Source of the DNA: Chloropicon primus | Taxonomy: Eukaryota; Chlorophyta; Chloropicophyceae; Chloropicales; Chloropicaceae | Assembly (NCBI GenBank): GCA_023205875.1 | Contig: CP060758.1 | Span: forward strand, 372,001 to 436,000 | Length of the DNA: 64,000 nt | Direction: 5' to 3' | Shown here: piece by piece, positions 1-64,000 of the stretch | Position numbering within the stretch: the stretch's first letter is position 1 | Layout: each line of letters begins with the position of its first letter | The notes under the pieces: generated by a model | Seen by the model: the letters and a program-made list of their open reading frames with translations, nothing else | Database searches by the model: none | Told to the model about the DNA's origin: nothing | Position numbers and translations under genes: made by a program

Positions 1-2
1 CG

Positions 3-824
3 AACAAGGTCGTGAAGCCAAAGGTGGAAACCCAGGCTGCTCCGAAGAGGTTGTCCTACGAGGAGAAGGCCGCTCTCGCGAAAAACGAGGCACTGAAGCG
101 CTTGTACAACACCATGGTCGCAAAAAAGAGCAATCTCTCCGTGGCAATGGACGTGAACTCCACCGAGAAAATGCTGGCCTTGGTCGACGAGATTGGCCCG
201 CACATCTGCTGCTTGAAGACGCACGTCGACGTTCTCGACGTTTGGAACGACGGGGTCGCGAAGTCTCTGACAGACCTCGCGGAGAAGCACAACTTTCTGA
301 TCTTCGAGGACAGGAAATTCGCGGACATCGGCAACACGGTCGTCAGCCAGTACTCTGGCGGAGTATACAAGATCTCCGAGTGGTCTGACATTGTTAACGC
401 CCACATCGTTCCAGGGCCCGGCATCGTGGACGGGCTCAAGCAGGTCGGACTCGGGCAGAACAAGGGCCTTCTGCTCTTGGCAGAGATGAGCTCTGCGGGG
501 ACTATGGCCAAGGGCTCGTACACTGAGGAGACAGTGAGAGTTGCGGACGAGAACCCGGACTTCGTGATCGGCTTCATCAGCGTGAACCCAAACTCTTGGA
601 CGAAGAAAAGCAAGGACAGGAGTCTTGTCCACATGACGCCGGGAATAAAGCTGCAGAAGGGAGGCGATGGGCTTGGCCAGCAATACAATGACCCGAAGTC
701 TGCGATCGCGCGCGGGAGTGACGTGCTTATCGTTGGAAGGGGAGTGTACAAGGCGGAAGACCCGAAGAGCTCTGCGGCGGAGTACCAGAAGGCCGGCTGG
801 GAGGCTTATCTCTCCGAACTGTAA
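3..824 (+). CDS. UMPS: UMP synthase, C-terminal orotidine-5'-phosphate decarboxylase part (cut by window edge)
   Basis: Decarboxylates OMP to UMP, the last step of de novo pyrimidine synthesis. The reading frame is open to the left edge (first full codon at 3), so the start lies outside. The catalytic DRKFADIGNT motif (Asp-Lys-x-x-Asp) is at about codon 100. The phosphate-binding end reads GLGQQYNDP then VGRG, and the protein ends AYLSEL as in eukaryotic UMP synthase. About 45 residues of linker precede the decarboxylase core. This fits the order OPRT then ODC used by plants and animals rather than the reversed fusion of stramenopiles, but the OPRT half is not in the window, so a stand-alone decarboxylase is also possible. 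It converges on the next gene with a 49 bp gap. Confidence 0.93.
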   Translation, partial: NKVVKPKVETQAAPKRLSYEEKAALAKNEALKRLYNTMVAKKSNLSVAMDVNSTEKMLALVDEIGPHICCLKTHVDVLDVWNDGVAKSLTDLAEKHNFLIFEDRKFADIGNTVVSQYSGGVYKISEWSDIVNAHIVPGPGIVDGLKQVGLGQNKGLLLLAEMSSAGTMAKGSYTEETVRVADENPDFVIGFISVNPNSWTKKSKDRSLVHMTPGIKLQKGGDGLGQQYNDPKSAIARGSDVLIVGRGVYKAEDPKSSAAEYQKAGWEAYLSEL

Positions 825-873
825 ACACAAGCATAGCATGCATTTTCTTGAATTCGTTTAATGAGCTTAGCCC

Positions 874-1872
874 TCATGTGGCACCGAAGCGCTCCTTCAC
901 CCGATTTGTCACAAACCCTGCCAGGTACAAGACCACGGCCCCGAACAGGGCAGGGTACAATATGTACCACCGGCCCAGGACCTGCAATTTAGTGTCGTGG
1001 ACCATCAGAAGCGCTATGGCTCCGCCCGGAGGGTGAACCGCCCCCGTCCACAGCATGCAGACCAACGTTGCCGTCATCGCCGCAGCCTTGGCCATCGTCG
1101 TGTACCCGAACGCTCTCATCGCCAAGTAGCCGCAGGCTGCCCCAGTCACGTGGCCAACGAGGCCGTTCCATACCCGGATGTTCGCCGAGTCTGGCTGCCC
1201 GAATACGAGTATGCTCAGCGTTCCGAAGCTCCCCAGGATGAAGGGGGCCCCGAGCTTGTGAAAGCCCGAGAAGAAACCCCACCCCATCATGAAATCGCAG
1301 ACGGAACACAACGCCACGACACCCGCGAACATTCCCAAGGCCGAAAGAAGGAGGAACTGACCAGACCCCCGCCTTGCCTTCCCGAGGACGAACCTGTCGT
1401 AGATGACCGACACAACCTTCCTCAACCGTTCCAGCGGCCCCATTCCCCTGAATTCCCTAAGAAACGCTTCGTCCCAGTTGACGCTGCCACTGGCATCGGC
1501 ATTGCCCTCGCAGTGCATGAGCTCCTGGAACTCATCCAGAGTCAGGACACCGCAGGACTTGAGACTGTACTTGTGGAACAAAGCCTCGTACCTCCTCAAA
1601 TCCTCTGCCGAAGCCCCTTTCAACAAGTCCCTCTGGGGCGAGATCCCAGCACCCGCCGGCCCGGTGCTCGCTGCCCCTCCCCTGACAACGCCCCTCCTCT
1701 TCCTCCTGCCGAACCAAGGCACTGACACTGCGCGAGGGAAACGCAAGCCTCTGCCTGTCATGATGACCTGTCCAGGCTTGAACAAAACCGAGGTCCTGGA
1801 GCTTGACGAGGGGCGAGAGCTTCGCGACCCGACCGAGTTGTTAGCCCTGAACGACACGCTGCCCCGATTCAT
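874..1872 (-). CDS. HPP-family integral membrane protein with EF-hand-like N-terminal segment
   Basis: 332 residues from an ATG at 1872; the frame stays open further upstream, but that stretch contains a CA microsatellite and is probably leader. Residues from about 175 to 325 form four hydrophobic segments including the family signature HPPGGA, which names the HPP family. Plant members are plastid-envelope nitrite transporters, so anion or nitrite transport is a family-based guess. Residues about 100-145 contain a helix-loop-helix resembling an EF-hand (LTLDEFQEL and a DASGSVNWDE loop), not a usual part of HPP proteins. The first 60 residues are Ser/Arg-rich and could be a transit peptide. 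The gene has no intron. Confidence 0.85.
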   Translation of the reverse strand: MNRGSVSFRANNSVGSRSSRPSSSSRTSVLFKPGQVIMTGRGLRFPRAVSVPWFGRRKRRGVVRGGAASTGPAGAGISPQRDLLKGASAEDLRRYEALFHKYSLKSCGVLTLDEFQELMHCEGNADASGSVNWDEAFLREFRGMGPLERLRKVVSVIYDRFVLGKARRGSGQFLLLSALGMFAGVVALCSVCDFMMGWGFFSGFHKLGAPFILGSFGTLSILVFGQPDSANIRVWNGLVGHVTGAACGYLAMRAFGYTTMAKAAAMTATLVCMLWTGAVHPPGGAIALLMVHDTKLQVLGRWYILYPALFGAVVLYLAGFVTNRVKERFGAT

Positions 1873-1912
1873 CGCGTTCGCCGGCGACGGTACCGCCGTC
1901 TTCCTGGCCACG

Positions 1913-1943
<31 letters not shown>

Positions 1944-2331
1944 GTTCGGTTTGGCACCCTCGCTCCTGAAACGCGGAGTGGAGGAAGATCAAAATTGGAG
2001 CTTGGCCTTGGAGAGAGAGGGGCAACGATGGATGGTGGTGCCAAGGATGTGAACGGAGGGTGCGATGCGGAAGAGGAAACGGAACTACAGTGGGAACATG
2101 ACAAACAGGTTGTACCAGATTGCGCACAGCAGCATTGATACCAACCAGGAAGAGAGGAGTCCATAAGGAACGTCGAACGACGGAAGACAAGCCTGATAAG
2201 TTTTAGGACCCAAAAGGACGGAAGTACGAGTTCATTAAAGACAACACAAAGACAGGAGCGTGAAAACAAAAAGTAGAATTGATTGATTCAACTAGGACAA
2301 GATATGTCCAATAACATAAGAAGCTTATCGC
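1873..2331. other. Spacer with 5' leader of HPP gene and CA microsatellite
   Basis: 459 bp between two minus-strand genes. A CA/TG dinucleotide run occupies 1913-1940, about 40 bp upstream of the HPP start codon. The rest should hold the promoter and leader of the HPP gene and the 3' end of the receptor-like gene. I see no other coding signal. Confidence 0.6.
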
Positions 2332-5300
2332 TTAGTTATCGCCGTAGGCGGTCTTTCCAGCTGGGGCCTCGTTGTCGTCGTAGTTCTTTCTCTCCTTCAT
2401 GACAGACATGCATCTGTAAGCGTACATGAGTCCGGCAACTCCGACTGGGAAGTAAAGCATGGCAGCCTCAACTCCCTCGAACTTCTCGACGTCCTGCTCA
2501 AGAGCGTTGACACGAGAGTAATCAACCATTGGGACAGCAGCGAGGGAGATCATGAACATACCCTCAATGAAGTTATCAATGTCGTGGAGGAATGGCTTCC
2601 ACATGAAGTGCAAGCAAGAAAGAACCAAGCAGAAGATGGCCATCCAGGACTTGGAGAACAAGGAATCCTGCTCAGCACGGACATCGGGGGTATCAAGAGC
2701 AACGAACAAGGCGATGATGAAGATACGCCTGGACACGTTGAAGGCCTCGTACCACCAGAACTGAGATCTGTATCCGACCCAGAGAGGTCCGTAGCACTTC
2801 TCAACGAATCTGATCCTGTCAGAGTTTGGCTCGTATCCTCCCTTGAGCATTCTGTAGGTCAAGAAGAGAGCGGCCAATGGCAATGGGATCACGTAGACGC
2901 AAAGCAAGATAATAGCAACGGCAAAGAAGGTAGAGTGGTCTCCCTTGTAGCACTCAACACCAGGAGCGTAGGCAAGGACCTCGAAGGCACCAACCTTTCT
3001 GCACTGGAAAAGTCTGAAGACAACAATAGCAATGGTGGAGTGAGAGAACAACATGAGCTGGGTGAACACGTAGGTATACTTGAAGTAGTATGGGGCCTTG
3101 GTGATTCCGAGCTCGGAGAAGGTCTTCTTCTCAAGAACTCCCAGCCTGGAAAGTCTCCTGGTGGTGTTTCTGATGAAGTGTCTCCATCTCTGCTGCATTG
3201 GCACAATCATTCCGTTGAGGAAACCGAAGGCACCGGTGGCTCTGTGGAACATCTCGAAGAGGAACATGACGCCAAGTCCTCCCATGGCAAGGAATGGGAA
3301 CAAGGCTCCGATCAACAAGTTTCCAAGAGCATCGGTATCCCACAAGCACTTCTCAGTCATCTCAACAGCGGTGTAAGAGTTCAAAGAGAACAACTGGGCA
3401 ACAGCAACAGAAGCGGTGAACTCCAAGAGCTGCATGATGTTGAAGTAGTTGGCGAAGGTCTTGACCATGCCCTCTGGGATCAATCCGAATCCCCACAAGG
3501 AGTTACCGTGGTTGACCATCAACAAAGCAGTGCAAGCAGCGAAGGCAAAGAGGATCAAGACAACAAGGGACTCTCCTCCGACACCAGAGCAAGTAGTCAC
3601 GCAAGTGGAGGAGACAAGAACAGCGTTGGAGGTACAAGAACCGCAAAGGATTCCGACCTTGTGGGCGCCGCACTGGGAGGCGGAGCAAGCGTCCTGGAAA
3701 TCAGTGCTGGCAGGGGCAGCAGCGCTGACGCAGGCGGTTCCGTTGGCAGCGATTGGGCACCTGGCAGAGTCGCAGCACCATCCTGGTCTGCACCTGTAGG
3801 TCTTGACATCGGTCATCATGGTGGCTGGGTCAGCCCAGTAGTCTCTCAAAGTGGAAATATCGTATCCTCCCTCGCAAACAGCACCCTTTGGGCAAGTTCT
3901 GCAAGAAGCGTCTCCGTTCAAGTTGTACTCTCCGGATGGGCAAGTTCTGCACTCCTGGAGGTCGGCATCCCAACCCTCACCAATGATGCAATCGTCGGCA
4001 GTGGCGTCCTTTGGAGCGTTGTTCTTTCCCTTGGATCCGTCGGACCAGGTAACCTCAACACCGCTGTTGTAGGTGAAACCAACACCAGAAACCCAGGATC
4101 CCAAGTTGATTGGAGATCCGTCCTGGAAGTTCACAACAAGGTATCTGGCACCAACAACTCTGTCTCCGTTGGCATCGAAACCGACTGGTCCGGTGGCACC
4201 GTTGAAGGAAGTCTTGATGATCTCAGCGAAGAATCCATCAGGATCGGCGGAGATAGAACCGGTCTTGCCCATGTCGACAAACCATCTGTGGGCAGTGTAG
4301 GCGTAGGTCTTCATGATATCGTAGGCATATGGAGCATAAGAACCTGGGTTGCTTGGGTCAAAGGTGGTGATACCGGCGCAAGCATCAGGGGTGGTAGCAT
4401 CGTTGTCAACATCTCCCCTTCTGTGGATGAAGTTTCCGGAGGCGTCCTGGTTGTTGGAGCACACTCCTCCAGCGGTCAAAGTCTGTGGCTGAGCTCCCCA
4501 GAGGGTGGTGTAGTCGGACCACTCCTTGCTGGTCTCATCTCTTCCAGGGGTCAATCCAATGACACCGTTGGAAAGGAACTTAACCTCGGCCTCGGTGATG
4601 CTCTTGGCACGAAGAGCGTCCACCAAGTTAGAGTTCATGATTCCGTCAGCTCCGACCCAGGCGTAGCCAGGTCCTCCGATACCAACAGAGTATCCCTGGT
4701 GGAGAAGGGTAGCACCATCACTGGCCTGAACGACAACAACAATAATACGGGCCTTGGAGGACTTTACGACGGCCAACTCCTTGGTGATATCAGAGGAGTC
4801 CCTGGAGAACACCTGGTAGGTCAAGACGACCTGGTTGGCGATCTTGGCAGCGTCAATGAAAGCCTGGGCACCGGAAGCTCCGTAGGAGGAGGTATCGGAC
4901 ATCACGGCCATCTTCACCCATCCGTACTCCTTTCCAAGCTCGGAAAGTCCAACGGTCTGGAAAGCATCCGAAGGTGGAAGTCTGAAGAAGTATGGGTAGG
5001 TCTCTCCACTGCTCAAGGCAGGGGAAGTGGCAGAGTAAGAGGCCTGTGGGACCTTGTAGGTCTTGAAGGCCAAGGCAGCGTTCATGGTAGGTCCGGAAGA
5101 GGCAGGTCCGCAGACAATCTCGGCTCCCCACTGGGCAACAGAAATAGCAGCGAAGAAAGCCTGACCGGCATCTCTCTTAGAGTCCTCAACCTTGAATTCA
5201 AACCTGTGGTTTGGCAAGAAGGTGGAGTTAGCGTTGAACTCGTTCACGGCCATGATGAAAGCGTGCATACGGCGGATACCAGAGGTATCGGTAGCAGGCT

Positions 5301-5424
5301 TGAACATAGGGAACAGTCCTCCGACCTTAATGACGTTGGTCTTCTGGGCATCGGCAACAAATGCTGCGCTGAGAACGCAAAGCAAGAGTGCGACACCACG
5401 CAACATGGCGGAACCGCGAGCCAT
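2332..5424 (-). CDS. Receptor-like membrane protein: periplasmic-binding/ANF-type ectodomain, GCC2/GCC3 Cys-rich segment, multi-TM C-terminus
   Basis: 1030 residues without intron. Residues 1-26 are a signal peptide. Residues about 30-430 resemble type I periplasmic-binding/ANF-receptor domains (IKVGGLFPMF near the start, a central SYSATSPALSSG segment). A Cys-rich region at about 475-615 has GCC2/GCC3-like motifs (CRTCPSGEYN, CRTCPKGAVCEGG). From about 620 to 1010 there are at least seven hydrophobic segments, with features such as WYEAFNVSRR and HDIDNFIEG seen in multi-TM proteins of many protists. The layout predicts a plasma-membrane ligand sensor or channel-like receptor; the ligand is unknown. 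Codon use is extremely biased (almost no TTA, CTA or TCA), suggesting very high expression, odd for a receptor. A transporter-associated solute-binding protein is an alternative. Confidence 0.8.
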   Translation of the reverse strand: MARGSAMLRGVALLLCVLSAAFVADAQKTNVIKVGGLFPMFKPATDTSGIRRMHAFIMAVNEFNANSTFLPNHRFEFKVEDSKRDAGQAFFAAISVAQWGAEIVCGPASSGPTMNAALAFKTYKVPQASYSATSPALSSGETYPYFFRLPPSDAFQTVGLSELGKEYGWVKMAVMSDTSSYGASGAQAFIDAAKIANQVVLTYQVFSRDSSDITKELAVVKSSKARIIVVVVQASDGATLLHQGYSVGIGGPGYAWVGADGIMNSNLVDALRAKSITEAEVKFLSNGVIGLTPGRDETSKEWSDYTTLWGAQPQTLTAGGVCSNNQDASGNFIHRRGDVDNDATTPDACAGITTFDPSNPGSYAPYAYDIMKTYAYTAHRWFVDMGKTGSISADPDGFFAEIIKTSFNGATGPVGFDANGDRVVGARYLVVNFQDGSPINLGSWVSGVGFTYNSGVEVTWSDGSKGKNNAPKDATADDCIIGEGWDADLQECRTCPSGEYNLNGDASCRTCPKGAVCEGGYDISTLRDYWADPATMMTDVKTYRCRPGWCCDSARCPIAANGTACVSAAAPASTDFQDACSASQCGAHKVGILCGSCTSNAVLVSSTCVTTCSGVGGESLVVLILFAFAACTALLMVNHGNSLWGFGLIPEGMVKTFANYFNIMQLLEFTASVAVAQLFSLNSYTAVEMTEKCLWDTDALGNLLIGALFPFLAMGGLGVMFLFEMFHRATGAFGFLNGMIVPMQQRWRHFIRNTTRRLSRLGVLEKKTFSELGITKAPYYFKYTYVFTQLMLFSHSTIAIVVFRLFQCRKVGAFEVLAYAPGVECYKGDHSTFFAVAIILLCVYVIPLPLAALFLTYRMLKGGYEPNSDRIRFVEKCYGPLWVGYRSQFWWYEAFNVSRRIFIIALFVALDTPDVRAEQDSLFSKSWMAIFCLVLSCLHFMWKPFLHDIDNFIEGMFMISLAAVPMVDYSRVNALEQDVEKFEGVEAAMLYFPVGVAGLMYAYRCMSVMKERKNYDDNEAPAGKTAYGDN

Positions 5425-6478
5425 GGTTTATCTTTCGTCTATCTTAAAGGCTTGTGCGACTAGCCTCTCTCTCTCTTTTTGGTCTTCACTGCTTGTCGGT
5501 CAAACACCAACACAGCAAAGGTGGGCGACGTCGTGGCCCAAAAACTGAGCTTGAAGTGGCTTGACTCCAAACCAAGAAGCCTAAAATTGACCCAAAAAGG
5601 ACTGACTAGGATTTGGCGTGCTCGCTTGTTTTTATTCTTTTTGTTTTGTTTTTCCATCTTGCGCAAGATTGTTTTCATGGGAGGCGGCGCGAGGACACGA
5701 AAATCAAACGACTCCGCGAAATCCATCAAACGACTCCACGACGAAGAGACATCGCAGCAATGGAAACACTACACACTACTACGAACGAACACACAACAGT
5801 TCAATTCAATTCAAGTTCAAGTTCAATGTATTTCTTGGGAACGGGTCACCCCAACGGAAAGACTTCAACCGTCGACCATGAGCGGCGGGCTTTCCTTAAT
5901 CACTGCCGTGGTACGGAGTCAAATGTGCGAGTCAAAAATGGTGACAGTCGTTCAAAGTTATGTCGGTTCGCCCCATTTTTTTTTCCAAACACACACACAC
6001 ACAAACAAGGAGATGGGTTTGAACGGGTTTACCTTTGATCTTGCGCCCACACCACGCGATCACTATAACACGAGTCCTCGAGTCGTTTGACTCCACGACC
6101 CCGGGACTCCCGTCATCCGTCGCTTAGGGTCTGCCCTCTCCCTCTCGCCTTGCTAAGAACCCTGACCTAAAAACGGGGTGCATTCACATGGTGGTGCTGC
6201 GTAGACTCGCCGCCAAAAAGCCGACTTGAACGTTGGCCTGGTGAACGGTCTCCTTGGTTTTTGGGAAGGGTTTTTCCCAGCACGTGCTTATCCGTCTGCT
6301 TCAAAAAGTCGCTTGTCAAGGACCTCGTCGACGACGACGAGAAGAGAAGGAAAGTCTTCTCTCTTCTTTCAGTTTTTTGTATTTTTGAGTCTCGTCCAAT
6401 TCTCGTGCAAATCAGGGACACTGATCGAGAGAACCTCGAGAGAGAGAGAGAGACCAACAACCGACAAAACCAACAACC
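5425..6478. other. Divergent intergenic region between receptor-like gene and histone H3
   Basis: About 1.05 kb separating two divergently transcribed genes with highly biased codon use, so probably both promoters. It holds short direct repeats of the type TTCAAGTTCAA near 5800-5825, recurrent GAGTCAAA/CGACTC words around 5700-6090, a short ACAC run near 5990-6003, and a GA-rich leader just before H3 (6440-6453). Open frames here look unlike protein. Confidence 0.5.
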
Positions 6479-6991
<513 letters not shown>

Positions 6992-7262
6992 GCTTTTGCT
7001 CTGGCCGAGGTGCAATCCAGGCCTGTATTATCATCTGTAAATGTTACTTTTTGTGTTTGTGTTTGTGTCTGTGTTTGCGCGCGCGCGTGTGTGCTAAACC
7101 CCGCTCTCCCTTTTGCCATCCCTCTCCACGACGACGACGACGACGTCGCTCGCTCGCACGTCTGGCAGCACTGGGAGCAGCAGCAGGTCGTCCTCTACGA
7201 TAGAGCAACGATAGAACAATACTAATCATGATGTTTTACAATTTTACAAGGACACAAAGCGA

Positions 7263-8594
7263 TCAGCCCCCCAAAGCAGAAGCATCCTTTCCGAACACGA
7301 GGCTCGAGTTCGTCCCCCCGAACCCGAACGAGTTCGTCATGACCACCTCCAGGTCCTCCGCCTCCGTGGCGCCGTCCGCGCCCACCAAGTTCACCCGGCC
7401 CTTCAGGTCCTCCTCCGCCCCCCGGAGGTTCACGTTCGGGGGAAGCCGCTTGGACCCCAGCGCCAGGACGGAGAAGACCGACTCCACGGCCCCAGCCGCC
7501 CCCAGCAAGTGGCCGATGGCGCCCTTCGTGGAGGAGACCCACGGGCCAAGGCGCTCCCCGCCAAACAGCGACGAGATCGCCTCCTGCTCTATCCTGTCCC
7601 CGAGAGGGGTGGACGTGGCGTGAGCGTTGATGTACCCGACGTCGCTGGTGCTCAAGCCGCTGTCGGCCAGGGCCGCCGACATCGAGAGGTAGGCGCCGCT
7701 TCCGTTCTTTGAGGGCTGCGTCATGTGATGAGCGTCCCCACTCCTCCCGTAGCCGATGATCTCCGCGAGAACGTCCACCCCCCTCGCCCTGGCGTGCTCC
7801 AGCTCCTCCAGGACCAGCACCCCCGCCCCCTCGCCGAGGACGAAGCCGCTCCTCTTCTCGTCGAACGGCCTCGAGGCGAGCGCGGGATCCTCGTTGTACT
7901 CCGAAGCCAGGGCCTTCATTCTGGAAAACCCGGTTATCGACAGGACGTCGATGCAGGCCTCCGCCCCGCCCGCCACCATGACATCAGCCTCCCCGTAGCT
8001 TATCATCCGGAAGGCGTCCCCGATGCAGTGGGCTCCGCTCGCGCAGGCCGTGGCCACCGAGTGGTTCGGCCCCCTCAAGCCGTGCTCAATGCTGACGAGC
8101 CCGGAAGCCATGTTGGATAAGATGTGTGGAATAAAGTAAGGACTCACTCGCCTCTCCCTGCCCCCTCCTATCAGGTTGCTCACCGTGTAAAACGCCGAGG
8201 GGTACCCCATACCAGCGCCTATGGAGACCCCAGTCCTGACCTTCTCAAGCTCGCTGGAGGGGTGCCACTTGGCCTGACCCAGGGCCTCCTTCGCCGCGAT
8301 TTGGGCAAACTGCAGGTTCCTGGGCAGGCTCTTCGGGTACTGGCCCTCGATCTCAGCATTGGACACGCATCCTCCTATCTTAACCGCCAGGCGGTCGAAG
8401 TTCTCCGGGGCCTCCTTGATGTCAGACTCCACGAGCTTCCTGACGCCGCTTCTGCCTTGGAGAAGAAGCTCCCAGGACTTGGACGCCCCGACGGCGAGGG
8501 GGGTCACGAGGCCAAGGCCTGTGACCGCGACCCTCCTCGGAGGGCGAGAGGCCCTCTCCTGCAAAGCTCGAGCGACCCTCGACCTCCACGGCAT
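7263..8594 (-). CDS. OXSM: Mitochondrial 3-oxoacyl-[ACP] synthase (KAS II/OXSM type)
   Basis: 443 residues, single exon. Condenses malonyl-ACP with acyl-ACP in type II fatty-acid synthesis. The Cys-His-His catalytic triad is complete: Cys184 in ATACASGAH, His325 in INAHATSTPLGD and His362 in TKGAIGHLLGAAGAVE, with Lys357 just before; NSFGFGGTN closes the domain. The overall sequence is closer to mitochondrial OXSM than to plastid KAS I/II (RRVAVTGLGLVTPL follows only about 20 residues). The short basic N-terminus rich in Arg and lacking acids is typical of a mitochondrial presequence. Two TGTAA motifs occur on its strand at 7248-7244 and 7240-7236, where H3 converges from the other side. Confidence 0.93.
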   Translation of the reverse strand: MPWRSRVARALQERASRPPRRVAVTGLGLVTPLAVGASKSWELLLQGRSGVRKLVESDIKEAPENFDRLAVKIGGCVSNAEIEGQYPKSLPRNLQFAQIAAKEALGQAKWHPSSELEKVRTGVSIGAGMGYPSAFYTVSNLIGGGRERRVSPYFIPHILSNMASGLVSIEHGLRGPNHSVATACASGAHCIGDAFRMISYGEADVMVAGGAEACIDVLSITGFSRMKALASEYNEDPALASRPFDEKRSGFVLGEGAGVLVLEELEHARARGVDVLAEIIGYGRSGDAHHMTQPSKNGSGAYLSMSAALADSGLSTSDVGYINAHATSTPLGDRIEQEAISSLFGGERLGPWVSSTKGAIGHLLGAAGAVESVFSVLALGSKRLPPNVNLRGAEEDLKGRVNLVGADGATEAEDLEVVMTNSFGFGGTNSSLVFGKDASALGG

Positions 8595-8887
8595 GTCCTA
8601 AGGAGTGAGGCCTCCTCCCGCCCGCCAGAAAAAGTGGATCTGCTCTGAGCACTCAGCAGGAGATGATGGTTGTCGGGGAAGCGAAGCAAGAGTAAGAAAA
8701 GGTACGCACATGCGCGTGGACACGCAGCCACCACAAGCAGTCCCGGCCCCTTTCTCTCCTCCTCCCGCGGATTGGCTCTTGTGCTCGCTCGGCATGCCTT
8801 GAGCTGAGCGTTATGAGTAAGGAGAGGACATGTTTCTCGATGAATTAGTATACTAAACTATTGGTAAACAAACGAAGGAAGAATCTT

Positions 8888-11005
8888 TCAGCCTCCCTCC
8901 CCTTGAGATTCTTCTTGCTCCTTCTTCCTGGGGAGGATGACGTTCTTGTAATATTCCCCGAGGCAGTCCTTCGAGCAGCAAGGGAGGTCGTCAGGAGACT
9001 TCATGAAGGCTCCATCAATCTTGTTGCCGCAGTTACAACAGACGAAGCAAGTGTCGTGGAAAGTCTTGCCAAGGGCATTCAGGAAAGGGCCCTTGATCGG
9101 CTTCTTGCAAAGGTCGCAAGTCTTGGAGAACAGCTTCTCGAAATCATCCTTGCAGTAAGGCTTGCCATTTTTCGAGATGAAGCCCTTGAGCGGCTTTTTG
9201 CACTCGGTGCAGACGAAGCACTTGGGGTGCCAGGAAGCATCCAGGGCGTTCACGCAGGCGCCCTCTATCGGCATTCTGCACTTCTTGCACTCCGGCAGGT
9301 TAGACTTCTTCATGCAATACTCGCAGAACAGCTTCTTCTCGTGGAAGAAGACCTTTGAGGCAAGACGCTTGTTGCACTTGGCGCACTTGAAGCAGCTCTC
9401 GTGCCACTTGAGTCCAGCGGCCTCCTCTGTGCCCTGAAGAGTCCTAATTCGATCCTTCAGGGGCTGCTTGCAGCAAGCGCACTTGGAGGCGTACAACCTG
9501 GAGTAGTCTGACACGCAATAAATTTCGGCCTCGTGCTCGCAGTACGTCCTGATCTTCCTGTTGCACTCCTTGCAAGAGAAGCAGTCGGCGTGGTAGAGAG
9601 TTCTATTTGGCCCGACAATGTACTTGCCGTCGATGTCCCTCTTACACCTGTGGCACTTCGGGTGCACCTGGAGCCTGTGTTCCGAGCAATACAGCCCGCC
9701 GTTGACCTCGTAGGCTCCGCCAGCCACGGAGGCGTTGCAGACAATACACGAGAAACAGTCCTTGTGGTAGCTTTTCTCGTTCAGATTCATGTAAGGACCA
9801 TCGATCATCTCCTCGCACTTGAAGCAAGTGATGTTCATCTTCGACGGGTTCATCTCATCTCCGAGCTCGCACTTGGCTTTCCAGCGTTCCATTTCAGCGG
9901 CCTCTTTCGAGACTCGCATGTCGTGCACCTGTTGCATGGCAAGGTGTTTCAGGAGGTCCGCGCCGTACAACCTCTTCCCGCCGCCCTTCTTTGGTGGTGC
10001 AGCCTTTGCGGCCCCTAACTGCCAACGTGAGGCAGCAGTGGCTGGCGCTGCGTTCTCCTTGGCGCCCGCAGAGTTGTCGCCACCGCCTCCTCCCGCGTTC
10101 GTGCTTGAGGCAACCTTGCCCCACAACGATGCTGCTGATTTTTGAGAGCCCCCGGATGCCTCCGCTTTCTTCGCGTCGCCCCCGTCAGCGCCTTGCGCTT
10201 CAGGAGACTTTGCTTCAACGGGTTTGACCTCAGCCTTACGATCGGGCTTGCCTTCAGTCTGAGCGCCAGGCTTTGCTTCGGCCTCATCCTTGGCTTTGTC
10301 AGCAGTCTTGCTGGTTTCGCCTCCCCCTGAACCGGTTGACTCGGCTTCATCGCTTTCCTTTGCAACTTCCACGTCCGCTTTCACGGCCCCTTCCGCTCCC
10401 TTCCCCGCGCTGCCGACAGACTCGCTCGCTTCATCCTTCTCACCCTCGCCCTTGGCCTCGCCTGCTTTTGCTCCGTCGCCACCGGATTCATCACCGAGCA
10501 TGAAGCCATCCAACTCACCGGATTCCGCCTTGTCCCCTTCACCACCCTCACCCTCCTCGCCAAGCTCAACCACTCTGCCAAAGTCATCAACACCTGTTGT
10601 GCTTTGCTTGCTGGTTGAAAAGGCACTGGCCCTCTTCTCGCCCGACTCAAAGAAGAAGCCTTCGGTTTCTCCCCTGCCGCGACCTGACTGGCCAGATACC
10701 ATGTCGACAACTTGAGTCACCTTCTCGGCCCATTCACCCGTGTCGTTGTCGAAGTCTCCCTGAAACTTGAGGTGGCACTGCTTGAGCTTCATTTCGTGGT
10801 ATCCTCGGATGTGGAACCACTTTCCTCCAGTCTGAGCCGAACTTATCTTCACACTAGTGATAAGCTCTCCTCCCTGGTCGTCATAGCATTCCAGAGTCCC
10901 CCCAGCGTCGAGAACGCAGTACCGCCTCGTCACCGACTTCACCATGCCGCCCATAAGGCTTCCCTTCTTTTTCCACAGCCATCCTTCCATCACAACCGCG
11001 CTCAT
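8888..11005 (-). CDS. PH domain plus five LIM domains protein
   Basis: 705 residues from ATG 11005 (upstream in-frame codons start only at a TTG and are probably leader). Residues about 5-105 form a pleckstrin-homology domain (MEGWLWKKKGS at the start, WAEKVTQVVDMV at the end). Residues about 110-330 are low-complexity Glu/Lys/Ala/Gly. Five consecutive zinc-binding LIM domains fill about 390-690, each with C-x2-C, H-x2-C and C-x2-C spacing (for example CFKCEEMIDG, CHRCKRDIDG, CKKCRMPIEG, CDLCKKPIKG). The family would bind phosphoinositide membranes through PH and protein partners, often actin-associated, through LIM. The architecture resembles paxillin/testin-like adaptors, but I do not recognise a specific orthologue. 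Confidence 0.9.
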   Translation of the reverse strand: MSAVVMEGWLWKKKGSLMGGMVKSVTRRYCVLDAGGTLECYDDQGGELITSVKISSAQTGGKWFHIRGYHEMKLKQCHLKFQGDFDNDTGEWAEKVTQVVDMVSGQSGRGRGETEGFFFESGEKRASAFSTSKQSTTGVDDFGRVVELGEEGEGGEGDKAESGELDGFMLGDESGGDGAKAGEAKGEGEKDEASESVGSAGKGAEGAVKADVEVAKESDEAESTGSGGGETSKTADKAKDEAEAKPGAQTEGKPDRKAEVKPVEAKSPEAQGADGGDAKKAEASGGSQKSAASLWGKVASSTNAGGGGGDNSAGAKENAAPATAASRWQLGAAKAAPPKKGGGKRLYGADLLKHLAMQQVHDMRVSKEAAEMERWKAKCELGDEMNPSKMNITCFKCEEMIDGPYMNLNEKSYHKDCFSCIVCNASVAGGAYEVNGGLYCSEHRLQVHPKCHRCKRDIDGKYIVGPNRTLYHADCFSCKECNRKIRTYCEHEAEIYCVSDYSRLYASKCACCKQPLKDRIRTLQGTEEAAGLKWHESCFKCAKCNKRLASKVFFHEKKLFCEYCMKKSNLPECKKCRMPIEGACVNALDASWHPKCFVCTECKKPLKGFISKNGKPYCKDDFEKLFSKTCDLCKKPIKGPFLNALGKTFHDTCFVCCNCGNKIDGAFMKSPDDLPCCSKDCLGEYYKNVILPRKKEQEESQGEGG

Positions 11006-11965
11006 CTTGCCTCCCTCTCTCTCTCTCCCCCCTGCTGCCTTCCCTTGGCCTCTCTGCAGCGGACTCAAGTCCTCCTCCTCGGCTCTTGCCAACTCACTCT
11101 GTGCTGCAGGACAACACAATGCAACTGGAAAACTCAAATGGTTTAAGGACCAACAAGGAGCAACCTCACCAAAGGCTCAACCTTTCTTCTTCACAGCGCA
11201 ACTCCAAGTGATGCCACCACAAGAGCGCTACGTCAACTCAATGGACAAACAATGCTGCTGCAAAATGGACAACTGGACAACGGGACCACGGTTGAAGTGA
11301 CCCACAAAGGAGCAAGCGGTTCCAACAGAACTTAAAGTGCAAGAGCAGGAGTGAAGTGGTTGCCACGCACGAGAATGATGGTGCCACCACCAGAGGCTTG
11401 CGTTACGCTTGTGTGGTGATGAAGTCCCGATGGACCCGTCACCTCGAGGCCAGCGCTTGTCCTGGATTCCTCCAGACTCGAGATGCCGATTGATGGATTT
11501 CACACTGAATTTCTGCAGAAGTTTGACCAGTCGTAAAATTCCAAGATAGAGAGAACGCAGAAAGAGGTCAGAGGCCAGGACGTTGAGCGAAAGGGGAAGC
11601 GGGGAGTGTCCAGGGGGGACTTAAGGGACATCGTGGTGCGCGGTGCGGCTCACGCTCTTTCCGTGGATACCTCGCTCGACCCATTTGAGGCCTTGGTGAC
11701 TCCACAGAGGCCAGGAGAGGGGGAGTAGTTTGGGTTGGAGAGAGAAGGCTTGAGCGAGGGGGAGGACGAGTGGTGGACGAGAGGGGGGAGGAAGGTGTGT
11801 TGAGGAAGAGGCAGAACGAAACTGCGCCTGGCGGGCATTGGATTGACCCCTGACTCGGTCGCTTGGACGACCAGGTGGAAGCGGTGAAGGCGTGAGCTCC
11901 CTCGGTGGAGTGAGAGGACACGGTTGTGTGTTCCGCGTGAGGAGGGGCTCGGGTCGGTGGACGGG
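11006..11965. other. Divergent intergenic region
   Basis: 960 bp between the LIM-protein gene (minus) and the single-AP2 gene (plus); expected to hold both promoters. Open frames present on both strands are compositionally odd and lack ATG starts or family resemblance. No repeat, RNA gene or element recognised. Confidence 0.5.
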
Positions 11966-12920
11966 ATGGCTGTTTGGAGCCCGCTCGATGACCTGGATGA
12001 GGCGGAGAAGAAGAAGGAGGAGAAGGTGAAGAAGCATCCCACGGTGGAAGACCTCGAGAACCATGACACCAGTATGCAGTTCCAGAACTCGAACAACTAC
12101 TCCACGATAGTCTTCTCTAACGTGGAGAACGTGGAGGAGAGCATAGGGAAGCAGATACAGTTCCCGGACCCTCAGTACTCAAGGCGGGCACAGCAAATCA
12201 GGAGGATATACCTTAATGGCAGTCCAGAGCTAAAGACTCCCAGGTCGAGCAGGCCGGTCACGGCGGCAACCACGAGCAGGCCGGTCACGGCTGCGACGAC
12301 GAGGGACATGCTGAGCACGCCGGGAGGGGACTTGAACACCGAGCTACCAGAGGAACCCCCTCTCCCCTACCAGATCTTGAAAAAGGTAAGATTACTTTGC
12401 CCAAAAACAAAACGAGCGATTCCATGATAAGCCGCGAGGAGGACAACTCTCTGGCTCTGGCATCTTTGACTATCTCTGACCCTTTCCCCAAAACGCAAAC
12501 GTCTCCCGTTCCACAGAAGCAAAAGGGGATCTACAAGCACAACAACAGGTGGAGAGCGAGGCTGTGGATACCCGAGAAGGGCGAGATATATCTTGGCCAC
12601 TACCGGTCCAAAGAGGATGCGGCCTTGGCCTTCGACAGGGCCGCGATAGCGTTGAGAACGTACGCCAAAGCCACAAAGCAAGGACTGAATTATTCCAAGG
12701 ACATCTACAAGGAGGAGTTCAGGCTGCTTGAGGTAGGTTCACCAAAAGCTTTGGGTTGACTTCATCCCAAGTCGCTGTTGGCGCTGACCCCGTGAAAATC
12801 TTCTTTTATTTCTTCAAGGACTTGGGCATAGACACGGTAGCTTGCAAGCTGCGGACGCACGCCGAGAAGGAGAACTCGTGGCAGAACATGGAGAACTACG
12901 ATCTTCCGGCAGACTCGTAG
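11966..12920 (+). CDS. Single AP2/ERF-domain protein (three exons)
   Basis: Exons 11966-12385, 12517-12732 and 12819-12920 join in phase 0 (GTAAGA, GTAGGT donors; CACAG, TTCAAG acceptors) to 245 residues. The middle exon carries one AP2 DNA-binding domain: KGIYKHNNRWRARLW, YLGHYRSKEDAALAFDRAA and ending GLNY, the three-strand plus helix pattern. The N-terminal exon is acidic then Ser/Pro/Thr-rich with a duplicated SRPVTAATT motif. The WRARLW strand differs from the usual W-x-A-x-I of plant ERFs. Probably a nuclear transcription factor or chromatin-bound protein; targets unknown. A GA-rich run follows the stop in the 3' UTR (12923-12958). Confidence 0.85.
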
Positions 12921-13136
12921 TCGTAGAGAGAGAGAGAGACAGACAGAGAGAGAGAGAGATGGGGTTGGGGTCGGGCTCCCGCGGGTGGTCGACGCGTTGT
13001 TGTACGATAAATAAATCTGTGTCTAGTAGAGATAAACATTAGCTCCTTAACTTGAGTTGAAGCGCATTGGTGAGGCACAAAACGATCAAAGTCGTTGTCC
13101 TTGCACCGTTACGTTCAGGTCCCCCCACTTCTCACT

Positions 13137-13320
13137 ATGGCGCACCGCGGCCGTCTTCAGAGCCTGGTGAGCGGCCAAGTGTCTCTGGAGAGAATGGCGG
13201 AGATGATGGCTCCAAAGTTGGTGGACGGAAGGTGGAGGAAGCCGGAGCTCTCACGCAGGCTGGCTGGCGACCAAGGTGAGGATGGGCGCCACTTGCTTGG
13301 AACAACTTGGGATCCTCTTT
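13137..13320 (+). pseudogene. Truncated 5' copy of the mL59-like gene (copy 1)
   Basis: Matches the intact gene at 17179 from the ATG through codon 43 (to ...LSRRLA). It then has a short insertion, matches again over CCAAGGTGAGGA, and loses all similarity. The frame ends at a TGA at 13320 after 61 codons, lacking the conserved C-terminal half. AAG|GTGAGG looks like a splice donor, so it could serve as a non-coding or alternative first exon for the repeat-protein gene starting 271 nt further on; this is speculation. Confidence 0.75.
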
Positions 13321-13590
13321 GAGAGAGGAGAGAACTTGCCTCTTCTCTCTCTCCTTTCCTTCCTCGGCCGTTACGTCTTACGTCTTATAGTGAAAGGAGC
13401 GGCCAAGGGTCTGAGAGGATTTTGCCCCATTTTGCCCCCAGAGGATTAGTATTGCCATGGTCTTTTCCGTCCGGACAAAGGTTTTGGGATCGAGACGGTG
13501 GGTGCTCACAAAACTAAGTTGACGCTGTCGACCATCACAAGGTAACATTGAGTTGTTCCAAGGTAGTCATCGAGACACGATCCCAAGAAG
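13321..13590. other. Leader/promoter of repeat-protein gene 1
   Basis: Holds a CT-rich stretch (13330-13365), the word ATTTTGCCCC repeated at 13419-13440, and the 5' leader of the following gene. The same sequence recurs in unit 2 at 15360-15629. No coding signal of its own. Confidence 0.5.
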
Positions 13591-14877
13591 ATGGTTCGCA
13601 ACACCAGCAGAAGCTGCAAGTTTGCAGGGCGTGCAATGCACACGATTGCTTTGGCATTCTTGGCGTTACTCGCCTTGTCCTTTTCGGAGAGCGCATTCGC
13701 AACCCAAGCGGTTTGTGACTCCCTATTGCCCAATTCTGTCTTTCTTCCAGATAGTAATGGAAGTGGAAGTGGGGGATCATGCCAATGCCAAGGAGATACT
13801 AATCTTGACACCAGCCAGCAGGAGTGCGTATGCCCAGAAGGTCAAGTTTTACAGAGTGGCAGCCTCGAGAATTGTATCCCGGATCCAAACAACGTGAACG
13901 AGGGTGGGTCAAACAACGAGAGTGAGGGTGGGGCCCATGGTGAGTCCAATGACGAGAACGAGAACGAGGGTGGGGCCGAGAACGGGGACGAGTCCAACAA
14001 TGAGAACGAAAACGAGGGCGAGGACGAGTCCAACAATGAGAACGAAAACGAGGGCGAGGACGAGCCCAACAACGAGAACGAGAACGAGGGTGGGGCCGAG
14101 AACGGGGACGAGTCCAACAATGAGAACGAAAACGAGGGCGAGGACGAGTCCAACAATGAGAACGAAAACGAGGGCGAGGACGAGCCCAACAACGAGAACG
14201 AGAACGAGGGTGGGTCAAACAACGAGGGTGATGACGAGTCCAACAACGGTGGCATGCCGGAGGAGCCCAGCAAGCCCGACATCACAAAGCCAGAGTTTGG
14301 AGCGAATGAGGCTGTCGTCGTCGGAGGTACCAATGTCAAGGCCAACGGCTTGATCCAAGGTATTGGTGGCAATGCCATATCAACGATCCTGGACGGAAGA
14401 ACCGCGTCGTCGTCTCTGTCTGAGTCCGCGTCGGCCGTTCTCGGAGCTTTTGGACCAAACGCCCACGCGCACATCAGATCCCTCTCGTTCGGAGGCAGTG
14501 GCTTGGGCTTCCCTGGCTCGACCGAGTCGAACACCGAAGAGGAGGAGATGGACACTCACGGAAGCAATGTGCACACCGAGAGCGTAACGAAGCAGAACAG
14601 AGAGCACTGGGCCACCACGGGGAACTCCCATACCCTCTTCGGCGGCCGTGCCAGGGGCAGGAAGGACAACGAGGAGGAGGGCACCGAGGGCGCCCACGGT
14701 GGCGATGTTTCTCTTGTGTCTCCACAATTCAGCGGCGGCTTCTCCAGCGTCGGGTCTGGGTACGGAAAGCAGTACCACGCCTACGCCGGCCAGCTCCAGA
14801 ACCTGAGGAACAACGGGTACTCCCTCGCCGCCTCGATCCCCGTGAATGCGATCACGGGAAGCTACTACCACGGTTGA
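13591..14877 (+). CDS. Secreted Asn/Glu-rich repeat protein, copy 1
   Basis: 428 residues, single exon. Residues 1-38 form an N-terminal basic segment and hydrophobic core ending SAFAT, a good signal peptide or anchor. A short Cys-rich piece (SCQCQGD, QECVCPEGQ) follows, then about 115 residues of 12-residue-like acidic repeats built from NENEGEDESNN and NENEGGAENGDE variants. The C-terminal 200 residues are Gly/Ser-rich and non-repetitive, ending AITGSYYHG. Likely an extracellular, wall or adhesive protein; the acidic repeats could bind cations, but no family is recognised. A near-identical paralogue lies 2 kb downstream. TGTAA at 14925-14929 fits a poly(A) signal. Confidence 0.8.
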   Translation: MVRNTSRSCKFAGRAMHTIALAFLALLALSFSESAFATQAVCDSLLPNSVFLPDSNGSGSGGSCQCQGDTNLDTSQQECVCPEGQVLQSGSLENCIPDPNNVNEGGSNNESEGGAHGESNDENENEGGAENGDESNNENENEGEDESNNENENEGEDEPNNENENEGGAENGDESNNENENEGEDESNNENENEGEDEPNNENENEGGSNNEGDDESNNGGMPEEPSKPDITKPEFGANEAVVVGGTNVKANGLIQGIGGNAISTILDGRTASSSLSESASAVLGAFGPNAHAHIRSLSFGGSGLGFPGSTESNTEEEEMDTHGSNVHTESVTKQNREHWATTGNSHTLFGGRARGRKDNEEEGTEGAHGGDVSLVSPQFSGGFSSVGSGYGKQYHAYAGQLQNLRNNGYSLAASIPVNAITGSYYHG

Positions 14878-15175
14878 TTGAGGGGGGCTTGCACAACAAG
14901 TCCATAACCTTTGAAATGCATTGATGTAACCACAATGTCATCCGTTCCCTCCTTCGGGCTGTCATCGATCTCACCCATCTGTCTCCTCTCCACCACTGGA
15001 GGAGAGAAGGTGCCTCTGGTCTGCAGAGCTGATTTTCGCGAATCCATCAGAGACTGGGCTTGCTCGGTGCCGGCGGTGGCGAGAGAAGGGAGGAAGGTTG
15101 CGTGCGGGTCATTGCGGAAGTAGAGAGGAGCGTTGCGGCGTCAGGGGAGGGGAGGTGTGCACAAGTCTCGTCACT

Positions 15176-15359
15176 ATGGCGCACCGCGGCCGTCTTCAGA
15201 GCCTGGTGAGCGGCCAAGTGTCTCTGGAGAGAATGGCGGAGATGATGGCTCCAAAGTTGGTGGACGGAAGGTGGAGGAAGCCGGAGCTCTCACGCAGGCT
15301 GGCTGGCGACCAAGGTGAGGATGGGCGCCACTTGCTTGGAACAACTTGGGATCCTCTTT
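15176..15359 (+). pseudogene. Truncated 5' copy of the mL59-like gene (copy 2)
   Basis: Same 61-codon fragment as at 13137, including the same short insertion and stop, carried in the second unit. Unlike copy 1 it is preceded by the same upstream 300 bp as the intact mL59-like gene, so it may keep the mL59 promoter and be transcribed. Confidence 0.75.
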
Positions 15360-15629
15360 GAGAGAGGAGAGAACTTGCCTCTTCTCTCTCTCCTTTCCTT
15401 CCTCGGCCGTTACGTCTTACGTCTTATAGTGAAAGGAGCGGCCAAGGGTCTGAGAGGATTTTGCCCCATTTTGCCCCCAGAGGATTAGTATTGCCATGGT
15501 CTTTTCCGTCCGGACAAAGGTTTTGGGATCGAGACGGTGGGTGCTCACAAAACTAAGTTGACGCTGTCGACCATCACAAGGTAACATTGAGTTGTTCCAA
15601 GGTAGTCATCGAGACACGATCCCAAGAAG

Positions 15630-16880
15630 ATGGTTCGCAACACCAGCAGAAGCTGCAAGTTTGCAGGGCGTGCAATGCACACGATTGCTTTGGCATTCTT
15701 GGCGTTACTCGCCTTGTCCTTTTCGGAGAGCGCATTCGCAACCCAAGCGGTTTGTGACTCCCTATTGCCCAATTCTGTCTTTCTTCCAGATAGTAATGGA
15801 AGTGGAAGTGGGGGATCATGCCAATGCCAAGGAGATACTAATCTTGACACCAGCCAGCAGGAGTGCGTATGCCCAGAAGGTCAAGTTTTACAGAGTGGCA
15901 GCCTCGAGAATTGTATCCCGGATCCAAACAACGTGAACGAGGGTGGGTCAAACAACGAGAGTGAGGGTGGGGCCCATGGTGAGTCCAATGACGAGAACGA
16001 GAACGAGGGTGGGGCCGAGAACGGGGACGAGTCCAACAATGAGAACGAAAACGAGGGCGAGGACGAGTCCAACAATGAGAACGAAAACGAGGGCGAGGAC
16101 GAGCCCAACAACGAGAACGAGAACGAGGGTGGGGCCGAGAACGGGGACGAGTCCAACAATGAGAACGAAAACGAGGGCGAGGACGAGTCCAACAATGAGA
16201 ACGAGAACGAGGGTGGGTCAAACAACGAGGGTGATGACGAGTCCAACAACGGTGGCATGCCGGAGGAGCCCAGCAAGCCCGACATCACAAAGCCAGAGTT
16301 TGGAGCGAATGAGGCTGTCGTCGTCGGAGGTACCAATGTCAAGGCCAACGGCTTGATCCAAGGTATTGGTGGCAATGCCATATCAACGATCCTGGACGGA
16401 AGAACCGCGTCGTCGTCTCTGTCTGAGTCCGCGTCGGCCGTTCTCGGAGCTTTTGGACCAAACGCCCACGCGCACATCAGATCCCTCTCGTTCGGAGGCA
16501 GTGGCTTGGGCTTCCCTGGCTCGACCGAGTCGAACACCGAAGAGGAGGAGATGGACACTCACGGAAGCAATGTGCACACCGAGAGCGTAACGAAGCAGAA
16601 CAGAGAGCACTGGGCCACCACGGGGAACTCCCATACCCTCTTCGGCGGCCGTGCCAGGGGCAGGAAGGACAACGAGGAGGAGGGCACCGAGGGCGCCCAC
16701 GGTGGCGATGTTTCTCTTGTGTCTCCACAATTCAGCGGCGGCTTCTCCAGCGTCGGGTCTGGGTACGGAAAGCAGTACCACGCCTACGCCGGCCAGCTCC
16801 AGAACCTGAGGAACAACGGGTACTCCCTCGCCGCCTCGATCCCCGTGAATGCGATCACGGGAAGCTACTACCACGGTTGA
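15630..16880 (+). CDS. Secreted Asn/Glu-rich repeat protein, copy 2
   Basis: 416 residues, identical as far as can be read to the copy at 13591 except for loss of one 12-residue repeat (GEDEPNNENENE type, 36 bp). Signal peptide, Cys-rich segment, acidic repeat block and Gly/Ser-rich C-terminus are as in copy 1. Near-identity through synonymous sites and flanking DNA implies very recent duplication or ongoing gene conversion. TGTAA at 16928-16932 follows the stop. Confidence 0.8.
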   Translation: MVRNTSRSCKFAGRAMHTIALAFLALLALSFSESAFATQAVCDSLLPNSVFLPDSNGSGSGGSCQCQGDTNLDTSQQECVCPEGQVLQSGSLENCIPDPNNVNEGGSNNESEGGAHGESNDENENEGGAENGDESNNENENEGEDESNNENENEGEDEPNNENENEGGAENGDESNNENENEGEDESNNENENEGGSNNEGDDESNNGGMPEEPSKPDITKPEFGANEAVVVGGTNVKANGLIQGIGGNAISTILDGRTASSSLSESASAVLGAFGPNAHAHIRSLSFGGSGLGFPGSTESNTEEEEMDTHGSNVHTESVTKQNREHWATTGNSHTLFGGRARGRKDNEEEGTEGAHGGDVSLVSPQFSGGFSSVGSGYGKQYHAYAGQLQNLRNNGYSLAASIPVNAITGSYYHG

Positions 16881-17178
16881 TTGAGGGGGGCTTCCACAAC
16901 AAGTCCATAACCTTTGAAATGCATTGATGTAACCACAATGTCATCCGTTCCCTCCTTCGGGCTGTCATCGATCTCACCCATCTGTCTCCTCTCCACCACT
17001 GGAGGAGAGAAGGTGCCTCTGGTCTGCAGAGCTGATTTTCGCGAATCCATCAGAGACTGGGCTTGCTCGGTGCCGGCGGTGGCGAGAGAAGGGAGGAAGG
17101 TTGCGTGCGGGTCATTGCGGAAGTAGAGAGGAGCGTTGCGGCGTCAGGGGAGGGGAGGTGTGCACAAGTCTCGTCACT

Positions 17179-17763
17179 ATGGCGCACCGCGGCCGTCTTC
17201 AGAGCCTGGTGAGCGGCCAAGTGTCTCTGGAGAGAATGGCGGAGATGATGGCTCCAAAGTTGGTGGACGGAAGGTGGAGGAAGCCGGAGCTCTCACGCAG
17301 GCTGGCGGCCAAGGTGAGGAAGGCGTGGCTTCAGGACGGGAAGGAGTGGCCGTTTAACACCAAGGAGAGGACAAACTACGGGGGCTGGGCGATCGAGGAC
17401 CTTCCGGCGGTCAAGCAAAAGGGAAAGAAAGTGGATAGGCAGAAGATCGATAGGTTCGTAAACAGGAACAAGGACACACAGAGAGGGAGGGAGGGAGAAA
17501 GAGAGAAGGCCGGCGTGTGTCATGCTGCATATATGCTCGAAGTGCACTAGAATCTGACCGTTTTTCTTTTTTCTTTTTTCATTGCTCTCCAACGATGCAG
17601 GCAAAAGCATATCGAGGAGAGGATGAAGGTCATGCCACAGCTTATCGAGGAGTACAGAGAGAAGTTCCGTGCTTGGCGACGTTGTGACGGCATGTCTCCG
17701 ATCGACAAGACCTTCATGACCCCTGGGCAGCTGCGGAAGAAGCAAAAGGCGCAGCAGAGCTAA
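17179..17763 (+). CDS. Mitochondrial large-subunit ribosomal protein mL59-like
   Basis: Exons 17179-17453 and 17601-17763 join in phase (codon AG|G) to 145 residues. The centre reads WRKPELSRRLAAKVRKAW then a charged KGKKVDRQKIDRQKHIEERM stretch and a C-terminal helix with EEYREKFRAWRR. This pattern (SRR-x-AA-x-x-RK near the start, R-x-I-x-x-x-M-x-x-M near the end) resembles the mL59/mL64 mitoribosomal family; identification is from memory of that pattern and moderate. The donor is GT-TCGT, a weak site chosen because it alone keeps the frame; a GTAAAC nearby would not. TGTAA at 17812-17816. Two truncated copies lie upstream. Confidence 0.6.
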
Positions 17764-17882
17764 GCGGAGGTTGAAGATAAAAAATAATATTAATATTTAC
17801 GGGACCTTCTTTGTAAAAATACATTATTTGTTTTCGCCCAAAGAACCTGAGGAACCCCGGAGCACAAAACACGACGGCAAGC

Positions 17883-19400
17883 CTAGGCGAAGACCCTTGT
17901 GCCCTTCGAATAAACGTGGAAGATCGAAAGACCCACTACGTTCAAAAAGCTTGCGAACCCCAGTGCAAGCTTCCACCCCTGAATCTCCGAGGCGCCTCCT
18001 GACCTCTCCAGCAGATACCCTGTGAAGGCGACCCCAACAATCCCTGCCACGGTTCCCGCTGTGTTCGAGATGCCCATGATGACGCCAGCGAACTCTGGCG
18101 CAATGTCCATGTGGTTGACAGCGAACCCTCCTCTGGAGAATCCAAGAAACGAGAGGGAGGCCGTGACGATGAACAGGCCTTGCGCCTTTGTCTCCGCCTG
18201 GTACATGTAGAAGATGGTTATCGCGCTGAGTCCCAGGCCCGTGGAGTTGATAAGCGTCCTTGCCCACTTTGTGCTGAAGCCCAGTGCCACCAAATGTCCT
18301 CCCGCAATACCCCCAAAGTTAGAGGAGGCGAACATCATGAGGTAAGGAAGGGACTTCGCCAGCCCCAGGCCCGTGAGTGGCACCTTGATGATGCTCTCGA
18401 AGTAGGTGGGCAACCAGTTCATGATCACGTAGACAGCATAGTGGAAGACGAAGTTGTTCACAATGATGGACCAGACGGCTGTGGACCGCATGATCCGCCC
18501 CCACGGAATCTCCTGTGGCCCACTCTTTGCGCTTTTTCCTTCTTCTTCTTCTGAGATGCTCTTCTCGAGATCAGTTTCGACTGCACTTTCTTTGCTCGCG
18601 TTGCCCAAGGGGAGGGCGCCTTTCATGACGAACCACAGGAAGAGCCACGCCAGGCCGAAGCCGCCTAAGCTGGCAAGAGATATTCCAGTGCCATAGGAGC
18701 TCACAATACTCGGCATCACAATGTAGCACGTCGAGGAGCCCAAGTACATGCCAGAGGTCACAAAAGAGACGGCCTTGGACTTGTCTCCCCCCATCGCAGC
18801 AGCAAGGAGGGAGTGGATGGACGGGATCACAAACCCTTGGGAGACGCCGATGATCACCCTCACCAGCATGAGGACCGGGGTCACCTTCATGACCATGTTC
18901 TCCAGCAGGCAGAGGGAGGACCACGCGGCGAAAGCGCCTGCGAGGGTGTAGTACCCCCCCTGCTTGTGAGCAACCCAGCTCGCTGGAATCTGAGACATGG
19001 CGTAGCCCCAGAAGAAACTTGACATGACCTGATCCATCGCAGCAGGATCCGAGGAGAAGCCGGTCAGTCATGAGGTATCACACATGAGAAACACAAAGCA
19101 TTCATTCCTTTCTGTCGTCGTCGTCTGTAAAAGTCTTACCTGCCCCTTGGTGGTCTCGTCCAGACCGCTTCCGATGGTCTTCGCCGCGTGCGTGAACACG
19201 ATCGGGAAGCCCGTCCTCTCGAAGTAAAACGCAAATGTCGCGACGAAACACGAGAGCACGAGGGTCTGAATACGGGCCTTCGCGGGCTTCCCATCAACAT
19301 GCGTTGCAGCTTGTCCTGGTGGTGGCAAGAGCCCCTCAAGCTCATCCTCCGAGTAGCTCCTTCCCGCCACCGCCTTCAAGTTCGTGCGACGCATTTCCAT
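17883..19400 (-). CDS. MFS transporter, SLC17/anion-cation symporter type
   Basis: Exons 19400-19140 and 19028-17883 (intron 111 nt, GTAAGA donor) join in phase 0 to 468 residues. The join reads TTKGQ|VMSSFFWGYAMSQIP, the conserved TM1-TM2 region of SLC17/ANTR phosphate and organic-anion transporters. Twelve hydrophobic segments are visible with a charged central loop (about 255-285) rich in Glu/Ser. The C-terminal half shows GFSRGGFAVNHMDIAPEFAGVIMGISNTAGT, the family signature in shape. Likely a Na+- or H+-coupled phosphate, nucleotide or organic-anion transporter of plastid envelope, vacuole or plasma membrane; no clear targeting peptide. It converges with the mL59-like gene over 119 bp. 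Confidence 0.88.
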
Positions 19401-20268
19401 CAACCCAATCCTCCTCGGCCACACCGAGTGACACAACAACACAACACCTTCCCAACCAAACAAACGCGCACACACACACAAGTCAGCAAAACCATTGATG
19501 GGATGCCATCAAGCAGACCACATCCTTCTCCGTTCCTCGCCCCCTTCCCCTCCTCAAAAAAAAAAAAGGAAGGAAGGCGAAGACCAAGAGGTGCCACGAT
19601 CATCACCGACGTCGAGGATTCGATCATTGGTCCCTCCCTGCAGCGTCGCTCGCTTCACCTACCTCTCCTCTGCTGTGCCTCTGCTGTGGCGCCGATCGAT
19701 CCCTTTCAACTGGGGGAGACCGCGCGCAGATCGATCGGAGAGGTGAGTGAGTGAGTGAGTGAGTGAGTTGTGGGACCCGCGAGGGGGCGAGGAGGGAGGA
19801 AGGGACGCGGACTTGTGTCAAGCCTTCACCCCTTTCTTTTGCTCTCTCGTTTGACCCCTCCCTCACCTCGAGAGCTTCTCTGCCTGCCATGGAAGAAACG
19901 TGTCCCACGACAACGAGGACAACGAGGACGACGAGGACGAGGACGAGGAGGAGGAACGAGGAGCGAGGCCTTGGGCCGTGCGAGGGCATTGGACTGAACC
20001 TTTATCTCTCTTCTCTCTTCTCTTCTCTTCTCTCGGTGTTTTGGTTTTGGGGATGGACGAGCAACAGCAGGGAGTGAAGGGCTGGTGAAGGAAGAGGCGC
20101 GTTGAGGCGAGGTGCGGTGTCCTTCGAGTGAGGAAGGCCTCGTGGTGACGCAGACGCAGACGCGCACGCTCTTGCTCGCTCTCGCTCTCGCTTTCTCTCT
20201 GGAGGAGGCGGAGCTGGAGAGGAGAGGAGCGCGCCAAAGTGCCCTCGGGAGGAACAACGTGTCGAGCT
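19401..20268. other. Divergent intergenic region with several simple repeats
   Basis: 868 bp between the transporter (minus) and the RanBPM-like gene (plus). Contains a GAGT tetranucleotide run at 19742-19768 that begins with a good donor (GAGAG|GTGAGT), so a 5'-UTR intron for the plus gene is possible. It also has an ACGAGG-type run at 19910-19960 and a CT-rich tract at 20160-20205. No other gene seen. Confidence 0.5.
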
Positions 20269-21706
20269 ATGCTGGGGTCTCAGGCGAAGAACCGGATGAT
20301 AGAAACGATGGCGAAAGAGCCCTCGCCCTCGCAGCTGAATACTGCGAACTACGGCAACTTCTTGAAGGTGAGGAGTGTGTGCGTGCGTGTTTGTGTGGTC
20401 AGCAGCGCGGTTTCGGTTTCAGGTGCTTGACACGAGGACTTCCTAGTCCCAGAACGATGACGCTGACCCCCTTGCTTTTACTTCTTGTTCTTCTTAGGTG
20501 TCGAAGGACAAGCTGAGCGTGCAGTACATTGGGAAGGGTTCCCACAGCAACGACGTGGGCGCGATCCAGGCGGACAGCCCAGTACCGAGCGACGTTCTGG
20601 TGTACTACTACGAGGTTCACGTCCGCGACGCGGGCGAGAGGGGGGTGATAGCGGTGGGCTTTGCGGACTTTCACTTCCGCCTTAGCCGGCAGCCCGGCTG
20701 GGAGCCGAACTCGTACGGCTACCACGCGGACGACGGAAACAAGTTTCACAATAGCGGCAAGGGTGAGGAGTACGGCCCGAGCTTTGTCCAGGGCGACACG
20801 GTGGGCGCGGGAATCCACTTGGAGAACAGGGACATATTCTTCACGAAGAATGGAAAAAAGCTCGGGGTGGCCTTCAGCAACGTCAAGGCCACGCTCTTCC
20901 CCACCGTGGGGCTTCACTCGCAGAACGAGCACGTGGAGGTGAACTTCGGGGCGAAGCCCTTCCAGTTCGACATAGAGGGGATGATCGCCGAGGAGAGGGA
21001 GCAGAGGCAGTTCGCGGTCCTCCAGAGCGAGATCCCCGCCAACGCTTGCCACAACATCGTGTGCAGCTACCTTAAGCACTACGGGTACGCGGATACCCTG
21101 AAGGCCTTCGACGAGGACTCATTCAAGGACCAGCTGAGGTCGAACGAGGAGAACCTCCAGGCCTTCAGCCTGGAGGACAGGAAGCGGGTTAGGAACATGC
21201 TTTTCGAGGGCAACATCGAGGGGGCCAGGCAGCTTCTCATCGGCAGGCAGCCCCAGCTCGCGCACTCCCAGACCGAGACCCCCTTCCTGGACGCCTTCTT
21301 CCACCTGAGCGTGCAGCAGTTCATCGAGCTCCTGCGGCAGGAGAAGATCTCCGAGGCGGTGGAGCACGCGAGGACCTCCTTCTCCACTTTCCAGGGCCAC
21401 TCGGACCAGATTGACCAGCACCTCGAGGACGTCCTGGCCCTCCTGGCTTACAAGGACCCCTACACGAGTCCGATGGGGTACCTCATGACAACGACTCAGA
21501 GGGAGGCTGTGGCGGACGCCATCAACTCCGCGATGCTCGAGGCCTCCAGCAACGTCCCGACCCCCTACGCTTCCTCGGGCGGCTCCAAGACCAGCAAGTC
21601 GGTCCTGGAGAAGATTTTGGTGCAGCTCTGCCGGGTCCAGGCCGAGATCCGCAGGAAGAACGAGAACAAGGGGGAGATCTTCAACCTCGAGGACCACATC
21701 GCTTGA
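20269..21706 (+). CDS. RanBPM/RANBP9-10 (Gid1)-like protein: SPRY-LisH-CTLH-CRA
   Basis: Exons 20269-20367 and 20498-21706 join in phase 0 (GTGAGG donor, TTCTTAG acceptor) to 435 residues. A SPRY domain (about 45-170, with YYYEVHV, IAVGFADFHF and DGNKFHNSGKGEEYGPSF) is followed by LisH (about 195-225), CTLH and CRA helices (about 235-425). This is the scaffold of the CTLH/GID E3 ubiquitin ligase, which in yeast degrades gluconeogenic enzymes. The length is shorter than human RANBP9, lacking its long Pro-rich N-terminus, as in plant and yeast-like forms. The start chosen is the first in-frame ATG of the exon; two further ATGs follow within 15 codons. Confidence 0.92.
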
Positions 21707-22507
21707 AAAAAGTAAGAAGACATTCTTGGGACAATTGTCGTCATTCATCTATAGCTTCACACCGTCGCCGTCGTCGGGCCTTTTCATCGCCCGATCGATC
21801 CCCCGTCCCCCCGTTCTTCCCTCGAGTGGGGGCTCTTTGGAGAGGGCGGAAAGGGACAACACATCCATCACTCCGCTCATCCTCTTGCCCTCACCCCTTG
21901 TCTCCTCAATCGGCCTCAATGAACCGCCGTCCTCCTCCCTCCCCCCAAGATATATATATATATATATTAGTTTTGTGAAGGAAAATGCATCGATAAGCAA
22001 AAGCGTTGCACTCCCATCCTCTCTCAGAGATCGAGAAAACACCCCTTGCTTGTCCTGTCCTGTCCTGTCCTTGTCCAAGGCAAAGGCCTCCTCATCAGTT
22101 ACACTCCATCCTGGTGGTGTCCTCTCTCTCTCTCTCCTCCTTCCCTGCTCTCCTCCGCCACTCCGTCGTTGCTGAAAGATATCCGAAGCCAGCGGACGAT
22201 ACCAAGGCGTGAAGCAATCGAGCAAACATTGTCCTGTCCTGTCCTTGTCCAAGGCAAAGGCCTCCTCATCAGTTACACTCCATCCTGGTGGTGTCCTCTC
22301 TCTCTCTCTCCCCTTCCCTGCTCTCCTCCATCCGTTGTGAAAATCTCGTTCGCCAGATCGTGAGGCGGTCGAGGCTCGACACAGGATAACGCCGAACCCT
22401 GTACTAATCCCATCTTAGAGAGAGAGGCCTCAAGGCCCAGGAGCGACGAGCGACGACAGAGAACGCGAAGCTCGGACGACCGACGTAACACAAAGAGGAA
22501 CGGAACC
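21707..22507. repeat. Intergenic region with a ~179-bp direct repeat and TA microsatellite
   Basis: The spacer before FNR holds two copies of an ~80-90 bp block (GTCCTTGTCCAAGGCAAAGG ... CTCTCTCTCTC) at about 22050-22140 and 22230-22315, the start-to-start distance being about 179 bp. A (TA) run lies at 21952-21967. The second copy ends about 190 bp before the FNR start codon. No coding signal seen. Confidence 0.7.
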
Positions 22508-23796
22508 ATGCAGTTCGCGACCAAGAACCAGGTAAGACGAGGGGACGACCGCGAAACCCGAAGTTCATCGTCGTCCGCATGCGGCCTCTTTTTTTTTTTT
22601 TTTCGTTCTTCCTTTCTCCTTCTTCGGCTTTGCTTCTCCTTGCGGGAATGATGACGGCATGCGGAAGACTGACGCAAGGTTTTTTTCGTTTCGTTGCTCT
22701 GGAATTGAACTAGATGAAGACGAAGGCTTTCGTGACCGGAGGGGTGAGGCCCCAGGTCCTGCGCCAGGCCAGGCGCGCGCAAAGGAAGGTGCCGCAGCTC
22801 CAGGCGAGGCAGATCCGCTGCGCGGCGGAGGTCCAGTCCACCCCGACCTACATGGCGACCTACGACGCGAAGAAGTCCGTGCCTTCCATCAACGAGGACT
22901 ACGAGAAGCCTCCTTCGAACACCTTCACCCCAAAGAAGCCTTTGGAGGCGGAGATCGTGTCCGTGGAGAGGATCGTGGGGCCAAACGCGACCGGGGAGAC
23001 GTGCCACATCGTCATCAAGACCGACGGCAAGATTCCATTCATCGAGGGCCAGTCCTACGGGATCATCCCTCCAGGGGAGAAGACGATGCCTTCCGGAAAG
23101 ACCAAGCCCCACGCTCCCCGTCTTTACTCCATCGCTTCCACCCGTTACGGAGACAAGTACGACGGAAACACCACCTCCCTGTGCGTCAGGCGCGCCACCT
23201 TCTGGTGCCCAGAGCTCCAGGCCGAGGACCCGGCCAAGAAGGGCATCTGCTCCAACTTCTTGTGCGATGCCAAGCCAGGCGACAAGGTCTTGATGACCGG
23301 ACCTGTCGGGACTAGCATGATCCTCAACGAGGAGGACCCTAACGCCGTTCACATCATGGTTGCCACCGGAACCGGAATCGCCCCTTACAGGTCCTACTGG
23401 AGAAGGATGTTCCTCGAGGACACCCCATTCAAGTTCACCGGACTCGCCTGGTTGTTCATGGGTGTTGCGAACTCTGACGCCACCCTCTACGACGACGAGC
23501 TTAACGAGATCTTGAAGAACTACCCTGAGCAGTTCAGAGTGGACTACGCTTTGTCTCGCGAGCAGAAGAACAAGAACGGGGGCAAGATGTACATCCAGGA
23601 CAAGATGGAGGAGTACGCCGACCAGATCTTCGATTTGCTCGAGAACGGAGCCATCATGTACGTTTGCGGTTTGAAGGGTATGATGCCTGGAATCAACGAG
23701 ATGCTCGAGAAGGTTGCCAAGGGTAAGGGCAAGGACTGGTCCGAGATGCAGAAGGACCTTAAGAAGAAGGGGCAGTGGCACGTTGAGGTCTACTAA
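22508..23796 (+). CDS. petH: Plastid ferredoxin-NADP+ reductase
   Basis: Exons 22508-22531 (only 8 codons) and 22714-23796 join in phase 0 to 368 residues. Transfers electrons from photosystem-I-reduced ferredoxin to NADP+. FAD-binding [11 protein letters not shown], the [11 protein letters not shown] strand with CSNFLCD, the pyrophosphate-binding GPVGTSM, the NADP-binding [18 protein letters not shown] and the C-terminal tyrosine in WHVEVY are all present and closely similar to green-plant FNR. The first ~58 residues are Arg/Gln-rich without a hydrophobic core, so a direct chloroplast transit peptide, not the bipartite leader used in secondary red plastids. Codons are highly biased. TGTAA at 23837-23841. 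Confidence 0.97.
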
Positions 23797-23974
23797 ATAC
23801 CCCGGCTTTTGCGCGATCAGATTCTTAGTTAATAAATGTAATTGCATTTAGCGATCAAGCGATCAATACCTCACTACCTGTGGTCCACTTAAAACTAGTA
23901 GTACAACGTCATCTGCGTTACATATATACATATATATTTACAAAAAGCCCCTCGAGGGGCGTGGACCCTCCTCC

Positions 23975-25906
23975 TCACGGGTTCCTCCCCCTTTTCCTCG
24001 GCGGCTGCGCTTGGTGGTCGACCCTCGACCCTCGGCCCTCGGCCCTTGATTGCACCACGAACTGCGCGCCGTGCCAGAACTTCTCGAGATACTCCTGATC
24101 TGCCGGCTTGGCGGCCCTGCAAAGCAAGTCGAAAACGGGCAGCTCGGAAAGGGGCCCTTCCGGCGGCAGGTGATGCCCCGCCCCCACCGTGGCACGCCCT
24201 CGCGCATCGCCGACTACGGGCAGCTCGGGAAAAGTTCCTTCGGGCGCGGGCGTGAACTTGTTTACGCGGGACCTCTTCAGGCATCTCGCCGCTGGTGGCT
24301 CAAAATTTTCTCCGGTCAAGTTGGTCAGGTGCTTCATGATCCTAGCGATCCTTTGCTGCTTCCTGTGAATGTCCCACCACCTTCCCGGCCTCTGGGCGAC
24401 CTGCCACACTTCGTACTTGATCTCGTCCTGGCTCTTCAGTATCGGGGTGAACCCCCTGAGCTCCACGTCTTCAAGGAGCCCATACTTCGCAGACTTCTCG
24501 ACAAAGGCGTCATGAGCACCGAAATAATCGTTGTCCCTCAGGAACGAAGCGAGGCCGTCAACAAAATTCTTGTGCTCCGCGCGCAGCTGCTCGTTTTCTG
24601 TCCCCTTGAGGTGCACCAAAATATCCTTGTTCGAGTCGAGCCAGCTGGTGAATATGTTGATCGCGGGCAGGCCCAGAGAATCCAGGCCACCGATTCTCCT
24701 GCAGTAGTTCAAGATCTGGAACTGCACGGACGCCACCACCATCAGGTATCTCGACACGAATTCCTTTGTGTTGCCCGACCCCTCGGCAGAAACCTTCGCG
24801 GACAACCTATCCTGCATCGATATGTGGACATTGCACATGCAAAGCACCGCCACCTTGATGAAGAAATAGACTACGTGGACGTCCTTCACTTGCCTGGGGT
24901 TTGGGGTCGCCAAGCGCCTCTTTTGATCCTCCGGACTGAGGAGGCAGAACTGACTGAACTGCTGAAGGAAATTGTCGCAGTGATCCCCCAGCGCGCTGGT
25001 GGTGTCACCCGGGACACCACTGAAGAGCTCTGCCGATGCCGAGAGCAAGTGCGTAACGCACGAGTATGCGCTGAAGCCCGGCTCTGCTCCAGGCGTCGAA
25101 GCCCCCCGCGCGCTTCTCCTGGACCTCTTGACCCTCTCGAAAAGCAACTTAAAGTTGTCCTTTATTGTGGGGAAGGGAGCTTCCGAGAAGAGGGCACGGT
25201 AGTTGTGGTACACCGCCCGCAGGTCTTCCCTGGTGTACTGAAAGATCACGCAGAGCTGGTTGTGGGGATTGCCACTCTGGGGACACAAGTAGGCGGCCTG
25301 CCTGTAGCAGGCCGTCGAGAGCGCGAAGCTCCACTTGGAGCTTGGCTTGAGCTGCGTCTGGGCGTACCTGAGCACGTCCCCAAGGAAGATCAGGCTCTCG
25401 TAACAGGTGAAGCAGCAAGGGTCCATCGTCCTCGGCAAGACCTTCGGACCCTTGTGCGGGGTTTTCTTCCAGTCCTCACCCGGGAGAATGATCCCAACGC
25501 TACCGTACTTCTGCTGCACGCCCCGGATGACCTCCACGTAGAACCTCTCCGCGTTCTTCAGGAAGGAGGTGAAGATCTCGCGGTGTCGGTCCCTGTCCCG
25601 CGCCACCGACTCGTTTCCCGCGGCCGCAGCTTCATCGTACTTCCTCTGCTGGCACCTGAGCCTCTCTATCGGCCCGTAAAACACGGTCCGCCACAGGTTT
25701 CGCCCCACGTCACTGTGGTGCGTCGCCCTCTGGTTCAGTTTCACCAGCTTGAGGTAGTTCTGTTTCAGCTTCTCTCTCAAGACTGCTGCCCTTGGAACGA
25801 ACACGTCCGACTTCTCCAACAGGGATGACAGCTCCTTCTGGCACTCCTCGGCCCCCCGAAGGAGCTTCCTGACGCCAGGAGGAATCCCATCCCTCAAGTC
25901 TCTCAT
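23975..25906 (-). CDS. SMG7: EST1/SMG7-like nonsense-mediated decay factor
   Basis: 643 residues, no intron. N-terminal 14-3-3-like/TPR region with WRTVFYGPIERLR and KNAERFYVEVIRGVQQKYG, then the hallmark LCPQSGNPHNQLCVIF and DLRAVYHNYRALFSEAPFP of EST1/SMG5-6-7 proteins. No PIN domain is present, which separates it from SMG6 and favours SMG7 or EST1. Family members bind phosphorylated UPF1 (or telomerase in yeast). The C-terminal 110 residues contain a twice-repeated PEGTFPELPV / PEGPLSELPV motif of unknown role. Two TGTAA motifs follow the stop on its strand (23942-23938, 23922-23918). Confidence 0.85.
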   Translation of the reverse strand: MRDLRDGIPPGVRKLLRGAEECQKELSSLLEKSDVFVPRAAVLREKLKQNYLKLVKLNQRATHHSDVGRNLWRTVFYGPIERLRCQQRKYDEAAAAGNESVARDRDRHREIFTSFLKNAERFYVEVIRGVQQKYGSVGIILPGEDWKKTPHKGPKVLPRTMDPCCFTCYESLIFLGDVLRYAQTQLKPSSKWSFALSTACYRQAAYLCPQSGNPHNQLCVIFQYTREDLRAVYHNYRALFSEAPFPTIKDNFKLLFERVKRSRRSARGASTPGAEPGFSAYSCVTHLLSASAELFSGVPGDTTSALGDHCDNFLQQFSQFCLLSPEDQKRRLATPNPRQVKDVHVVYFFIKVAVLCMCNVHISMQDRLSAKVSAEGSGNTKEFVSRYLMVVASVQFQILNYCRRIGGLDSLGLPAINIFTSWLDSNKDILVHLKGTENEQLRAEHKNFVDGLASFLRDNDYFGAHDAFVEKSAKYGLLEDVELRGFTPILKSQDEIKYEVWQVAQRPGRWWDIHRKQQRIARIMKHLTNLTGENFEPPAARCLKRSRVNKFTPAPEGTFPELPVVGDARGRATVGAGHHLPPEGPLSELPVFDLLCRAAKPADQEYLEKFWHGAQFVVQSRAEGRGSRVDHQAQPPRKRGRNP

Positions 25907-28119
<2,213 letters not shown>

Positions 28120-28218
28120 AGCGGAGCGGAGTAAAAAAAAAAATTGTAAATTCGAAAGAGAGGGCTTCTATTTTTAGGTTCCCTGCGGCGACCAAGACCG
28201 CCCCACCACCCCCAAGCT

Positions 28219-29772
28219 TCACTGGGTTTTCCCGCTGGACTGGAATTCTTGGATCGCCGATTTCAGGGAGTGGTTCGGGATCACGTGCGTGTGGCGGAGC
28301 TCCAAATTCGTCCTCGGAGAAGTCTTGTGCTCCTTGAGCCACCGTTTTATCGCTTCCCTTTCGTACGTGTGGCCATCGGCCGCGATCACCGGATTCGCCA
28401 TGAGATCCTGGGTTATCGGGCAAAAGAACGCGGCGGGGACGGTGTTCTTCCTCCCGGCGTCCTCGCCCTTCGCGAACGCGTCGAAGAAGAGCTCGGGGTC
28501 GTCCTCCTCGGCTTCGGCGAGGCAGGTGTCCAGGAACTTTTCCAAGTTCTCGGGAGATTTCAGCGGCAGCTTGTCCTCGACCGGCGCCGCCGCGTGGTCC
28601 CTGCTCTGCTCGCACTTGTCCCCCGGGCTCCTCCCGCCTTGGTGGGTCCCGTGACTGGCGGTGGCCTTCTTCCCCTTCCCGTCCCTCTCGGCGAGCGAAG
28701 CGGCAGAGTCGGTCCTGGCTCTCGGCTTCGATTCCCCCAGGTGCGTGTGGGAGCTGTTCCTCGACGGCAGCGCGCCCTGCGGACCGAGAGCTCTCTGGAA
28801 GGCCTTGCGTCTCTGGTTCAGCCACCGCAGGGCCGCCCCGCAGCCAGGGACGACCCTTGATCTCCACGCCGAGTACACGGCCCGCACGCCCTCCCCGACC
28901 CTCGCCCTGAACCTCTTGTCCCGGTGCATCTTGTTCACCAGGTAGGTGAAGCCCGCCACGAGGACCACGAGCTTCACCTGCTTCCTGGTGTGCCTCTTCC
29001 TCTCCCTCCTCAGCTCGTTCTCGATCGCGGAGATGGCCTTGGCCCTCGCCCGCCGGCGGGACAGGGCCTTGCTGACGATCTCCTTCCCCGTCTCCTCGTA
29101 GTCGTCCTGCAGGGTGGTCAGGACGGCCTCCAGGCTGCGCTTGTCCGAGAAGCTCTTCGCCTCGTAGATGGCCTGGAGCGCGTCGATGATCTCCTCCTTG
29201 ACGGCCTCCTCCTCCCGAAACTTCTGGTACCCGAGGGGGTTCGGGATCCCGAGCAGCTCCCCTCGAAGCTTCACCAGCTTGCCCCTCTCCTGCTCCACCA
29301 TCTCCTTCAAGTCGTTCGAGATTTTGCTCATGATCTCGTCCTTGTCGCCCTTGTCGGAGGAGTCCTTGTCGCCCTTGTCGGAGGAGCCCTTGTCCTGCTC
29401 GCGGAAGGGCATCCTCGGGACGCTCTGCAGCAGCGAGGGCGGGGGGGAGGGGGGCTCCGACGAGGAGGCCGAGGAGGACGACGCTCCGGGCTTGGTCTTG
29501 GTCTTGGGCTTCGACGAGGACGACGAGGACGTGCCCGGGGGGTTCGTGGGGACTACGACATCGTCGTCGTTGTCCCCCTCGCGCGCCGTCGTCGTCGCCT
29601 TCGTCGTCGTCTTCGTCGCGGCCTTGGACCCCTTCTTCAGCTCCTTGGCCGGAGGCGGCCCGGCACCGCCACCGGGAGCCCTCTTCTTCCTCCTCCAGGA
29701 AGAAGAGGAGGAGGAGGAGGAGGAGGAGGAGGAGGAGGAGGAGCTCGCGTTGTCGTCCGCGGCGGCGACCAT
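28219..29772 (-). CDS. U-box E3 ubiquitin ligase-like protein with long disordered N-terminus
   Basis: 517 residues, no intron. The C-terminal ~75 residues are a U-box: AAFFCPITQDLMANPVIAAD, HTYEREAIKRWL and TSPRTNLEL, with no zinc ligands, as in E2-binding U-boxes. Before it, residues about 115-250 are helical and charged (DLKEMVEQERGKLVKLRGELLG), followed by a single hydrophobic stretch VKLVVLVAGFTYLV (about 248-261) that could be a membrane anchor. The N-terminal 110 residues are poly-Ser, Lys/Thr/Ala-rich and Pro-rich, with a TDKG-like duplicated SSDKGDKD. A membrane-tethered ubiquitin ligase is plausible; substrate unknown. Confidence 0.82.
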   Translation of the reverse strand: MVAAADDNASSSSSSSSSSSSSSSSWRRKKRAPGGGAGPPPAKELKKGSKAATKTTTKATTTAREGDNDDDVVVPTNPPGTSSSSSSKPKTKTKPGASSSSASSSEPPSPPPSLLQSVPRMPFREQDKGSSDKGDKDSSDKGDKDEIMSKISNDLKEMVEQERGKLVKLRGELLGIPNPLGYQKFREEEAVKEEIIDALQAIYEAKSFSDKRSLEAVLTTLQDDYEETGKEIVSKALSRRRARAKAISAIENELRRERKRHTRKQVKLVVLVAGFTYLVNKMHRDKRFRARVGEGVRAVYSAWRSRVVPGCGAALRWLNQRRKAFQRALGPQGALPSRNSSHTHLGESKPRARTDSAASLAERDGKGKKATASHGTHQGGRSPGDKCEQSRDHAAAPVEDKLPLKSPENLEKFLDTCLAEAEEDDPELFFDAFAKGEDAGRKNTVPAAFFCPITQDLMANPVIAADGHTYEREAIKRWLKEHKTSPRTNLELRHTHVIPNHSLKSAIQEFQSSGKTQ

Positions 29773-30631
29773 CCGTCAGTCCGTCGACGTCCGAGCACAA
29801 GCAAGGACGAAGAATTGCAAGCACACACAAGAAAAAAGACAAGGACTTCTCTCCAGTCGTCGTCGTCGTCGTCGTCGTCGTCGTTGCACAAAAAAAAAAA
29901 AAAGCAGAGAGGACCACAACAACAACAACAAGGAGTAGGACCACAGCACAATGACACCAAGTCCGTCGCGTCGCGGTCGCCCCTCACCCGACGAGACGAC
30001 AAACCCAACAAAAAACAACCCCCTTTGGCTCCTTCCAAAAGCCGTTACATCTTCAGGGGTTTCGTAACGGTTGTAACGTCTGGTTACACCCTAATGCCGA
30101 CCCCCGAGAGAGGGAGTCGTCCAAGGATAGCGAGTCGGAGGTTGAATTTTTTTTTTTTTTGGAAGTTCGAGATGGTTTCATGTAGGTTTTCCCATTGTGT
30201 TGACCGCGTCAAAGTTTTTTTTTTCGTTTTTGGTGAAAGATTTCACATGCGACGCGTCGAGCCCAAAGGTCTCCTTCATCGCTTGCACGAAAAGGGACTC
30301 GAGACCGGGAGGGGCATTGACTTGAGTTGACTCCCAAGACAATCGCGACGACGACCCGACGAACGAAGGTGAAGATTTGTGACATTGGCATTGGCATTGG
30401 ATCCGCCTTCCTTCCATAGTCTTCCTTGGTTGCTCTTCTTGGCGTTGGATCGCGATCGATTGGTCGAACGAGGCGACGACCCCCCGGAACAACACCGTCG
30501 TCGCGATCAACCCGCATTGTCGGCTTGAGACAGAGAGAGAGAGAGAGACGCAAGTGCGGCTTGGATCTCACGCCGGCGCACCTGTCCGATCCAATCGCGC
30601 GACTCCCCGGACACCTGTCGATCTCCTGTCT
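29773..30631. other. Divergent intergenic region with microsatellites
   Basis: 859 bp between the U-box gene (minus) and the double-AP2 gene (plus). Contains a GTC/GAC trinucleotide run (29855-29885), poly-A near 29890-29902, poly-T at 30148-30161 and 30217-30224, and a GA tract at 30530-30548 in the plus-strand leader. In-frame codons continue upstream of the AP2 start, but the first ATG is at 30632. Confidence 0.5.
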
Positions 30632-32134
30632 ATGTTGCGAGGGTGCGACGGGTTGCTGTCGCCTCCTGAGGCCAAAGGTGGTGCAGCAGCAGCAGCAGCC
30701 TCGGCCGCTTCCCTGGAGGACGACGGGGGCCTGATGATGGACATGTTCATGATCAAGGACAAGAACGGGGAGGAGATGTTCGACACGTCGGAGATCGACT
30801 TTTACGACCTGCTGGGGCTGGACGAGTACGACCTGGACGAGTCCTCCCCGAACAACGCGTCGTCCAGGAGCCTGGGCAGCTCGTACGGCCACAGCGACTA
30901 CACGGGCGCGAGCCCCCAGCAGGAACCCCGCGACAACAACAACGACAACAGTGCCCCGACGCTCAAGTTCAGGGAGTTCCAGCGCCCCGTCTCCGCGAGC
31001 TACTACAGGACCCAGAGCTTCGCGGCGGACCAGGCCACTTGGAGGGAGGACCTCGAGCTGGACTACCTGCAGTCCTCGCCGCCGAGGCCGACGAGGTCCT
31101 TGTCCTGCCCGGAGAGCCACGCTTCGGGGCAGGACAGCATCTTCGTGTACGAGGACCCCCTGCAGGCGGCCTTCCGGGGTCCCGGGGCGGGGCCGGGGCA
31201 GCCCGGCGGGAACCCCAGGGCCCTCCGGGACCACAGCGTGGACGGGTCGTCGACGATGATGAGCCAGTACAACGCCTACCTCCAGCAGTACCCGGGCTAC
31301 GCCGGGGAGGGGGAGCTCCGCATCCACAAGGGGACGGTGATCGCACCGCCGGGGGGCGCTCCCGCTGCCAAGGCCAAGGCCAAGGGCAAGCCCAAGTCGT
31401 CGGCCTCCGCCGCCGCCGCCGCCGCCGAGAAGAAGGAGAAGAAGAAGAAGGCTCCCGCCAGGAGCAGGTCCTCCAGGTTCAGGGGCGTCACGAAGCACAG
31501 GAGGAGCGGCAGGTGGGAGGCGCACATCTGGGTGAGGGAGACAGGGAAGCAGGTCTACCTCGGCGGTTACGAGCGGGAGGATCACGCGGCCGAGGCGTTC
31601 GACGTCGCTGCCCTCAAGTGCAAGGGGAGCAAGGCCAAGATCAACTTTGAGATCCAAAAGTACGAGGAGCTCCTCAAGTACATCCACACCATCACCCTGG
31701 ACGAGCTGGTCATGGCGGTCAGGAGGCAGTCCCAGGGCTTCGCCAGGGGGTCGAGCAAGTTCAGGGGCGTGACCAGGCACCCGAACGGGCGCTGGGAGGC
31801 CCGAATCGGCATGCCTGGGTCCAAGCACATTTACCTCGGGCTCTTCAACGAGGAGCAGGAGGCGGCTCGGGCCTACGACAGGGCCCTCGTGAAACTGAGA
31901 GGCGGCCAGGCCGCGACGAACTTTTCCCTGTCCAACTATAACGAGCAGCTTAAGGAGTACCACCTCGACCAGCACCAGGGCATTCTGGCCAACTCGACCG
32001 CCGCCAAGTCCGCGGCTGCGGCAGGTGCCCCCCCCTCGTCGAAGGGCGACGCCGCCAAAGCCAGTAACACCACTCAAGCAGCAGAGATCTCGCTGTCCAA
32101 GACCATCGCGGACCACGCCGCCAAGTGCATTTGA
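30632..32134 (+). CDS. Double-AP2 domain transcription factor (ANT/WRI1-like architecture)
   Basis: 500 residues, no intron. Two AP2 domains lie at about 283-345 (SRFRGVTKHRRSGRWEAHIW, YLGGYEREDHAAEAFD) and 374-435 (SKFRGVTRHPNGRWEARIG, YLGLFNEEQEAARAYDRA). They are separated by a ~25-residue linker with LDELVMAVRRQSQGFARGSS, which corresponds to the conserved linker of plant AP2-subfamily proteins (AP2, ANT, WRI1). The N-terminal 280 residues are acidic, Ser/Gln/Gly-rich and could be an activation domain; a basic KKEKKKKAPARSRSS stretch just before AP2-1 is a likely nuclear localisation signal. In plants relatives control development and plastid fatty-acid synthesis. TGTAA at 32213-32217. 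Confidence 0.93.
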   Translation: MLRGCDGLLSPPEAKGGAAAAAASAASLEDDGGLMMDMFMIKDKNGEEMFDTSEIDFYDLLGLDEYDLDESSPNNASSRSLGSSYGHSDYTGASPQQEPRDNNNDNSAPTLKFREFQRPVSASYYRTQSFAADQATWREDLELDYLQSSPPRPTRSLSCPESHASGQDSIFVYEDPLQAAFRGPGAGPGQPGGNPRALRDHSVDGSSTMMSQYNAYLQQYPGYAGEGELRIHKGTVIAPPGGAPAAKAKAKGKPKSSASAAAAAAEKKEKKKKAPARSRSSRFRGVTKHRRSGRWEAHIWVRETGKQVYLGGYEREDHAAEAFDVAALKCKGSKAKINFEIQKYEELLKYIHTITLDELVMAVRRQSQGFARGSSKFRGVTRHPNGRWEARIGMPGSKHIYLGLFNEEQEAARAYDRALVKLRGGQAATNFSLSNYNEQLKEYHLDQHQGILANSTAAKSAAAAGAPPSSKGDAAKASNTTQAAEISLSKTIADHAAKCI

Positions 32135-32383
32135 TGGACGGCACGAGCTTGGCTCGGCCTTGGGACTTCTGCTGCGTACATGACTTTCGGTAAAAAAAAA
32201 AAGAATCTTTGTTGTAAAATCGAAAAGGGTAGCTTCTTTGTGTCTTTCTGAGTTGACCACCGCCACCATCGATCGAGGACTCCATCCGCTCGACCCCGCC
32301 CCGCCCTCTGACGACGAATCCTCCGCCAATGGTGGGTGAATGAATTGTTGAATTGTCGTCGTTGTCGCTGTCGTCGTGCCCCT

Positions 32384-32909
32384 TCATCCTTCATCATCCC
32401 TTGCCTTGGTTGCTACTTCGGTTTCCTGAAGCTCAAAGGTCATCTTGACGCGACCCTCCTCCTCCTCCATCTCTGCTTCCAAGCTGTAAGACGCCACCCG
32501 GCCCCCGAACGTGGGAAGGAGCTTGAACCAACCCACGATGGGTATGACAGTCAGCCGGAACAAGATGGTGTCAAACGTGCTGCCCAGAGTCTTGGACTGG
32601 CAATCGATCATTTGGGTCACGAGGCCAACCGTGCTCGCTCCCCAGGACATGACTTGCAGCTCGTGAAGACGGAAGAACAGCGTCGCGGAGGGCGCGGCAG
32701 TGAACTCGTCGCTCCAGGGCGCGCCCGTCCATCGATTCCGAGATCACCATGATGAAAGGCGAGCACCTGAAGAGTTGTGATGTGCTGTACACCAGCTCCT
32801 AGCTCCCGTTCTGGGCCGATGCGTCCGAGGCAAGCAGGTCTCCGCCTCCCTGGTCCTTGATCATCTCGCCTTGAGGGGACCTCCTGATTTCTCCCTTCCG
32901 CTGAGACAT
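32384..32909 (-). pseudogene. Probable relic of a PAP/fibrillin-family gene
   Basis: On the minus strand ATG 32909 opens a frame that runs to a TAG exactly where the fibrillin motif N-G-x-W-E-L-V-Y expects Trp; the frame continues as ELVYSTSQLFRCSPF. Similarity then shifts by one nucleotide near 32728 into a frame with DEFTAAPSATLFFRLHELQV, GLVTQMID and GWFKLLPTFGGRVASYSLEA, ending at 32384. So a plastid-lipid-associated protein gene with one stop and one frameshift. An alternative splice reading (acceptor at the TAG and a 55-nt intron) would restore a frame but uses weak sites. No transit peptide is obvious. Confidence 0.45.
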
Positions 32910-32939
32910 AACGGGCGAGCACGAGGGCGAACGAGGACG

Positions 32940-33060
32940 AGGATTGGGACTGGAGCAGTGAGGAGAACCCAAGATCGGACGAGGATTCGCACTGGAGCAG
33001 CGGGGAGAACCCAGGATCGGACGAGGATTCGCACTGGAGCAGCGAGAGTGAATATGAAGA
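32940..33060 (+). repeat. 42-bp tandem repeat (about 2.7 copies)
   Basis: Units of 42 bp of the form GAGGATTCGCACTGGAGCAG ... CAGGATCGGAC. The length is a multiple of three, and both strands stay open: the plus strand would encode S-D-E-D-S-H-W-S-S repeats ending ESEYEDDY then stop at 33070, the minus strand C-S-S-A-N-P-R-P repeats. No start codon joins the plus frame without splicing, so I do not call a gene. Confidence 0.7.
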
Positions 33061-33526
33061 TGATTACTAGACACAGCAGGAGAGCAACATTCTTCTTCCT
33101 CTTCTTTTAAGTCCTGATCCGCAGGGGCTGCCTCGAAGTGGCGGACATGAAGTATCACAAGGAAATCAAAGATTGGATCCGATCTCACGTACTCGTGGGC
33201 ACTCCCCCCCCCCCGTCCTGAAGGGGGCCTGTCCTGTCAGAGAGAGAGGAGAGGGAGAGGGAGAGGAGAAACACTTTTGGTTCCCCCCTACCTGTCTCAC
33301 CGAAACTGTGAAAATCCCAGTAAAATGCATTTCATGTACCGAAGATCTTCACCAATTGCGGCGGCCCCGCAAGATGGAATTTGCACTCGCCGTTCGCCGT
33401 TCAAAATCGAGAAAGAGAGCGGCTGAGAGGCGATCGGAGGGAGCGGAGGCGATCGATCGATCGCAGCGACGACGACGACGACCGAGGCAGAGAGAGCGAG
33501 AGAGCGAGAGAGCGGGAAGCAGAAGG

Positions 33527-35065
33527 ATGTTCGGCGGAGGTTTCTTCGGGGGTATGCCGGGCATGGACGCCCGCATGCCGAAAAGGGGCGACAGCACAAA
33601 GTACTACGACCTCCTCGGGGTGGACAAGAACGCCACCGAGACGGAGCTCAAGAAGGCGTACCGTAAGCTTTCCATGAAGCACCACCCGGATAAAGGTAGG
33701 CGACCGACGACTCGACGGAAACGTCTGGGGAGAGCGTTACGAACGCGCGCGTCCCCCTTTCCCTGTCTATATCTCTTCTCTCGTGCGCGCGGTTTCTTCC
33801 TTCCTCGCGAACGCCAAGCCGCTGACGAGAAGATCGACGTTTCGTTTTTCTCTCCTCTCGTGCTGACGTTGTTGATGATGTTGTTGATGACGCACGAATG
33901 AATGAATGAATGAATGAATGACTACGAAGGTGGTGATCCGGAGCACTTCAAGAAGATCAACGAGGCGTACGACGTGCTCAAGGACGAGGAGAAGCGTCGG
34001 ATCTACGACGACTACGGGGAGGATGCTTTGAAGGAGGGCATGGGAGGAGGAGGTGGAGGCGCGAGCAGTATGGCGGATCTGTTCGATATGATGAGCGGTG
34101 GAGGCGGAGGCCGAAGGAGGGGACCCGAGAAGGGGGAGCCGATCGTGCACAAGCTGAAGTGCAGCTTGGCGGAGATGTTCAACGGAGCGACGAGGAAGCT
34201 TGCTTTGACGAGGAAGTCCCAGTGCAAGGCATGCAAGGGTGCAGGTACGAAGACAGGCAAGTCGTACACTTGCAAGACGTGCAACGGGACTGGCATGCAG
34301 GTCCACATCAGGCAGCTGGGCCCCGGAATGATCCAGCAGATGCAAAGCAAGTGTAGCGCCTGCGGGGGCATCGGCACGATGGTCCCGGAGGACGACAAGT
34401 GCCCAAGCTGCAACGGAAAGAAGTTCATTACGGAGAAGAAGATCTTCGAGGTTGTGATCGAGGCTGGCATGAAGCACGGGCAAAAGATCGTCATGAAGGG
34501 CGAGGCGGGTTACACCCAGCCCGGCGTTGCCCCTGGCGACCTCGTCTTCATCCTAGAGCAGAAGGAGCACGAGGTGTTCAGCCGCAAGAGCGCGGACCTC
34601 CTGATGACGAAAACGATCACCCTGACCGAGGCCCTCTGCGGCTACATGTTCGAGGTGGACCAGCTCGACGGAAGGAAGCTTGTAGTCCAGGCCAAGCCAG
34701 GCGAGAAGGTCACGAAGCCCGACTCTTGGGTCTGTATCAACGACGAGGGAATGCCTGTGCACCAGGCTCCCTTCCAGAAGGGAAACCTTTACATAAACTT
34801 GCAGGTCAAGTTCCCAACCAAGATCAGCGAGGCGGAGTGCGCCAAACTGAGAGAGATTCTGCCGCAGAACTGCTCGTACAACCCCGAGGAGGCCGACGCG
34901 ATGGAGGAGGCGGACGAGGACAGGGAGAACGTCAAGACGAGGGAGGTCAACATTGAACAGGAACTGAAGAACAGGAGAGACTTTGGAAAGTCTCACAACT
35001 ACAACGACTCTTCCGATGATGAGGACGGCAGGGGAGGGCAGAGAGTCCAGTGTCATCAGCAGTAA
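33527..35065 (+). CDS. Type I (DNAJA) Hsp40 co-chaperone
   Basis: Exons 33527-33695 and 33930-35065 join in phase 1 (G|GT) to 434 residues. J domain at about 25-85 with the HPD triad (HHPDKGG spans the splice junction), a Gly-rich segment, then the zinc-finger domain with four C-x2-C-x-G-x-G motifs ([32 protein letters not shown]) and the C-terminal substrate-binding domains. The protein ends CHQQ, a possible CaaX farnesylation box as in DNAJA1/2 and yeast Ydj1, so a cytosolic, ER-surface-associated Hsp70 partner. The N-terminal 20 residues are Gly/Met-rich. The intron ends in an AATG run (33897-33920). Confidence 0.95.
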
Positions 35066-35259
35066 GAATTTTTTTTCCACAAAACCAAACCATTTAAAAC
35101 GTCACTTGTACTTCTAGAATCATTATCGTTTACGTTTGCCACCATCATCCCCTCCTCTTGTCCTCCCGCCCCGACAGGAGCCTGGTGCCCCCTCCACCTC
35201 CGCGGGCCAAACAAGAGGAGGGGCGATCCTCGCGCGCCAAACAAAGGCAGGAAGTGCTA

Positions 35260-36738
35260 ATGATGGAGACGGAGGTCGAGGGAGCCAAGCAACAGGACCC
35301 TGTGGGCCTTACGCTTACCCTGGTCACCCTCAAGGGCGAGCAGAAGGTCGAGTCGGTTCCGCAGGACGCGACGGTGGACCAACTCCGTGACCTCTTCCAT
35401 GAAGCGAGCGAGGCAAGCGGACTGGAGTGTCCTTGTCCAGAGAAGCAGCGGGTGGTGTACCAAGGGAAGGAGATCAGGGACTGCACCTTGGAGCAAGCGG
35501 GGATCTCCGACGGGTGCTCCGTCGTCGTCGTCGAGAGGCGTGACTTGGTCACGAGGTGCAGTCCCGTCGTGGACAAGAGTCCAGCCAAGGAATGGATCCA
35601 GGAGATGACGACCAAGCTCGCGGAGCAGAAAGGGAACATAGTGAGTCGTTCGGGTGTCATGGGAACCGGTGGGCACGATAGGAGCACGGCGGCGTCGATC
35701 AATGACATCCAGCAGCTTCTGAACGCCATCACGACGGACACGGACCGCACCGATGGATCCATTCGGAGCAACGCCTTGAGGCATGACCCCATCACGCTTT
35801 GGGGTTTGGGGTCGGGGGAGAGGGGGGAGAGCGAGGGGTCCACTGGGGAGGAGGACAACCTGGAAGAGGTGGAGGGCGACGGCCTCCTCTCCGCCGAGCT
35901 GGAGTCGACGGGTGACGAGCAGGTGCAGTTGCCCGAGGCGGACCCGACCAAGCTGAGCCGTCTAATGGAAATGGGGTTCAGCGAGACCCTGGCGAGGAAG
36001 GCCCTGATCCTGAGGCACAACAACTTGGACGCCGCGATGGACTGGGTGTTCGAGCACCAAGACGACCCGGACGCCGAGACGCCGCTGACAGAGGCCCAGC
36101 TTCGGAGGATCGCCGTGTCGAGGCGGAGGCACAGGAGACACAGGAGGAGGTTTCGACGGAGCTGGCCCCGGAGCGACGTCGCCGTGGACCAAGACCTCGT
36201 GACGCAGCTTGGGGAGATGGGCTTCAGCGAGAGCCTCTCCAGGTTCGCGCTGGGAACGTTCAACAACAACATGGAGCTGGCCTGCCAGTGGCTGCTGGCG
36301 AGCGCGGACGACTTTGAGTCCGACCCCGAGTTGGACAACAGCCCGCGGCAGAACGAAGGCAGTGACGAAGACGACGACGGCGCCCAGCAAGGGGGTGTGG
36401 AGACGGAGACGAGCGCGAGTCAGATCGTTCAAGACTTGCAGGACTTGGGGCTGAGGCTGAGGGGGCACGCTCTCCCGGACTCGGGTCTAAGGCTGAGGGG
36501 CCTCGGATCGAGCCCCTCTTTGCAGCAAGAGAGGCTCATGCACGCGTTCCAGGCCATGATAGAAAACCCCAGGGAGGCGAGGAGCTACCTCACGGACCCC
36601 GAAATAGGCCCGATACTGCTGCAAGTCCAGAGAGCTCAGAGAGTGAGCTCGGGAATCACCCCGATGTCCCAGTCGAACGCCGCGGAGAGCACGGACAGCC
36701 CGGGGCAAGAGGACTCCCCAGGGGGCAGCGAAGGTTAG
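35260..36738 (+). CDS. UBAC1: UBAC1-like ubiquitin-like/UBA protein
   Basis: 492 residues, no intron; start at the first ATG of the frame (35260, another ATG follows directly). Ubiquitin-like domain at about 15-95 (LTLTLVTLKGEQ to SVVVVERRD), UBA domain 1 at about 228-272 (KLSRLMEMGFSETLARKAL), UBA 2 at about 307-350 (LVTQLGEMGFSESLSRFAL) and a C-terminal STI1-like segment at about 425-465 (MHAFQAMIENPREARSYL). This order matches UBAC1 (KPC2), the substrate-shuttling subunit of the KPC ubiquitin ligase; a diverged ubiquilin or Dsk2 is the alternative but those have one UBA. It starts 194 bp after the DnaJ stop on the same strand. Confidence 0.82.
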   Translation: MMETEVEGAKQQDPVGLTLTLVTLKGEQKVESVPQDATVDQLRDLFHEASEASGLECPCPEKQRVVYQGKEIRDCTLEQAGISDGCSVVVVERRDLVTRCSPVVDKSPAKEWIQEMTTKLAEQKGNIVSRSGVMGTGGHDRSTAASINDIQQLLNAITTDTDRTDGSIRSNALRHDPITLWGLGSGERGESEGSTGEEDNLEEVEGDGLLSAELESTGDEQVQLPEADPTKLSRLMEMGFSETLARKALILRHNNLDAAMDWVFEHQDDPDAETPLTEAQLRRIAVSRRRHRRHRRRFRRSWPRSDVAVDQDLVTQLGEMGFSESLSRFALGTFNNNMELACQWLLASADDFESDPELDNSPRQNEGSDEDDDGAQQGGVETETSASQIVQDLQDLGLRLRGHALPDSGLRLRGLGSSPSLQQERLMHAFQAMIENPREARSYLTDPEIGPILLQVQRAQRVSSGITPMSQSNAAESTDSPGQEDSPGGSEG

Positions 36739-36956
36739 AGACAAGTTTTTGTTATCGATTTATTAAGATCTTGGTTTTTTCTTCTTAACGTACAGTTAAT
36801 TTCGCGTATTTTATTATTCCTCACAACGCACAACAACGACATTGCGCTCTCGCGCTCTCTTAAAAGTTACACACATGAAGCACAGGGACATCAAAAAGAA
36901 AGAACTGTCCAGATAAGTGAAGCTTCAAGATCCTCTTCCTCCGCGGACCAACCGAA

Positions 36957-37697
36957 TTACCTCTTCTTTCCGTAAGGAGTTCTGGATCTAGTCTGTGGAG
37001 GAGAGACGGCCCTGCTCTTGGAGGCGGACCTCCTTGGGGTCCTGGCAGGGGACTTGACGCGCTTCGACGCTGGGGACTTGGCCCTGGATGGGGACTTGGC
37101 CCTGGTTGGGGACTTGGCAGGGGTCTTCTTCTTGGAGCTGGTGGCGGTCTTCCTGGTTGGAGACCTAGCCCTCGATGGAGACTTGGCCCTGGCTGGAGTT
37201 CTGGAGGAAGGAAGTCAGGAGGCAAGGGTCAGAACACTCGGCGGGCAACGGCGACACGACTTCAAGGGCACTTACTTCTTCGGCGTCTTGGTTGGGCTCT
37301 TAACGCTGGACCTTCTGGTGGTTCTGGTTGGACTCTGCGTGGTCCGGTCCAGAACAACGAAAATAGTAACAGGAAAACACTTTTGTGTCAGCAAAACACT
37401 CCCAAACGTTCAAGAGCCAGGAAGGCGCGCAATGGAACTCACCTTTGGCTCGTCTTCGTCTTCGCCCCATACCTTTGGCGCTTTGGTCTCCCTGACGGAA
37501 CGTCTCGTTGGCTTTCCGCTCGACGAGGTCGCCTTCTTCTTCGAGGATCCCTTCTTCGCCTTTCCTCCTCCCTTCTCCTGGTACGTGAACAGGAAGAAGC
37601 AGGTGTACAAGAGCATGGCGATTCCCACGGCCAAGGGAACCGCAACCTCGACCTGCATAATTTGGTCGATATCCGCCATCGACATCATGTTCTTCAT
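36957..37697 (-). CDS. Membrane-anchored basic S/T-P-x-K/R repeat protein A
   Basis: Exons 37697-37443, 37334-37276 and 37200-36957 join (phases 0 and 2) to 185 residues. The N-terminus has one hydrophobic segment (VAVPLAVGIAMLLYTCFFLF), then Lys/Gly-rich sequence, an acidic VWGEDEDEP patch and about 95 residues of SPTR, SPSR, SPAR, TPAK motifs, ending RSRTPYGKKR. S/T-P-x-K/R repeats bind the DNA minor groove in histone H1 and sperm H2B tails and are CDK sites. A nuclear-envelope protein tethering chromatin is the natural guess, as for LBR, but is inference. The stop codon overlaps a donor-like AG|GTAATT. TGTAA at 36871-36867. A paralogue lies at 38923-39729. Confidence 0.82.
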
Positions 37698-38922
37698 CTC
37701 TTCCAAGCACACGAACGACACTCGCTCCTCCCTTCCTCGCTCCTTACAATTCAATGCCTAGCTGGCAACGAACGAACGCCATGAGAAAACCAACCGTTTC
37801 ATTTCAGAACAAATGAACCAAAAGGAAGAAAGAAGAGAAAAGAAGAGAAGAAAAAGGAACTCAAGGGAGTTCTTGGTCGTACCTCGTGATGCGGCGTTTG
37901 TTTGTCCGTCCGTCAATTGGTTGGGTACCTTGTTTGCCTTGCGTTGTTTCCGTTTGGTCGCGACCGCAGGCTTTCTTCTTCTTCCCCCTTTCTGTATCTG
38001 TCATTTTACAAAAGAACTTCCAACGGTCAGGAGGCCAGGGGAGGGAGAAGCGGAGACCGAGGAAGGAGGGAGGAGAGAGGGGAGGATGTCCGCGTCCAGG
38101 GGAAGAGGAAGAGAGAGGGGTCACTGATCAGATGAGTTCGTTACTCATCTCTTGTGGTGTGCGATGGATTGTGCCTTGGCATGATGAGAGATGTCAGACG
38201 AGCAGGAGGGCGAGGGGAGAAGCGGAGACCGAGGAAGGAGGGAGGAGAGAGGGGAGGATGTCCGCGTCTAGGGGAAGAGGAAGAGAGAGGGGTCACTGAT
38301 CAGATGAGTTCGTTACTCATCTCTTGTGGTGTGCGATGGATTGTGCCTTGGCATGATGAGAGATGTCATGTCAGACGAGCAGGAGGGCGAGGGGAGAAGC
38401 GGAGACCGAGGAAGGAGGGGAAGAGGATGTGGGTGTGGGTCGCTGATCGGATCATTCATCGTCCCTTTATTTCTGTCATGGGATTGCACCTTTGGATGTG
38501 AGAGATGCAATACGATCAGAGGAGGACGAGGAGGGAGAGAGAGGGGGGAAGGGAGGAGGAAGGCGAGGTTGTGGGTCCAGGGGAAGAGGTCGGGCTTCGT
38601 TGGCATTCCGTGCGTCCCTTGGCGCTTTATGCCTTGGGACAGGAGAGGAAACAGGAAGAGAAAGACGATGGAGACCGCCTGAGAAGGTGATCAGACTGGG
38701 GGACGCCCCATCATCGGATGAGGAGGGGGACGAGGATTCTCCTGCTCCTCCGTGCGTAAGGCTGCCGGGGTGGCTCTCGTGCTGGGATCATCCTGGTCAC
38801 AAATCGGATCTCCTGTTATTACTTTACGCAATTAATTTACCTTTCCGACCCAGAGATGATGCAAAGAGTGTGTGGCTCACGGACAAGGACGTCCTTCCCC
38901 TAAACGCCTTCCGGAGCGCGCC
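37698..38922. other. Long spacer between the two paralogous basic-repeat genes
   Basis: 1.2 kb, GA-rich on the plus strand. Holds the promoter of gene A and the 3' end of gene B. Its core is a ~172-bp tandem repeat listed separately; further GGAGGA-rich sequence runs to about 38700. Open frames are low complexity and lack convincing starts. Confidence 0.5.
38035..38430 (+). repeat. ~172-bp tandem repeat, about 2.3 copies
   Basis: The word GAAGCGGAGACCGAGGAAGG recurs at about 38046, 38218 and 38395, giving periods of 172 and 177 bp; the longer one has an extra ATGTC. Each unit also contains GATCAGATGAGTTCG and GGATTGTGCCTTGGCATGATG. Copies 1 and 2 look nearly identical. Confidence 0.85.
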
Positions 38923-39729
38923 TTACCTCTTCTTGCCGTAAGGCGTCCTGGACCTCGTCTTTGGCGGAGACATGCTCTTCGCCCTCTTGCCCTTGGATGG
39001 GGTCCTCGCTGGGGACTTGGACTTCGCTGGAGTCTTCTTCGCGCTCGTGGCCGTCCTTCTCGTTGGAGATCTCGCCCTGGATGGGGACTTGGACTTGGCC
39101 CTGGACTTGGCAGGGGTCCTGTGAGCGACAAAAAGAAATGTGGTCAGCACACCGATGACGCCTTCTCCTGCAGATGCAGGGGGGAGGGGAGGAAAAGAGT
39201 CAATTGCTTACTTTTTGGGCGTCTTCGCAGGGCTCTTCACTCTGACAGTTGCCCTCTTCTTGGCTCTAGATGGAGTCTTCGTCTCGACCTGCTGCCGCAG
39301 TGGGAGCGTGGAAACAAATTGCAAACTTCGTGTCAAAAATCTAAAGAGCAGTGGTTGATGCTCTGCCGCCCTCTCTCTCTCTCTGTCTCTCTCTCTCTCT
39401 TTCACACACACACACACACACTTACCTGCTCGTCGTCGTCGTCGGGGCTCCAGACCTTGGTCTTCTTCGCTGACCTGCCATGGGAAAAGGACGTGAAGAC
39501 TCTCTCGTCAGCGTCGTCACACCATGAGGGAGAGTCAGAGGGTGAAATCAAAATCTTACCTCGAGGACCGCCTAGTGGGCTCGGCATCTTCCTCTTCCGA
39601 CTTGTGCTTAGCCGCTTTCCCTCCTCCAGCAAGGAACTTCCTGGAGAGGAGGTAGACCGCTCCAATGACGTTCAGCAGCGCTAGCCCGACATACTCCGGC
39701 ACGAGTCCGTGAAAGAAAGAACACACCAT
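38923..39729 (-). CDS. Membrane-anchored basic S/T-P-x-K/R repeat protein B
   Basis: Exons 39729-39560, 39474-39426, 39288-39212 and 39118-38923 join (phases 2, 0, 2) to 163 residues. Same plan as gene A: one hydrophobic segment (YVGLALLNVIGAVYLLS), basic/acidic PTRRSSRSAKKTKVW and DDDDE, then SPAK, SPSR, SPTR, SPAR repeats ending RSRTPYGKKR. The ~62-residue tails align clearly, so the two are tandem paralogues. B has an extra intron where A is continuous. Exon 3 has a NAGNAG acceptor (CAGCAG), so a one-Gln length variant may exist. The stop overlaps a strong donor-like AGAG|GTAAGG. Role inferred as for A. Confidence 0.82.
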
Positions 39730-40321
39730 CTCAACACACAGTCTTCCAAAACTCACTCCGGCAAACCCAACACCTTCACTTGTCCCAACCCCGCAAAGAT
39801 GGAATCTTTTTGTCCACAAAATCAAAAGAAAAGAAAAGAAAAAAAGCAAAATAAAACAGAACAGAGGCAAAGATGGAATGCACCCTTCCAATCCAATGCC
39901 CTTCTCTCCTCTCTCTCCCTCTCTGTCTGTCTGTGTGCGAGCGTCCTGCCTACGTCCCAATGCCTTCCTTTCCCCCTGAGAAAACCGTTGAATCCAAAAA
40001 AAAATCATTCGCGGAAATTCAAATTTCAACGGTAAGTTCAAGACGTTCAAGACGCTGCAGCTCTCCCCATCACGTGAGACGAGGCATTGACTCCCTTGGT
40101 CGAGAGGCTTCATCTCTCTTGTTGGTTTTGCTCCTGAAGGCTTGGCGGAACCCACCGACGACTACACGTGACGCGACGCGACAGGACGGGACGGCAGAGA
40201 GAGACTCTTCGACTTTTTTTTTCTTCCAGGAGGAGGAGAGGTTGTTTGTTGTTGGGATTATTAGGACGTGCCTTCCTTCCAGCCAGTTGAGCGAGTGTTG
40301 AGGTTGGTTTTGTTGAAGAAG
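39730..40321. other. Divergent intergenic region
   Basis: 592 bp between gene B (minus) and the REEP/HVA22 gene (plus). A-rich stretches (39826-39860, 39995-40005), a CT tract (39903-39930) and a TTTTTTTTCTTCCAG acceptor-like site at 40216-40230 that could end a 5'-UTR intron of the plus gene. No other gene seen. Confidence 0.45.
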
Positions 40322-40930
40322 ATGCTGTGGCTGAACACTTTCGTGTTCAAGCCCCTTTTCGTGTGCGTGGGGTTCCTTTACCCCGCGTACCAGAGCTACA
40401 AGGTACGTCTTCGTTTGGATTTCTTGGCTTGACTCGGTCCTGGACCACAACCATCCACAAGAAGAAAAAGCAGCAGCAACAACAAAAAGAAGAAAACTAA
40501 CTCGCTCTTCTCCTCCTACTCCAACTCCTTCTTCTCCCGCACGCACGCACACCTCTTTTGTTGCTGCTTCCTTCCTGTGTGGTCGGTCCAGGCCCTGGAG
40601 TCGAACCGCTTGGACGCGGCCGCGGAGTGGCTCACGTACTGGGTGATATTCTCCCTCTTCACCGTGATAGAATCGGTGGGCGACTTCCTCATCTCGTGGA
40701 TACCGTTCTACTCGTTCCTCAAGCTCGGGTTCTTGACGTGGCTCCTCCTGCCCAAGTTCAAGGGCGCGAGCAAGCTGTACCAGACCCTCGTGCAGCCTCT
40801 CATCCGCAAGCACGAGGCCAAGATAGACCACGGACTCAACCAAGGGTACGAGACGGCCCTGAACTTCCACAAGACTGGGCTGGGCTTCATCACCCAGAGG
40901 TTCAGCTCGGGGGGCCAGAGAACGAACTGA
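40322..40930 (+). CDS. REEP/HVA22/TB2-DP1 ER-shaping protein
   Basis: Exons 40322-40402 and 40592-40930 join in phase 0 to 139 residues. The TB2/DP1/HVA22 domain spans nearly the whole protein: GFLYPAYQSYKALES, WLTYWVIFSLFTVIE, SWIPFYSFLKLGFLTWLLLPKFKGASKLYQ and LVQPLIRKHEAKID. These hairpin proteins bend ER tubules and in plants answer stress. The size and compact C-terminus match the REEP5/Yop1-HVA22 group. The donor is GTACGT and acceptor GGTCCAG. Confidence 0.95.
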
Positions 40931-41138
40931 GACCGAGCGCCTCCGCGGCTTGCTGCTAATTTGCTCTATGTACATTACTAAAAGGGGGGAAGAATAAAAA
41001 ATCCTCCGAACGAAGACTCAGTTACGGCGACGACGGCAACAAACAAAAAAGTCGTCGCGCGGCTTGCTTCCTCTTCTCGCAGGCAGGAAAAGAGTAATTT
41101 TAATACAGAACACCCAACCAGACTCCGCCCACATACAC

Positions 41139-42626
41139 TCAGCCTTGGTCGTCGGTGCTCGGCAGAGCCCTCACGATCCTGGGCTCGACGCCGCTCCACC
41201 TGGTGAGAAGGTCCACCAGGTCGTCGACCTGGTCCACCTCGCTGACCGACATGAGGTTCGTGCTGAGGTCCGACGCCAGCTGATCGATGCCTTTCTGCAT
41301 GGCGTTGGCCATGCTGCCCATGTTGTCCGAGAAGAGGGTGCTGCCGGACAGCCCTTGGGCCATCCCAGCGATGTCCACCATGCCCCCCAGGAAGCTCTTG
41401 CTCTGCTCAGAGAACTGGCTCACCTGATCCTCCACCAGAGACGGGGGCTGCTTGCACGGGGTGACGTGGTCCCCAGAGACCTGGTTCACGGTGAGCTCTA
41501 GGCCCACGGAGGGCTGCCCCGCCAGGCCCTCCTTGGCGAACCTGTTCTGCAGGGTCTCCGCCAGGGCAGGAGTCTCGTCTATGGTGTCGTTCCTGAACTG
41601 AACAAGCAAGTTTCTCGTGCACAGGTACCTCTTCTCGATGTAGGCCTTGCTCTCGTCCGGGGTGGGAGAGAACTCGAGCCTGTCCTGCGCGATATCCTCG
41701 TAGATCGGCACGAGCTGGTCGATGAGGGGGAAGACGTTCTTCTGGATGAAATCCGGAGTCTGGCCCCGGAGCGAGTCGACCAGCGTGTTCATCATGCTGG
41801 CCTGGGGCATGGTGCCGAGCTGCTGAAGGAGCGGGGCCACGAACTGGGAGCTCGCAGGGGCAATCAGTTCGGCGTAGAAAGGAATCGCGTCCGTCACCGG
41901 CTTGTTGTTGAAGCTGATGAGCACGTTCCCGGCCCTGTTCTCATTCAAGTCCTTGTACCTCGAACAGAGCAAGAGCTGCTCCAGGGCGCCGAGGGAGTGC
42001 CCCACCCCGATGGTCTGCAAGCCGTCGACCCTGGGTCCCAAGGCCCGCACGCACTTGGTGTACTTCAAGTACACGTCGTCTGCGATCTTCAAGTGCTCGA
42101 AGTTGGTCTCAAACGGGGTCGCTATCACGAAGAACCCCCTGGAAGCGAGCTGCTCGAGGAAGTACCGGTAGGTCAGCTGGGGCGACGCCCCCACGAAAGC
42201 TCCCCCCACGAAGTGAACGAGGGCCTTGGGCTCCGTGGGCCTCGCTGCACTCGATTCGGTCGACGAGGGGTCGAAACACCAACAGCCCTCCACTTGCTCC
42301 CAACCGTTCTCCTCCGGAATCAGGTTGGACTCGGCGAGGCGCTCCGTTATCGCCCTCTCGAGCTGCAGAAATCCTTCCGGGCCGGCCGTCCTCGCCAGCG
42401 AGGTCGAAGGAACTTCGGATCGCTTATCGCCAACGCCACCGTTCTCTCCCACCCCGCGAACCGGCGACAGCCAGCCCGAGCGCTCGAACCTTCTCACGCT
42501 CCTCGCAGGATTCTTCCTGCTCCGTCCACAGGAACCAGACGACCGACACGAGATCCTTGAAGCCGTGGCTTGCCCTTTCCGAGAGGGACACCGCATTCCC
42601 AGTCCCCCGGCCGAGACGTGCGCCAT
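41139..42626 (-). CDS. DUF1350 plastid protein (alpha/beta-hydrolase-like)
   Basis: 495 residues from ATG 42626 (an earlier in-frame start would be TTG). The first ~60 residues are Ser/Arg/Gly-rich without acids, a chloroplast transit peptide. The core has ALVHFVGGAFVGASPQLTYRYFLEQLA, GFFVIATPFETNF and the GHSLGALEQLLL nucleophile-elbow-like motif at about 210; this is DUF1350, found in cyanobacteria and plants with unknown function. The C-terminal third has a Gly/Met-rich stretch (SFLGGMVDIAGMAQGL) not obviously part of the domain. It is divergent from IBA57 with a 443 bp spacer. Confidence 0.9.
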   Translation of the reverse strand: MAHVSAGGLGMRCPSRKGQATASRISCRSSGSCGRSRKNPARSVRRFERSGWLSPVRGVGENGGVGDKRSEVPSTSLARTAGPEGFLQLERAITERLAESNLIPEENGWEQVEGCWCFDPSSTESSAARPTEPKALVHFVGGAFVGASPQLTYRYFLEQLASRGFFVIATPFETNFEHLKIADDVYLKYTKCVRALGPRVDGLQTIGVGHSLGALEQLLLCSRYKDLNENRAGNVLISFNNKPVTDAIPFYAELIAPASSQFVAPLLQQLGTMPQASMMNTLVDSLRGQTPDFIQKNVFPLIDQLVPIYEDIAQDRLEFSPTPDESKAYIEKRYLCTRNLLVQFRNDTIDETPALAETLQNRFAKEGLAGQPSVGLELTVNQVSGDHVTPCKQPPSLVEDQVSQFSEQSKSFLGGMVDIAGMAQGLSGSTLFSDNMGSMANAMQKGIDQLASDLSTNLMSVSEVDQVDDLVDLLTRWSGVEPRIVRALPSTDDQG

Positions 42627-42978
42627 CTTCTGCCCCCTCAACCTCCTCAGCGATCAGTGATCAGAACCCAAGCAAGGTCGCTTTGTGGCTCCCGTTCTCG
42701 ATGATGCTGCTGCTGCTGCTGGCGGTGGTGATACCGAAGCAGATTCAGAACCCTCTGCACCCACAAGGCAACAGCTTCTTGCCTGTTCCAGCTCGCCTCT
42801 CCTCTGACAGGTGACCACCTTTGCCTCCCTCTCTCTCTGCCTCCTCTTCGTTGAGGAGTCGAATCAAATCCTCCACAGAACCTCGTTCGCTTCAAGCGAC
42901 GGCTCTTTCGAAAGAGCGAGACGTAACACTTCTGCCTCAACCCCTCACGTCCTGATCCCAACACCGCGGCGCACGCCC

Positions 42979-43019
<41 letters not shown>

Positions 43020-43069
43020 TGCTCCCCGAGCGACAGATCTCAGCCAGAAACTGCTCTCAGCTGCTGACG
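42627..43069. promoter_or_regulatory. Divergent spacer DUF1350 / IBA57 with CT tract
   Basis: 443 bp. Begins with a 10-bp inverted word GATCAGTGATC at 42651-42661, continues with a GCT-type run (42702-42722), and a long CT run at 42981-43017 located 52 nt before the IBA57 ATG. Promoter assignment is by position only. Confidence 0.45.
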
Positions 43070-44263
43070 ATGGCGATGGCGATGGCGAGGACGATGGCGT
43101 CGGCGTTGTTGCTCCGCGTCCTTTCATTGGAGGCGAGGGGCGGACATGTCGGAGACATCGGTTTCTCTTTGATGCGTTGGCGAAGCTGGACCGCCATGTC
43201 GTCGTCCTCTTACTCTTACTCTTACTCTTACTCTTACTCTTCGTCGAGTGCTGGGGAGGAGGAGGAGAAGGAAGGAGGGAATGCCTTGAAGGGAATGGAG
43301 AGGCTCTCGATGAGGAGTGTGGTGGAGCTGAGAGGTGAGGACAGGTACACCTTTCTTCAAGGCTTGGTGACGAACGACGTGGATGAGTTGGAGAAGGAAA
43401 CCTCGGCCAAGAAGTGCATGTACTCGCTGCTTCTGAACCACAAGGGGAGGTTTATGCATGACTTGTTCTTGTACAATGTGGGGCGTGGAGGGTCTCTCCT
43501 GATGGATGTGCACAAGCCGAGCTTGGATCTTGTCATGAAAGTGTTGAAGAGGTACAAGCTGAGGTCGAAGGTTGACGTGGAGGACGTGTCCGACAAGTAT
43601 TGTGTTTTGTACTCCACAAGCGAGGACGACTTGGTTGGCTTGCCCAACTCTGTTGCCTTCAAGGATCCGAGGCACGAGCTTCTTGGGTACAGGTGCCTGG
43701 TACAGGAGTCTGCGGGTGCGCTTCCCCCCCACCTGGCTCGAGGGAGCCCGGACAAGCACACGGCCCTGCGGTATTCTCTTGGGGTCCCCGAGGGGGACAA
43801 GGAGATGCCCTCCGGGAAGGCCATACCGTTGGAGTACAACATCGACGTCCTGAACGGGATCAGCTACACCAAGGGCTGCTACATGGGCCAGGAGCTGACG
43901 GCGCGGACGCACTTCCAAGGCCTCGTGCGGAAGCGACTCGTGCCGGCGAAGATAGTGGCGGACAAGGAGGTGCTGGCGCGGATCTCGGAGCATCTCCTCG
44001 GCGAGGGTGCCGAGGAAGAGAACCCTCTGGAGGTAGTAGACACGACGAAGCGAAAGACGAGGGGGGGGAAAGGAATAGGAACTCTGCTTGGGATTCATGG
44101 CAACCGAGGATTGGCCCTGCTGAGACTGAAAGACCTCGCCGGCAGAACCTACGGGCTGCGGCTCAAGGGGGATGCCCAACAAACCTTCGAGGCTCAAGTG
44201 GAGCCCCACTTGCCCGATTGGTGGCCGAAAGACTGGTATGCTTCCGCACAGGACACCGTCTAA
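43070..44263 (+). CDS. IBA57: IBA57-like folate-dependent Fe-S cluster assembly factor
   Basis: 397 residues, no intron. GcvT/YgfZ fold: DRYTFLQGLVTNDVDEL near 95, NHKGRFMHDLFLY, and the diagnostic K-G-C-Y-x-G-Q-E motif (TKGCYMGQELTARTHF, about residue 267) of the YgfZ/IBA57 family, with Cys retained. IBA57 helps assemble mitochondrial [4Fe-4S] clusters with ISCA proteins. The basic start MAMAMARTMASALLLRVL fits a mitochondrial (or plastid) presequence, followed by a poly-(Ser-Tyr) tract from a TCTTAC microsatellite (43208-43240), an unusual expansion in the presequence/mature junction. TGTAA at 44282-44286. Confidence 0.9.
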   Translation: MAMAMARTMASALLLRVLSLEARGGHVGDIGFSLMRWRSWTAMSSSSYSYSYSYSYSSSSAGEEEEKEGGNALKGMERLSMRSVVELRGEDRYTFLQGLVTNDVDELEKETSAKKCMYSLLLNHKGRFMHDLFLYNVGRGGSLLMDVHKPSLDLVMKVLKRYKLRSKVDVEDVSDKYCVLYSTSEDDLVGLPNSVAFKDPRHELLGYRCLVQESAGALPPHLARGSPDKHTALRYSLGVPEGDKEMPSGKAIPLEYNIDVLNGISYTKGCYMGQELTARTHFQGLVRKRLVPAKIVADKEVLARISEHLLGEGAEEENPLEVVDTTKRKTRGGKGIGTLLGIHGNRGLALLRLKDLAGRTYGLRLKGDAQQTFEAQVEPHLPDWWPKDWYASAQDTV

Positions 44264-44427
44264 CCCACTCACACCAGACCCTGTAATATCATTACCCCCC
44301 CTATCATCCACCTGAGAGAGAGAGAGGCAACCCCTTTCCTTCGTTCAGCTTCAGACTTCATCATGTAACGCTCTCTCGTGATTTTTAACACGTGTGGTCT
44401 GGTCTGCTTGAGAGAGAGAGAGAGAAG

Positions 44428-47400
44428 ATGGAGATGGAGGACGAGGGGAGGAAGAAGAAGGACAAGGAGGGGCCGGGGCCGTCCTCCGAGGGGTTGGTGG
44501 GGATGTCCTCGGGGGTGAGGTCGTCCGGAAGCAAGCTCTCCGGAAGCAAGTCCTCCGCGAGGTACAACAACACGTCTTCCCTGTCCAACACCTCTTCCGT
44601 TTGGCTGAGCAAACGGAGCGAGGACCAGAGCATGAGGTTCTCCCAGTCTCTGACCATGCACCCGCTCCTGCAAGGCTCGGGCGTTACGGGGCAGGGGAGC
44701 TTGAGCAGCGGGCACAGCGGCCCGGGGGACGCGGACATCACACGAATCTATCGCGGGGACCCGCTGATGGACACGCCGCTGGAGAACAAAATTTTTTGGG
44801 AGCACACCACGTGCCTGGGGTTGCGTTTCCGGCCTTTCGGCATCGAGCGCATCTTCCTGAACGGAAGGGCGAGGCAGCGGAAGGGCGTGGTCTACTTGGG
44901 GTACGTCCTCGTGCTTCTGATCTCCCTGCTGGAATTGCTCAAGGTCTACCTTCTGCAGAGGTACCGAGGTTTGGAGTGCCCCACGGACTACAGGGACGGG
45001 TACTGCGAGGACGTGACGAGGCTGCTGTTCACGGGGACGTACGAGTACTACTTTCGGTACACCTTCCCCGCTTACGTGGTGTTCACCGTGTTGGGCTGCG
45101 GCTCGCACTATATTATTCACCGGTCGGACGCGATCCCCGACAAGGCCTGGGCCATGCTGTGCACCTTCAGCCTCTACTTCATCTTCACTTTCGCTTCGTA
45201 CGTTGTCAGCATCGTGACGGACCACGTGCACTGGCCGGACCACTTCCTGCTGACTGCTTTGGAGATGTTGACGATCTACGTCTTCTTTTCGGGGACCCCG
45301 AGCTTCTCGACGTTCGTGATCCTTTGGATTCAAGCCATGCTGGTGTACTTCGTGGCTTTCCCCATCAAGTACGACGAGCTGAACGTCGACAAGGTGAACG
45401 GGAACATCGAGGCTGTGCAGCTGAAAGTGAACTTCATGGAGAGCACGTACCCCCTCGTCATGTCGACTTTCATTTTGCTCGTGGGTGCCTGGATGAACGA
45501 GCTCATGCGGCGCAAGCAGTTCCTGCAGCGGGTCATCATGGTCGACCAGCAAGATGAGATCATAGAGCAGAAGATCAAGAACACCGAGTTGCAGAAGGCA
45601 CTTCTTGAGAACATCCTGCCTTCTTCCATAGTCAGCAAGCTCGGGGAGCAAGACTTCGCAATGAAGTCGTGGGATCAACTCAGGAAGCTGTCGCAAAGAC
45701 ACTTTGGGGTCTGCATCCTTTTCGCAGAGCTCGAAGGGTTCACCGCCTTCTCGGCCCAGGTCAATGCCTCCAAGGTCATGGAGTACTTGAACGACGTGTT
45801 CCAGGTCTTCGATGGCTTGCTGGATGATTATGATGTGTACAAGGTTGAGACGGTGGGGGACCAGTACGTGGCCGCCGTGGGCGTCGTCACCGGGAAAATG
45901 CTGAACAGGAATGTCAGCAAGGATACGGATGACGGTGGCGATGTCAGTGGCTGTGGCTCCGTCACCTTTCAAAACCCCGTTGGCAATGGCAATGGAAGCA
46001 AGGAAGAGAACGACGGCGGCGGCGACGACGGTGGATGCAACATTGAGCTCACGTCTTCGTTCAACACCGGGAAAATGATTAGCTTCGCCAAGGCCATCAT
46101 GAAGGGTTCGAGGTGCGTGGAAGCTCCTGCGGCTGACGTGAAGCCTGTGCTGCGGATAGGGCTGCACACGGGGCCTTGCATGAGCGGAATCGTGGGAACA
46201 AAAAACTTCAGGTTTTGCTTGTTCGGAGACGCGATGAACACGTCGGCCAGGATGGTTCAGACCGGCCCGGCGAATTGCATACACACCACCAAAGATGTCG
46301 CCGACCTTACCCCCGAGGAGCCCTGGGAGAAGCTGAAGTTGATTGATGTGAAGGGAAAGGGTTCGATGCAAACGTACTTGCTGCGCCTGGAGGGGCAAGC
46401 AGACGTGGACGCGATCAGCAATTCCGTGCGGTCTTACGAGAACCCTTTGCTTCAGCACACTGACAGCAAAAGAAGCGAGCAATCAGAGGAGTCGTACACG
46501 TTTAAGCTGCTGAGGGACAACTCGCGTGTGGTGCCGGGGCACAACAAATACGAGGACATCTTGCCCGTGAAGGAGAGCATCTTCAAGGCGAAAACAACAC
46601 TTTTTGGCTTGTGGTTCAAGAGCCTCGAGTGGGAGCAGGCATACCTGGATGGCGAAGCGAGGATGGTGGAGACCGAGGTATACATAGGGTACCTCTTGTA
46701 CATTCTCGTGCTGCTCACGAACGTGCTCTATGGGTACATCAATTACAGAGTGCTCAACGAGATTTGCACGAGCGAACTGAGCGCCTACAGAGAGTACTGC
46801 CTCTTGAAGTTTGGTCGAAACGCACTTGATCTGGCAGTATCAGATCCGGCGGGGAGGCAAGTGACGTACGCGGAGCTCATGAACTTTGCAGTCATCCAGC
46901 TCAGCCCTGTGAGCCTGGGCGTCCTCATAAGTTTGAATTGCGTGGGCCCGATCCTGCATTACTGGATCCATAGAAGCAGCTACGTGAAAAAGAAGTCCTG
47001 GGCCCTTCTGACAGTTTTCGTGGTTTACACTCTCAAGTTAGTCGTCATCATGTACATGATGTACGATGGAGACGTGAAGTCAAGCACCGGCGAAAACATG
47101 GATGCGGAATGGCCATCGTCGTGGGGCCCCATGATCACGACCCAAGCCCTTCTCTTGGTTTTCTTCTCGGGTGTGCCCATGAAACTCTACTTGCTGTGGT
47201 GGATCATTGCGTGCGCTCTCTACTTCGGTCTCACGCTGCCCATCCTGCTGAAAGAGGGCGCCCTGCTGAGTCAAGGTGACTACAGCGTGGTCATCACAAA
47301 CAATGAGTACATCAAGGTGACGCTACTGGTCTTCATCTATGCCATCATTCTGAACGCTGGCAAGTATTTCAAAGACGTGTCGAACAGGAAAAGGTTCCTG

Positions 47401-48270
47401 CAGCGAGTCAGCGTCCTGAAGAGCCAGGACCAGATTATCCGGGAGAAGTCCAAAAACGAGAACTTGCAGAGGCAGTTCCTGGGGAACATTCTGCCTCCCC
47501 ACTTGGTGGAAGAGCTCGAGATTGACAAATGCAGCCCGCTCGCTTCAATCGAAAGGCTCAGAACCCTCACCGAAACGCACATGGGCGTCAGTATCCTGTA
47601 CGCCGATCTGGTTGGCTTCACGTGGTTCTCCGCGCAGGTCGATCCCTTCAAGGTCATGGTCTTCCTGAATAACGTGTTCCAGGTCTTTGACGGCCTGTGC
47701 GACGAGTACGGGGTCCAAAAAGTGGAGACCGTCGGTGACTGCTACGTGGCTTCCGTGGGCGTCCTGACTGGTGAGCTCGTGAACTTCAAGTCCCCCACGT
47801 TCTCGGAAACGGCCAGGGCGTTGTTCTCACTCCAAGGATCGAGCTCGTTCTATAAGAGCTCCAGCATACATCAAAGCGTCGCACACGACGTGACGGGGAA
47901 GTTCACGGACCACAGCTCCCTCAGAACCACGGCTTCCACGAATGCGAAGAGCCTTCTCGATTTCGCGAAGGCCATGATTTTGGGCTCGAGGAGGATCAAA
48001 AAGCCCACTCTGAGAACGCCCGCGACCATGCGCATCGGCATCCATGCCGGCTCCTGCATGAGTGGCATCATCGGCACGAAGAACCTGAAGTACTCCTTGG
48101 TCGGAGAAGACGTCGTGACCGCAGCGACAATGGAGCACGAGGGAAAGCCCGATGCCATTCACGCCTCGGACGAGATCGCTTTCCTTTTACCGGACGAGGA
48201 CTGGAAGAAATTCAAGCTCCTCAAAGACAGTTACGGCGAAGACATGCAGACGTACTTGCTCGAGGTCTAA
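44428..48270 (+). CDS. Twelve-TM tandem class III nucleotide cyclase, predicted guanylyl cyclase with inverted half-domains
   Basis: 1280 residues, no intron. Plan: disordered N-terminus, six TM segments (about 155-362), cyclase domain 1 (about 415-650), six TM (about 750-980), cyclase domain 2 (about 1040-1280): mammalian adenylyl-cyclase topology. Domain 1 has purine-selecting Glu474 and Cys597 (guanylate type), transition-state Asn604 and Arg608, but Glu434 replaces the first metal Asp. Domain 2 keeps both metal aspartates (Asp1060 in YADLVGFT, Asp1104 in VETVGD) but has Val1230 and Thr1234 instead of Asn and Arg. The two halves are complementary, one site with metals from domain 2 and base/catalysis from domain 1. 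This predicts cGMP synthesis and a C2-C1 order opposite to mammals. A GA tract abuts the ATG. Confidence 0.92.
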   Translation: MEMEDEGRKKKDKEGPGPSSEGLVGMSSGVRSSGSKLSGSKSSARYNNTSSLSNTSSVWLSKRSEDQSMRFSQSLTMHPLLQGSGVTGQGSLSSGHSGPGDADITRIYRGDPLMDTPLENKIFWEHTTCLGLRFRPFGIERIFLNGRARQRKGVVYLGYVLVLLISLLELLKVYLLQRYRGLECPTDYRDGYCEDVTRLLFTGTYEYYFRYTFPAYVVFTVLGCGSHYIIHRSDAIPDKAWAMLCTFSLYFIFTFASYVVSIVTDHVHWPDHFLLTALEMLTIYVFFSGTPSFSTFVILWIQAMLVYFVAFPIKYDELNVDKVNGNIEAVQLKVNFMESTYPLVMSTFILLVGAWMNELMRRKQFLQRVIMVDQQDEIIEQKIKNTELQKALLENILPSSIVSKLGEQDFAMKSWDQLRKLSQRHFGVCILFAELEGFTAFSAQVNASKVMEYLNDVFQVFDGLLDDYDVYKVETVGDQYVAAVGVVTGKMLNRNVSKDTDDGGDVSGCGSVTFQNPVGNGNGSKEENDGGGDDGGCNIELTSSFNTGKMISFAKAIMKGSRCVEAPAADVKPVLRIGLHTGPCMSGIVGTKNFRFCLFGDAMNTSARMVQTGPANCIHTTKDVADLTPEEPWEKLKLIDVKGKGSMQTYLLRLEGQADVDAISNSVRSYENPLLQHTDSKRSEQSEESYTFKLLRDNSRVVPGHNKYEDILPVKESIFKAKTTLFGLWFKSLEWEQAYLDGEARMVETEVYIGYLLYILVLLTNVLYGYINYRVLNEICTSELSAYREYCLLKFGRNALDLAVSDPAGRQVTYAELMNFAVIQLSPVSLGVLISLNCVGPILHYWIHRSSYVKKKSWALLTVFVVYTLKLVVIMYMMYDGDVKSSTGENMDAEWPSSWGPMITTQALLLVFFSGVPMKLYLLWWIIACALYFGLTLPILLKEGALLSQGDYSVVITNNEYIKVTLLVFIYAIILNAGKYFKDVSNRKRFLQRVSVLKSQDQIIREKSKNENLQRQFLGNILPPHLVEELEIDKCSPLASIERLRTLTETHMGVSILYADLVGFTWFSAQVDPFKVMVFLNNVFQVFDGLCDEYGVQKVETVGDCYVASVGVLTGELVNFKSPTFSETARALFSLQGSSSFYKSSSIHQSVAHDVTGKFTDHSSLRTTASTNAKSLLDFAKAMILGSRRIKKPTLRTPATMRIGIHAGSCMSGIIGTKNLKYSLVGEDVVTAATMEHEGKPDAIHASDEIAFLLPDEDWKKFKLLKDSYGEDMQTYLLEV

Positions 48271-48779
48271 CCCAACTAAAACCCTTTCCCTCATTCATAA
48301 TAATCGTATTGAACTCGTTGCCTTGCATTCATCCAAACCATGAGAATGTTCTGCTTCGAGGCCAGGACCCTGCCCGACCGTGCCCTTGGGACTGACCCGG
48401 AGGAACGCATCGCAGTGGCGGGCGTGGTAAGATGAGGTGCCAAGCCACATCACCAATGCAATGCGTGGATCCCGAGGAGCCCTTCATCCACACACACACG
48501 CACGCACATCGCCAATCGCCCCTTCTCTGTAACCGTCATCCATTCATCCTCAAGATTATTTTCCCGCCACCTCCAGATCGAGCGAGAGGCGCTCAGAGAA
48601 AGAGAAAGAGAGAGAGAGAGAGAGGGAAGCAAAGGCGAAAGAAAGGGAACGGAAGCGTTCTGTCCCGAGGGATACGAACCCGAGCCGAGCCGAAGCGCGT
48701 TGTGATCTGCGGTACGCTCCTTCCTTTCCTTTGTTTTTTTTTTTTGGCTTCGTCTTCTTCTTCTCAGACGAGATCGAAG
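48271..48779. other. GCN5 leader region with 5'-UTR intron
   Basis: 509 bp before GCN5. A CACACAC/ACGC run at 48490-48508, GA tract at 48604-48623, and a probable 5'-UTR intron 48712-48767 (GTACGC donor, long T-rich tract, TTCTCAG acceptor) ending 12 nt before the ATG. A 31-codon frame at 48340-48435 starting MRMFCFEARTLP ends near a GTAAGA donor; it may be an upstream ORF or an unrecognised first exon. Confidence 0.5.
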
Positions 48780-50216
48780 ATGGCTTTGGTGTCTCAGCTC
48801 AAAGGGGAGGAGGAGGAGGATCTGCAGCCCTTGAAGAAGAAGTTGAGGACGAACGGAGTCGGAACCAAGGACGGCGGTTGTCCCGGCGAAGGGGAGCGGA
48901 CGAACGGAGACAGCAGGGCAGGGACGAACAGCGAGGCGTCGCCTTCGATCGTGAAGGCGGAGGCCAGTGACGCCGTCCGTGAGGTGAAGCCAGAGACCCC
49001 TTCTGCCCCATCCCCTTTGCAGTATAGGCAGGTGAACGGTGCGTACACGGAGAGAGAGGCGTGGCTGACGAAGCAGGAGCTTGAGGGTGACATCAGGTTC
49101 GAGTGCATCAGGTACGATGACCGCAAGGAGGGCAACACGACGCACTTGGAGTGGCTGCTCGCTTTGAAGAATATTTTCTCCAGGCAGCTGCCCAATATGC
49201 CAAAGGAGTACATCGCCAGGCTCGTCTTTGATAAGCACCATAGGTCGATGGTCGCTTTGAAGAAGGACAAGGTGTTCGGGGGGTGCACATTTAGATGTTT
49301 TGAGAACCAGGAGTTCGGGGAGATCGTGTTCTTGGCCATTGCCGCCCAAGAGCAAGTGCGCGGTTACGGCACGAGACTCATGAACCACCTCAAGGAGTTC
49401 GCCAAGCGGGAGGAGAAGCTGACCCACTTCTTGACGTACGCGGACAACAATGCGATCGGTTACTTCCAGAAACAGGGTTTCACGAGGGAGATCTTTTTGG
49501 AGAGGGAGAAGTGGGGGGGATTCATCAAGGACTACGACGGTGGCACGCTCATGGAGTGCGCGCTGAACTTCCAGCTGTCCTACACGCAGTTCTCCAAGAT
49601 CATCAAGCAGCAGAGGGATTTCTTGGACTCTCAGGTGAAGAAGATAAGCAGGTCTCACATAGTATACCCCGGCCTGCAGTTCTTCAAGGACCTGAAGCCG
49701 GGAGAATACAAGAGGGCCGACATCGCGGGTATACCGGGCGTGAACGAGGCCCTTGAACTGAAGAAGAAAGAGACGGATTCAAGTGATAGTGCACCTGTTG
49801 GGTCGGAAGAAGAGCAGAGGGCTGCTTCTTTGGGCCTGACCAAAGCCAAGTTCCAGCTCGTCACCCCCGCTGGCTTGGTCACCCCAAGTATGCCGAGCTT
49901 GCATTCCTTCATGACCAGAGTTCACGCGGCAGTCGTTGATCACGCGGACAGCTGGCCCTTCAAAGAACCCGTCGATCCTCTGGAGGTTCCAGACTACCAC
50001 GACGTCATCAAGGATCCCGTTGACCTGAGTCTCGTTGCCAGGAGAATCTGCTCGTACGAGTACTACATCAAGCTGGAAATCTTCGTAGCCGATTTCAAGA
50101 TGATGTTCACCAACGCGAGGATGTACAACTCACCAGACACGATTTATTACAAGTGCGCGAACAGGCTGGAATCGTTTTTTGACGACCAAATAAGGAGCGG
50201 CATATCCTTCACATGA
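48780..50216 (+). CDS. GCN5: GCN5-type histone acetyltransferase with bromodomain
   Basis: 478 residues, coding part intronless. Residues 1-85 are disordered. The GNAT acetyltransferase domain (about 90-270) has LVFDKHHRSMVALKK, catalytic Glu in FGEIVFLAIAA, the acetyl-CoA loop EQVRGYGTRLM and TYADNNAIGYFQKQGF. The C-terminal bromodomain (about 365-475) has WPFKEPVDPLEVPDYHDVIK, the ZA loop, and the acetyl-lysine Asn in ARMYNSPDT. This is the catalytic subunit of SAGA/ADA complexes, acetylating H3 K9/K14. It lacks the animal PCAF N-terminal domain, matching plant and yeast forms. Confidence 0.97.
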   Translation: MALVSQLKGEEEEDLQPLKKKLRTNGVGTKDGGCPGEGERTNGDSRAGTNSEASPSIVKAEASDAVREVKPETPSAPSPLQYRQVNGAYTEREAWLTKQELEGDIRFECIRYDDRKEGNTTHLEWLLALKNIFSRQLPNMPKEYIARLVFDKHHRSMVALKKDKVFGGCTFRCFENQEFGEIVFLAIAAQEQVRGYGTRLMNHLKEFAKREEKLTHFLTYADNNAIGYFQKQGFTREIFLEREKWGGFIKDYDGGTLMECALNFQLSYTQFSKIIKQQRDFLDSQVKKISRSHIVYPGLQFFKDLKPGEYKRADIAGIPGVNEALELKKKETDSSDSAPVGSEEEQRAASLGLTKAKFQLVTPAGLVTPSMPSLHSFMTRVHAAVVDHADSWPFKEPVDPLEVPDYHDVIKDPVDLSLVARRICSYEYYIKLEIFVADFKMMFTNARMYNSPDTIYYKCANRLESFFDDQIRSGISFT

Positions 50217-50295
50217 TCATTTTGTATAGTATACATCGCACAAGTATCAGGTTTCAAAGGAAAGTCTAGTCTAGCCAATCCATCGATTCCCCTCC

Positions 50296-53200
50296 TCAGT
50301 CTTCCTCCTCGCTCTCTTCCTCAGAATACTCCGACTCTTCTTCGCTTTCGCCTTCCTTGTCCGCGGCGTCCCCGGCGACAGAGGGGGCTCTGGATGCTGA
50401 TCTGGACGTGGCCCTCGACAGCGTCTTCGTCGGGGAGGGAGGGGCGCTCTCTACCCTGCTCATCCGATCCTCCTCCAGCTCTGCATCCATGGTTTCCTTT
50501 GCGTAGGCCACTCCCGAGCTCTGTGAGACTCGTTCGGCCATCTCGGCCCTCCACTCCAGGTAGGACTCCGCCTTCCTTGGCTTCATCTTCTCGTACAGCT
50601 TCCTTCCCCTGGCCTCTTTTTGCATCGCGCCCGCGTACTTCCTCGGCACGAAATGAGGAATCTTCAATTTCGACTTCACCTTGATGTTTGTTGCCGGCTC
50701 CGCCATCTCCCCCTCCCTCTGGTTGTCCACGAGCCTGACGAGGACGCTTGGGGCCTCCTTTGCTATCCTCAGGCGGGCTTGCTCCAGACCCGTCTTGGCC
50801 ACTTCAGGAAAATGCGTCGACCACATGCTCTCGAGGAAGGAGAAGGAAGGGGATCCCATGAACAGGGGCAGGTTGTAATACCCGGTGCACACGTGCTGCT
50901 CGCTTCCGTGGCCCTTGTAGAACACCGGCAAGGCAGTCCACCCGATCGTGGTCAGCCTGGAGGACTTTGCATTCCAGTAACGCACTTCGATGACGACACA
51001 GAGATACGGATCGTAAGGGACGAAGGGGAACCTGATCAGGCCATCTTCCCAGACGGGGCACACACCCTTGCCCTTTGGGTCGTGCCTGAACATAAACGCA
51101 ACGTCCTCCGTCACTTTCATTGCATTGGCCATTCTCCCGCTGTTCTCGTAGAAGGCGCCAGGTGGGTTGAGAGACACAAACGCAAAGGCGGGGAGGCCCT
51201 TGACGAGGTTCTTGGCCCCATCCACTGCGACAGAGAACCCGAGCTTATCCAAGTACGTGAAGCTGTGGCCGTAGTTGATCATGACGTCGTTCTTCAGATC
51301 CGGGCGCTGCAGACGATTCCTCACCCATTCCATCAGCATGTTCCCTCCGCCTTCTCTGTCGTCCTCTTCCAAGTCTTGGATCTCGTCGTCCGTGAAGAAA
51401 GACTTCTTGAGCAGCTCTGAGGTGGAAAGGAAGGATCTCGTCTTCAGCTTGAACGGGTACATCAGCTTCTCGCACTCTATGGGCTCCGATTGCCGGGTGT
51501 CGTACTCCATGCTGCCGTACTCTGGCAGTCGGTCCCCCCTCAGCATGACGAGGTCGTCTTCCTCTGGAGTCAAAATCCTGACGAGCAAGCTCGCGCAGGA
51601 GATTCTAGGGCAATGCTCCTGAAAGGCCTCCTCGTCAAAGGAAGCCAAGGCCACCTTCGTGGTCTCCAGATCATTTTTGTTCCTGTCCATCTCCTTGGAG
51701 AAGGCGTGGGCGCTGGCTTCCTGGGGGGGCAAGCAGTTGTGCAGCGGAATTTGGTAGGATCCGCTCCTCAGTGTGTAGTCCCCCGCGTGGTCAGGCTTGG
51801 GCTGTTTCTCCGTATCGGGGTCCAGGAAGATCGGGAGGCAGGCATAGCCAACAACGCAAAATTCCTCTGAATTTTTCTCCAGGGTCTCGACCGTAAGGAG
51901 CGCCATGACTGTTGGATCGTCCCAATACTCCGTATTCACGAAGCAGCGGAGCCTGTACCTTGGAGAGTAAGCAGAGGCGTCCAAGGACCCTATGCTTTCG
52001 ATGTTATCCCCGACTTGCTCCCTCTCACTCGTCAGGAATCTCACTGTTATCTTCGTCGCCGTTACGTTCTCTGGGAAGAACCTGCCGGCGTCGACTCGGA
52101 TGACAAATCCATCGCCTGGCTGAAAGGTCTCAAGCGACTGCAAGGCGCGCCTTGATCTCACCCAAGCCTCGGGCGGGATGCTGGACACGTCACGGGACTT
52201 TGACATCGTCCTCCTCTCTTCGGAAGAGGGCCGTCGCTTGCTGCCACTGGCGTCAGAAGGACCACCAACCGATTGACTGCTCAGTGTCCTCTTCTCCAAG
52301 TCTGCCAGCTCCCCCCTCCCAACTTTCTGTTTCGTTATGTTGACGTCAAGCTCCAGAGACGTCCCCTTCATAGCGGACTGCTTCCCTGCAGACCCCAGAA
52401 TTTTGGGCAAGTGGTACACAGGGATCGTCTGGTGCCCCTCTATGTGCTGGTTTGTCTCTTGGTTCACCAAGGGAATCATGGCCCAGCACACGACTTGGGG
52501 GAGGTTGAAAGTCGAGCCTTTGCTGTACATTTTCTTGAGCTTGTCCCAGCCCTCTTCCTTCTCCTCGTCCTCCTCCCTCTGCACTTCGAGTATGGTTTGG
52601 ATCTCCAGCACCACTTGGGAGGCCGGGTTGATCTGCACGCCAGGAATCGTCAGCTTGTCCCTCCACGTGAAGAAGTTGGTCGCCGTGCTCTCGGAGTACA
52701 CCGGAAAGACGTAAGAAGTGGAGCTGGCCTCCCCAGTCACCGTCCCTGCTTCGGTCGGACCGGGGGAGAGAGCCTCCTCCTGCAGTTGCACACCGTCGTA
52801 GATCTGCGCGGTGACACGAACCTTCCCTTGGAGCATGAAATTGGTTGTCATCATCCTATTCATGTTGATCGTGATTGTGTAAGTCTCCGCCGGAGGCAAA
52901 GGCGATGCCGCAGGCTGCTCCAAGCTTTCCTTCACCAAGCTCAACGGGAAGGCGCCCGGTGGTCCAAGCACTTTGGCGTGAGCGCGCACAACGTTGCTGC
53001 TCGGTGGAGGGTCCGCCTCCTCCCGATGATCAGCATGTTCCTGTTGCTGCGGTCCTCCACTTGCCAGCAAGCCCCGTGCGACCAGGCCACGCGTCGGCGA
53101 GGCCGTTCTTATACGCGGGTGCTCTTTTTCATCTGCCTTGGGAGACCGGGAACTCGTTAGCAAAAAAAGTGTTGCCTTTGCTCTCGCGAAGAGGGAAGCG

Positions 53201-54134
53201 GGGAACAGAATCCTCGCGGCACATGGCGCGGTCACTTACCGCGCAATTTCGATATTTCTGTCCTCATCTTTTCTAGCTCGACTTCCCTCTGCATGCGCTC
53301 CATCTCGTACTGCAGCTTGAGCATCTCCCTCATGTGGCTCTTGTGGAGCTGGATCATCTCCGAGTCCCTCTGGATCGGCTTGGGCAAATCCTCGTCACAC
53401 TCCTCGACGTCTTCGTCCATCTTCACCCTCGCCCTCTGCTTGGTCTCCTCCCCTCGCGCCTTGGAGGCGTTTCCCAGAGACACCTCCTGCAAGGCCTTGA
53501 TCTGAGCCTGGAGCTCGCGCACGTACGAAGGAACCCGGTCCTCTTCCGCAACCTGGACGGAGCTCCTCCTTCTGGTTTTGCCCGATGTGGCACTCAACTT
53601 GGAGCTCCTCATCCTCTCGGCCTTGGCCTCCTTGTCCCTCTCCCTCTGGTCGTGGATCTCCTGGGTCCTCCTCTTCGCCTCCCTGAGCTCTTGAGCCTCC
53701 TTCTCCCGCCTCAGCCTCTCCTTCCGCTTCGCTTCCCTCCGCTCATCCTGCTCCACATGCCGCCTGGCCTCCTCCACGCTCTCTCCCCTCTTCAACCTGT
53801 CGACCAGCTTCTGGGATGACCGACTGTCCTCGATGAGCCGCGTGATGAGGTTCTCCCTCGCGGTGAACTTCTTCCTGTTCAGGTCGGCACTGGAAGCAAA
53901 GCCAGCGTCCTCCACCCTGGCGGAGAACCCTCTCTTCTCCATCTCTTGCGTCAGCTTGGCCCTCTGCTTCAAAAGATCAAGCCTTTGCTCTTTCAGGTGA
54001 GCCATGCTCTCGTTGAAGGCCAACAGCTTGGCCTCCATTTCCCTTTCCTTGGTCACACCGGAGGCCTCCTCAAGCTCCTCCACTTTGGTCATGATGGCCT
54101 CCTTCTGCCTCTCCAGGCTCTCGTCATCCTCCAT
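50296..54134 (-). CDS. Large coiled-coil plus C2-like domain protein, function unknown
   Basis: Exons 54134-53240 and 53132-50296 join in phase 1 (CGCG|GTAAGT ... AAGGCAG|AT) to 1243 residues; the 107-nt intron is inferred from these sites and the matching phase. Residues 1-298 are largely coiled coil (long Arg/Lys/Glu heptads). The rest holds about three beta-rich C2-like modules, e.g. YRLRCFVNTEYWDDPTVMAL with VVGYACLPIFLDPD and YLCVVIEVRYWNAKSSRL with GWTALPVFYKG, and a basic KPRKAESYLEWRAEM motif, ending in a Glu/Ser-rich acidic tail. The plan recalls CCDC17-like and other ciliary coiled-coil/C2 proteins, unverified. It lies near CCDC39 and BBS7. Converges with GCN5 over 79 bp. Confidence 0.75.
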
Positions 54135-54529
54135 GGCGGCGATGTTTATGCCTTCCTATGCCAATGACGCCGACCCCTGCCCCAGCGACCTTTGCCCTTC
54201 CCTTGTGCCCTCATGCAAGGACCTCCGCCATCTCCTTGGGCACCTTTGGCTTCCCGCCTCGGACAAGTGAAGCCTCATCATCATCATCATCATCATCATC
54301 ATCAGAGGAGGAGGAGGAGGAGGGTGAAGGGAGGAGAAAGGGGCAGAGTCGTTGCTCCTGAGACTTTTGATCAATCCTCCTTCGCCCTCTCTGTGTCTCT
54401 TCTGGAGGAATTCAAGAGGATTCGATCATCACCCCTTGGCCTCAGCCTCAGCCTCAACCCCCAGGAGGAGGAGGGGATGTGCAGAGAGTGTGAAGGGAGG
54501 AGCAGAATCCTTGCTCCTCGAACTTTCGA

Positions 54530-54617
<88 letters not shown>

Positions 54618-55014
54618 TGTGTGTGTTCTCTGTGGGCTCCAAACTTGGGACAACATCGTTTTGGAGTCAACTCGGAGAGAGAGGAGAGAGAGAGAGAGGC
54701 AGGAGGGCGGACGAGAGAGGAGAAGTTTCATCGCATCCCATCGCATCGCATCGCTTCACTTCACTTCTCTACCACTGCACAACCTTCACCATCACCAACC
54801 AGAGATGTGAGGATCTCATATCATATCATCATCAATCTGGATCAGGTTGCTGCAGAGGAGCGGCGAGCGGCGAGGCGCTTAGGGAGAATCGAGGTAAGAG
54901 GGAGGGAGGTCGCGGCCAGGGTCGGGAACCAAGGCGGGCGGAGGCGTTACCACGGGAAGCGTCACGTCTTGATCTTTCGCTTCACCCCTTGATCGAGCGA
55001 AACAGGCCAACGTG
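54135..55014. other. Divergent spacer with long GA/CT and GT microsatellites
   Basis: 880 bp. An ATC run (54277-54303), a 44-nt CT run (54535-54578) running directly into a GT run (54579-54628), a GA run (54674-54700) and CATCG/CACTT repeats (54728-54775). A probable 5'-UTR intron for the plus-strand gene spans about 54894-55005 (GAG|GTAAGA to AACAG). No other gene seen. Confidence 0.55.
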
Positions 55015-55773
55015 ATGGTGGTGGTTGCGCGGGCGAGCGGGCGGGCTTGGTGTGGGAGGAAGGGGAGGGGGAGCGGAGTGGAGAGGTCCTGCGGTTGCGT
55101 AAGGGCAGCGAGGCCGCGGAGGGAACGTTTCGTGGTCCGGGCTTCCAAGGTGTTCGAATGGGAGTACGAGGACGGGGAGGCCACGGGCTCGGAGGCGAGC
55201 GAGCTGGTGAAGGGGTTGGCGAGCAAGCTGCAGACGGAGACGCCTCTTTTCGGCCTGCTGAACAAGCTGTTCAGTCCCGCGGGGGTGTCGGGTGAGCTGA
55301 CGTACCAGGAGTTCTCGAGGGCATTGTACGACAACGTCTCGAGCCAGTTCCACATTTCGTGCGAGAACTTGGAGAAGAGGTTCGGGGACATCGCGGGAGT
55401 GAGGGGTTGCATCTTTTGCCTGTGGCTGGCGTGCTACGGGACGGGCGTGGTCAAGGAGGAGGCGATGGCCGAGTCGTGCAGCAAGCTGAGGCAGAACGAG
55501 GACCTCTCGTATTTCATCGAACTTTTTGAGTACCAGAAGGACGAGGCCAAGGATCTCCGGGCGAAGAAGGGGGTGGAGGCACCTCGAGTCACCCAGGAGA
55601 ATAAGATCAGAGTGGCCATCGACAACATGCTGAGCTTGATGAACCTTGACGCGATTGACGGGGAGACGCAGATCGACTTTTATGAGATCCTCTGGTGCTG
55701 CTTTCCCTCCTCCGAGCCATCGTTCGTGAAGAACCTTATTTCCACCCACCCGAAGGCAGTAAGACAAGTATAA
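55015..55773 (+). CDS. Plastid-targeted protein of unknown function (EF-hand-like)
   Basis: 252 residues from ATG 55015. The first ~45 residues are Arg/Gly/Val-rich with few acids and end near FVVRASKVFEW, a plausible chloroplast transit peptide with V-R-A cleavage. The mature part is helical; two segments (GELTYQEFSRALYD and DGETQIDFYEILW) look like halves of degenerate EF-hands, but calcium ligands are incomplete. I do not recognise a family. It converges on CCDC39 with only 8 bp between stop codons, so the two 3' UTRs must overlap. Confidence 0.7.
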   Translation: MVVVARASGRAWCGRKGRGSGVERSCGCVRAARPRRERFVVRASKVFEWEYEDGEATGSEASELVKGLASKLQTETPLFGLLNKLFSPAGVSGELTYQEFSRALYDNVSSQFHISCENLEKRFGDIAGVRGCIFCLWLACYGTGVVKEEAMAESCSKLRQNEDLSYFIELFEYQKDEAKDLRAKKGVEAPRVTQENKIRVAIDNMLSLMNLDAIDGETQIDFYEILWCCFPSSEPSFVKNLISTHPKAVRQV

Positions 55774-55781
55774 TACATTGC

Positions 55782-58559
55782 TTAAATCTGTATTTCTCTG
55801 ACGAGAGGCTTGCGGATGTGCCGCATTGTGGCCCCAGGCTCGGTCGGCTTGAAGGGCGCGCTCGTTCCGTATGGCTTGGGTATTCCCAGGTCTTCAGGAA
55901 TGTACGCGTTGGGCCGAGGAATGGCCGTGGTCAGAGTCTTGTTAGCATCCAAGGCCATCGCATCGAGCTCCTTGTTCCTCTGGGACATCTCCTCGACGGT
56001 GATCCTCTCGTTCTCCATCCTGTACCACTCCTTCTCCGCGTCTTCTGTTGGAGCGATGCCGTTCTCAAGGTTGACTCCAGCCGTGTGAACGACCTCCTTG
56101 AGCTCCATGTTGTCCTCCTTGAGGGACATGGCCTGGGCCTGGAACATCGAGAGCTCGCTCACGGTCGCCATCATCTTCCTTGTGATCTGCCTGATCCTGC
56201 TCTGGAAGTCGTTCACTCTCTTGGCCAGCTCCAAGGTCTCGCTCCGCCCTCCCGTGGCCTGGGCCTTCAACCTCTGCGAGAGGGAAGAGATTTCCTCCAG
56301 AATCAGCGTCTTCTCCAGCAACTGCTCCCTCTTGTCGTTCAGGCGGTCTTCCAGCTGCTTCAGCTTGGCGTTCAGCTCCTCCTTGTCAGGAATCTTTCCC
56401 TCCAATTTCCTCCACCTCTTGTTGTTGTTGGGGTCTTCCAAGTCCTTCTCGAGCTTGACGGCCTGCTCCTTGGCCTCCAGAAGCTGCTGCTTGTGCAAAA
56501 CAATTTGCCTATCGTACAAGGAGATCTCTGGAGCAAGCTTCCTGTTCACGTCTATGCTCCTCCTGAGCTCCTTCACCTCGATGTTGAGGGACCTGATCTC
56601 GTTGCCCTTTTGGGTGAGCACGACCTCTCCCTGGCGAATGACCTCCTCCTGAATGTTGGACTTCTCGTACAAGATGCACAGCTCGTCGTTTCTATCTATC
56701 AGCAAGATTCCAGTGTGGTTTCTAGCTTCTACTGCCACCTCGTACATCCTCTTCAAGCGCAGCATGTCACGCTCGGTGCAACTGATGATGGAGTTCAGCT
56801 TATCTATCTCGGATATCTGCTCCTCGATGACCTCCTGCTTCTGCTTGAAGACGAAGGCGCACTTGTTCAACTCGGTTCGCACGTGCTCCCTGTCGGCTTG
56901 GGACGTGGATCGGTCCAGCCTTGCCTTCGCCAGGAGCTTCTCCTTGTTCATGGTCTCCGTTCTAAGAATTTCGAGCTCGTTGGAGAGGATCTTCAGCTTC
57001 TCCTTCATCTCAGCAATGCTTTGACTGCTGGCCTGAATCAAGTTCACAAATTTGTTCCTCTGGCTCTTCACCAGCTCGTAGAGCTGCTGGAACTCGTGAA
57101 GCCTTCTGAAGGTGTCCTTCTTCTTCTTCTTCAGGTCCGCTCTGATCATATCCTTCAGCTGAGCCACCTCGACTGCCTCCTTGAATTTGTTCAACTTCGA
57201 AACGACCTGGTGCTGAACCCTCTCCTTCAAGTTCTTCAGCTCCATGATGTTCCTTTCCCTCTGAAGCTCCTCCTTCTTGAGAAGTACCAGTTCCTTCTCG
57301 GACTCCACCACTTCGGCGTAAGACTGCTGGAACAGAAGCGTCTTTTCCTTTCCCCTGCTCTCTTCCTGCATGTAGTAGTCCATGCTAGCCTCGATCTCCT
57401 TCTTGATGCTTACTATGGAGACGTGCTGCTTCTTGATCTGAGACTCGTACAAGACAATGGAGTGCTTGATCTGCTCGAGCTGGTTCTCCAGACCAGGAAT
57501 GTTTGCCTTGACGTGCTTGCACTGGGCCTCGACCTTCTTGAACTTCCTTAGGGTCTTGTCCTTCTCCTTCTGCCTCCTGTTCAGGTTGTCAACGGCATTC
57601 TGAGACTCCTCCTTGCACCCTTTCAGCTCAAAGTCAAGCTTCACCTTGTCCGCCAAGAGCTGCTCGGACTCGATCTCGAGGGTGTCCAACTCCTTTCTCA
57701 ACAAGTCGACGATCCTTTCCTTCTGCTGCTGGACGATCTGGCTCTTCTCGAGCTGGGAGTTCATCTTGAAGTGGTCGTCGTTCAAGAACTTGAGCTTCTG
57801 GTTGTTTGCCTCCGAGTTTTTCTCGATGCCGTTGAGCTTGTCCTCCAAACCCGACTCCTGAGTCCTCAGCTTATCGAGGGCCTTGTTGAGAAGCTCCGTT
57901 TGCTTTCGAATTTTGTCCGGAAGGGACTCGATTCGTGACAGGGCGACTTCCTGGGTAGCTCTCTCGTCCTCGATCTTCTTAATGCCATCGTCAAGGACCT
58001 TGATTTTCGAAACGTACTCCTGGAGGCTCTCTTTGGCGGTCTCCCCCTTGACGAGCTCCTGGTCTCTCTCGTCCTCGATGTCAGCGATCTGCAGCCGCAG
58101 CTCTTTGACCTGAGGCTCGATCTCCTTTGCCTTCTCGATGTCGAGCGCTTCCACGTTCAACTTCATTCTATCCCTCTGTCTCTGGAGCTCGTTCATTTCC
58201 AACAGCAAAACTTGTTCCCTCTCAAGCCCGAGCGCGACCTCCGCTTTCGCTTGCTGCAGATCTTCCCTCAGACTGCTTAGAGTTGTGCTCTCTCCCTCCT
58301 CCCGTATTCCTCTCCCGCTCTCCATCTTGAGCTTCTCCTCCGCGAGCTGCTTCTCCAGCTCACCCAGTTGGGTCTCCAAACTCTCGTCACTCTCCTTGGC
58401 TCGCTTGAGCTCCTGGAACATCTGTGAGAAGACTCTCTTGAACCGCTCCACCTTCTCCTCCGAAACCTCTCCATCTTCCGAAGCTTTTTCCAGCAGACCG
58501 AACGCCTCCGAAGTGGAGAACGTCTCCAGGTCAAACGCAACCTCCTCTCCCTCCTCCAT
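55782..58559 (-). CDS. CCDC39: CCDC39 (FAP59) axonemal ruler protein
   Basis: 925 residues, intronless, almost entirely coiled coil; human CCDC39 is 941 residues. The C-terminal region NLENGIAPTEDAEKEWYRMENE and AMALDANKTL, ending with NAYIPEDLGIPKPYG and a basic IRKPLVREIQI tail, fits CCDC39. With CCDC40 it sets the 96-nm repeat and docks inner dynein arms and the nexin-dynein regulatory complex. Its presence implies motile 9+2 flagella. A CT run (58741-58766) lies about 180 bp upstream, GA on the gene's strand. Confidence 0.9.
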   Translation of the reverse strand: MEEGEEVAFDLETFSTSEAFGLLEKASEDGEVSEEKVERFKRVFSQMFQELKRAKESDESLETQLGELEKQLAEEKLKMESGRGIREEGESTTLSSLREDLQQAKAEVALGLEREQVLLLEMNELQRQRDRMKLNVEALDIEKAKEIEPQVKELRLQIADIEDERDQELVKGETAKESLQEYVSKIKVLDDGIKKIEDERATQEVALSRIESLPDKIRKQTELLNKALDKLRTQESGLEDKLNGIEKNSEANNQKLKFLNDDHFKMNSQLEKSQIVQQQKERIVDLLRKELDTLEIESEQLLADKVKLDFELKGCKEESQNAVDNLNRRQKEKDKTLRKFKKVEAQCKHVKANIPGLENQLEQIKHSIVLYESQIKKQHVSIVSIKKEIEASMDYYMQEESRGKEKTLLFQQSYAEVVESEKELVLLKKEELQRERNIMELKNLKERVQHQVVSKLNKFKEAVEVAQLKDMIRADLKKKKKDTFRRLHEFQQLYELVKSQRNKFVNLIQASSQSIAEMKEKLKILSNELEILRTETMNKEKLLAKARLDRSTSQADREHVRTELNKCAFVFKQKQEVIEEQISEIDKLNSIISCTERDMLRLKRMYEVAVEARNHTGILLIDRNDELCILYEKSNIQEEVIRQGEVVLTQKGNEIRSLNIEVKELRRSIDVNRKLAPEISLYDRQIVLHKQQLLEAKEQAVKLEKDLEDPNNNKRWRKLEGKIPDKEELNAKLKQLEDRLNDKREQLLEKTLILEEISSLSQRLKAQATGGRSETLELAKRVNDFQSRIRQITRKMMATVSELSMFQAQAMSLKEDNMELKEVVHTAGVNLENGIAPTEDAEKEWYRMENERITVEEMSQRNKELDAMALDANKTLTTAIPRPNAYIPEDLGIPKPYGTSAPFKPTEPGATMRHIRKPLVREIQI

Positions 58560-59115
58560 ACTTGGACTTCTCGGACCACCTCAAGTACAAGCAGAACAAG
58601 CGGAAGAACAAGCGGAAGAAGAAGAAGAAGAATTCAAACCCTCAACCCCGACCCAGCAGCATAAAAAAAAATGATAAAAAGTATTCCCAAGGAGGCCTGT
58701 CGTGTGTCTTGGCCGGGGCCTCGCCCTCGTGCGCGGAGCCTCTCTCTCTCTCTCTCTCTCTCTCTCCTCCCTCTCCTCCCTCTGCTCTCTGCTGTGTCCA
58801 ACGTCTTTACGGTCAAATAGGAAGTTTACCTTGGGAAAGGATTAAGGAAATACGAGAGAGCGAAAGAGGAGAGGAGGAGAAGGCCGATGATGGTGATGGA
58901 GGGAGCGATGAAGGAGGGAGGAGAGGGGGGATGGAGGAAGGAAGGAAGGATGGTCGGGGAGGAGAGGCGGGAGAGGGAGGAGAGGGATCAAACTAATCTA
59001 CATCTACTTTATCAACATTATTATATTATCTTTTTTTTTTCAGTCTCCAACGAGGGGGGGAGGAGGGGAGAGAAAGAAGAAGGGGGAGATTGATGAGGGG
59101 AAAAAATGCGTGAGT
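58560..59115. other. Spacer upstream of CCDC39
   Basis: 556 bp. An AAGAAG run (58613-58633), the CT run at 58741-58766, GGAGGA-rich sequence (58865-58990), poly-T at 59031-59040. It contains the CCDC39 promoter and the 3' end of the glycosyltransferase gene. No coding signal seen. Confidence 0.5.
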
Positions 59116-59383
59116 TCAAAGTTTGCTCTCTTGTATCAACTTCTCCGCTTCCTTGGTCACCTTCTCCAGCCCGCAGCAAGCCTTGATTTGATCCGACAGC
59201 TGTTTCATGGTCTTCCTCACCCGCGGCGAGGTCAGCGCCTCCGCGATCGCCGCCCTCGCCTCGGCGGGATCAAAGGTGTCCTTCATGAGGCAAGCCGTCG
59301 CAGCCCCGATCTCCACCAGCTTCTTTCCATTGAAACGCTGCATGCAAGTCGAAGAAAAAGTGTCAGCCACGAGGAGGCACACA

Positions 59384-59431
<48 letters not shown>

Positions 59432-60712
59432 AGAGGGAGACTCACCTGATCGTGGAAAAAAGGTAGTGCGATCATGGGGACCTGGTGAAAGATGGCCTCG
59501 TTCAAGCTCGTAGCGCCGCAGTGGCTCACGAAGGCCTTGGTGTTCGGGTGAGCCAGAACTGCCGCCTGTGGGACCCAACTCTCGCACCTTAGCTCCCCCT
59601 CCTCGCCGGGCTGGGGCCCCATGCCCGGTGGCATCCAACCCGAGTAGAGAGTCCTGTGCCTGGTTGCGTCCGCCGCCTCCCTCATGAGCTGACGAACGAT
59701 CACGCGGTTGTTGTGGCGGTGGACAAGAGAGCGGAAGGATCGTCAGGCCACCGATGATCGATCGACGCGAGAGCCACGAGATTCTTGACTTACCTTGGTC
59801 CAGATTGTCTCGATCAGAGGATAGCCCTTTAGCATGCTGCCGAGGGAGATATACACAATGGGCTTGTCCGATGCGTCCATCCACTCTCTGAGCGCGCTGC
59901 TGGCGAAGGACTCCTGCTGATCTCGAGGGACGCCGGTCTCAGTCGGGCAGAGGACCGGCCCGGTGACGATGCCGGTGGGCACGGCGTCCGCCTCGGGAAG
60001 GATGGCCGGTAACAAAGTGTAGCACTTGGAGTGCCGCACTTTGTCCTTGTCCTTTCTGACCTCCTTGTACTCCGGCTCGACGCCCAGGTTGTCTGGGGGG
60101 AAGGGAGTCTCATCAGCCGGGCGCCAAAGGTAGAGGGGAGTGCAACAGAGGGCCAGGCTGGGCACGCCGAACTCCTTTTACGGCAGAGAGAGAACGAGAG
60201 AGAATGAGAAGAGTCAGCGAAAAAAAAAATAGAGGGGCGAAGCGAGTCAGCCCGACCTTACAGTGATCGCCAACCCACTTGTAAAAGTGCACGGCGTCGA
60301 AGATGCAGAGGGCGACGTCCGGCCGAAGAACCCTCTCCTTGAGCTCGATCAAGTTCTCCCTTGTACCCTGGATTCCCGCTGCTCCTTGGGGATCCGCAGC
60401 AAACTCCTCCCCGATGGCTTCCTCAATATTGGCCCCGACGTAGGCGTTGGCCTCGTCGCAGGCCTTGTGCGGGTCAGGGTCCGAGCCGTGCGCGGACATT
60501 GCGCAGAAGAGCCTGGTCATTCTATCGAACCGCGTGTCATCTAATGCAGTGAGGTTGTGGAAGGAGACGAAAGGGGGAGAGTAAACACGCGCCGCGTGGG
60601 GGGCAAAAACCTCTACCGCGTAGGCATCGCTAAGGCGCTCCGCGAAGAGCATGGCGTAGTTAAAGTGCCCGCGGTCGCTCGGCAGCACAAAGCAGACCAC
60701 CTCGCCAGCCAT
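59116..60712 (-). CDS. UDP-glycosyltransferase, GT1 family (four exons)
   Basis: Exons 60712-60257, 60174-59794, 59688-59446 and 59337-59116 join in phase 0 throughout to 433 residues (introns 82, 105 and 108 nt). The N-terminal half has GHFNYAMLFAERLS with the GHF/GH motif of the acceptor side. Exon 2 ends with the IVYISLGSML strand. Exon 3 holds the UDP-sugar signature WVPQAAVLAHPNTKAFVSHC, GATSLNEAIFHQVPM and PFFHDQ. It transfers a sugar from UDP-sugar to small lipophilic acceptors; acceptor unknown. The first donor (AAG|GTCGGG) is weak but is the only one giving DHCK|EFGVPSLA in frame. Intron 3 carries CA and GA microsatellites (59380-59430). Confidence 0.88.
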
Positions 60713-60869
60713 CCTGCCAGATGAAACTGCCGCGCGTCAGTTGAGAGGTGATCGACAATCCGCAGCTGAGAAGAGGAGGGGGGAGCGGCCTCAAGGAGGA
60801 GGAGGAGGAGGAGGTACAGCAGGATGAATCACCAGGGGTTTAGGAGAGGGTTGGTTGTTTGGGAATGGA

Positions 60870-63110
60870 TTAATTGTTAATGTACAGGATGACGTCGTCC
60901 AGGGTGGTGTCCAGCCTCGAGAGAAGGGCCTCGATGTCTTGGGAATACGTTTTCTTCAAGGCCTTGCCGGAAAACTTGTGCCAGTCAAAATAAAACGTCT
61001 TGACGAGTCCCACGAGCTGATCCAAGTCCTTCTTCTTGCTCTCCAGGGTCCCCTTGTTCCTCTCGTTCTGGTTTTCGCTGACGGAGCGAATCATCTTCTT
61101 CTGGGCGTCCGTGAAGCAATCCAAGTTGCCCTCCTGAGCGCTAACCTCTTTCAGGGCATCCACCAGGCTGGACTGCTGGTACATGCTGGTCAGCCCGCGG
61201 AGCCTTGGAAAGATGAGCTGGCAGAACTGAGGCACGCTGTCCTCGTTGGCATGGAAGGAGATGTTCAGCCTCTGCTTCTGCAAGGTTGCCCTTTGCGTGA
61301 TGACGTCCCTCACTATGGCAAGCGTCGAGATCGAGTCGCTGCTGAAATGGCCTTCCCCTTCCTGGTAGTTGATCAACAAGAAGGTGTCCAAGAACGTGCT
61401 GACGAAGTAGAGGGTCTCTTGCCGCGTGTGCGGCGCTCTCGTCGGTATGTCCATCAGGCAGAAACAAATCCAATTGTGCATCTCCTGCATCGAAAAGTGC
61501 CCCGTTATGCTCAGCTTGTTCAGGGGTCGAACGAGGTAGTCTTCGGCCTCTTCCCTCCCGATCGCCTGATGAAGGCAAAGGGGCTTGATGTTGATCGTGT
61601 GGGACTGCGAATAGTGGAAGCTCTCCTCGGGGAGGATGAAGAGCTGCACCTGGCCGCTCTTCCCCTCGCTTGCCTTGAACCTGAAGTCCGCTCTCTTCGA
61701 AGGCCTGTCCAGGATGTGCACGGCCAAGGTCGAGTACCTCTCCGAAGGTGACTTCGTGTTGCTTATCCGGCGTTGGACGTCCGAGTCGTTGTCGTGGATG
61801 AATTCGAGAGGCAGGTCGCTCTTGAGCGCAATCTTCATCACCGGGATGGCAATCTCCACCCTCACCACGTGCGACACCTCGTCGTGGTGGTTGAGAATAT
61901 GCCTCACATTCATCTTGATCGCGTTCGAGCTCTGCACTGCGCTGGTCTGGTTCCTATGAACTTTCTCCTTGAGGTTCTCGAGCTTTGACCTCAGCTGCTC
62001 GATCTCCTTGCGAGTCCTTTCCGCCCTCATGGCGTCCTCTTCGATGTTCAGGATCTCCTCGTCCACGCCCCCCTGGGCTCTGCCTTTCGCCTTGGAAGGC
62101 TTCTGAGAGAGGCACAGGAAGTTGCCGGAGAACGTATGTATCGCCACGTCCTGCGACTCTTCGTTTGTCACGTAACCCATGTGAATCGACGAGACGGAGT
62201 CCGCGACGTTCCCGGAGTAGATCTTCTCGGGCTGCGCGACCGCGTCCCCGGTGCTGAAAATCTCCACGGTCCCGTCGTCCTTGCCCACTATGATGTCTGG
62301 GATGCCATCCCCCGTGAAATCGTACTTGGCGCAGACACAGTTCACGCCACCCACGGAGTTCTCCACTGGCATGTTCCAGCCCCTCCGGATCGCATCCGAG
62401 TCGAGGAAGAGCTGCCCCAAGCCTCCCCTCTCCGTCCCGTAGATAATTTCTCTCCTCCCGATGCAAAGCTCTAAGGTGCTGTAGCCCGCCCCGCCGCTGA
62501 TGACCGACTCCACTTCAGCGATGGTGGTTGGAATGGTGTCCAGGGAGGCCTCGTAGTACACCTCGCCGTCCTTGAGAACCTTGAGGGACCTGTCTTGGCA
62601 CACGAGCACCGGGCAAACCTCTGCCATGCCAGAAAAAGATATCCGCGCCGTGATCATCTCATTTATCCTGTCCCTCGACACGTACTGCTGGACGTCGTTG
62701 CTGTTCTCGATCTTGTTGCAAACGTAGTCCCCCGCGGTGAAGAAGGTCAAGCCGTTCACGGTGAGGGCCTTGATCTCCTCGGTCAGGTTGGAGCTGTACT
62801 GGAAGAACTGCTTTCCCTTCTTGTTCACTCCGACCACAGTTTGGTCGTAGCAATAGAATATCTTGTCCTGCTGGCCGGATCCCTTCCCGAGCTCGACCCT
62901 GGTGATCGCCCGGTGCAGGGGAAGGCTCTTGAACACCCCGACCGTCTCCTTTTTCTTGACCGAGAACACTTGGATCACGCCGTCCGTGTCCCCTAACACG
63001 ACTTTCTGCCTCGTCCTCTTCCCCAGGGGCAGAAGCTTCATGGACCCCTTGTACGCCGGGGCGCTTTGTATGATGTCATTCCTGTAAAGCGTGATGTTCG
63101 TTCCCTCCAT
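60870..63110 (-). CDS. BBS7: BBS7 subunit of the BBSome
   Basis: 746 residues, intronless (human 715). Start at ATG 63110; an upstream in-frame TTG is not used. N-terminal seven-bladed beta-propeller (about 1-320; LLPLGKRTRQKVVLGDTDGV, ITRVELGKG, VCAKYDFTGDGIPDIIVGKD), a coiled coil (about 335-380), GAE-like beta sandwich and C-terminal platform/helical domain (YFDWHKFSGKAL near the end). With BBS2 and BBS9 it forms the BBSome core that adapts membrane cargo to intraflagellar transport. A run of CA and CACT/GAGC repeats (63184-63250) precedes it. Confidence 0.95.
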   Translation of the reverse strand: MEGTNITLYRNDIIQSAPAYKGSMKLLPLGKRTRQKVVLGDTDGVIQVFSVKKKETVGVFKSLPLHRAITRVELGKGSGQQDKIFYCYDQTVVGVNKKGKQFFQYSSNLTEEIKALTVNGLTFFTAGDYVCNKIENSNDVQQYVSRDRINEMITARISFSGMAEVCPVLVCQDRSLKVLKDGEVYYEASLDTIPTTIAEVESVISGGAGYSTLELCIGRREIIYGTERGGLGQLFLDSDAIRRGWNMPVENSVGGVNCVCAKYDFTGDGIPDIIVGKDDGTVEIFSTGDAVAQPEKIYSGNVADSVSSIHMGYVTNEESQDVAIHTFSGNFLCLSQKPSKAKGRAQGGVDEEILNIEEDAMRAERTRKEIEQLRSKLENLKEKVHRNQTSAVQSSNAIKMNVRHILNHHDEVSHVVRVEIAIPVMKIALKSDLPLEFIHDNDSDVQRRISNTKSPSERYSTLAVHILDRPSKRADFRFKASEGKSGQVQLFILPEESFHYSQSHTINIKPLCLHQAIGREEAEDYLVRPLNKLSITGHFSMQEMHNWICFCLMDIPTRAPHTRQETLYFVSTFLDTFLLINYQEGEGHFSSDSISTLAIVRDVITQRATLQKQRLNISFHANEDSVPQFCQLIFPRLRGLTSMYQQSSLVDALKEVSAQEGNLDCFTDAQKKMIRSVSENQNERNKGTLESKKKDLDQLVGLVKTFYFDWHKFSGKALKKTYSQDIEALLSRLDTTLDDVILYINN

Positions 63111-63964
63111 GATGATGATGATGCCTGTCCTGTCCTTTTCCAGCAACCACCTGCTGCCGACTGCGACACTGACAGTGTCTCACACTCACTCACTCACTCA
63201 CTCACACACACACACACACACAGAGCGAGCGAGCGAGCGAGAGAGTCAGAGTGAGTGAATGAGAGTGAGAGTGAGCAAGGCGGAGACTCTTGGTGTCGTG
63301 TCCAAAATACTCTCGCTGTCGCTACCTCAACCGCGCTTGGGCGATCTCCATGAAGGCAATCCCAAATCGCCCTCCTTTCCTCCTTTCCTCTCCAAAGCAA
63401 AAGGGTTCGCTCGTTCCCTCCATGACATTACTTTTCCAAGAGCATGACTACTCGTTCCCTCCATGCCATTCCTTTTCCAAGAGCATGAGTACCCAAAAAT
63501 CGTACAATGCCAAGACACCACCTTTCCTTCCTTCCAAGTGCTTTTTCCATTGTACGCAGGAGAGGGTTCACTCGTTCCCTCCATGACATTACATTTCCAA
63601 GAGCATGACTACTCGTTCCCTCCATGACATTCCTTTTCCAAGAGCATGGGTACCCAAAAATCGTACAATTCCAAGATTTGCTAGTGCTTGTGTTGGCTCT
63701 GGTGGTATTTCCATGTTAGGCCTCCATGGGTGGTCTCTGGACCGTTAGGGGACGTTCAAACCCGACGCAGAGGAGTGAAAGAGAGAAGAGAGGAAAGCTA
63801 AAGGTGGCATTACCTTTGGAGAAAGTGTAGCCATGGGAGGGTAGGGGGGGGAGGCCAGAGGGAAAGCAGAGGGTGCAACCTGTGTGTCCTGGATTTTGCT
63901 TTCGTTCTTTCGTGTGTGTGTGTGTTGGTTTCGTGGGTTTGTCTCTTGTGTTGTTGTGGCAAGT
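63111..63964. repeat. BBS7 upstream region with ~161-bp duplicated block
   Basis: CACT, CA and GAGC microsatellites at 63184-63250. From about 63403 to 63665 a block of roughly 100 bp recurs at 161-bp spacing (starts 63403 and 63564); each contains two ~40-bp subrepeats with the words TCGTTCCCTCCATGACATT and TTTTCCAAGAGCATG, and ends ACCCAAAAATCGTACAAT. Likely non-coding; a GTGTGTGTG run lies at 63912-63924. Confidence 0.75.
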
Positions 63965-64000
63965 ATGTCGGGACGGCCTTCCACGAGTGGCAAGAAGGCT
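63965..64000 (+). CDS. Possible start of a gene cut by the right window edge
   Basis: An ATG at 63965 after GTTGTGGCAAGT opens MSGRPSTSGKKA, 12 codons to the edge. The start MSGR with Lys/Ser looks like a histone H2A/H2B-type or basic N-terminus, but the stretch is far too short to identify. Confidence 0.2.
   Translation, partial: MSGRPSTSGKKA

Follow-up and report, generated by a model that had tools for sequence, protein, structure and literature searches.

The Dictyostelium guanylyl cyclase GCA, described by Roelofs in 2001, is reportedly a protein of 12 transmembrane (TM) helices with a transposed order of its catalytic domains. The title of that paper, as cited in PMC6592433, gives GCA the topology of mammalian adenylate cyclase, and the available text of PMC6592433 itself describes two guanylyl cyclase domains and no ATPase-like region. 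Ciliates and apicomplexans have ATPase-linked guanylyl cyclases (Linder 1999), Toxoplasma ATPaseP-GC among them, which contain two six-TM sets and, in the text available of PMC6592433 and PMC5746546, carry the nucleotide contacts in the first cyclase domain and the metal-binding aspartates in the second. Mycobacterial cyclases of the Cya/Rv1625c type consist of one six-TM module with a single cyclase homology domain (CHD) and are described, in the accessible parts of PMC9433096 and PMC9552081, as the ancestor type of membrane adenylyl cyclases. The order of the halves and the 12-TM layout are already known from ciliates and apicomplexans, and the ATPase-less two-domain protein from Dictyostelium; an initial annotation of the locus described below named the former parallel correctly and was incomplete in omitting the latter. 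That membrane cyclases should require twelve TM helices and one crippled site is a standing puzzle.

Chloropicon primus RCC138 is a marine green picoalga (Chloropicophyceae), which bears out the green-lineage host that had been assumed; its genome comprises 20 contigs and 17,584,162 bases. Guanylyl cyclases were counted in 2019 among its largest gene families, with 30 members (available text of PMC6731263), and guanylate cyclase expansions are mentioned for C. roscoffensis in the accessible part of PMC12301720. The window, the whole 64,000-nucleotide stretch analysed here (C5:372001-436000), contains a tandem cyclase gene whose product is, with good probability, an integral-membrane class III guanylyl cyclase of two fused modules with one composite GTP site, and with an origin independent of animal transmembrane adenylyl cyclases (tmACs) and of ATPase-linked guanylyl cyclases.

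Gene product and membrane modules

The gene and its parts are located in the window as follows, with residue numbers referring to the product.

44428..48270, plus strand: the entire gene including its stop codon, for a tandem 6TM-CHD-6TM-CHD cyclase of 1280 aa
44884..45507, plus strand: membrane module 1, residues 153-360, with six hydrophobic stretches (hydropathy; helices in the model; homology to module 2)
45508..45687, plus strand: helical linker 1, residues 361-420, similar to linker 2 and reading RKQFLQRV...ENILPSSIV (sequence; mostly helical in the model)
45688..46395, plus strand: cyclase domain 1 (D1), nucleotide half, residues 421-656, with E474, C597, N604, R608, K642 and K644, and E434 in place of the first metal Asp (alignments)
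46684..47361, plus strand: membrane module 2, residues 753-978, again with six hydrophobic stretches (hydropathy, module homology, model)
47362..47565, plus strand: helical linker 2, residues 979-1046, NRKRFLQRV...GNILPPHLV (model, sequence)
47566..48267, plus strand: cyclase domain 2 (D2), metal half, residues 1047-1280, with D1060 and D1104 kept, V1230 and T1234 where Asn and Arg would stand, and no KGKG lysines (alignments)

The reading frame begins with ATG and runs without interruption across 1280 codons. Its product has PF00211 as the sole Pfam match, at an E-value of 2.1e-70 and 236.5 bits against a curated cut-off of 21.9, far above chance, which places it among the class III nucleotidyl cyclases. 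The P-type ATPase module, already noted as missing, is absent from the 1280-aa protein, and the Pfam scan finds no ATPase family in seven other reading frames of the window. By the same type of scan, the gene is flanked upstream by a CAF17/GcvT-like gene (43070-44263) and downstream by a bromodomain-acetyltransferase gene (48432-50216).

The protein is arranged as six predicted TM segments, D1, six further predicted TM segments and D2, so that hydropathy predicts the mammalian-adenylyl-cyclase-like tandem topology proposed for it. The count of 12 (6+6) is obtained at a threshold of our own choice, a mean Kyte-Doolittle value of 1.3 over 19 residues, and stands as a prediction only, because relatives whose two modules are complete or almost complete score 4 to 8 segments per module at that threshold (5+5 in P0003 and P0012, 6+8 in P0125). 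An AlphaFold model of moderate confidence (mean pLDDT 69.7, pTM 0.54) is helical in the membrane modules, and among full-length folds it matches AC5, AC9 and AC8 best, with a TM-score to AC5 of 0.41 at 13 A in a comparison set made up mainly of catalytic parts plus full-length adenylyl cyclases. Within a set of 16 sequences, to which the E-values refer, TM module 1 is 28% identical to module 2 (E 5e-30); it also matches the module found in a single-domain paralogue (E 1e-28), but that of an insect AC2 at E 0.05 only. Modules 1 and 2 are homologous, and the unit of six TM helices, linker and cyclase domain was therefore duplicated.

Catalytic residues and their conservation

The catalytic role of each position in class III cyclases is well established. 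Every residue that had been numbered in the initial annotation carries the expected letter, namely E434, E474, C597, N604 and R608 in D1 and D1060, D1104, V1230 and T1234 in D2; further positions read D478 in D1 and E1100 and S1223 in D2. Alignment with solved class III cyclases agrees that these are the metal and base-contact positions: the D1 residues align to the matching positions of GC-A, and the two D2 aspartates to those of the first catalytic domain (C1) of AC9. D1 combines guanylyl-type Glu and Cys (E474, C597) at the base positions with the catalytic Asn and Arg, as had been claimed, and keeps both KGKG lysines (K642, K644), which are gone from D2; the second metal aspartate (D478) is still present. 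D2 also has a guanine-type Glu (E1100), but Ser1223 for Cys. Metazoan tmACs in the residue alignment carry the metal aspartates in the first domain and Asn and Arg in the second, whose base positions are Lys and Asp. The window protein thus departs from the mammalian tmAC pattern both in its metal/Asn-Arg order, which is reversed, and in its base residues, and, judged by the residues that matter, its putative half-sites are swapped relative to mammals, in line with the original reading. Purine specificity is a prediction from two residues.

The overall resemblance of the domains follows these roles in part. Against solved structures, the best stretch for D2 is C1 of AC9, AC8 and AC5, and D2 matches soluble guanylyl cyclase (sGC) alpha (E 2.5e-18) far better than beta (6.4e-8). 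The best stretch for D1 is the second catalytic domain (C2) of AC9 and AC5, yet C1 of AC8, and its matches to sGC alpha (3.5e-16) and beta (4.6e-16) are about equal, which is expected because D1 is a nearly complete domain; D1 would accordingly not be described as cleanly "C2-like". The claim of a single composite site is plausible by residues. Glu434 by itself would not prove a dead second site: the mirror site is considered dead mainly because D2 has lost Asn, Arg and the lysines.

Conservation was counted across 24 tandem proteins, the window protein and 23 relatives, some of them partial and five showing the D1 end only; they are mutually related and do not represent 24 independent events. 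D1 retains Asn and Arg in 24/24 each, and of the 19 rows that show its first metal site, 17 have Glu. D2 keeps the two metal aspartates in 24/24 and lacks Asn and Arg in all 19 rows with a letter, those of P0004, P0006 and P0008 being doubtful because of cut gene models. The pattern is that of two predicted complementary half-sites. The counts leave out P0121 (reverse order), P0142 (one domain split in two), P0002 and proteins with a single scored domain (P0019, P0021, P0023, P0126, P0127 and others). P0002 is 74% identical over 94% of the query and forms a mosaic, its first approximately 460 residues matching contig 7 genes and its last approximately 700 being equal to the window gene; it reads as a recombinant or an assembly chimera and was used in the residue alignment, in the analysis that accompanied it and in the model's alignment, but kept out of the domain trees and the TM-module tree as well.

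The protein searches supplied the best 120 of 334 matches in one case and 120 of 160 in another, and among the matches listed the module-long relatives come from Chloropicon or are metagenome proteins grouping with Chloropicon. Several relatives of the window gene are labelled "guanylate cyclase" or "nucleotide cyclase" in public records. The residue alignment and its companion analysis cover part of those 120 matches and 20 reading frames from the same genome; six D2 fragments are omitted from the companion analysis, the C7 and C15 genes are represented in the alignment by P0010, P0012 and P0013 only, and divergent matches at C14, C20 and C1:1824k are absent from it.

Phylogenetic placement and paralogues

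A domain tree of 50 rows unites all 17 domains of Chloropicon type, D1 and D2 alike, in a single clade (100/100) inside the green-algal cyclases (98/95). AU tests reject joining D1, together with the second domain of the contig 12 paralogue described below, to ATPase-linked D1 (p 0.001), joining D2 to ATPase-linked D2 (p 0.0001) and joining D2 to tmAC C1 (p 1e-6). The ATPase-linked rows consist of Phytophthora kernoviae P0028 and three proteins carrying ATPase Pfam domains (PF16212); Dictyostelium GCA and cyclase domains from named ciliates or apicomplexans lie outside the trees. The first domain tree and the TM-module tree omit fragments and the near-copies P0013, P0121, P0017, P0018 and P0127, and the latter tree flags meeting long branches (P0024, P0125). 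Because both halves fall in one Chloropicon clade and grouping with the ATPase-linked halves is rejected, the inverted layout of the window gene looks independent of the ATPase-linked cyclases; of the two origins first offered, independent or ancient, the data lean towards the former and away from the latter. Its homologous six-TM module and the single CHD clade place the gene in a Chloropicon 6TM-CHD cyclase family. Membership of the ATPase-linked family was rejected on the missing ATPase and the AU tests, and assignment as an adenylyl cyclase on the base residues and the tree.

The same genome holds a single module and both orders of halves. A 619-aa single-module cyclase at C9:269-271k (public record P0138) has 6 predicted TM segments and all residues intact; in the 50-row tree its domain is basal to the D1 group (96/95), and by tree and residues it is of predicted green-algal guanylyl type. 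Near paralogues in the window order lie at C9:535-539k, on C15 (two copies, one residue-checked, P0010) and on C7 (three copies, two residue-checked, P0012 and P0013). The 1198-aa product of C12:340.6-344.2k (L061:573-4166; public P0121) has 6+6 TM segments in the mammalian order of halves, so the inverted order is not fixed: its first domain carries both metal aspartates and Ser/Ser for Asn/Arg, and its second reads E, E, D, C, N, R, K, K. That second domain nests among window-type D1 domains in both domain trees, the first domain groups with P0124, a metagenome single-module protein (99/98), as does the first TM module (100/99), and the second TM module groups with P0014, P0122 and P0123 (100/99). 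The affinity of the first CHD and first TM module with P0124 led to rejection of the idea that this gene is the window gene with its halves simply exchanged, and points to a separate assembly. Against separate assembly stands the first CHD, a flagged long branch in the domain tree; the tests reject a grouping of this domain with D2 alone only weakly (p 0.039) and do not reject one that also includes P0124 (p 0.33 twice), so that one origin of all metal halves is possible. The metagenome proteins P0123 and P0124 may be unfused complementary halves.

The chances are evenly balanced that Chloropicon represents a natural replay, in which at least two separate fusions of one green-algal 6TM-cyclase module, with a complete copy on contig 9, gave specialised halves in opposite orders, the nucleotide half first in the window gene and its near paralogues and the metal half first on contig 12, where the first module sides with P0124 and not with module 2 of the window gene; half order would then reflect chance in the fusions instead of a constraint.

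Proposed mechanism and comparison with known systems

In the proposed mechanism, two homologous modules, each of six TM helices, a helical linker and a cyclase domain, are fused head to tail, and D1 and D2 would pair as a pseudo-heterodimer that has a single working site. D2 would provide the two Mg-binding aspartates (D1060, D1104), and D1 guanine recognition (E474, C597), the transition-state residues N604 and R608 and one lysine of the KGKG loop, while the mirror site is expected to lack activity. By way of the linkers, GTP-to-cGMP turnover would be set by a signal received within or across the membrane modules. The arrangement probably arose from a single-module homodimeric green-algal cyclase through duplication, fusion and complementary decay. 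Possible partners in cyclic-nucleotide signalling are encoded in the genome, with 7 PDEase_I matches, 97 matches to the cNMP-binding domain (10 under the cut-off) and G-alpha matches of which 4 of 13 exceed the cut-off.

A working D1 homodimer between two molecules, in which E434 and D478 bind metal and D2 serves as a regulatory or structural partner, is improbable. D1 does retain D478, both base residues, N604, R608 and both lysines, Glu could bind Mg, and P0021 keeps Asp at the first metal site of D1; however, the D2 aspartates are invariant while the other catalytic residues of D2 drift, which fits a metal-donor role, and Glu prevails at the first metal site of D1. Somewhat less probable again is an adenylyl cyclase in spite of the guanylyl-type residues. 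The tmAC-like topology and the fold matches to AC5, AC9 and AC8 would suit it, and the title of a solved rhodopsin guanylyl cyclase "with converted specificity" (5oyh) indicates that specificity is changeable, but the base contacts of D1 are those of most guanylyl cyclase rows, not the Lys and Asp of the tmAC Asn/Arg half, and in the tree D1 sits among guanylyl-type cyclases of green algae.

An ancient inverted heterodimer, sharing its descent with tmACs or ATPase-linked guanylyl cyclases from other eukaryotes, is very unlikely for the window gene: the single Chloropicon clade, the AU tests and the mutual homology of the two TM modules outweigh the half order it shares with ATPase-linked cyclases (alignment; available text of PMC6592433). 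The C11:691-694k paralogue is also inverted, and its D2, a long branch, stands beside tmAC C1 and ATPase-linked D2 (94/94), so an ATPase-linked/tmAC-like lineage may exist in this genome. Loss of catalysis, leaving only a membrane receptor or scaffold, is just as unlikely; neither domain is complete by itself, but D1 and D2 jointly hold the full residue set, kept across relatives. The window enzyme probably makes cGMP at one site built from two unequal halves.

A literature search returned from the texts available no report of the tandem 6TM-CHD-6TM-CHD architecture for a green alga, nor of an independent green-algal origin with both half orders in one genome. Chloropicon, apparently an independent lineage, has a published genome of small size that brings together a complete single module, an inverted fusion and a mammalian-order fusion; with all three forms in one genome, the importance of half order and the role of the membrane modules are directly testable. 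A widespread marine alga also gains a large predicted cGMP system.

Among known systems, the window protein has the layout reported for the Dictyostelium GCA type: 12 predicted TM helices, two transposed CHDs and no ATPase. The Dictyostelium host is an amoebozoan, unlike Chloropicon, and the likeness is one of layout, the GCA domains being outside the trees. The inverted half order is shared with the ATPase-linked alveolate cyclases, from which the window protein differs in lacking an N-terminal P-type ATPase and in having halves in a different clade from the rows tested. Mammalian AC1-9 share the 6TM-CHD-6TM-CHD arrangement and provide the best full-length fold matches, but the roles of the domains are swapped, the base residues are Glu/Cys rather than Lys/Asp, and the origin is separate. 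Soluble guanylyl cyclase alpha/beta likewise pairs two unequal domains, and D2 resembles alpha far more than beta; its subunits are separate, soluble and equipped with other sensor domains, whereas the window protein is a fused membrane protein whose D1 has no beta preference. The contig 9 single-module protein is the counterpart of the mycobacterial six-TM homodimeric cyclase, differing from it in being of green-algal guanylyl type.

Half order among the tandem cyclases of C. primus

The order of the two catalytic halves differs from that of the window gene in one paralogue and matches it in another:

contig 12, 340572-344165 (L061:573-4166), + strand: tandem cyclase paralogue, 6+6 predicted TM
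contig 11, 689.7-694.4k (L046:1175-5938), + strand: 1588-aa ORF, cyclic-nucleotide-binding domain then two cyclase domains

Residue alignment places the metal half of the contig 12 paralogue at the N-terminus and the nucleotide half at the C-terminus, adopting the mammalian order. The halves of the contig 11 ORF are inverted, and its second cyclase domain (D2), a long branch, adjoins tmAC C1 in the domain tree; the ORF is a possible ancient inverted cyclase within the C. primus genome.

Duplicated, mosaic and single-module relatives

contig 7, 767.8-779.2k: three tandem cyclase genes in an array, almost identical to one another
contig 15, 361.5-374.6k: pair of cyclase genes 9.4 kb apart

Near-identity of the contig 7 copies and identical match scores of the contig 15 pair mark both as recent duplications. 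Among metagenome proteins, P0002 (1187 aa) is a mosaic: its first ~460 aa match the contig 7 genes and the remainder matches the window gene, with the switch point inside the conserved D1 domain, reflecting either natural recombination or an assembly chimera. P0123 and P0124 are single-module cyclases (6-7TM) with complementary losses, the second metal Asp becoming Asn in P0123 and Asn/Arg becoming Thr/Lys in P0124; they are perhaps unfused halves, or else cut gene models.

G-alpha and CFAP58-like genes

Four of the 13 listed G-alpha matches in the genome exceed the curated cut-off:

contig 2, 773.7k: one match
contig 8, 372-375k: two matches
contig 15, 568.9k: one match

Separately, the window carries a gene resembling CFAP58, a flagellar protein family:

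window 55782-58559, - strand: CFAP58-like coiled-coil gene

The host's vegetative cells are non-flagellate, according to PMC6731263.

A multidomain cyclase on contig 18

contig 18, 54.8-60.8k (L048:1297-7290), - strand: 1998-aa two-cyclase-domain ORF

In this ORF, mammalian in half order, the two cyclase domains (metal half first, Asn/Arg half second) flank a cyclic-nucleotide-binding domain, which is preceded by a stretch resembling metallo-beta-lactamases that scores 26.6 bits, just under the cut-off of 27. Dictyostelium cGMP phosphodiesterases pair beta-lactamase and cNMP domains; the contig 18 pair, its lactamase match sub-cut-off, resembles theirs, and by this analogy the protein might both synthesize and degrade its messenger.
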